Notes under the pieces: model-generated
What the model saw: only the letters and a program-made list of their open reading frames with translations
Told to the model about the DNA's origin: nothing
Databases searched by the model: none
Translations under genes and position numbers: made by a program
Shown: positions 1 through 32,492 of the stretch, piece after piece
How positions within the stretch are numbered: the stretch's first letter is position 1
Layout of the letters: the number at the start of each line of letters is the position of its first letter
Source of the DNA: Synergistaceae bacterium
Lineage (GTDB): Bacteria; Synergistota; Synergistia; Synergistales; Aminobacteriaceae
NCBI GenBank assembly: GCA_017470785.1
Contig: JAFUXM010000094.1
Coordinates: forward strand, 1-32,492
Direction: 5' to 3'
DNA length: 32,492 bases

Positions 1-230
1 ACCGCATTTCTAACTGCACTCTCAAAATCTTTAGCTTCAAGATATGCTATTATAGCTTCAGGCACACTGCCCGGGCAGGTCTCATCAAATTTATAATCCC
101 ACCTGATATTTTCAATTTTGCGCGTCAAATTGTAATAATATTTATCGCTTATATAATCTTTAATCTCAGCCTGCGATTTATTATTGCGCGCTAAAAATAT
201 TGCACTTGCAACGGCCTTGCTCAAGGCCGC
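1..230 (-). pseudogene. ADP-ribosylglycohydrolase 3' fragment, copy A (runs off the left edge)
   Basis: On the minus strand this reads FAALSKAVASAIFLARNN and onward through the TRKIENIRWDYKF stretch, matching the intact gene at 677-1495. It lacks the 14 residues AVVTHNNPEGIRGA because of an exact 42-bp in-frame deletion. It has no start codon of its own and no N-terminal half, so it lacks the FTDDT metal site. The rest lies outside the window. It is almost certainly a non-functional by-product of the tandem duplication. Confidence 0.85.
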
Positions 231-237
231 AAACTTT

Positions 238-669
238 TTATTTTTTTAAAAATTTACGCCACCGCTGCACGATCCCGCTTAAATTATCATCAAGCTTAGC
301 TAAACACGCTGCGATAATCTCATCAGGTATTCCGAACGATGCTTCAGCTATAGCACCGGCAATATCAGCCTGAGTGTCAGCATCGCCGCCGAGCGATACC
401 GCATTTCTAACCGCACTTTCAAAATCTTTAGCTTCAAGATACGCTATTATTGCTTCAGGCACGCTGCCCGGGCAAGTCTCATCAAATTTATAATCCCACC
501 TGATATTCTCAATTTTGCGCGTCAAATTATAATAATATTTATCGCTTATATAATCTTTAATCTCAACCTGCGATTTATTATTGCGAGCTAAAAATATTGC
601 AGCGGCAACGGCCTTAGCGCCGCGTATGCCCTCGGGATTATTATGCGTTACGACTGCGCTTAAAGCCGC
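238..669 (-). pseudogene. ADP-ribosylglycohydrolase 3' fragment, copy B
   Basis: This is a 3' fragment of about 144 codons. It opens directly after the stop codon of the intact gene's copy, in a different frame, at KVAALSAVVTHNNPEG and runs to its own stop (…RWRKFLKK). It keeps the C-terminal metal motif GGDADTQ but lacks the N-terminal half with FTDDT. There is no ATG and no Shine-Dalgarno; the only internal start is a TTG before TRKIEN. The reading frame is undamaged, which fits a recent duplication. Expression as a truncated peptide by read-through cannot be excluded, but catalysis is unlikely. Confidence 0.85.
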
Positions 670-676
670 AACCTTT

Positions 677-1495
677 TTATTTTTTTAAAAATTCACGCCA
701 GCGCTGCACGATCCCGCTTAAATTATCATCAAGCTTAGACAAGCACGCTAATATAATCTCATCCGGTATTCCGAACGATGCTTCAGCTATCGCACCGGCA
801 ATATCAGCCTGAGTGTCAGCGTCGCCGCCGAGCGATACCGCATTTCTAACTGCACTCTCAAAATCTTTAGCTTCAAGATACGCTATTATAGCTTCAGGCA
901 CGCTGCCCGGGCAGGTCTCATCAAATTTATAATCCCACCTGATATTTTCAATTTTGCGCGTCAGATTATAATAATATTTATCGCTTATATAATCTTTAAT
1001 CTCGGCCTGCGATTTATTATTACGAGCTAAAAATATTGCACTTGCAACTGCCTTAGCGCCGCGTATGCCCTCGGGATTGTTATGCGTTACAACTGCGCTT
1101 AAGGCCGCAAACTTTTCAACCTGTTCAAGCTCATCAAATGCCCACGCGACCGGCGCAACGCGCATTGCCGACCCGTTGCCCAAGCTATTATACGGCTTAG
1201 GCTCTTGCTGCAATAGCCAGTTATAAAATCTCATGCCGTAGCCTGCATCAGGATACATATTACCTAATTTAAGCATCGATTTTATTAACTCGCTCTTAAA
1301 ATTTTCTTCATGCTCAATTAAAATTTTTTCAGGCTTATAATTAAATACTTTCATTAATGCTTCAGCAACTGCGCAGGTCAGCACAGTATCATCAGTGAAC
1401 GTGCAGCGCGGCGTGACAAGCTCAAACTCAGTCGACTTATGCGGATTAAACTCAAACGGCATCCCGATAATATCTCCGATAATTGCTCCGATCAT
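677..1495 (-). CDS. ADP-ribosylglycohydrolase family protein
   Basis: A 272-residue protein of the ADP-ribosyl-glycohydrolase (ARH/DraG) family. These are cytoplasmic Mg-dependent enzymes that remove ADP-ribose from proteins or small molecules. Visible signatures are an N-terminal GAIIGDIIGMPFEF, the metal-binding FTDDT at residues 33-37, NGSAMRVAPVAW in the middle, and GGDADTQADIAGAI from residue 223, where Asp225 and Asp227 would complete the dinuclear metal site. The ATG at 1495 is preceded by AAGGAG at good spacing. It is the only complete member of the local repeat array. No ADP-ribosyltransferase lies beside it, so its substrate is unknown. Confidence 0.9.
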   Translation of the reverse strand: MIGAIIGDIIGMPFEFNPHKSTEFELVTPRCTFTDDTVLTCAVAEALMKVFNYKPEKILIEHEENFKSELIKSMLKLGNMYPDAGYGMRFYNWLLQQEPKPYNSLGNGSAMRVAPVAWAFDELEQVEKFAALSAVVTHNNPEGIRGAKAVASAIFLARNNKSQAEIKDYISDKYYYNLTRKIENIRWDYKFDETCPGSVPEAIIAYLEAKDFESAVRNAVSLGGDADTQADIAGAIAEASFGIPDEIILACLSKLDDNLSGIVQRWREFLKK

Positions 1496-1612
1496 TCAGC
1501 ATCGCTCCTTGAAATTTATTTAAAAATTTTTTAACTATTATATAAAACTTTTTGATAAAATAAATTTAAGTTAATTTAATTAAATTTTATTTCACGGGGC
1601 GATAGAATTAGA

Positions 1613-2947
1613 ATGATAGTTAATAAACGAGTGCCGAATACTTTTGACAGGCTTTTCTATTACTTTTCGTCAGACGAAGAGACTTGTTCTATCGTCCTCG
1701 AGCTTGAGCTCACGTTCTTAATCGATCCTGAAATTTTAAAGCAGGCGTTAAATATTGCGCTGCAGCGCAACGCGGCGTTCAGACCGCAAATTTTTATAGA
1801 TAATCAAGGCCAAGTGATATATCAAGATAATAATCAACCGGCGGACGTCTATAAATACGACGGCGATGATACAAAATATTTCGGTACTGCCGACATGAAC
1901 GGCTATTTATTCAGAGTGATTTATCAGCGCAATAAAATTATAATCTCGATCTATCACGCTGTGACCGATGGGCGCGGCCTCTTAGCTTTCGCCAGAACTT
2001 TATTATATTATTATTTAAAATTATCCGGCTTCAGCGTCACAGCAAATAAATATATATTAACGCTCGAGACTGCTCAAGACGAAACAGAGCTTGCAGATCC
2101 AGCCGAGTTATATAAATCAATCATAGACGCGAACATAAATTCAGAACCGGAATTTATGTTAAAAGATTTTAACATGTACGTGCTGCCCGGGGATTTTTAT
2201 AAATTCAATGAGCCGATGCACACGCGCCGCTTCCGCTATACGCTCGACAGCTGCGAGCTTAAGCGCATGGCTCACGAGTCACACTCGACCGTGTTATCTA
2301 TACTAACTTCAATTACTGCGCAGGCCGTGAATAAAAATTATAAAGTTAATAATAACGAGTTAATTACTCTAATGGAAGTAGTGGACTTGAAGCCGCACTA
2401 TCATAATTATGATTTATCAAATTTCGCGGACGTGTTCAACGTGCCTATAACGCAGCAAATTTTAGAGCTTGATAATACGCTTGCGCAGGCTCATGTTATA
2501 CGCAAGGCCATAGCCGAGCCGCAATTAACGCGTGAGCATTTAGACTATACGCTTGCTCAGGCCGTCAAGGCAAGATTGCCGTTAATTAACGCGCCGGTGA
2601 ATAACCCAGATGAGATGCGAGCATTCCGCGAAGGATTTTTCTATAATAAAAATTACATCGGCACTTTCTGCTACTCCAACATCGGCAGGACTTTAATCGA
2701 GGGCGATATGGCACGCTATGTCTTAAGCGCTGAGATGTTTATACCGGCTATAGTCCGCCATCCGTTCCTGTGCGTGCTGTCGCATAATAATAAAACTGTA
2801 ATTAACTTAACGCAGCGTTTAAAAGGCGATAAGTTCGCCCGGGCGCTTAACGATGCGTTTATTCAAAATAATTTAAGCGTGAAGTTCGCCGACTGCGGCA
2901 CGTTCACCGGCGACTTGTTATATTTAAGCAAGCTCAATAAAATTTAA
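1613..2947 (+). CDS. Condensation-domain / alcohol-acetyltransferase-like acyltransferase
   Basis: A 444-residue soluble protein resembling CoA-dependent acyltransferases of the chloramphenicol-acetyltransferase fold (condensation domains, PapA-like and alcohol acetyltransferase enzymes). The key sign is YHAVTDGRG at residues 114-122, an HxxxDG motif with catalytic His115 and Asp119, placed after about 110 residues as usual. The opening FDRLFYYFSSDEETCSIVLELE, with a paired-substrate layout (PEILKQALNIALQRNAAFRP), is also typical. No carrier-protein or adenylation domain is present or adjacent, so a stand-alone O- or N-acyltransferase is more likely than peptide synthesis. The acceptor is unknown. 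A symmetrical terminator follows the stop codon. Confidence 0.7.
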   Translation: MIVNKRVPNTFDRLFYYFSSDEETCSIVLELELTFLIDPEILKQALNIALQRNAAFRPQIFIDNQGQVIYQDNNQPADVYKYDGDDTKYFGTADMNGYLFRVIYQRNKIIISIYHAVTDGRGLLAFARTLLYYYLKLSGFSVTANKYILTLETAQDETELADPAELYKSIIDANINSEPEFMLKDFNMYVLPGDFYKFNEPMHTRRFRYTLDSCELKRMAHESHSTVLSILTSITAQAVNKNYKVNNNELITLMEVVDLKPHYHNYDLSNFADVFNVPITQQILELDNTLAQAHVIRKAIAEPQLTREHLDYTLAQAVKARLPLINAPVNNPDEMRAFREGFFYNKNYIGTFCYSNIGRTLIEGDMARYVLSAEMFIPAIVRHPFLCVLSHNNKTVINLTQRLKGDKFARALNDAFIQNNLSVKFADCGTFTGDLLYLSKLNKI

Positions 2948-2955
2948 AATAAAAC

Positions 2956-2991
2956 GCCCTGAGATTTAATTATCTCAGGGCATGAATTTTT
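2956..2991. terminator. Bidirectional intrinsic terminator between convergent genes
   Basis: GCCCTGAGAT and ATCTCAGGGC form a perfect 10-bp stem around TTAATT, followed by TTTTT on the plus strand and GTTTTATTTT on the minus strand. It serves the acyltransferase gene and the convergent regulator gene. Confidence 0.9.
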
Positions 2992-3014
2992 AAAATTATA
3001 TTTTTATTTTAATA

Positions 3015-3425
3015 TTAGCTTAAGACAGCGTCAGCGAACTGGTCTGCCGCGATAGATACGGCTCTGATAAAATCATCTTTGCCCGCAGCTTCAACCAAGG
3101 CAGGCGTAAAAATAACAGGCATCGCCGCAAGCGCTATGGACTTCACTGCATCCGCATTCAAGCTCAACGGCGTATCACTAATATTAATAATATTATGCTT
3201 AATATTATTATTTTTCTTAGATTTTTCATTCAAATCCAAGAGCCACTCGACGGACGTACCCGCTGCCTTTGCTATATCAACCAGCTTGCTCGCGTTGGGT
3301 ATGCGCTCGCCGCCTTCCCACTTCCTGAAAGTATTAGGATGTACGCCTATGGCCTCCGCCATCTCGACCTGCGTCATACCGGCATCCTTACGGCACTTCT
3401 TTAATTTCTCGCTAAGTTTAAGCAT
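3015..3425 (-). CDS. XRE-family helix-turn-helix regulator
   Basis: A DNA-binding regulator of about 136 residues. The N-terminal part, LSEKLKKCRKDAGMTQVEMA, continues through EAIGVHPNTFRKWEGGERIP and SKLVDIAKAAGTSVEWLLDL. This is a classic Cro/CI-type HTH of about 65 residues, with recognition around residues 17-36. The remaining 70 residues are a Lys/Asn linker and a helical, Ala-rich tail of unknown role, possibly for dimerisation. I chose the ATG at 3425 because AGGGG lies 7 nt upstream; a TTG at 3431 is too close to it. The start is 2 nt after the stop of the histidine phosphatase gene, so translation is probably coupled. Target unknown; autoregulation of the operon is a reasonable guess. 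Confidence 0.88.
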   Translation of the reverse strand: MLKLSEKLKKCRKDAGMTQVEMAEAIGVHPNTFRKWEGGERIPNASKLVDIAKAAGTSVEWLLDLNEKSKKNNNIKHNIINISDTPLSLNADAVKSIALAAMPVIFTPALVEAAGKDDFIRAVSIAADQFADAVLS

Positions 3426-3427
3426 GA

Positions 3428-4360
3428 TCAAACCCCTAAAATTTTATTAAATTCGTATTTTCTATAGCCTGTTACGGCTCTGTCACTCGTCACCAAAAAC
3501 AAATCTTTATTAATATATTTTTTATTAATCTCTTTGCTTAAGACGGCATCAAGCTCCTCACTGTATAAAGGCGCATTTAATAAATCCCTGAACTGCGCCC
3601 TGATTTTATATTTCTTAATTAAATTCATAACATAATTCTTAGCTAAATTTGCCCTGTAATTACCGGAATTATATAATAACAACGGCGCAGGATACGCCAG
3701 CACTTCCCAGTCATAATTTTGTTTATACTCGTCCTTTAAGTGACTTGTATCGCCGATAAATTCTATTTTTATATTTAAATCTTTGTCAAATATAAATTTG
3801 CTGACTGCGACGTTGTCCAAGCTCCATAAGTGCATGTCTTCAGCGCTTATATTGCTTGCGTAATTAAGCCAAGTCTGAATAGCAAAGCCGTGCGAGGCCA
3901 TGACTATAGTCTTGCCTTGATTAGCTTTAACTACCCTGAAAATCGCATCGCGCATTCGATCATAGACCTGCTTTGACGTCTCGCCGCGCGGCACTCGCAG
4001 CTCACCGGGCTTTAATATAAAATTCTTTTGAAACTCCGGAAATAATATGCCGACTTCAGTTACAGGTCGTAATTCAAATATTCCCAGATTAATTTCATGC
4101 AAATCAGGCTCGACCATGCGCTCTGTCTCATCATGACCGGCTAAAATATAATCAAGCGTCTGCTTCGCACGCGTTAAAGCGCTGCTCACGCCTAAATCTA
4201 TCTTTATATCCTTAAAATAGCCAGTTAATAACTCGCCCTGCTTATGGCCTAAGTCATTAAGCGGAATATCCGCCAAGCCCTGATACTTAAACTTGGCGTT
4301 ATACTCAGTCGTCCCGTGCCGGACTAAATAAAGTGTTGTTATAGTAGTATTTTCAGACAT
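3428..4360 (-). CDS. Histidine phosphatase family protein with C-terminal extension
   Basis: A 310-residue protein. Residues 8-205 are a phosphoglycerate-mutase-like histidine phosphatase: YLVRHGTTEYN with the phospho-acceptor His15, Arg64 in SALTRAKQT, Glu89 in LHEINLG, and the second His157 in MASHGFAIQ. This class removes phosphate from small metabolites or proteins. About 100 further residues (from YPAPLLLYNSGNYR to the end) have no motif I recognise. They are rich in Lys, Tyr and Asn, and stand-alone family members usually end near residue 200. The gene starts 12 bp after the subtilisin gene and ends at the regulator's start. Substrate unknown. Confidence 0.88.
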   Translation of the reverse strand: MSENTTITTLYLVRHGTTEYNAKFKYQGLADIPLNDLGHKQGELLTGYFKDIKIDLGVSSALTRAKQTLDYILAGHDETERMVEPDLHEINLGIFELRPVTEVGILFPEFQKNFILKPGELRVPRGETSKQVYDRMRDAIFRVVKANQGKTIVMASHGFAIQTWLNYASNISAEDMHLWSLDNVAVSKFIFDKDLNIKIEFIGDTSHLKDEYKQNYDWEVLAYPAPLLLYNSGNYRANLAKNYVMNLIKKYKIRAQFRDLLNAPLYSEELDAVLSKEINKKYINKDLFLVTSDRAVTGYRKYEFNKILGV

Positions 4361-4372
4361 TTAATTCAATTT

Positions 4373-5926
4373 TTATTTAATTTTTAAATTTAAATTTTTA
4401 TTAACAACTATAAATAATACAGCAAGCAATATTAATAAATTAACATTAAAGCTTCTGCAGCCTGAGCTGCCGCTTGACTTCTTGCTGCCGCTGCTGCTGT
4501 CAGTGTTATCAAAGTCATCTATCTGATAATCTTCCGGCAGGTCTTTAGCGACGGCTATAGCATCTTGATTGGCTGCGTCCTCAGCGTAGCTTACCATATC
4601 ATCAACATTCAAAGCGTCGTCATGGCCGCTTAGATTAGCTTTCATAACTCCTGTGACCTGCGAAGCCGTGAACTCCGGCCTATATGACTTTAACAGCGCA
4701 ATAGCTCCGGCGACGTGAGGCGCGGCCATCGACGTGCCTTGAAAAGCCGCAACCCGCGAGCCGTCATCAAGACTCTGAGCCTTTATGCTCGATTTAGCAG
4801 CCGGCCACGTGCTTAATATATTAACGCCCGGCGCAGATACATCAGCTTTCTTATTGCTGAACGACGCTACATTCCCGTCACTGTCTGAAGCACTGACGCT
4901 TAACATGTTATAAAGGCCAGTGAACGACGCAGGATATACATAATCGCCCTTGTCATAATCCTCTCCCTTACTTGGAGCAGGCTCACCGATATTAACTCCC
5001 GAGTTGCCCGCAGCAACGATTAAGTTCGTCCTGTTGAGCAAGTCTATATACTTCATAGCAAGCCACAGCGGCTCGCTCTTATTGCTGATCCTATTCGGCG
5101 CATAGCCTGCGTAAGCCTCAAGCGACATGTTCACCGCAGCTAAATTTAAATTTTTATTATTATTTAACAGCTCGTATACATAATCAAGCGCATTGATAAT
5201 ATCAGCTATATCTCCTACGCCCTCATGGTCTAAGGCTTTAAGCGCAATAATTTTAACGTTCCAGTTAATGCCGGTGATACCATAATTATTATTGCCCACG
5301 GCGCCTATAATTCCTGAAATATGCGTGCCATGACCGTTGTCATCCATGAAATCGCTGACTGAACTTACAAAATTTTTGCTTAAATTTAAATCTATATTAG
5401 CCACTAAGTCCTGATGCGTATAGTCTATGCCGGTGTCTATTACAGCAACATAAATATTACTGCTGCCTGTAATATCGCGTTCCCAGAGCTGAGACGCGCC
5501 TATAGCATTAAGCCCCCATAATCCCGTATTATTGCTCGGCGTCGCCGTATCATTAGGCACTGCCGCCGCCCTGACAATATAATTAGGCGATGCAGCTATT
5601 ACATCAGGCCGCTCTAAAAGCTCGCTGACTAACTCATCAGCTGACAATATATCCGAGTGAATCAGCGCAAACACGCCGTTGCCAGCCTGCGATAAATTAT
5701 TATAAATGCCCTTCACCCATGCGCCGTTCTCCGACGCAATAGAAGCTGCCCGCAGCGCATCGCGGCCTACGCCTTTTAAGCTCGCCGCTGTCACCCGCTC
5801 GCCCTCTTCTCCTTTAAATATTACTAAGACGTCACCGTCCCTATGCGCAATATTCTTAGCAAACGCAGCATCTATATTAAACAGCAAAGCAAAAATCAAT
5901 AATAATATATTAATCTTCAGTCTCAT
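4373..5926 (-). CDS. Exported subtilisin-like (S8) serine protease with Synergist-CTERM-like anchor
   Basis: A 517-residue secreted protease. The signal peptide is about residues 1-23 (…NIDAAFA). A propeptide-like region around 30-120 contains DVLVIFKGEEGE and ELLERPDVIAASPNY. The S8 catalytic domain spans about 125-430, with Asp164 (VAVIDTGID), His199 (NGHGTH), oxyanion Asn308 (VAAGNSG) and Ser399 (GTSMAAPHVAG); all catalytic residues are present. A Ser-rich linker leads to SGSSGCRSFNVN (Cys490), a hydrophobic helix and a Lys/Asn tail, resembling the Synergist-CTERM sorting signal. It is the first gene of a tight minus-strand group with the phosphatase and XRE regulator. The ATG at 5926 follows GGGGG upstream. 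Likely surface-anchored after processing; target unknown. Confidence 0.93.
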   Translation of the reverse strand: MRLKINILLLIFALLFNIDAAFAKNIAHRDGDVLVIFKGEEGERVTAASLKGVGRDALRAASIASENGAWVKGIYNNLSQAGNGVFALIHSDILSADELVSELLERPDVIAASPNYIVRAAAVPNDTATPSNNTGLWGLNAIGASQLWERDITGSSNIYVAVIDTGIDYTHQDLVANIDLNLSKNFVSSVSDFMDDNGHGTHISGIIGAVGNNNYGITGINWNVKIIALKALDHEGVGDIADIINALDYVYELLNNNKNLNLAAVNMSLEAYAGYAPNRISNKSEPLWLAMKYIDLLNRTNLIVAAGNSGVNIGEPAPSKGEDYDKGDYVYPASFTGLYNMLSVSASDSDGNVASFSNKKADVSAPGVNILSTWPAAKSSIKAQSLDDGSRVAAFQGTSMAAPHVAGAIALLKSYRPEFTASQVTGVMKANLSGHDDALNVDDMVSYAEDAANQDAIAVAKDLPEDYQIDDFDNTDSSSGSKKSSGSSGCRSFNVNLLILLAVLFIVVNKNLNLKIK

Positions 5927-5995
5927 GCCAGCACGCCCCCTTCTACGTAAATTTATATAAATTTAAATTAAAATAATTTTCAATAATTTTTAAGT

Positions 5996-6001
5996 ATTAT
6001 A
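5996..6001 (-). promoter_or_regulatory. Possible -10 element for the protease operon
   Basis: On the minus strand TATAAT occurs about 70 nt upstream of the protease start. The -35 position is only A/T-rich with no convincing TTGACA-like hexamer, so this is a weak prediction. Confidence 0.3.
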
Positions 6002-6036
6002 CACGATTTTAATTTTTATTAAAATAATTTAAATAC

Positions 6037-6076
6037 AAAAAAGCGGCGAAGCATTTAATAGCATCCGCCGCTTTTT
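6037..6076 (-). terminator. Intrinsic terminator of the tusA-like/yedE genes
   Basis: AAAAGCGGCG (6039-6048) pairs with CGCCGCTTTT (6066-6075), flanked by A-runs and T-runs on both sides. It lies just downstream of the minus-strand TusA-like stop codon. Confidence 0.85.
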
Positions 6077-6104
6077 AAATTTTAAATACTTTATTTAAAT
6101 AAAA

Positions 6105-6332
6105 TTATTTATTTAAAATAACTTTAAATCCGCCGTCCTCGCGCTCCTGACTTGAGACCTGCCAGCCTTTATTTTCAGCAAAGCGCGTGACGTTATTTCT
6201 TGACGTCGCCGTATCGACCAACACTTCAACATGACCTGCGCTCAAGCCGTCAAGCGCTTTCTTCGTCAGCATGACCGGCTGCGGACATGACAAGCCCGAC
6301 GCATCGACTATAATTTTATTCTCGTTATCCAT
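6105..6332 (-). CDS. TusA/SirA/YedF-type sulfur-carrier protein
   Basis: A 75-residue protein of the TusA (SirA/YedF) family. These small cytoplasmic proteins carry sulfur, or possibly selenium, as a persulfide on one cysteine. The hallmark DASGLSCPQPVMLTKKAL is near the N-terminus, with the reactive Cys in the CPQP motif. The protein ends after this one domain; the longer YedF proteins of selenium metabolism have a second domain that is absent here. It follows the yedE-like transporter gene by about 40 bp on the same strand, the usual arrangement for transporter plus carrier. It probably accepts sulfur or selenium entering through YedE. Confidence 0.92.
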   Translation of the reverse strand: MDNENKIIVDASGLSCPQPVMLTKKALDGLSAGHVEVLVDTATSRNNVTRFAENKGWQVSSQEREDGGFKVILNK

Positions 6333-6372
6333 AATCTTCTTCCTCTTTAATATATATTAAATTAATTAATAT

Positions 6373-7446
6373 TTAAATCTTTTGGCGTGAGAAAAAGCCG
6401 ACACATAAGCAAAAGACAAGGCCAATTATAGTTACGTGTACGCCTAACGGGCCGATACCTGCGCCGCTTGATGCTGCACCGAAGTTATGGGCAATCGCAG
6501 CGCCGGTGAGCATTCCTAAAATAAATACGCCGGAGTCAGCGTCGCCCTCGCCGGCCATAATTAATTGTCTGCCCGGGCAGCCGCCTGCAAGCGTGAACGC
6601 AAGTCCTGATAATACCATGCCCATGAAATTCCATAACTGATCCGAGTGAGCGACCGGCTGCGCCTCAAAGCCGGGCTTGAATAATCCCAGCGCATAATTT
6701 GCTCCGAAGGCTACGATTATAAACGCTAATATTCCTTTGAATAAATAAAAGTCGCGCATTAAAAATAAATCGCGTATCGCGCCGACAGTGCAGAAGCGTG
6801 TGCGCTGCGCGAGCCAGCCGACTAATAAGCCAACTGCAAGAGCTATTAACGCCGGAGCGTGCTGCGAGCCCGGGCCTTTCTCCGAGAATGCAATAAAGCT
6901 CGGCTTTAAAAATAAAAATGCTAATAAAGCAAGTGCAATAACAGGCATAATAATTCCGGCAATTTTTGGATTTTTATGCGCTGCGCCCAAGCTGAAACCC
7001 TTAACTAAAAACATTATGCCGATTAACACGCCGACTACAAGTCCTGCAACTCCGTAAAGCGCATTCCAGTCGCCGCCGGCAACGCGTAAATATGCACGCC
7101 AAGGGCAGCCCAAGAAGACTGACGCTCCGAGCATCGCGAACACTCCAAGGCCAAAGCGCACTAACGGCGACGATCCGCCCCTCGGCGAGTACTCCTTGAA
7201 TAAAAATGCTGACAGAAACGAACCTAAAATAAATCCTGTTATCTCTGGCCTAATGTACTGCACGACCGGCGCTGTGTGAAACTTCAATGCTCCGGCGATG
7301 TCGCGCGTGAAGCACGCCACGCAGAAACCCATGTTGCCCGGGTTGCCGAGATACGCAAGCATGACTGCAACAAGCCCTATCACTCCGCCGGAGATCCACG
7401 GCCCTTGCCTTGACGTAAGCAAATCGTCCAATTTCTTCAACTTCAT
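6373..7446 (-). CDS. yedE: YedE-family sulfur/selenium transporter
   Basis: A polytopic inner-membrane protein of about 357 residues in the YeeE/YedE family, with roughly nine or more hydrophobic segments. Conserved cysteine motifs are visible: NPGNMGFCVACFTRDIAG near residue 35, LGCPWRAYLR in the middle, QRTRFCTVGAIRD around 215, and GGCPGRQLIMAGEGDAD near 290. The arrangement most resembles the subgroup called selenium-metabolism membrane protein YedE; the related YeeE imports thiosulfate. I chose the ATG at 7446 because AGGAG sits 5 nt upstream, rather than the TTG one codon earlier. It has a strong promoter and forms a two-gene unit with the TusA-like carrier. No selenophosphate synthetase gene is in view, so sulfur versus selenium is unresolved. 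Confidence 0.88.
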   Translation of the reverse strand: MKLKKLDDLLTSRQGPWISGGVIGLVAVMLAYLGNPGNMGFCVACFTRDIAGALKFHTAPVVQYIRPEITGFILGSFLSAFLFKEYSPRGGSSPLVRFGLGVFAMLGASVFLGCPWRAYLRVAGGDWNALYGVAGLVVGVLIGIMFLVKGFSLGAAHKNPKIAGIIMPVIALALLAFLFLKPSFIAFSEKGPGSQHAPALIALAVGLLVGWLAQRTRFCTVGAIRDLFLMRDFYLFKGILAFIIVAFGANYALGLFKPGFEAQPVAHSDQLWNFMGMVLSGLAFTLAGGCPGRQLIMAGEGDADSGVFILGMLTGAAIAHNFGAASSGAGIGPLGVHVTIIGLVFCLCVGFFSRQKI

Positions 7447-7542
7447 CAACTCTCCTACTTAATTAAATTTTTTGAACTTGAAAAAATTTTCACTCTTAGC
7501 TTAGCTTATAGCTTAAAATTTAAATTAATTCACCCGTGTATT

Positions 7543-7571
7543 TATATAGCATAAACTTTAACCCTTTTCAA
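7543..7571 (-). promoter_or_regulatory. Sigma-70 promoter for yedE/tusA-like genes
   Basis: On the minus strand TTGAAA (7571-7566), a 17-nt spacer and TATATA (7548-7543) form a near-consensus promoter about 100 nt upstream of the yedE ATG. Confidence 0.7.
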
Positions 7572-7590
7572 GCTGAAAATTAAGCATAAT

Positions 7591-7630
7591 AAAAGCCGCC
7601 GGAAATTTAATTTTATTCCCAGCGGCTTTT
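7591..7630 (-). terminator. Intrinsic terminator after trxB
   Basis: AAAAGCCGC and GCGGCTTTT form a 9-bp stem, with one mismatch before a further GG/CC, around an A/T loop. It lies 24 bp downstream of the trxB stop on the minus strand. Confidence 0.8.
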
Positions 7631-7653
7631 ATTTAAATTTTAAATTTTAAAAA

Positions 7654-8868
7654 TTAAAAATTAATATCAGCTTCTGAACTCACGCTCTTAACGCTCTTGA
7701 CCTCGCCCTTGCTAAGCTCGACTAACGCCGGCAGCTTATCTTTAAGACCTAACTTCTCGGTCATTCTGGCGTTTCTATAGCCGTCGATAATCGGCGTCTT
7801 AATGCCTTTCTCTTTGCTCTTGACCTCGGCTGCATTCGACAGCTTGACCTGCTCAGGATCGATGCTTGAATAGAAGAAAGCTGTAACTTTCTCCGGCTCG
7901 AGCAAGGTCGAGCGCAGATGCACCTGCTCGTTGATATAAGACGAAGCAGCCATGGCTGCGATTGCGCCGTCGGACGCTGCAGTTATAACCTGCCGCAAAT
8001 ACTTGTCGCGTACGTCGCCGGCTGCAAAGATGCCCTCTACTGAAGTCTCCATGTGATCGTTAGTGACGATCCAGCCGCCCTTCTTAGCTTCGACAAGGCC
8101 GTTCACACAGCCGTCGTCCGGCGTCTGCCCAACGAACATAAAGACCATCGCAACAGGAAGATTTGACGTCTCGCCCGTCTTGACGTTCTTCAATACTAAA
8201 TTAAGCATCCTCATGTCGTCGTCATCTTCAGGCTCTCTGTCTTGAATTTCATCAACTACTGTGTTATAGACCGGCTCCATCTTGGGATTGGCAAGCACCT
8301 GCTCAATGGCTGCCCTGTCGGCTCTGAACTCATCGCGTCTGTGAATTAAATAAACTTTCGACGCAAATTTCGTTAAATAATTTCCTTCTTCGACAGCCGT
8401 GTTGCCGCCGCCGACCACTGCGACTTCTAAATCTTCGCAGAATGCAGCGTCGCAGACTGCGCAGAAGCTAACGCCGCGGCCGATATGCTCGGCCTCGCCG
8501 GCGCAGCCTAAACGCCTGAAGTGCGCACCGGTTGCAACGATAATTGCCTCGGCCTCGATCTCATTGGTCTCATCGCCCTTGTGCGTCACGACGATTTTCT
8601 TATCGCCCCTAAGCTCAACTTTGCTGTCATCAACCATGCGGATTTCAGTCTCAAACTTCATTGCGTGCTTGTGCAGCATCTCGCCGAGCTCCGGCCCGGT
8701 CGCATGAGCAACGCCCGGGTAATTCTCGATCTCGTCAGTGATATTAATCTGACCGCCGGTCTTCGTCTTCTCAAGCACTAACACGTCAAGACCTGACCGT
8801 CTGCCGTAAATCGCCGCCGACATTCCGGCAGGCCCCGCTCCGATAATAACAAGCTCTCGCTTTTCCAT
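7654..8868 (-). CDS. trxB: Thioredoxin reductase with C-terminal cysteine-less thioredoxin-like domain
   Basis: A 404-residue flavoprotein. Residues 1-315 are a complete thioredoxin-disulfide reductase: FAD motif GAGPAG (10-15), redox pair Cys136-AlaVal-Cys139, NADPH motif GGGNTA (153-158), IHRRDEFRA, and FAAGDVRDK (281-289) for FAD closure. It should transfer electrons from NADPH to thioredoxin. Normal TrxB ends near residue 310. The extra 90 residues look like a thioredoxin fold: strand VTAFFYSS, helix, strand KTPIIDGYRN, helix, then LPALVELSKGEV with the expected cis-Pro. The WCGPC position reads YSSIDPEQ, so no redox cysteines remain. The CDF pump gene lies 53 bp upstream on the same strand. 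Confidence 0.93.
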   Translation of the reverse strand: MEKRELVIIGAGPAGMSAAIYGRRSGLDVLVLEKTKTGGQINITDEIENYPGVAHATGPELGEMLHKHAMKFETEIRMVDDSKVELRGDKKIVVTHKGDETNEIEAEAIIVATGAHFRRLGCAGEAEHIGRGVSFCAVCDAAFCEDLEVAVVGGGNTAVEEGNYLTKFASKVYLIHRRDEFRADRAAIEQVLANPKMEPVYNTVVDEIQDREPEDDDDMRMLNLVLKNVKTGETSNLPVAMVFMFVGQTPDDGCVNGLVEAKKGGWIVTNDHMETSVEGIFAAGDVRDKYLRQVITAASDGAIAAMAASSYINEQVHLRSTLLEPEKVTAFFYSSIDPEQVKLSNAAEVKSKEKGIKTPIIDGYRNARMTEKLGLKDKLPALVELSKGEVKSVKSVSSEADINF

Positions 8869-8921
8869 AATAATTAAAACGCCCCTCTAATTTAAATTAA
8901 ATTATTTATTATAATTATAAT

Positions 8922-9782
8922 TTATTTAACATCTTCTGTGTGGATTATGCAGCGAATATCAAGCCCTAATTTTTCGCGCAAATGCGCCTGTATCCTGTGG
9001 GTCATGGCGTGAACTTCTTTTAATTTCATCTCGGGGTCGCACTGGACATGAAAGTCAGCATAAATTATATTTCCTGAACGGCGTGAGCGCACTTTATGCA
9101 CGCCCTTTATCTCCGGCTCAAGCATAACTGCGTTTATAATTACTTCAGGCTCGATTGCGATATGATCCGTAAGCTCGTCAGCTGCCGCGTGAAATATCTG
9201 CCACGCAGTTTTGAAAATTAACGCCGCGATTAAAAGCGATATGACTGCATCGATCCATAACGGCGCATCAAAATATTTTATAAATATTATCGAAGCTATT
9301 ACTCCAAGCGTGACGTATATATCCGAAAGCGTATGCTTAGCGTCCGCAATTAAAATTATAGAATTTAATTTCAGCCCTGCTTTGCTCTCAAGCAGCGAGA
9401 CGAATATATTAAATATTAAAGTAATTATAATTAAAGCAAGCTCTATATCGGACGGAATTCTAAAGCTCGGCTCAAGAAAGTTTAATACGCTTTGCTCGAT
9501 AATTTTAATTCCAAGATAGATTAACAAAGCGGCGATGCTTAGACTTGCTAAAGTCTCGTAGCGCGAGTGGCCATAGGCGTGATCTGCATCCTGCGGCTTG
9601 CTGGCTATCTTAACGCCTATCATGCCTATTAAATTAGACAGCCCGTCGGTCACCGAGTGATAGCCGTCCGCCGTTATTGACTGCATACCTGTTATTAAGC
9701 CAACTATAATTTTTATAGCCGACACTGCCAAATTACAGATTAAAATTATAAATAATACAAGCTGAACTTTATTATCGCGCAT
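8922..9782 (-). CDS. Cation diffusion facilitator (metal efflux) transporter
   Basis: A 286-residue inner-membrane antiporter of the CDF family (FieF/MntE-like) that exports divalent metals such as Zn, Fe or Mn in exchange for protons. There are six predicted membrane segments in residues 5-205. The TM2 motif ADGYHSVTDGLSN supplies His42 and Asp46, and the TM5 motif ADAKHTLSDIYV supplies a second HxxxD. A cytoplasmic tail of about 80 residues (VRSRRSGNIIYADFHVQCDP … IRCIIHTEDVK) is the ferredoxin-like dimerisation domain. Length is normal. The specificity cannot be set from the sequence, though His in TM2 is compatible with Zn or Mn. It lies upstream of trxB and may share its transcript. Confidence 0.92.
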   Translation of the reverse strand: MRDNKVQLVLFIILICNLAVSAIKIIVGLITGMQSITADGYHSVTDGLSNLIGMIGVKIASKPQDADHAYGHSRYETLASLSIAALLIYLGIKIIEQSVLNFLEPSFRIPSDIELALIIITLIFNIFVSLLESKAGLKLNSIILIADAKHTLSDIYVTLGVIASIIFIKYFDAPLWIDAVISLLIAALIFKTAWQIFHAAADELTDHIAIEPEVIINAVMLEPEIKGVHKVRSRRSGNIIYADFHVQCDPEMKLKEVHAMTHRIQAHLREKLGLDIRCIIHTEDVK

Positions 9783-9794
9783 ATTAAAAAATTA

Positions 9795-9882
9795 TTATTC
9801 GCCGTCGGGCGCATTTAGCATGATAATTCTTACTCTTTAAGCCCATCCGAGGGCTTAAAGCCTCTTGTAACCAGTCATAAAT
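9795..9882 (-). pseudogene. 3'-end remnant homologous to the gene at 9902-10906
   Basis: This short stretch repeats the 3' end of the neighbouring gene. Minus-strand codons read IYDWLQEA, then after an interruption VRIIMLNAPDGE and a stop; the intact gene ends IYDWFQEETVRIIRPDAPDGE. Identity is obvious at both edges. Between them sits a 26-bp perfect palindrome that shifts the frame. It is a decayed relic of a tandem copy. Confidence 0.8.
9835..9860. repeat. 26-bp perfect inverted repeat inserted in the gene remnant
   Basis: CTTTAAGCCC, loop ATCCGA, GGGCTTAAAG. The intact gene lacks it at the equivalent place. There is no T-run beyond it, so it is not a standard terminator. Confidence 0.75.
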
Positions 9883-9901
9883 ATTAAGCATGATATTAAA
9901 A

Positions 9902-10906
9902 TTATTCGCCGTCAGGCGCATCGGGCCGGATAATTCTAACAGTCTCTTCTTGGAACCAGTCATAAATCGTGCGCTTCTGTTCTTTCTGCGTCCGCATTCT
10001 TTCGATACTTGTTCCTATTATATATAACGGATTAGCCGGATCAATTAAATCATGTCCCCACTGCCTGATGGTCTTGGCTAATTTATCAAGCTGCGCCTCA
10101 GTGTCGGTGACGAGGCATAATAAAATCCAGTCCTCGTTCTCGTCATGGTCTATATCGAACCAGCCCGGCAAGAATATACGCCGCTGCTCAAGCAAGAATA
10201 TATGCAGCTTGCCTATAAACGGCAGCAGCTCTTCAAAATTTTCGCTTCTAACTTTATGAGCAAATAATCTATCGGCATCAAGGAATTTAAATGCGTCGCT
10301 GTCCAGCTGCTCATAATCTTTATAGTGATTAAAGTCGGCGCGGCTTCGCAGCATAAAGTCAACCGTGAAATTTCCGCGCGGCGCGTTATTAGCGCTTGCC
10401 CATAAATTTAAACCTAATTGACCCGGCGCAGGAATTTTCCGAGCTGCAACGCCCCAGTTCGGAAAAGTTTTGATAAAAGATTTAATAAGCTCATGCTCCG
10501 GCCAAATAGCTTTGACTTTATTATCTTCAAGTTTAAAATATTGCTCGTCCGGCAGGCACGGCACAACGGGAAAAGTCTCGCTTACAGTCACTTCTTTAAT
10601 TCCCCAGTCGGTCATGAATGCGCTGTCCAAGAACTGCACCATACGGTTTAGTTCCAACAGCTCTCTTGCCCGTGACGCGTCGATTATCACCTCGCCGTAT
10701 GAACTCACCGGCACGCCGATCTCTTGTGAAATCCGCTCACGGGTTCTAACGCCCTGCGGCGTAAGCGCATAGCCGTTTGCAATCGGGAATAGATCACCGG
10801 CATTCACTAACTCATCCAGATTATCCGGCTCTTCACCGGCCAAGGCCACAGTCTCACGATCCCACACGGGCAGCTCATGCGAGAATAACAGCAGCATACT
10901 TTCCAT
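9902..10906 (-). CDS. Hypothetical protein of unknown function (334 residues)
   Basis: I do not recognise this family. It is soluble and acidic, with no signal peptide or membrane helix. The first 70 residues end in ANGYALTPQGVRTRERISQE, which looks like the tail of a winged-helix module. The middle holds an FNWGVAARK-like stretch and NNAPRGNFTVDFMLRSRADF. The last 110 residues alternate strand and helix (LHIFLLEQRRIFLPGWFDID … WILLCLVTDTEAQLDKLAKT) and finish PDAPDGE. Upstream AAGGAG lies 14 nt before the ATG at 10906. The Rpn-type nuclease gene is 51 bp upstream on the same strand, so co-transcription is likely. A degenerate copy of its 3' end lies directly downstream. Confidence 0.8.
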   Translation of the reverse strand: MESMLLLFSHELPVWDRETVALAGEEPDNLDELVNAGDLFPIANGYALTPQGVRTRERISQEIGVPVSSYGEVIIDASRARELLELNRMVQFLDSAFMTDWGIKEVTVSETFPVVPCLPDEQYFKLEDNKVKAIWPEHELIKSFIKTFPNWGVAARKIPAPGQLGLNLWASANNAPRGNFTVDFMLRSRADFNHYKDYEQLDSDAFKFLDADRLFAHKVRSENFEELLPFIGKLHIFLLEQRRIFLPGWFDIDHDENEDWILLCLVTDTEAQLDKLAKTIRQWGHDLIDPANPLYIIGTSIERMRTQKEQKRTIYDWFQEETVRIIRPDAPDGE

Positions 10907-10957
10907 ACTCGAAACTTCTTCTCCTTAATAACTATAATTATTTAATTTTAAAATCTT

Positions 10958-12076
10958 TTAATTTTTAATTTTTGCTGCGAGAGCATCGATATCTTCAGGC
11001 GATAAACCGGTGCATTGCATAATATCGCTAATCGCAAGACCGATTTCAAGCATTCTTTGAGCCGCATTAGAATACGCCTCACTGCGGCCACGGGCTTCGC
11101 CGATTGATATGCCCTCACTGCGACCACGGGCTTCGCCGATTGATATGCCCTCACTGCGGCCACGGGCTTCGCCGATTGATATACCCTCGGCGCGGCCAAT
11201 GTTTATGCCCTCACTGCGGCCAATATTTATGCCTTCACTGCGCCCACGGGCTTCGCCGATTGATATGCCTTCGGCGCGGCCTATCTCTATTCCCTCGTCC
11301 TTAAAAGCTTTTTCAATCCAAGATTCATACGGCATTCTCTTTTCCTCCAGTTCTCTATACTCGTTAATATATTTAACGCGCAAAGCCTCGCTTTTAAGAT
11401 TAATAATCCGCTCAAGAAATAATAACAGCGCTCTGCGATCCTTACGCTCCCAGCCCTTAGCGTTCAGAAGCGTCCAAAGCTCACGCAGATAAATAAATTT
11501 CTGCAGCTCGTCCTTGCGGCATCGTTTGGCCTTGCGCGACGCGTAAATCGCTAAGTCAAACGGATTATCGCTCGCCCTTAATGCATCTTCGTCAAGCGCT
11601 TCAATGTCAAGGCAGTTATAGCTGTATTTTATAGACGTGCCGAAGTGCGAGAACTCGTAGAAATTTTTGTTCTCTTTAGGCCTCGGCTCGGTTAAAATTG
11701 CCAGCGCTGCAGGATGTCTGCCGTGATGCGCAAACAGCAAGCAATAATACCTGTGCATTCGGGACGGCAAGTCCTCACCGCCTGGGCCTTGAATCTCAAT
11801 GTGAAGCAGCACCCACTCGTCGCCGCCGCTCTTTAACGCAATTTTCATTAATGCGTCAACAAATCTGGGCGGATTATGCTCGTCCTGCTGAGCGTCAAAG
11901 CTCTGCATAATGTCGCGCAGCTCTTTATCAAGAAATTCCGGCTCAACGCTCAAGTCCGCAGCATAATACAAGTCCGGCATCACACTGAGCAGCATCTCCC
12001 GCCAAAACCTCGCAATTAAATCCTTCCAGAAACCGTCAAAGTCAAATCGTTCTTCCCGTTCGTTTAGCTCTTCCAT
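10958..12076 (-). CDS. Rpn/PD-(D/E)XK nuclease-family putative transposase with C-terminal repeats
   Basis: A 372-residue protein of the Rpn (recombination-promoting nuclease, YhgA-like) group. FWREMLLSVMPDLYYAADLS leads to a PD-(D/E)XK-type core: RFVDALMKIALK then EWVLLHIEIQGPGG, whose acidic residues plus EIQ fit the catalytic set. HRYYCLLFAHHGRHPAALAILTEP and RKDELQKFIYLRELW are typical of the family. The C-terminus has tandem GRSEGISIGEAR-type units (about residues 262-334), then AAQRMLEIGLAISDIMQCTG, a common family ending. Such proteins nick DNA and promote recA-independent recombination. No transposon ends were found around it. No convincing Shine-Dalgarno precedes the ATG. Confidence 0.85.
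   Translation of the reverse strand: MEELNEREERFDFDGFWKDLIARFWREMLLSVMPDLYYAADLSVEPEFLDKELRDIMQSFDAQQDEHNPPRFVDALMKIALKSGGDEWVLLHIEIQGPGGEDLPSRMHRYYCLLFAHHGRHPAALAILTEPRPKENKNFYEFSHFGTSIKYSYNCLDIEALDEDALRASDNPFDLAIYASRKAKRCRKDELQKFIYLRELWTLLNAKGWERKDRRALLLFLERIINLKSEALRVKYINEYRELEEKRMPYESWIEKAFKDEGIEIGRAEGISIGEARGRSEGINIGRSEGINIGRAEGISIGEARGRSEGISIGEARGRSEGISIGEARGRSEAYSNAAQRMLEIGLAISDIMQCTGLSPEDIDALAAKIKN
11077..11292 (-). repeat. Coding minisatellite of 36- and 24-bp units inside the Rpn-like gene
   Basis: Seven consecutive units on the plus strand: 36 bp at 11077, 11113 and 11149, 24 bp at 11185 and 11209, 36 bp at 11233, 24 bp at 11269. Each starts C(C/T)TC(A/G)CTGCG or a close variant. 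All lengths are multiples of 12, so copy-number change keeps the reading frame and only alters the GRSEGISIGEAR / GRSEGINI repeat tract. Confidence 0.95.
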
Positions 12077-12184
12077 CTTGAAAAATTAAATTTAAAATTA
12101 AAATTAAAATTAAATTTATAAAAATTTTTATTTAATAAATTATATAATGTAAAAATTTAAAATAAAAATAAATCAGGTGGTAAA

Positions 12185-13039
12185 ATGGCTGAAATTTTAA
12201 AGGGCGCACCGGCTGCGCAAAATTTAAGTTTAAATTTAATTAAACGCGTTGAGATTTTAAAGTCAAAAAATATTACGCCCGTGCTTGAAATTTTAAGATT
12301 GGGCGCAAGACCTGACGATCTCTCGTACGAGAGCGGGATAATTAAACGCTGCGGGAAAGTCGGCATTGAAGTTAAGAAAATTATTTTAGATGCGTCTTGT
12401 CCGCGCGAAGAGTTATTAAATGCAATTAAACTTGCAAATCAAGATAATAAAGTTCATGGCGTAATAATGTTCAGGCCGCTGGGCAATAAAGAACTGGAGC
12501 AAGCCGCGAGAGATTTATTAAAACCTGAAAAGGACGTCGACGGCATGACTGATGGCTCATTAGCCGGAGTATTTTCTAATCGTGATATAGGCTTCGCGCC
12601 CTGCACGGCTCAAGCCTGCATAGAGCTCTTAGACTTTTATAATATAGATTTAACCGGAAAAAATATCGCAGTGCTTGGCCGCAGCTTAGTCATAGGCCGA
12701 CCGGTCTCTATATTACTTCAAAATAAAAACGCTACTGTAACAATGTGCCATTCTAAAACTAAAAACTTAGCCGAAATTTGCAGACAGTCAGATATAATTA
12801 TCGCCGCGATGGGCCGCGCAAATTTTGTTGATAAAAATTTTATAAATAAAGATTTAAAGCAAGTCATTATAGATGTAGGCATAAATATTAATGACGAGGG
12901 CAAGCTCTGCGGCGACGTGAATTTTAGTGAGCTTGAAAGTTTAGTTAAAGCTATTACGCCAGTGCCCGGCGGAGTAGGCGCTGTTACAACTTCGGTCTTA
13001 GCCGAGCATGTAGTTAGAGCAGCTGAGAAATATTTATAA
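12185..13039 (+). CDS. folD: FolD-family methylenetetrahydrofolate dehydrogenase/cyclohydrolase, variant active site
   Basis: A 284-residue cytoplasmic enzyme of the FolD family, which interconverts 5,10-methylene-, methenyl- and 10-formyl-tetrahydrofolate with NAD(P). KDVDGMTDG (116-124), FAPCTAQACIELL, AVLGRSLVIGRPVSILL for the cofactor, and TPVPGGVGAVTTSVLAEH are well preserved. The catalytic signature is altered. The usual YxxxK reads Tyr48-Glu-Ser-Gly-Ile52, so the lysine is replaced, and the usual VQLPLP Gln reads MFRPLG (Phe96). From memory a clostridial FolD-like subgroup carries the same LSYERG / FRPLP pattern. AGGTGG is correctly placed before the ATG. It is coupled to rlmH 10 bp downstream. 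Confidence 0.9.
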   Translation: MAEILKGAPAAQNLSLNLIKRVEILKSKNITPVLEILRLGARPDDLSYESGIIKRCGKVGIEVKKIILDASCPREELLNAIKLANQDNKVHGVIMFRPLGNKELEQAARDLLKPEKDVDGMTDGSLAGVFSNRDIGFAPCTAQACIELLDFYNIDLTGKNIAVLGRSLVIGRPVSILLQNKNATVTMCHSKTKNLAEICRQSDIIIAAMGRANFVDKNFINKDLKQVIIDVGININDEGKLCGDVNFSELESLVKAITPVPGGVGAVTTSVLAEHVVRAAEKYL

Positions 13040-13049
13040 GAAGCTTAAA

Positions 13050-13493
13050 GTGAAGATTTTAATCTTAACAGTGGGCAAGCCAAAAAATAATTTGCTTGCT
13101 GATTTAGCTGACGAATATTTGACGCGCATTAAGCCTGATAATTTTGTTGTTACCGAGCGGGTGCCGGACGCAAATAATATCGAGCGTGAGGGCGAAAAAT
13201 TATTAAAGAAGCTTAGGCCAAGCGATAAAGTTATATTAATGCACGATACGGGCAAAGAATTTTCAAGCTTGAACTTTGCAGAATTTTTATCGCAGGAGCT
13301 TAACAACTCGCAGGGGCGCATAGTCTTTATAATCGGCGGACCATGGGGTGTAAGCCAAGCCGTGAAAGACCGCGCAGATTTTAAATTGTCGCTGTCTAAA
13401 ATGACGTTCACTCACGAGATGTGTTATTTATTTTTGTGCGAGCAGCTTTACAGGGCTTACGCAATCATTCACGGCTTAGATTATCACCATTAA
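13050..13493 (+). CDS. rlmH: 23S rRNA (pseudouridine-1915-N3)-methyltransferase RlmH
   Basis: A 147-residue SPOUT methyltransferase that methylates pseudouridine 1915 in helix 69 of 23S rRNA, using S-adenosylmethionine. Signatures: MKILILTVGKPKN at the N-terminus, ILMHDTGKEFSSLNFAEFL, the knot motif IVFIIGGPWGVS, and the very conserved end HEMCYLFLCEQLYRAYAIIHG followed by LDYHH. Length is typical. It starts with GTG at 13050, only 10 bp after folD, so the two form an operon. Confidence 0.96.
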   Translation: MKILILTVGKPKNNLLADLADEYLTRIKPDNFVVTERVPDANNIEREGEKLLKKLRPSDKVILMHDTGKEFSSLNFAEFLSQELNNSQGRIVFIIGGPWGVSQAVKDRADFKLSLSKMTFTHEMCYLFLCEQLYRAYAIIHGLDYHH

Positions 13494-13597
13494 AGAAATT
13501 AAATTAATTTAAATATTTTCAATATGAAAAGATTGTATTCAGCTTCATCTCTGCGAGGCTTGTGAAAGCTAATTCTAAATTTAAAACGGCTTTGCTA

Positions 13598-13626
13598 TTG
13601 ACGCTTGAATAAGTTAAAATTATGAA
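13598..13626 (+). promoter_or_regulatory. Sigma-70 promoter of the surface-protein gene
   Basis: TTGACG, 17-nt spacer, TATGAA, lying 35 nt before the ATG at 13662. AAAGGAGAG precedes the start codon. Confidence 0.7.
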
Positions 13627-13661
13627 AATTTAAATTATTATAAAGGAGAGTAATATTTATT

Positions 13662-16208
13662 ATGCGAAAGCTAACTGTTTTATTTGCGGTGCTTGCGTGC
13701 TGCTTTGCAGTCTTTGCAGCATTTGCAGCGTATGCAGACGAGGGCGGCGAGGTCGGCAACGGCGTGCGCTGGGATTTTAAAGAAAGTACAGGCGTTCTTA
13801 CTTTTAGTTATACCGGTTCAGGCTCAGGCGAAATGCCGAACTATACGAGCGGCTATAATCCATGGCGGAACGTCAAAGACAAAGTGACTTTATTAGAAAT
13901 CGGCGACGGCATAACCCATATCGGCAATCACGCGTTTGACACTAATCGGCGATCAAAAGGCTGGAAGCGGGCATCTATAGCGGACACGGTCAAGACCATA
14001 GGCGACTATGCGTTTAATTCCTGCTATGACATAGGCGTTTTAAAGATGGGAAAGAACGTCGAGAAAATCGGCGCGTACGCGTTTGTAAATCCGTCGGCAT
14101 TGACTATTTTAACACTGCCGTCAACGCTTAAGGAAATCGGCGAAAATGCTTTCATGCAGGCGTTCTCGCTCGGAGTGCTGACGTTCACAGTTCCCAAGGC
14201 AGAAGACTATCATGATCTTGACATCGGCAAAAATGCGTTTGAGCAGAGAAGAGGCAAGATCAAGATAGCTTATACAAGCGAGAAAGGCATACTAAGAGAC
14301 AGAAATACCGGCGTTGAGATAGCCGAGGGCGTTGAGCTGTCAGAGGGCGAGCTGAGCAGCAGGCAGCTTACATGGGTTAAGCATACGCCGACGAATTACG
14401 TTGTAACTTACGACCCCAACGGCGGCCGCATGACCGGCGGCATTACGACAATGCGCGTACCCGTCAATACTACTGCTAAGCTGCACACACTCGAGAAGCT
14501 CGGACTTTATAATTTAGACTCAAATTTAAAATTCAGGGGCTGGTCAACTGATCCGAACGCTAAAAGAGCGCAGTACAAGGACGGCGCAGAGCTGCTCGTC
14601 ACGGACGACATTACTTTATATGCAGTATGGCGGTCTGAATATACTATAACGTTAGACGCTAACGGCGGAAAATTTGTATCAGGCGATAAAGAATCCGCAG
14701 AATTTGACGTTGACGTTAAGATAGACAGCAGCGTAACGCTGCCGACTGCTGCTGCGTTAGGTCTCAAGAGCGCAGCTGATGATTTGTTATTTGCCGGTTG
14801 GGCGTTAGCCAGCGCTGACACTAAAGCAGCTTATGCCGACGGCGCAGAGCTCAAGCCCAGCGACGACATGACTTTATATGCGGTCTGGAAAAATGCCTGC
14901 ACTTTGATATTTGATGCCAACGGCGGAACGTTCACAGCTAAGAGCGAGGACTTGAGAATGAAAGTTACAGCCGGCACGAATATTATACTTACGCCTTCGC
15001 AGACGCTCGGCCTTAAGCACGCAAATAAAGATTTATATTATAACGGCTGGGCATTAACTCCAAGCGGCGATGTTAAATATTCTGACAACGAGCTTGTGAC
15101 TGTGTCGGATGATATGACTTTATACGCAGTCTGGACTGAGGACGGCGACGGCTCAGAGGGCAGCCCGTACTTGATAGACAGCTTTGACAGGCTAAAAGAA
15201 CTTGCCTCTAAAGTCAACGGCGGCGAACACTATAGTAATAAGCATTTTAAATTAACGGCTGAAATCTGGGACAAAGAGAATAATTTTACGCCCATAGGCA
15301 AAAATTATAATTTGTCGTTTAACGGGATATTTAACGGCGGCGGCCATACTATAAAATATAAAATTGCTGACAGCTCGGAGACGTATCAGGGATTATTCGG
15401 CTGTCTTGACGGCGGCGCGGAGATACGCAATCTTGCAGTTGAAGCCGAGATAAGCAACTGCGATATGTACACCGGCGGCATAGCAGGCGAAACTCGGATA
15501 AGCTGCATTATTACGAACTGCGCAAGCTCTGTAACTATCACGGCTAAAGATAGTTTATATGAAGGATATGTCGGCGGCATAGTGGGGCTTAACACTGGCT
15601 TGATGAATTATTGCTTTGCTGAGGCTAATATAAATTCTAAGGTCGATAAAGTCCGCGTGGGCGGCATAGCAGGCGTTAATCAGACCGGTACGCTGTCACA
15701 CTGCGTGGCTATGGCTCAGGTCAAGCGCAATACTAAGACTAAATATATCGGTGCGGTAACCGGCGATAATAAAACTGACTCAAGCACGCCCGGTACTATA
15801 ACTGACTCTTACTACTGCATTATTCCGACTGACGGATCAGAAGGCACAAGCTATAAAGGCATCGGCGGCAGAAGAGGCAGCACTGACAACGACGGCAATA
15901 AAGGCGTTACAACTCCGTTAACTCTTGCTGAGCTGAGCAATTATGGCAAAAATTTGAGCAGTGAGTACGCAGTCTGCAAGCGCGGCATTATCAAGGCAAC
16001 GTCCTTAGGCGCCGACGACGACGAAAGCGGCAATAATCTTGGCGGTAATTATTATAATGAAGATGATTATAGTGAAGATGATTATAATGAAGATGATGAA
16101 GCTGTAAGCTCGCACGGCTCAAGCTCCGGCTGCGGTGCTTTTAATTTTAATGCGCTTATTCTCGTCGCGCTGTGCTTAGTCTTTATGACGCGCAGATTTA
16201 AATTATAA
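13662..16208 (+). CDS. Exported BspA-type LRR / InlB-repeat / GLUG surface protein with Synergist-CTERM-like tail
   Basis: An 848-residue cell-surface protein. The signal peptide is about residues 1-26 (…AFAAYA). Residues 55-210 are BspA-type leucine-rich repeats (ITHIGNHAFDTN, VKTIGDYAFNSC, VEKIGAYAFVNP, LKEIGENAFMQA). Residues 245-491 hold three InlB B-type (Listeria-Bacteroides) repeats, each opening with a (Y/L/F)D.NGG motif and closing DDMTLYAVW or similar. Residues 520-720 contain GLUG-like units (VGGIAGVNQTGTLSHCVAMA). An acidic NEDDYSEDDYNEDDE linker precedes SGCGAFNFN (Cys824), a hydrophobic helix and MTRRFKL, the second Synergist-CTERM-like tail here. Such proteins usually mediate adhesion; the ligand is unknown. 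It has its own promoter and AAAGGAG site. Confidence 0.9.
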   Translation: MRKLTVLFAVLACCFAVFAAFAAYADEGGEVGNGVRWDFKESTGVLTFSYTGSGSGEMPNYTSGYNPWRNVKDKVTLLEIGDGITHIGNHAFDTNRRSKGWKRASIADTVKTIGDYAFNSCYDIGVLKMGKNVEKIGAYAFVNPSALTILTLPSTLKEIGENAFMQAFSLGVLTFTVPKAEDYHDLDIGKNAFEQRRGKIKIAYTSEKGILRDRNTGVEIAEGVELSEGELSSRQLTWVKHTPTNYVVTYDPNGGRMTGGITTMRVPVNTTAKLHTLEKLGLYNLDSNLKFRGWSTDPNAKRAQYKDGAELLVTDDITLYAVWRSEYTITLDANGGKFVSGDKESAEFDVDVKIDSSVTLPTAAALGLKSAADDLLFAGWALASADTKAAYADGAELKPSDDMTLYAVWKNACTLIFDANGGTFTAKSEDLRMKVTAGTNIILTPSQTLGLKHANKDLYYNGWALTPSGDVKYSDNELVTVSDDMTLYAVWTEDGDGSEGSPYLIDSFDRLKELASKVNGGEHYSNKHFKLTAEIWDKENNFTPIGKNYNLSFNGIFNGGGHTIKYKIADSSETYQGLFGCLDGGAEIRNLAVEAEISNCDMYTGGIAGETRISCIITNCASSVTITAKDSLYEGYVGGIVGLNTGLMNYCFAEANINSKVDKVRVGGIAGVNQTGTLSHCVAMAQVKRNTKTKYIGAVTGDNKTDSSTPGTITDSYYCIIPTDGSEGTSYKGIGGRRGSTDNDGNKGVTTPLTLAELSNYGKNLSSEYAVCKRGIIKATSLGADDDESGNNLGGNYYNEDDYSEDDYNEDDEAVSSHGSSSGCGAFNFNALILVALCLVFMTRRFKL

Positions 16209-16247
16209 TTAATTGCGCAGCAAAGCGTGACTAATTTAAAATTGTTG

Positions 16248-16253
16248 TATAAT
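16248..16253 (+). promoter_or_regulatory. Probable -10 element for gap
   Basis: A perfect TATAAT 58 nt before the gap start. The -35 region (GTGACT, 15-nt spacer) is poor. Confidence 0.4.
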
Positions 16254-16311
16254 AAACCTTGTTTAAATTTTTTGAATATTTATTGCTTTTAGTTTAGGAG
16301 GAATTTGTATT

Positions 16312-17325
16312 ATGGCAGTAAGAGTTGCAATTAACGGATTTGGCCGCATTGGCCGCCTTGCATTCAGACAGATGTTCGAGGCTGACGGCTACGAAGTCGT
16401 AGCGATTAATGATTTGACCAGCCCCAAGATGCTTGCTCATTTATTAAAGTATGACACGACGCATGGCCGTTTTTCCGGTAAAGTCACGTGCGATGACGAG
16501 GCTAGGACTATCACGGTCAACGGCAAGACGATTAAAATTTACGAAGAGAAAGATGCGGCTAATCTGCCGTGGGGCGAGCTTAAAGTTGACGTAGTGCTTG
16601 AGTGCACGGGCTTCTACACTTCGAAAGCTAAGGCCGAGGCGCATATCAAGGCCGGCGCACGCAAAGTCGTTATCTCAGCTCCGGCCGGTAATGACCTGCC
16701 GACTATAGTATTTAACGTCAATCACAAGACGTTAAAGCCCAGCGACACTGTTATATCGGCTGCATCCTGCACGACGAACTGCCTCGCGCCCATGGCCAAG
16801 GCTCTTAATGATTTAACGCCGATTATCTCCGGATTTATGACGACAGTTCACGCCTATACCGGCGACCAGATGATTTTAGACGGCCCGCATCGTAAGGGCG
16901 ATCTTAGACGCTCACGCGCAGGCGCTGAGAACATCGTTCCGGCATCGAGCGGCGCAGCAAAGGCAATCGGCCTTGTCATTCCGGAGCTTGACGGCAAATT
17001 AAACGGCGCAGCCCAGCGTGTCCCCACACCCACCGGCTCAACGACTATTCTTGACGCAGTTGTAAAAGGCAAGGTCACGGTCGCTGACGTCAATGCTCAG
17101 ATGAAGAAAGAAGAGACCGAGTCATTCGAGTACAACGAGGACGAGATAGTCTCCAGCGACATCATCGACAGCACCGCCGGTTCGATCTTTGATGCTACCC
17201 AGACGAAAGTCTTAGCAATGGAAGACGGCAACACTCTGGTGCAGGTAGTCAGCTGGTACGACAACGAGGCTTCTTACACCAGCCAGATGGTTCGCACGAT
17301 TAAGTACTTCAGCGAGTTAAAGTAA
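16312..17325 (+). CDS. gap: Glyceraldehyde-3-phosphate dehydrogenase, type I
   Basis: A 337-residue glycolytic enzyme oxidising glyceraldehyde-3-phosphate to 1,3-bisphosphoglycerate with NAD and phosphate. The N-terminal Rossmann motif is [15 protein letters not shown], with Asp34 (AINDLTSP) favouring NAD. The catalytic [10 protein letters not shown] places the nucleophile at Cys153. [36 protein letters not shown] and [16 protein letters not shown] are all canonical. Full length, with GGAGG 12 nt before the ATG. It stands alone between its own -10 element and a terminator, so it is probably a single-gene unit rather than part of a pgk-tpi operon. Confidence 0.98.
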
Positions 17326-17356
17326 TTAATTTATATTAATTTAAAAATTAAAAATT

Positions 17357-17401
17357 ACGGCGCGGGACTGCTTAAACTTAATTTAGCGTCGCCGCGCCGT
17401 A
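17357..17401 (+). terminator. Intrinsic terminator after gap
   Basis: ACGGCGCGG (17357-17365) pairs with CCGCGCCGT (17392-17400), around an A/T-rich loop and followed by ATTTATATT. The T-tract is modest. Confidence 0.75.
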
Positions 17402-17429
17402 TTTATATTAGAAAGCAGGTGTGTTAGTT

Positions 17430-18584
17430 ATGAAGAAATTCATGCTGTGTGTGTTAGCGTTATGCTTGCTTGCAAGCGCAGCGCTTGCTGCCGAGCCGAT
17501 TAAAATCGGTGAGATAGCGACAGTGACGGGCGACTTTGCGGCCTATGGCGTAGCGGAAGTCGAGAGCGTTAAGATTGCAGTCGCAGAGATTAACGCCAAA
17601 GGCGGCGTTAAAGTCGGCGATGAGATGAGGCCGCTTGAGGTCGTAATGTACGACTGCCGCACGCGCAACGAGGACATGGTGAACTCGGCAAGGCGTTTAG
17701 TTGAGCAGGACAAGGTCTCGGCTGTAATCGGACCGTCGGGAAGCGGCCTTTGCATAGCAGCAGCCCCGATATTTAATAGAGGTCATGTGCCGCACTTAGG
17801 CACGCTGCCCACTAACCCCAACGTCACAGTTGATGAGAGCGGCAAGGTCAGACCGTATAACTTTAGAATTTGCTTCTTAGATCCGTATCAGGGCGCAATT
17901 ATGGCGCAGTTCGCAGCTAAGAATTTAGGCGCTAAGAGCGCGGCGCTGTTATACGACGTGTCGAGCGACTATTCGCAGGGACAGCGTGAATTCTTTATCA
18001 AGAGCTTTGAGGCAGCAGGCGGCAAAATCGCAGCTGATGAGGGCTTTAGAGGCGAGGACGTTGACTTCAGGTCGCAGCTTACTAACATGAAGGAATCCGG
18101 CGCTGACGTGCTGATATTCCCGTTCATGGGCAAGTCGCTGCCTCTGGCAGTTAAACAAGCTCGTGAGCTTGGCATTAACACGCCGATAGTAGGCGGCGAC
18201 GGCTACGGCGACTTCATGTGGGAAATTGCCGGCGACGCACTCGGCGACACCTACTGGGTCAGCCATGTTGACCGCTATGATCCGACTTTAGCAGGCTTCT
18301 TTGACAGCTATTTGAAGAGCGCCGGCACTGAGTGTCAGGAATTTATGAATGCTGTTATGGCTTATGACTGCGTTTACTGGCTGAAGGATGCAATTGAGCG
18401 CGCAGGCAGCGCCGAGCCTGAGAAGATACGCGATGCGTTAGAAAGCACTAAAGACTTAAAGCTTCTGCACTGCACGCTGACGATGGGCCCGACGCATGAC
18501 CCCGAGGGCAAGGACGGCGTCATGCTCAGATGCGATCCCAAAGAGCGCAAGTCCTTATTCTTTGCTAAGATTCGTCCGGAATAA
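17430..18584 (+). CDS. ABC transporter substrate-binding protein, branched-chain amino acid type
   Basis: A periplasmic binding protein of about 384 residues of the LivJ/LivK class (type-1 fold). The signal peptide ends near ASAALA-AEP. The mature start PIKIGEIATVTGDFAAYGVA, IAVAEINAKGGVKVGD, VSAVIGPSGSGLCIAAAPIF and DVSSDYSQGQREFFIKSFEA are typical of leucine/amide/urea binders. I chose the ATG at 17430, with AGGTG upstream, over the in-frame GTG at 17421. No permease or ATPase genes follow; a strong terminator lies 40 bp downstream, so it is an orphan component. The ligand is not predictable. Confidence 0.93.
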   Translation: MKKFMLCVLALCLLASAALAAEPIKIGEIATVTGDFAAYGVAEVESVKIAVAEINAKGGVKVGDEMRPLEVVMYDCRTRNEDMVNSARRLVEQDKVSAVIGPSGSGLCIAAAPIFNRGHVPHLGTLPTNPNVTVDESGKVRPYNFRICFLDPYQGAIMAQFAAKNLGAKSAALLYDVSSDYSQGQREFFIKSFEAAGGKIAADEGFRGEDVDFRSQLTNMKESGADVLIFPFMGKSLPLAVKQARELGINTPIVGGDGYGDFMWEIAGDALGDTYWVSHVDRYDPTLAGFFDSYLKSAGTECQEFMNAVMAYDCVYWLKDAIERAGSAEPEKIRDALESTKDLKLLHCTLTMGPTHDPEGKDGVMLRCDPKERKSLFFAKIRPE

Positions 18585-18624
18585 AAAATAAAATTTAAAA
18601 AATTTTAATTTTAAAGTAATAACA

Positions 18625-18657
18625 AACCGCCTCTTAATTAAATTTTAAGAGGCGGTT
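18625..18657. terminator. Strong intrinsic terminator after the binding protein
   Basis: A perfect 13-bp stem: AACCGCCTCTTAA (18625-18637) with TTAAGAGGCGGTT (18645-18657), 7-nt loop, then ATTATTTT. Confidence 0.9.
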
Positions 18658-18678
18658 ATTATTTTATGCTGAATTAAT

Positions 18679-18697
18679 TATAGTTAAAGCACTTGAA
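18679..18697 (+). repeat. Solitary IS630/MITE-type terminal repeat
   Basis: TATAGTTAAAGCACTTGAA matches the left end of the element at 28255 (TATAGTCAAAGCACTTGAA) at 18 of 19 positions. No clear partner end was found within the surrounding 150 bp, so it is probably a relic of an old insertion. Confidence 0.65.
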
Positions 18698-18757
18698 TTG
18701 CCGCGAATATTAAATTCACTTATCTGCTTTTATTTGTTAGCTTTTAGACGCCTTGGT

Positions 18758-18782
18758 TATATTAATTAAATTAATTAATATA
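18758..18782. other. 25-bp perfect A/T palindrome
   Basis: TATATTAATTAA, a central A, then TTAATTAATATA. It could be a protein-binding site, a weak hairpin or simple-sequence drift; nothing else supports a role. Confidence 0.5.
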
Positions 18783-18804
18783 GCTAAGTATTCAACACTG
18801 CCGC

Positions 18805-18821
18805 CCCGCCGGCTCGGCGGG
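18805..18821 (-). terminator. GC-rich hairpin abutting the stop of the GAF-like gene
   Basis: CCCGCCG, loop GCT, CGGCGGG, immediately beyond the minus-strand stop at 18822. No T-run follows on that strand, so termination or mRNA protection is only possible. Confidence 0.4.
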
Positions 18822-20201
18822 CTAAAATCTCTTGAACTCGTAGCCTGCGAACTGGGCGATTAAATGCAGCGATGCGATTTGAGCTTTATCAAGCTGCGAT
18901 ATGTCGCCTGCATTATTAGAAGCCAGAGCAATCATGCCGACTAATAAATTATCGTCGCTTATCGGGAATAAATAACGCATCTTGCCCATCTCTTCCCACG
19001 GGCAGCCGGCCAGTCCCCATGACTTGAAAATTTTATCAGGCTTATCGGCCTTTAAGTCATAAAATATCTCGCTGATATTATTTGCTTCGACCGGATTATT
19101 AGCGGGCAATAACGCAGGATTTAAATCTGTCTTGATCTGACCTACGCGCTTTTCAGCTATGACATAGCCCCTGCGCTTCTCATCCCAGACCGCTAAAATG
19201 CAGTCGGACATGCGGCACTGCTCAGTGAATATATCGCCCAGCATCGATAAAAATCTTGATTTGTCTTTTGCGGACTTTAAAATTTTCAGCACGTTAGAGA
19301 GCGATAAGACCGTGAACTCGCCGCTTGATATATAAGAAGCAGATTGATTGGTCTGTGAACGCAAATTATTAATCGCTATAGCGCGTACAGCTAAGTTGCC
19401 TAAAAGCTCTAAGAAATTCATCATTTGTTCGTCGGGCAGATAGTTCCAGTGCATCACGCAGAATAATCTGCAGCTGCCCTCGGTTACCGGCAGGACGACT
19501 TCAAACGGCGTCTTAGTCCCGTTAGTTACAACTGGGACGGGCGGCAATATATGCTCGGCGTAAATGCCTTTACGCTCAGGAATTTTTGCTCCGCCGCTGC
19601 CTTCTGTAAACACTGTGAGATAATTGCCTTCGTCTTTTAAGACAACTATGTTCTCAGGGAACAAGCTCTCGCGCAGCACGTCGCTTAAGAACGCCGCGAA
19701 ATACTGCAAAGGCATCGGCTCAAAGACTGATGCAAGCGTGCTTTTAGTCGCCAGCAGCATATACGATAATCTCGATAATTTCTTTTCAGTGTCGTCGATA
19801 TTCTGGAACGTCTGCCATAGATTAATCAAGCCGGCGTAAGGCTGCAGCTCGTTAATAAAATTTTCAGGCTCTGCAGGCTCTTTGCCTAATAAAATATAAA
19901 TCTCACGGTGAGCGCCTTTAACTCTAATAATAAAAGGCCATTTGTCACTGCCCTTAGCGCTTGACACTTCAAATGCGCCTAAGATCGGCCTATTAGAGAA
20001 TAAAGATTTAAGATTAAGCTCGTTGAAGACCAAGGACTCCGGCGCCATGCCCGCCGCATCCATGACCATGAAACTGCCGTCGTTCTTCTTGCTCTCCTCA
20101 AGTATCAGAGCCGGAAGTTTCTTGCCGCCCAAAAAATCCGTCAGCAGCGTTAAAGCTCCGCCCGATACTATAAAATTTATGCGATTGTAAAGTTCCTCCA
20201 T
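18822..20201 (-). CDS. Probable GAF-like sensory protein of unknown function
   Basis: A 459-residue soluble protein, not confidently recognised. Two stretches look like degenerate GAF domains: residues about 150-280 (LLATKSTLASVFEPMPLQYF … FEVVLPVTEGSCRLFCVMHW … LELLGNLAVRAIAINNLRSQ) and about 310-459 (LKILKSAKDKSRFLSMLGDI … MSDCILAVWDEKRRGYVIAE … YLFPISDDNLLVGMIALASN … KAQIASLHLIAQFAGYEF). The hydrophobic strand, long helix and final helix pattern fits ligand-sensing GAF modules. No kinase, cyclase or DNA-binding domain is attached. The N-terminal 140 residues are unassigned. It is transcribed divergently from ilvB with 97 bp between the starts. Confidence 0.6.
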   Translation of the reverse strand: MEELYNRINFIVSGGALTLLTDFLGGKKLPALILEESKKNDGSFMVMDAAGMAPESLVFNELNLKSLFSNRPILGAFEVSSAKGSDKWPFIIRVKGAHREIYILLGKEPAEPENFINELQPYAGLINLWQTFQNIDDTEKKLSRLSYMLLATKSTLASVFEPMPLQYFAAFLSDVLRESLFPENIVVLKDEGNYLTVFTEGSGGAKIPERKGIYAEHILPPVPVVTNGTKTPFEVVLPVTEGSCRLFCVMHWNYLPDEQMMNFLELLGNLAVRAIAINNLRSQTNQSASYISSGEFTVLSLSNVLKILKSAKDKSRFLSMLGDIFTEQCRMSDCILAVWDEKRRGYVIAEKRVGQIKTDLNPALLPANNPVEANNISEIFYDLKADKPDKIFKSWGLAGCPWEEMGKMRYLFPISDDNLLVGMIALASNNAGDISQLDKAQIASLHLIAQFAGYEFKRF

Positions 20202-20298
20202 GTTAGAGACCGCACCCCCAACCGAAATATTTATTAAAATTAATTTAATTTAATATTATAATTTATAATTAAAATTTTTTAAGGGGGAATTTGCGGAC

Positions 20299-22002
20299 AT
20301 GAAATTAAAGGGAGCTTATATATTGCTTGAATGCTTAAGAGAGCAGGGAGTTGATACGATATTCGGCTATCCCGGCGGCGCAATCTTAAATGTTTATGAC
20401 GCGCTTTATGATTATAAAGATAAATTCACGCATATTTTAACAGCGCATGAGCAAGGCGCGGCGCACGCTGCTGACGGCTACGCGAGATCGACCGGCAAGA
20501 CCGGAGTATGCTTCGCTACGTCAGGCCCGGGCGCAACTAACTTAACAACCGGAATAGCTACGGCTTATATGGACTCGTCGCCTGTAGTATTTATAACCTG
20601 CAACGTGAACGGCAATTTAATCGGCAAAGATTCGTTTCAAGAGATAGACATAACTGGCATTTCGCTGCCGATTACTAAGTGCAATTATTTAGTTAGAGAC
20701 GTAAATAAATTAGCCGGAATAATTCGCGAAGGCTTCGCTATTGCGCGGTCAGGACGGCCGGGGCCTGTTTTAATTGACATTCAGAAAGACGTCACGGCAG
20801 CCGAGTGCGATTATGAATTTTTGCCGTTAGAGAAGCACTTTGAACAGGGCAGGCTAACGCGCCTTGCAGATCATCCCAGCGTTAAATCTACAGAGCCTAA
20901 TATTAATGACATAAAAATTTTAGCTGACATGATTAACGAGGCTAAGCGGCCTTTATTAATCTGCGGCGGCGGAGTTGTGAGAGCTAAAGCCTCGAGCGAA
21001 TTTCGTGAACTCGCAGCGAAGATCGATGCGCCGGTTGCAATTACTGTAATGGGCGGCGGCGCATTCCCCGGCGGCAATGATTTAAAGACCGGCATGATAG
21101 GAATGCACGGCTCGCAGGCTTCTAATATGGCCTGCGACGCTTGCGACTTATTGCTTGTAGTTGGCTCAAGATTGTCTGACAGAGTAGCGTTAGACCCCGC
21201 AAGCTTTGCATCGCAGGCTAAAATCGCTCAGATAGATATTGATGCAGCCGAGATAGATAAAAATGTAAAAACATCGCATTACATAATCGGTGACGCTAAA
21301 AAAATTTTGGCAAGCTTATTAAACTTAGTTAATAAAGCAAGCCATGACGACTGGAAGAAGTATGTGTTCTCGTTCAAGACCGAGACAGAGTATGATGACG
21401 CAGAAGGCGGCGCGTTGACGCCTAAGCAAATATTATCGGCAGTTGAGAAAATTTTGCCTAAAGATATTATAGTCTCGACCGACGTCGGCCAGCATCAGAT
21501 GTGGGCGATACAGCATTTAAAATTTTCGTATCCCGGCCAGTTAATCACGTCAGGCGGCTTCGGCACAATGGGCTTTGGCCTCGGCGCAGCAATCGGCGCA
21601 CAAGTCGGCAACCCTGACAAGAAAGTTTTGCATGTCGCAGGCGACGGCAGCTTCAGAATGAACTGCAACGAGCTTGCAACTGAAGAATTTTATAAATTGC
21701 CGATTATCACTTTAATATTTAATAACTCGACTTTAGGCATGGTTCGCCAGTGGCAGAATTTAATTTACAATAAGCACTTCTCGTACACGACTTTAGACCG
21801 CGGTCCTGACTTCGTGAAGCTTGCTCAGGCTTACGGCCTTAACGGCTACAGAGCAGCTAATATAAGCGAGCTTGAAAGCGCGTTAAAAGACGCGTTGGCG
21901 TCTAATAAGGGCAGCGTGATAGACTGCATTATAGACATAGACGAGATGGTAAGGCCGATGGTCAGCGGCGGCGCTCATATCTCCGACTTCTTGCTTGCTT
22001 AA
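20299..22002 (+). CDS. ilvB: Acetolactate synthase large (catalytic) subunit
   Basis: A 567-residue thiamine-diphosphate enzyme that condenses two pyruvates to acetolactate, or pyruvate with 2-oxobutyrate, the first common step of branched-chain amino acid synthesis. IFGYPGGAILNVYDALYD, catalytic Glu51 in HEQGAAHAADGYAR, TSGPGATNLTTGIATAYMDS and DSFQEIDITGISLPITK are present. The TPP/Mg motif GDGSFRMNCNELATEEFY lies around 448-466, with FNNSTLGMVRQWQ after it. Length and the partner gene mark it as the biosynthetic, regulated form rather than catabolic AlsS. GGGGG lies 13 nt before the ATG. ilvN follows after 33 bp. Confidence 0.97.
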   Translation: MKLKGAYILLECLREQGVDTIFGYPGGAILNVYDALYDYKDKFTHILTAHEQGAAHAADGYARSTGKTGVCFATSGPGATNLTTGIATAYMDSSPVVFITCNVNGNLIGKDSFQEIDITGISLPITKCNYLVRDVNKLAGIIREGFAIARSGRPGPVLIDIQKDVTAAECDYEFLPLEKHFEQGRLTRLADHPSVKSTEPNINDIKILADMINEAKRPLLICGGGVVRAKASSEFRELAAKIDAPVAITVMGGGAFPGGNDLKTGMIGMHGSQASNMACDACDLLLVVGSRLSDRVALDPASFASQAKIAQIDIDAAEIDKNVKTSHYIIGDAKKILASLLNLVNKASHDDWKKYVFSFKTETEYDDAEGGALTPKQILSAVEKILPKDIIVSTDVGQHQMWAIQHLKFSYPGQLITSGGFGTMGFGLGAAIGAQVGNPDKKVLHVAGDGSFRMNCNELATEEFYKLPIITLIFNNSTLGMVRQWQNLIYNKHFSYTTLDRGPDFVKLAQAYGLNGYRAANISELESALKDALASNKGSVIDCIIDIDEMVRPMVSGGAHISDFLLA

Positions 22003-22035
22003 TATTATTAATTTAAAGGACGTGAATAAATAAAA

Positions 22036-22545
22036 ATGGCAGAATTAAATTTAAAAAGATACACGATAGCGGCCTTGATGGACAACGAGGCCGGCGTTTT
22101 GTCGCAGATAGCGCATTTATTTTCGCGCAAGGGCTATAACATCGAGACGATAGCTGCCGGCTGGACTGAAGACCCGCAGGTCACGCGCTTAACTATCGAG
22201 ATAATCTCGGATGACGCCCGCGTGAAATTATTATGCAACCAGCTAAGAAAGCTCGTCCCTATTCGGTCAGTAAAACTTTTAAATGATAACGCCGTGCGGC
22301 GCGAGTTGGTCTTAATAAAAGTTAAAGCTGAAAATCGCGATATTCGCGGCGAAATTATCCAGATAGGCAATATATTCAGAGCGTCTATAATCGACATAAC
22401 GCCAGAGACTATAACGCTGTCGCTCATCGGCGACGAGACCAAGACCGCCGCATTTGAGGATTTATTAAAAGAATTTAAAATAATAGAACTCGCCCGAACC
22501 GGCATCGTAGCAATAGAGCGCGGCACCGACACGATTTTAAATTAA
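22036..22545 (+). CDS. ilvN: Acetolactate synthase small (regulatory) subunit
   Basis: A 169-residue regulatory partner of IlvB that confers valine feedback inhibition and stimulates the large subunit. The N-terminal ACT domain is about 8-80 (AALMDNEAGVLSQIAHLFSR, KGYNIETIAAG, VTRLTIEI). The C-terminal half has RELVLIKVKAENRDIRGEII, IFRASIIDITPETITLSLIG and a final IVAIERG. Length matches IlvH/IlvN. It is placed 33 bp behind ilvB; AAAGGA lies about 17 nt upstream, rather far, so the initiation signal is ordinary to weak. Confidence 0.96.
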   Translation: MAELNLKRYTIAALMDNEAGVLSQIAHLFSRKGYNIETIAAGWTEDPQVTRLTIEIISDDARVKLLCNQLRKLVPIRSVKLLNDNAVRRELVLIKVKAENRDIRGEIIQIGNIFRASIIDITPETITLSLIGDETKTAAFEDLLKEFKIIELARTGIVAIERGTDTILN

Positions 22546-22621
22546 TTTTTAAATTTTAAAAAGTTTAATTAATAAATAATTTAAAAATTTTAAAAAATTA
22601 AAATTAGCTTTAAAAATATGC

Positions 22622-22650
22622 TTGACAAATTTTTGAGAGATGAATATAAT
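22622..22650 (+). promoter_or_regulatory. Perfect-consensus sigma-70 promoter of the small-RNA gene
   Basis: TTGACA (22622-22627), exactly 17 nt, TATAAT (22645-22650). Both hexamers are full consensus. The expected start site is about 22657. No open reading frame with a ribosome site follows. Confidence 0.9.
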
Positions 22651-22656
22651 GTTTGA

Positions 22657-22834
22657 CATAACGAACAAATCGAGATTATAAAGTCTCTTGAGGCCGTTGA
22701 TAGATAAATTGAAAATAAATTAAGCCTCTTAATCCTGCGAAGTGTAAGGCAGAAGGCATACGGAGACACCCTCGTCTTGTTTGATCGTTTTACCCCCCTC
22801 AAAGAAAAGCAGAGGCGCAAGCCTCTCTTTTTTT
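22657..22834 (+). ncRNA. Candidate stand-alone structured small RNA (6S-like is the best guess)
   Basis: About 178 nt lie between a perfect promoter and a strong terminator in the 417-bp ilvN-acetyltransferase gap. Ends pair: AACGA-A-CAAA (22660-22669) with TTTG-A-TCGTT (22780-22789), then CGAG (22671) with CTCG (22771), GTCTC (22683) with GAGAC (22763), and CCGT (22694) with ACGG (22760). An inner hairpin GCCT…CTGC / GCAG-A-AGGC spans about 22713-22757. A 26-nt A/T-rich single-stranded bulge sits on the 5' side. This long, interrupted rod and its size resemble 6S RNA, but I cannot confirm the family. SRP RNA, tmRNA and T-box signatures were not found. The downstream gene has its own promoter. 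Confidence 0.7.
22811..22834 (+). terminator. Intrinsic terminator of the small RNA
   Basis: AGAGGC, tetraloop GCAA, GCCTCT, then C and seven T residues. Confidence 0.93.
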
Positions 22835-22883
22835 ATTATTTAATTTTAATTTAAAAATTTTATTGCTAATTCAGTTTTTCTAT

Positions 22884-22912
22884 TTGAAAATGCTATTGCG
22901 CGAATATAAAAT
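22884..22912 (+). promoter_or_regulatory. Sigma-70 promoter of the acetyltransferase/SDR genes
   Basis: TTGAAA, 17-nt spacer, TAAAAT. It lies 50 nt before the ATG at 22963 and beyond the small-RNA terminator. Confidence 0.65.
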
Positions 22913-22962
22913 TTAAATACTTAATTTAAGAATTTAAAATTTCAGGAGATAAATAAAAAATT

Positions 22963-23517
22963 ATGAGCGTATTTGAAGATTTAAGAAGCGGCAAAAGTTA
23001 TGACATACGAGACGAGCTTTATATAAAAGAAGCTCACGGTGAGATGGCGCGATGCCGTAATTTATGCTGGCAGATTAATAACACAGATCCTAATGATCGT
23101 GAAAAAATTCTTGAGCTTGAGCGCGAATTATTTAACGGGAATTTAAAGGCCGGAAGTTTTTTGACGCCGCCGTTTCAGATTGACTGCGCCTGCTGCGTTA
23201 ATCTCGGCGAAAATGTTTTTGCCAATCACGGCCTGACCGTAATGTCAATCGGTACGATCACTATCGAGGACGGCGTGATGTTAGGGCCTGAGGTAGGACT
23301 CTTCACGGTCAATCACGAGCCTAAAAATATTCGCGTTATCAAGACGAAAGAAATTTATATTAAGAAAAATGCTTGGATCGGTGCAAGAGTAAATATTTTG
23401 CCCGGCGTTACGATAGGCGAGAACGCAATTGTCGGCACAGGTTCGGTAGTGACGAAAGATGTTCCTGATAATTGTGTAGTTGTCGGAGTGCCGGCAAAGA
23501 TCGTGAAAGAAATATAA
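22963..23517 (+). CDS. Maltose/galactoside O-acetyltransferase-family enzyme
   Basis: A 184-residue hexapeptide-repeat acetyltransferase of the Maa/LacA family, which moves acetyl from acetyl-CoA to a sugar hydroxyl and works as a cytoplasmic trimer. The N-terminal helical region ([20 protein letters not shown]) is the maltose-acetyltransferase cap. The left-handed beta-helix follows, with catalytic His118 in FTVNHEP and the end GAIVGTGS-type turns ([32 protein letters not shown]). Length is normal. CAGGAGA stands 13 nt before the ATG. The SDR gene begins 27 bp later and is probably co-transcribed. The real acceptor is unknown. Confidence 0.93.
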
Positions 23518-23544
23518 ATTTTAATTTAGGAGATGTTAAAAGAC

Positions 23545-24384
23545 ATGAGCAAAAAAGACGTAGCAGTACTTTTAGGGACTGGGTCGATAGGGCAGGCGAT
23601 CGTGCGCAGGGTCGGTGCCGGCAAGCATATTGTACTGGCGGATTTAAAGCTGGAGAATGCAGAATGCGCCGCAAAAATTCTTGAGGATGCTGGCTTTGAG
23701 ACGAGCGTAATCTCAACTGATTTAGGCTCGAGAGAAGCGATATTAAAGCTTGCTGAACATGCCAAGCAATTCGGCGAGATTAAAAATTTGATTAACGCGG
23801 CCGGAGTATCGCCGTCTCAGGCTTCAGTTCAAGATATTTTACGGGTTGATCTTTACGGCACAGCCGTATTGCTTGAGGAATTTGGAAAAATAATTAGTGA
23901 CGGCGGCTCAGGCGTTGTAATTTCATCGCAGTCAGGTCATAGACTGCCGGCCTTGCCTGAGGATCAGAACGAACAGCTTGCTGTGTCCGCCCCAGAAGAG
24001 TTATTAAATTTGCCGTTTATCAAGGCAATTAATGACACGTTAAAGGCCTATCAGTATTCGAAACGCTGCAACGTGCTGCGCGTGATGTACGAGGCAACGC
24101 GCTGGGGCAAGCGCGGCGCAACGATAAATTCAATCAGCCCGGGAATAATTATCACGCCGCTTGCCAACGATGAACTTCATGGCCCGAGAGCTGAGGGCTA
24201 TTTAAAGATGCTTAGATTATGTCCGGCAGGCCGGGCCGGCACTCCTGACGAAGTCGGCGACTTGGCTGAATTTTTAATGAGCAGTCGCGGCCGTTGGATC
24301 TCAGGCAGCGATTTTTTAATCGACGGCGGTACCACTGCCTCTTACTGGTACGGCGACCTGCAATATTTAAAGGCAACACACTAA
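23545..24384 (+). CDS. Short-chain dehydrogenase/reductase (SDR)
   Basis: A 279-residue NAD(P)-dependent oxidoreductase. Cofactor motif LGTGSIGQAIVRR (GTGSIG at residues 11-16), LADLKLENAE after strand 2, INAAGVSPSQ (the NAG motif), the active-site Ser region VVISSQSGHR, and Tyr169-x-x-x-Lys173 in AYQYSKRC are all visible. INSISPGIIITPLA and the final GRWISGSDFLIDGG are classic SDR. An unusually long insert between the Ser and Tyr motifs may shape the substrate pocket. The ATG at 23545 is preferred, because the ATG at 23533 is fused to the AGGAG box. The substrate is unknown; co-transcription with the acetyltransferase is likely. Confidence 0.9.
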   Translation: MSKKDVAVLLGTGSIGQAIVRRVGAGKHIVLADLKLENAECAAKILEDAGFETSVISTDLGSREAILKLAEHAKQFGEIKNLINAAGVSPSQASVQDILRVDLYGTAVLLEEFGKIISDGGSGVVISSQSGHRLPALPEDQNEQLAVSAPEELLNLPFIKAINDTLKAYQYSKRCNVLRVMYEATRWGKRGATINSISPGIIITPLANDELHGPRAEGYLKMLRLCPAGRAGTPDEVGDLAEFLMSSRGRWISGSDFLIDGGTTASYWYGDLQYLKATH

Positions 24385-24547
24385 GCTTGAAACTTGCTGT
24401 ATAAAACGCTAACGCCCCTTTCAAAATTAATTTATTTAAAAAATTTTAAAAAACATCCGAACAAAATATTATGTTAAAATTTTTGCGAAATGTTTTTAAT
24501 GATTAAGAAATCTTTTAAAAATTTTTAAAATTTACGTAAGAAAGGGG

Positions 24548-24576
24548 TTGACAGCGTTGCAATTTCGCCGCATAAT
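24548..24576 (+). promoter_or_regulatory. Sigma-70-type promoter upstream of the flagellin gene
   Basis: TTGACA (24548-24553), 17-nt spacer, CATAAT (24571-24576). The -35 is perfect. The predicted start near 24583 falls inside the heptanucleotide satellite. The 160 bp before it (24385-24547) are A/T-rich with nothing recognisable. Confidence 0.75.
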
Positions 24577-24651
24577 AGAGCAGAGAGCAGAGAGCAGAGA
24601 GCAGAGAGCAGAGAGCAGAGAGCAGAGAGCAGAGAGCAGAGAGCAGAGAGC
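24577..24651 (+). repeat. Heptanucleotide satellite (AGAGCAG)10.7 in the flagellin leader
   Basis: Ten perfect AGAGCAG units (24577-24646) and a partial AGAGC, beginning on the base after the -10 hexamer. Perfect short tandem repeats of this length are prone to slippage. The following 24652-24780 is T-rich, with no gene. Confidence 0.98.
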
Positions 24652-24789
24652 TAATTAGTGTCCAAACTTCTTCCCTGTCAATTTTTATTGTTTCCCCTTT
24701 TATAAATTTTATAGTTTTTATAATTTTATCTTCTACTTTATCTTCTATTTTATTTTTATTTTCTATCAGTAAAAGAAAGAAAAAATTTG

Positions 24790-24830
24790 CCCGTCGAACG
24801 GCTATGGCTTGCCGTGCGCCGGGATTTTTT
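24790..24830 (+). terminator. Terminator-like hairpin in the flagellin leader (possible attenuator)
   Basis: CCCG (24790-24793) pairs with CGGG (24820-24823), and ACGGC (24798-24802) with GCCGT (24811-24815), separated by an internal loop TCGA/GCGC and followed by ATTTTTT. It sits 43 nt before the flagellin ATG with no room for another promoter in between, so transcripts from 24583 must pass it. Confidence 0.65.
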
Positions 24831-24873
24831 AATTATTAGGGAACATAAAAAGGCAAGGAGGTCTTTTTAAATC

Positions 24874-27800
24874 ATGACGATGATCATCAATACCAATTCT
24901 GCGGCGCGTGAGCGGTACAATGTTCTGTACCGGAACAAGCGGTCGCTCGATGATACGATCGGTGAGCTTTCGAGCGGGCTGCGCATTAAGGAAGCTGCGG
25001 ACGACTCGGCTGGCTTATCGATCAGTGAGAAGATGCGGGCGCAAATTTACGGGTATGATCAGGCAGCTGAAAACTCACAGGACGGGTTAAGTATGCTGCA
25101 GACCGCAGAGGGCGGCTTAGGCGAAATTCAGTCGATAATGCAGCGAATGCGCGATCTTGCAGTGCAGGGCGCAAACGACACATTGACGGCGCTTGACCGG
25201 AGCTATGTTCAGTTTGAGTTCGGCGAGCTGCGCAACGAGATTAATCACATCGCCGAGACAGCCGAGTTTAACGGCAAGAAATTATTGAACGGCGACGCAG
25301 GCGCTTTATGGTCAAGCAGCGATCTGGAGACTAAGGCGATTATCAACGGCGGAATTTACGGCTACGAGGGCAATTACGAGATCAGCGTTAAGGCTTCGGT
25401 TGGAGACGCGGAAATTCAGAAGACGAATATTTTTACGCTGAGACAGGACACAGTAATGCCGTGGTACGTTACGGTGCATACGGGCAACGGCATAGCTGCG
25501 CCGAGCTCACAGACGCCCCCGTCGGTCAACACTAAAGGAACGTACACGGTTTCGGCTCAGACATTCGCATTAACTTTAACTGAGGACTCAACAGGCGTTC
25601 ATAACTCGACGGCAAGCGTCACTGCCAACACTTCAAGCTCAGGCAATTTCACTGTTACTCCAGATGCTGATTTAGACGTGAACGCGGATATAGTTTTCAC
25701 TGTCGACAGCGTGAGTGACACAGGCGACGTAACGTTCTCTTATTCCGGCTCGACAATGGACAAGAGCGGAGTTGTGAGCGAAGGCGCGTTAAGCGGATCA
25801 ATGACAATTACAAGCGGCACGGCGCAGAGCTTGACTATCGGCACTAAAAGCGTAAACTTTGATTTCACCGGAAGTTTTAACGAGGGCGACAAGATAGCCG
25901 TGAACTTAGCCGCGCAGGCAGTTAAAGCCGATGATGACATAGTGTTCACGGTGAAGGGCGATTTAGACGCCGGCTCAATGGGAGATCATCACTATACGCT
26001 TGCTAAATCTGCCGGCTCGAACACAACGCTTGATTTCAATATAGCCCTTAAGGACAAGGACGGCGAACTTGAACAAGGTACAGTACATTTAACGACCGAT
26101 TCAAGTTATGCTGCAAATATAAAGGATACTACGCTTGCGGTGTTTCAGCGCGGCGGAACTATGCCGGAGTCAAGCAATACACTTCAGACAGTGCAAAATC
26201 AGTCGGTGCTTCAAACAGAAATCCAAAATTTGCCAGCCGGAGCGTCTGCAACAGTTAAAGCTACAGTAGACAGAACTTCTTCTAACCAAGCAAACGAGTA
26301 TAAGAATTACGGACGCTGGTATCTACTTCAGAGAAAACCAGCAAACGGAACGCTTGAAAATCTTCTTATCTCAAACTCAGAGGGCGTAGATATTTTAGCA
26401 ACAAAACAAGACCGCACTGTAATACGCACTGAAGCAGATCAAAGCTATGGCATACTTCAGGGTTTTGATGGGACAGCATCCATGAACGTTAGCGGAATTT
26501 TGAAGATGACTATAGGCGGTGCTACGGGCGGTACTACACTTGACGATGCCAATGTATGGTTATCGCGTGTTGAATTTTGGGGAACACATACCAATGGCGA
26601 AGCCGTACATGTTGATCAAACCTTGACTGCAAGTACAGGCCGTATTCCAAGTACATCCGGTGATGCAAATGCAAGCAGGACGCGTGGTTTAAATTATGAT
26701 TCTACAACTGGAACAGCCTGTCGTATAGGAAATGTTAGGTTATTTGATATAGACGCTCTTAACTCAGCCATAAATAACGGTAAATTACAGGCGGGAGATG
26801 AATTTTATATTCAGGTTGTAGCCCGCAGCGGAACAGCAGGCACTTCTCATACTGGAGTAACATTAAGCCTTGATGGGGACGACGGCAGCGGAGGCGATAT
26901 TTTTACATATACGCCGCGCGTTGTATTAGACGAAGACGTTATGAAAAACACGTCAAGTGCAAGCGTAGCGTATGTACCTTATACTACTACAGGTTCATTA
27001 GACCTCAGTACTTTTAACTGGGACAACGCGTTAAGCGTGAATTTAAAAATACTCGGCACAAGCACGGATGGTTCTATTACAGACGCAGATATATCGGCAT
27101 TGGACGGCGCGACGTTAGTTGATTATGACTTCGGCACGAACGCAGTAAATCAGGTCGACAGAGTAGATGCAGCTGCAGGAGACACAGCTATAAAGACGAG
27201 CCGCATCCGCGATTTAAAACAATTCTATGACGCTAACGATAAATTTTTGCTTGACGATCCCAAAACTATAACTATAACGCAGGGCGACGGCAGGAACGCT
27301 AAGGTTACTTTATACGCTGACGACACGCTCGAGGATGTCGAGACGAAATTAAACGCCGCCATAGCCAACGAACTTGGCCAAGCAAAATATGTAAAATCAG
27401 GCGACGAAGAAAATTTTGTAAATTTCGTGACAGAGAGCAACGCTAAAGATAATAAAAATACGCCGGAGTCCGTAGCAGGCACAATGGTAATTCACTCGGC
27501 AATAGCGGGACAGGCCGGACGTTTAAGTTTTTCAGGCGACGAGGACGTATTAAATGCGTTCGGCTTAAATACTTTGCAGCAAGCTTCAGAGACGACTTAC
27601 ACGGTCAATATTTCCAATGCTCACACCGGCAGCGCAGTCTTAACTGATGCGAAATTAACCGGCAATCGTTTAATCGGCGCGATAACGCCGAACGTTGACA
27701 TAGAGTTTGACCGCATGGCCGGAACTAAGGCAAATTGGGATGATAAAGAACGCGATTTTAATTACGAGACTAAAGAATATAATACAATTCTGCACCTTGC

Positions 27801-28197
27801 TGACAACACAACGACTCTGCAAATCGGCTCAAACGAGGGCGACATTATGCAGCTTAACATCGGCAGCATGAAGACCGACGCATTAAATCTCGATGCGGCC
27901 ACGCTGGCTACGCGTGAGTCGTCCAAACGCGCTATCACAATGCTCGATACTGCGATAGACAAAGTTGCAATGCAGCGGGCGAAAATCGGCGCAATGGAGA
28001 GCCGCATTGAGCATCACATCGCAAGCATAACAACATCTCACGAGAATTTAGCTAATGCCGAGAGCCGGATACGCGACGCGGACATGGCCAAGGCCTCAGT
28101 GAAATTTGCAAAACTGCAAATCATGATGCAAGCTAATATAAGCATCAACGCTCAAGCCAATCAAGCAGCTCAAAGCGTTTTGAACCTGATGAGATAA
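24874..28197 (+). CDS. fliC: Giant flagellin with very large variable central region
   Basis: A 1107-residue flagellar filament protein; ordinary flagellins have 250-600. Residues 1-140 are conserved D0/D1 (IGELSSGLRIKEAADDSAGL, ISEKMRAQIYGYDQAAENSQ, DGLSMLQTAEGGLGEIQSIM). About 1020-1107 is the matching C-terminal D1/D0 (ITMLDTAIDKVAMQRAKIGA, NLANAESRIRDADMAKA, ending NLMR). The interior of roughly 880 residues would project from the filament; around 805-935 it has flagellin hook-IN-like sequence (ITITQGDGRNAKVTLYADDT, then VLNAFGLNT and YTVNISNAHTGSAVLTDAKL). There is no signal peptide, as expected for type III export. AAGGAGG is 12 nt before the ATG at 24874. DNA from about 26180 to 26930 has different codon habits (more CAA, CTT, AGA). 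Confidence 0.95.
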   Translation: MTMIINTNSAARERYNVLYRNKRSLDDTIGELSSGLRIKEAADDSAGLSISEKMRAQIYGYDQAAENSQDGLSMLQTAEGGLGEIQSIMQRMRDLAVQGANDTLTALDRSYVQFEFGELRNEINHIAETAEFNGKKLLNGDAGALWSSSDLETKAIINGGIYGYEGNYEISVKASVGDAEIQKTNIFTLRQDTVMPWYVTVHTGNGIAAPSSQTPPSVNTKGTYTVSAQTFALTLTEDSTGVHNSTASVTANTSSSGNFTVTPDADLDVNADIVFTVDSVSDTGDVTFSYSGSTMDKSGVVSEGALSGSMTITSGTAQSLTIGTKSVNFDFTGSFNEGDKIAVNLAAQAVKADDDIVFTVKGDLDAGSMGDHHYTLAKSAGSNTTLDFNIALKDKDGELEQGTVHLTTDSSYAANIKDTTLAVFQRGGTMPESSNTLQTVQNQSVLQTEIQNLPAGASATVKATVDRTSSNQANEYKNYGRWYLLQRKPANGTLENLLISNSEGVDILATKQDRTVIRTEADQSYGILQGFDGTASMNVSGILKMTIGGATGGTTLDDANVWLSRVEFWGTHTNGEAVHVDQTLTASTGRIPSTSGDANASRTRGLNYDSTTGTACRIGNVRLFDIDALNSAINNGKLQAGDEFYIQVVARSGTAGTSHTGVTLSLDGDDGSGGDIFTYTPRVVLDEDVMKNTSSASVAYVPYTTTGSLDLSTFNWDNALSVNLKILGTSTDGSITDADISALDGATLVDYDFGTNAVNQVDRVDAAAGDTAIKTSRIRDLKQFYDANDKFLLDDPKTITITQGDGRNAKVTLYADDTLEDVETKLNAAIANELGQAKYVKSGDEENFVNFVTESNAKDNKNTPESVAGTMVIHSAIAGQAGRLSFSGDEDVLNAFGLNTLQQASETTYTVNISNAHTGSAVLTDAKLTGNRLIGAITPNVDIEFDRMAGTKANWDDKERDFNYETKEYNTILHLADNTTTLQIGSNEGDIMQLNIGSMKTDALNLDAATLATRESSKRAITMLDTAIDKVAMQRAKIGAMESRIEHHIASITTSHENLANAESRIRDADMAKASVKFAKLQIMMQANISINAQANQAAQSVLNLMR

Positions 28198-28204
28198 AAT
28201 TATA

Positions 28205-28255
28205 AAAACTCAGCTCTCTTAATTTTAAATTTTAATTTTAAGAGAGCTGAGTTTT
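28205..28255. terminator. Strong bidirectional terminator after flagellin
   Basis: A perfect 17-bp stem, AAAACTCAGCTCTCTTA (28205-28221) with TAAGAGAGCTGAGTTTT (28239-28255), and an A/T loop. Confidence 0.92.
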
Positions 28256-28259
28256 ATAG

Positions 28260-28796
28260 TCAAAGCACTTGAAAAATACGAAGGATTGCCTCATCAAGAT
28301 TTTTAGAAAATTTTAATAAATCGCATACTTTTTTCTTGAGCCAACTCCAGAAATGTTCTATTGGATTCAGTTCTAGACTATATGGCGGCAAAAAAATTAT
28401 TTTTACGTTATATTCTTCAGCAAATTCATGAAGACGTTTCTTGCGATGAAATGAAGCATTATCCATTACTATTACTGTCCCTTGCGCTAACCTAGGAATA
28501 AGATGTTTTTCAAACCATACCTCAAAAAACTGAGAGTGCATAATTCCTTTGTATTTAAGCGGCGCAATAATCTTTTTACCAATTTGAGCCGCAACTATAT
28601 TCGTCCTCTCGAATTTTTTGCCTCTAATTTTACTGATGACAGCTTTTCCCTTCGGCGCACGCGCATATTTACGGTAAAAAAATTCATCTATTCCCGTTTC
28701 GTCGACATAAACTATATTTTCAGCAGGAACGTTTTTTATTTGAGCAAGATAATCTTTTACTTTTTGAGCGTCCTGCTCATAGTATAGTAAAAGCAC
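28260..28796 (-). pseudogene. IS630-family transposase, 3' half only
   Basis: A 178-codon open frame with the DDE catalytic core of IS630 transposases. First Asp32 is in IVYVDETGID, second Asp112 in VIVMDNASFHRKK, and Glu147 in LELNPIEHFWSWLKK. The N-terminal helix-turn-helix half (about 130 residues) that binds the element ends is absent. The first five residues (from a GTG at 28796) are encoded by the terminal repeat of the nested MITE, so the native frame begins near YEQDAQKVKDYLAQI. All three catalytic residues survive, so truncation is recent. It should not transpose alone. Confidence 0.9.
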
Positions 28797-28900
28797 CTAA
28801 AAACTAATAAATAAAATAAATTGAAAATAAATAAGTACATTTAATATTCGTAGCCATTTCAGAAAAATAATTTTTGTTATTTTTAAATGCTTTTACTATA
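28783..28900. mobile_element. 118-bp MITE nested in the IS630 remnant
   Basis: 21-bp inverted ends: TATAGTAAAAGCACCTAAAA plus A (28783-28803), and the reverse complement of 28880-28900, agreeing at 19 of 21 positions. The outer 13 bp are identical. The interior is A/T-rich non-coding. Flanking TA dinucleotides fit IS630-type target duplication. The ends resemble those of the host IS (28255), so the same transposase may have mobilised it. Confidence 0.8.
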
Positions 28901-28920
28901 TTGTCCGGCGGCGTTTTATT

Positions 28921-28983
28921 TTAATTTTCCCGCATGACTTTAAACACTTCTTCGGCTCCGGCCAAGCCGCTAGGGATTTTTGT
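28921..28983 (-). pseudogene. Possible short 3' gene remnant
   Basis: Between two stops the minus strand reads TKIPSGLAGAEEVFKVMREN. It is GC-rich and protein-like against an A/T-rich background. It could be the last codons of a lost gene pushed aside by the IS insertion. There is no start codon, and I do not recognise the family. Confidence 0.3.
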
Positions 28984-29000
28984 TTACGCTATAAAAACTT

Positions 29001-29027
29001 AGTGAGGCCTAATAATTAAGCCTCACT
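29001..29027. terminator. Intrinsic terminator of the TAXI/M15 genes
   Basis: AGTGAGGC (29001-29008) pairs with GCCTCACT (29020-29027) around an 11-nt A/T loop. TTTTT follows on the minus strand, 30 bp beyond the M15 stop. Confidence 0.8.
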
Positions 29028-29056
29028 TGTTTTACGCTGCAATTATTTTTAATTAA

Positions 29057-29755
29057 TTATTTTTTATTTAACGGATATAATTTCGCCGCAATGCTGTCCG
29101 GCACTTCAAAATGCTGATAGTCTTTCGCGCTTTTCCAGCTGCCGCCCCATTCAAAGCCATGCTCAGTAAATAATTTATAGCATAAATCTTTTGTGTCGAT
29201 CTTGTGCGGAAAATTTTTACTCCTGTCAACATATGCTCCGGCGGTCGCAGGTTCTAATATTCGCTTGCCGTCAACTACTTTAGTGTACGGGTTATAAAGC
29301 GTATTAATATCGACTGCTAAGCCTAAGCCGTGCTTTGAAATTACTTTAGTATGCGATATAAATCTAAAATTAAAGCACGATGAATTATTGTCGCGCATTG
29401 AGCTTTCATCGTCCACATTATACTCGTCAACAAGCCTTATCTTCTCGATCTGGTAACCGGCATTATATAACTTCATAAATATATCGGTTAAATCAGCGGC
29501 GATATAGGCATTGCATATCAGCTCGCCCTCTTGAGTATCGCCGTTAAAATCTTTATGCAGCACGTGAACATATCTCAAATCATCAAGCGATAACGGGCAA
29601 TTATCTTTATACGACTTGCCCTTTATGCGCTCAAAAATCTTATCATCAATTTTTGAGATATAAAAGCCCGAGTTATCAGGCTGCTCGGCAAAACCGAACG
29701 AAAATAAATTTAACATTATAAAAATAGCTATAAATATTATAAATATGCGTCTCAT
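29057..29755 (-). CDS. Exported M15-family (D-Ala-D-Ala carboxypeptidase/endolysin-type) peptidase
   Basis: A 232-residue secreted zinc peptidase that would trim peptidoglycan peptides in the periplasm. The signal peptide is about residues 1-23 (…FSFGFA). The metal site of the M15C type is visible: KHGLGLAVDIN gives His142 and Asp149, and KDYQHFE gives His215. SMRDNNSSCFNFR and HGFEWGGSWKSAKD are conserved in relatives such as L-alanyl-D-glutamate peptidases. The exact cleaved bond cannot be told. It follows the TAXI binding-protein gene by 6 bp, an unexpected operon partner. Confidence 0.88.
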   Translation of the reverse strand: MRRIFIIFIAIFIMLNLFSFGFAEQPDNSGFYISKIDDKIFERIKGKSYKDNCPLSLDDLRYVHVLHKDFNGDTQEGELICNAYIAADLTDIFMKLYNAGYQIEKIRLVDEYNVDDESSMRDNNSSCFNFRFISHTKVISKHGLGLAVDINTLYNPYTKVVDGKRILEPATAGAYVDRSKNFPHKIDTKDLCYKLFTEHGFEWGGSWKSAKDYQHFEVPDSIAAKLYPLNKK

Positions 29756-29761
29756 TCTAAA

Positions 29762-30715
29762 TTAATTCAACACACCTATCTCTTTATAATACTTAGCTGC
29801 GCCGTCATGCAGCGGCAAGCCTGCAATGTCTTTCACTGCCTCGCTGGCCTTAAGGCCTTTTAAATTCGCCTGCGCTTGGCCAAGCTCAGCTATATTTTCC
29901 CATAAAGTTTTAGTTAAGTCATAGACTGTCTGCTCGTCCAAGTCGCCGCGGCAGAACATCACCATCTTTATGGCCGACGTGTTTATATCTTTATCTTGAT
30001 TAGGATACGTTCCAGCTGGAATAATCATGCTTGCGTACCACGGGAATTTATTTTGCAATGCTTTTATAATCTCGCTGCTAACGTCTAATATCTTGCAGCC
30101 CGACGTCATAGCCTGAGTAACTGCCGAGGCCGGAGCGCCGGACATGATCCATGCGCCGTCTATCGTGCCGTTTTGCAGCATGTCAGCAGCATCCGTGAAA
30201 GTTATATACTCGCAATTAATATCATCCGGAAAATTTAATCCGGCTGCCGTGAAGTGATTTAAGCACTCGCCGTACACGCTCGATCCGGCTGACGCAACCG
30301 CAAACCTCTTGCCCTTAACGTCAGCAAGATTATTTATATTAGACTTCTGCGTCACTACAACCTGATTAGGATTAAAATATAATCCTGCTATGACTTTTAA
30401 ATCCTCATAAGCATAGCCTTTAAAGCTGTCCGTGCCGTTTAAGCACTGCCATACGTTGCTTGAAATTGCAATCGAGACCTGCGCCTCGCCCTCAGACACT
30501 AAATTTAAATTAGCAATGCCGCCTGCCGAAGCCTGACTTGAAGCTCTAACGTAATCAATCTTAGTGTCCCATAAATTCGTGATGGCCGCACCCACTGCGT
30601 ACAACGCTCCAGAAGCTGACGCCGTCGGGAAATTAATTATCACTTGTGCGTGAGTTTCAGCAAGCGCAGGGCTTACAGCCATAGCAAGAATTAACAACGC
30701 TAAAAACTTCTTCAT
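29762..30715 (-). CDS. TAXI-family TRAP transporter solute-binding protein
   Basis: A 317-residue periplasmic binding protein of the TAXI group of TRAP transporters. The signal peptide ends at VSPALA. INFPTASASGALYAVGAAIT at the mature N-terminus, VRASSQASAGGIANLNLVSE, IAGLYFNPNQVVVTQKSN, LADVKGKRFAVASAGSSVYG and DGAWIMSGAPASAVTQ are typical. TAXI proteins bind small acids such as glutamate or C4-dicarboxylates. No membrane subunits (DctQM-type) are near, so it is an orphan here or works with a distant permease. It is first in a two-gene unit with the M15 peptidase. Confidence 0.92.
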   Translation of the reverse strand: MKKFLALLILAMAVSPALAETHAQVIINFPTASASGALYAVGAAITNLWDTKIDYVRASSQASAGGIANLNLVSEGEAQVSIAISSNVWQCLNGTDSFKGYAYEDLKVIAGLYFNPNQVVVTQKSNINNLADVKGKRFAVASAGSSVYGECLNHFTAAGLNFPDDINCEYITFTDAADMLQNGTIDGAWIMSGAPASAVTQAMTSGCKILDVSSEIIKALQNKFPWYASMIIPAGTYPNQDKDINTSAIKMVMFCRGDLDEQTVYDLTKTLWENIAELGQAQANLKGLKASEAVKDIAGLPLHDGAAKYYKEIGVLN

Positions 30716-30745
30716 TATAATAATACCCCCTGATTTAAAATTAAA

Positions 30746-30802
30746 AAAAATTTCAGCCTGAGATAATATTATAAATTAAAATTAAATCAAGCTGAAATTT
30801 TT
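30746..30802. terminator. Intrinsic terminator after the flavoprotein genes
   Basis: AAAAATTTCAGC (30746-30757) pairs with GCTGAAATTTTT (30791-30802) around a 33-nt A/T loop; A- and T-runs are on both sides. Confidence 0.7.
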
Positions 30803-30824
30803 AATTTTTAAATTAAAATTATTT

Positions 30825-31481
30825 TTAATTTTTAATAGCTTTCTCAACAAGCCGCTTGCCAAGCTCAAATGCTTTCTCTAAATCCTTAGGGAACTGCTCG
30901 GCCTGATGTTTAACTTTATGCTCACCGTTGAACATAGTCACGTCATAGCGCGAGTAGTCAGTGAACTGGCGCGTATCGCACGAGTAAAGCGTCTCGCAGT
31001 ATCCAAACAGCATCTTTAACGCCTGATCGTTCGGCGACAGCAAGACCGGATAATTCACCTGCTCCATATAATCTTCAGGGCAGTTCATAGTGTAAATCAT
31101 AGCCGTCGGCACGATTTTTTTAATAAGCGTACGGTCGTTAAGGTCATATCTTAAGACAGGGAACAGCAGCCGCTCTATAAAAGCTCTAACAACTCCGGTC
31201 GGATTGCTGAAGTACACCGGACTGCCTATCACTATTACATCAGCCGCGCGGGCTTTCTCAAGCGTCGGCGTGAGCGCATCTTTAAACGCACAAAGCCCGT
31301 TAGTCTTATTATTTTTTAGCTTGCAGGCAAAGCAGCTTATGCAGCCCTTAAACGCATTGTCATATAAATTAATTAACTCGCCCTCAGCGCCGGCCTCAGC
31401 TGCGCCCTTCATCGCACTCTCAAGCAGCTTGAACGTGTTCCAGTTCTTACGCGGACTGCCGTTTATAAATAATGCCTTCAT
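30825..31481 (-). CDS. Flavodoxin-family NAD(P)H oxidoreductase (iron-sulfur flavoprotein-like)
   Basis: A 218-residue cytoplasmic flavoprotein of the NADPH-dependent FMN reductase / iron-sulfur flavoprotein superfamily. ALFINGSPRKNWNTFKLLES is the FMN phosphate loop. GCISCFACKLKNNKTNGLCAF holds three to four cysteines that resemble the compact Fe-S site of these proteins. IVIGSPVYFSNPTGVVRAFIER is the second FMN contact. The role is usually electron transfer or quinone/nitro reduction under anaerobic conditions; the partner is unknown. The gene lies 40 bp behind a paralogue on the same strand, and the pair probably forms an operon. Confidence 0.88.
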   Translation of the reverse strand: MKALFINGSPRKNWNTFKLLESAMKGAAEAGAEGELINLYDNAFKGCISCFACKLKNNKTNGLCAFKDALTPTLEKARAADVIVIGSPVYFSNPTGVVRAFIERLLFPVLRYDLNDRTLIKKIVPTAMIYTMNCPEDYMEQVNYPVLLSPNDQALKMLFGYCETLYSCDTRQFTDYSRYDVTMFNGEHKVKHQAEQFPKDLEKAFELGKRLVEKAIKN

Positions 31482-31521
31482 TATTAAAAATTACCATCAA
31501 ATTTTAAAATTTATATTTTTA

Positions 31522-32148
31522 TTATCTTATAAAATTAGTGTAAATCGTTGGCTCATAGAGCGGCACTTTTATTCCGGCCTTACGTCCAGCCTCGATGCAG
31601 CGCAGCAGCCACGCGATATTCTCACCGAGCGTCCGCATCGTCTGCAAGCCCTCTAAATCCTGACGGGCGTCATCGGGCGTAAAGCCGTGAATTTGATTCC
31701 AGTACTGCGACGAGACCACCGGCATATTATTCATCGTGAAATATTTATTAAGTCTGTCAAATGCAGCCGTTGCGCCGCCGCGCCTGCATGATACGACCGC
31801 CGCGCCGAGCTTGCCCGCAAAGTTTTTATTACTTCCGGCAAAGAACAGCCTATCAAGAAAGGCCGTGATCTGCCCAGCCGGCCCTGCGTAATACACCGGC
31901 GAGCCGACTATAATAGCATCGAACTCATCAAGCCGTTCTATAATTTCATTTACTTTATCATCACTACGAATGCACTTGCCGGTCTTAGTGCAGCTCATGC
32001 AAGCTATGCAGCCTGCCACCGGCTTATTGCCTATCCATAACATCTCAGTCTCAATGCCGCGCCGCTTTAAGACACCCTCAACCTCGCTCAGTGCAACGTC
32101 AGTGCAGCCGTTCTTATGCGGACTGCCGTTAATTAATAAAGCCTTCAT
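31522..32148 (-). CDS. Flavodoxin-family NAD(P)H oxidoreductase (paralogue)
   Basis: A 208-residue paralogue of the next gene. ALLINGSPHKNGCTDVALSE is the FMN loop, GCIACMSCTKTGKC the cysteine cluster, and IIVGSPVYYAGPAGQITAFLDR the second flavin contact. AVVSCRRGGATAAFDRLNKYF is common in this group. I chose the ATG at 32148, with AGGGGG 8 nt upstream, rather than the TTG at 32166. It is probably an FMN-dependent reductase with an Fe-S or structural Cys site; the substrate is unknown. Confidence 0.9.
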   Translation of the reverse strand: MKALLINGSPHKNGCTDVALSEVEGVLKRRGIETEMLWIGNKPVAGCIACMSCTKTGKCIRSDDKVNEIIERLDEFDAIIVGSPVYYAGPAGQITAFLDRLFFAGSNKNFAGKLGAAVVSCRRGGATAAFDRLNKYFTMNNMPVVSSQYWNQIHGFTPDDARQDLEGLQTMRTLGENIAWLLRCIEAGRKAGIKVPLYEPTIYTNFIR

Positions 32149-32211
32149 TATAAATTCCCCCTGCAAAATTTTTATTTAATAAAATTTATCTGCGCTGCCT
32201 CGAAATTAAAG

Positions 32212-32448
32212 CTACGGCATGAGCGCATCATCTTCTTCTATTATATCAATATCATACCGGCGCTTAATCCCGAACAGATCAACCAGCGCATCAAGCACCG
32301 CGCCCTTGATACTTCGCCGGTCGCCGTCAGGCTCAGGCAGAATTAAAATTCTGTAAGAATTTTTATCAAGCTTGAAAAGTCTATAGTCCTTCACAAACGC
32401 AACTGTCTTAAATCTCCTTGCAATTACCTCTTGCTCGTTCTCAAACAA
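32212..32448 (-). pseudogene. Small open frame resembling the C-terminal tail of an adenylate-forming (PaaK-like) enzyme
   Basis: A 78-codon frame beginning at a TTG right after an in-frame TAA. The pattern is KDYRLFKLDKNSYRILILPE, SIKGAVLDALVDLFGI, then DIDIIEEDDALMP. It has the beta-alpha-beta shape of the small C-terminal domain of PaaK/CapK-like adenylating enzymes. The large N-terminal domain is missing; upstream is A/T-rich DNA to the window edge. GGGCGG before the TTG is a poor ribosome site. It is either a stranded 3' end or a small free-standing protein. The family assignment is tentative. Confidence 0.4.
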
Positions 32449-32492
32449 AATTTATCCGCCCGCTTTCTGATTTTTAATTAAATTAAATTAAA

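Follow-up and report, generated by a model that had tools for sequence, protein, structure and literature searches.

Repeats that act as promoter spacers, such as those of Haemophilus hif, adjoin promoter boxes. In Streptococcus gallolyticus, pilus transcription is switched by changes in the number of GCAGA repeats within a leader ORF of pil1, since these changes shift the position of the ribosome stop with respect to a terminator (Danne et al. 2014, PMC3894217); the pil1 terminator has a folding energy of -18.7 kcal/mol and the start site lies ~400 nt upstream (PMC3894217). In NeuO of E. coli K1 the repeat is an AAGACTC heptamer carried in the coding sequence itself (PMC13001214).

We analyzed a contig of 32,492 nucleotides from a Synergistaceae bacterium (JAFUXM010000094.1; hereafter, the window) in which a heptamer array lies in the leader of a flagellin gene. 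The leader contains the following features.

24437..24463, forward strand: candidate sigma-28 promoter P1, TAAA-N15-TCCGAACA, a consensus match
24541..24547, forward strand: Shine-Dalgarno-like AAAGGGG of the leader ORF, 9 nt before TTG 24557
24548..24576, forward strand: sigma-70-like promoter P2, TTGACA (24548-24553), N17, CATAAT (24571-24576), 11/12 matches, abutting the array
24557..24658, forward strand: leader ORF as read at the assembled copy number, 33 aa from a TTG start to a TAG just past the array
24577..24651, forward strand: (AGAGCAG)10.7 heptamer array, period 7, 100% matches, score 150
24579..24839, forward strand: alternative frame, open through the array, hairpin and T6, entered after -1 or +2 units
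24790..24830, forward strand: terminator-like hairpin with T6, -18.9 kcal/mol, z -2.24
24855..24861, forward strand: flagellin Shine-Dalgarno AAGGAGG
24874..28197, forward strand: giant flagellin, 1107 aa (Flagellin_N 7.4e-40, Flagellin_C 7.4e-23)

A sequence-only reading of this DNA had singled out the P2 boxes next to the array, the (AGAGCAG)10.7 repeat, an interrupted GC hairpin with T6, and AAGGAGG before a giant flagellin. Each is present at the positions listed, the array being perfect, the hairpin a predicted terminator and the flagellin start ATG 24874.

The leader compared with known repeat switches

Like pil1/pil3 of S. gallolyticus, the window carries a short tandem repeat, with a 7-bp unit that is not a multiple of 3, inside a leader ORF; the stop is early in one phase and falls in or beyond the predicted terminator hairpin in another, and a gene for a surface appendage lies downstream. 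The P1 box would also put the likely transcription start ~400 nt before the flagellin ATG, as in pil1. The window differs from pil1 in its repeat unit (7 bp versus 5 bp), bacterial family and product (flagellin versus pilus), in having a sigma-28 box as likely promoter together with a sigma-70-like promoter abutting the array, and in being predicted ON in one phase of three versus two of three. It would share with NeuO the switching of a reading frame by heptamer slippage, but its array sits in a separate leader ORF, outside the flagellin coding sequence. As in promoter-spacer repeats the array adjoins promoter boxes; it begins after CATAAT, however, and not between the -35 and -10 boxes, so that changes in copy number leave box spacing unchanged.

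Reading frames and the predicted terminator

The array is the only AGAGCAG array in its own 2.57-Mb assembly. The predicted translation from TTG 24557 is open through the array, after which the three frames stop at +0, +4 and +185 nt (24654, 24658 and 24839), with the T-run at +173. Only the third frame, which spans 61 codons and ends at TAG 24839, crosses the hairpin; any frame was open that far in 4.8% of dinucleotide shuffles. Entry from TTG 24557 at the assembled copy number leads to the stop at 24658, while the loss of one unit or the gain of two leads into the long frame. The assembled copy number is thus predicted to be an OFF phase, with one unit fewer or two more giving ON.

The hairpin itself occupies 24790-24823 and is followed by an A and then T6 (24825-24830); 4 of 200 shuffles folded as well. 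A simple terminator scan missed it because the stem is interrupted. A known RNA leader was dismissed, since Rfam gave no match to the window leader at E<=1. Neither a convincing relative among 83 genomes nor a Pfam match was found for the stretch that follows the array, and we therefore dismissed a gene remnant there as improbable.

We consider it probable, with considerable reservation, that the leader is a phase-variable attenuator of the flagellin gene in which array copy number selects the frame and one frame of three crosses the terminator. Transcription would begin upstream, probably at the sigma-28 box, and ribosomes would load at AAAGGGG and initiate at TTG 24557. Slippage would alter the AGAGCAG copy number, which by simple arithmetic sets the frame in which a ribosome leaves the array. 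In two phases the ribosome would stop no more than 7 nt past the array, leaving the hairpin, 131-136 nt beyond that stop, free to form, and transcription would end (OFF). In the third phase, translation would continue across hairpin and T-run as far as TAG 24839 and so block the terminator, and polymerase would reach the flagellin gene (ON). We infer translation, termination, slippage and the effect on flagellin in the window from the anatomy of the leader. The attenuator predicts that flagellin is ON at 9.7 or 12.7 units and OFF at 10.7 or 11.7.

Several observations count against the attenuator. The leader start is a TTG with only a fair Shine-Dalgarno sequence, the evidence for the sigma-28 box is a consensus match, and the absence of a conserved relative for the tail after the array makes its translation in the window a prediction only. 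If the attenuator reading holds, slippage-controlled leader peptides coupled to attenuation, known from streptococcal pili, would extend to flagellin, and the mechanism would recur before many surface genes in a little-studied bacterial family.

Related arrays in the genus and family

Relatives were sought as AGAGCNN arrays, with the reversed pattern as a control. Such arrays were found in 15 of 43 genus genomes and 19 of 83 family genomes, and almost none were found with the control. In all, ~39 arrays were found in the family, with units of 7 bp (37) or 8 bp (2); since the unit is never a multiple of 3, these arrays point to reading-frame switching.

In the genus, the arrays are found at the 5' ends of genes that encode glycosyltransferases (families 1, 2, 8 and DUF4422), acyltransferase-3, UbiA and MaoC-like proteins. 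A start codon that could be used is absent downstream of the array in most of them, and the frame must therefore be entered through the array. Of 20 family arrays, 14 had a Shine-Dalgarno sequence with an open start codon no more than 50 nt upstream (background, 14%), and most were out of phase as assembled. These congener arrays are contingency loci of the NeuO kind, those of the acyltransferase genes included, in which copy number sets the frame. Only 2 of ~15 scorable arrays were in the ON phase, fewer than one in three, which counts against the attenuator, although units may be miscounted in short-read assemblies. Contig ends were touched by 12 of the 39 arrays (0.03 expected), an excess consistent with arrays that are long or polymorphic in the populations sampled but one that array length alone could also explain. 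In one region (L109), a second heptamer array encodes repeats of the peptide DSRLTTH at the C-terminus of an acetyltransferase-like ORF.

Counterparts of the window leader occur in sister genera (G072, G071 and G078), where a short leader ORF holds the array and strong hairpins with T-runs separate it from a gene with its own Shine-Dalgarno sequence, for example one for a lipoprotein, a secreted protein or an FkbM-like methyltransferase, as judged by eye from the sequence start. At L279, L291, L293 and L283, a start and the array are followed by two frames that stop early and one or more long frames that cross a hairpin and T-run, with a surface gene downstream; this order recurs in the partial copies L292, L280 and L286, and in two partial copies two frames run through the terminator. 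In G072, none but the long frame stays open across all four copies of the tail, with a modest third-position excess (36, 37, 49); the leader N-termini differ in length among copies yet keep the frame. This arrangement has the element order of the window and, like it, no fused gene.

The comparative evidence thus fits well the proposal, made from the sequence alone, of a phase-variable or attenuated switch for a surface protein. The accompanying suggestion of a cause, in which repeat changes shift the start site or the initially transcribed region, has weaker support than frame switching: homologous arrays lie in translated leader or coding ORFs whose starts are upstream, and their units are 7 or 8 bp.

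Promoters around the array

A sigma-28-like box, TAAA-N15/16-NCCGA, was present upstream of 14 of 14 flagellins checked in the genus, compared with 6% of random 450-nt windows; when the AT-rich region 24385-24547 was shuffled with dinucleotides preserved, 2.9% of the shuffles contained one by chance. The productive promoter is probably the upstream box at 24437-24463. A sigma-28 start within the hairpin had been suggested instead; the letters TAAA-N15-GCCCGTCG are there, but they lack the CCGA core, and with the better box upstream this site is not supported. Elsewhere in the window, a 12/12 sigma-70 consensus promoter (22622-22650) lies upstream of a hexapeptide acetyltransferase gene.

Although a candidate promoter thus lies upstream of the leader ORF, P2 abuts the array, and the role of this sigma-70-like promoter is unexplained by the attenuator. 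P2 could be the working promoter, with the array as initial transcribed region and copy number acting on promoter escape, on the folding of the 5' end or on stability. In 14 of 18 genus loci, no more than 6 nt separate the array from a TTGACA/TATAAT-like pair that is spaced by 16-18 nt and has at least 9/12 box matches (background, 1.2%), and promoter-like boxes also adjoin arrays, on either strand of the unit, in several sister-genus loci. We nevertheless regard a working P2 as unlikely. Start codons often lie inside the abutting promoter and most congener gene bodies have none after the array, so that complete products of the fused genes could not be made from its transcripts, and units of 7 or 8 bp only point to frame switching. 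A P2 transcript in the window would lack the leader start, which if P2 is productive also counts against the attenuator, and would then meet the terminator.

A more speculative and rather doubtful proposal is that the butt-joined boxes are functional in another way, with polymerase binding, opening or sigma-dependent pausing at the array edge driving repeat instability or timing the ribosome for attenuation; the combined promoter-array-leader-terminator cassette would be one not described before. An adjacent promoter as a general property of AGAGCAG arrays was dismissed, as it is mostly missing from those of other bacteria among the matches listed. The best exception among these matches is in Lachnospiraceae MA2020 (L183, 6410-6501), where TTGACG-N17-GATAAT is followed by (AGAGCAG)13.1, a terminator-like hairpin and a gene, and one frame ends inside the hairpin.

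The flagellin gene and its paralogues

The flagellin gene has its own Shine-Dalgarno sequence and ATG, 222 nt past the array. In another reading, the array is what remains of the 5' end of a phase-variable glycan gene after loss of its body, and flagellin is expressed independently from its own start; such arrays do begin glycan genes in congeners. We judge this quite improbable given the lack, among 83 genomes, of convincing relatives of the sequence after the array and the leader arrangement without a fused gene in sister genera. The perfect 10.7-copy array and the preserved leader start also suggest that the array is live.

No orthologous flagellin leader was found in congeners, and the idea of one was dismissed: the closest full-length relative of the giant flagellin is a 39% paralogue in the same genome, which has no array. 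Flagellin leaders in this genome are long, several paralogues carry CsrA-like GGA hairpins, and CsrA is encoded, yet a graded rather than on/off effect of copy number within the leader after transcription, through ribosome access or the binding of CsrA or a small RNA, is very unlikely as the window hairpin has no GGA loop and the array is little structured on folding.

At L055 and L056, four tandem flagellins have leader hairpins with CACGGATG/CACGGAGG loops that resemble CsrA sites. A DDE_3 transposase fragment (28260-28796) adjoins the flagellin gene of the window. Two other repeats were observed in the window: a 439-bp tandem duplication at 219-1116, with two copies 93% identical, and a 36-bp repeat of 3.1 copies at 11077-11188, within the reverse-strand ORF 10958-12076.
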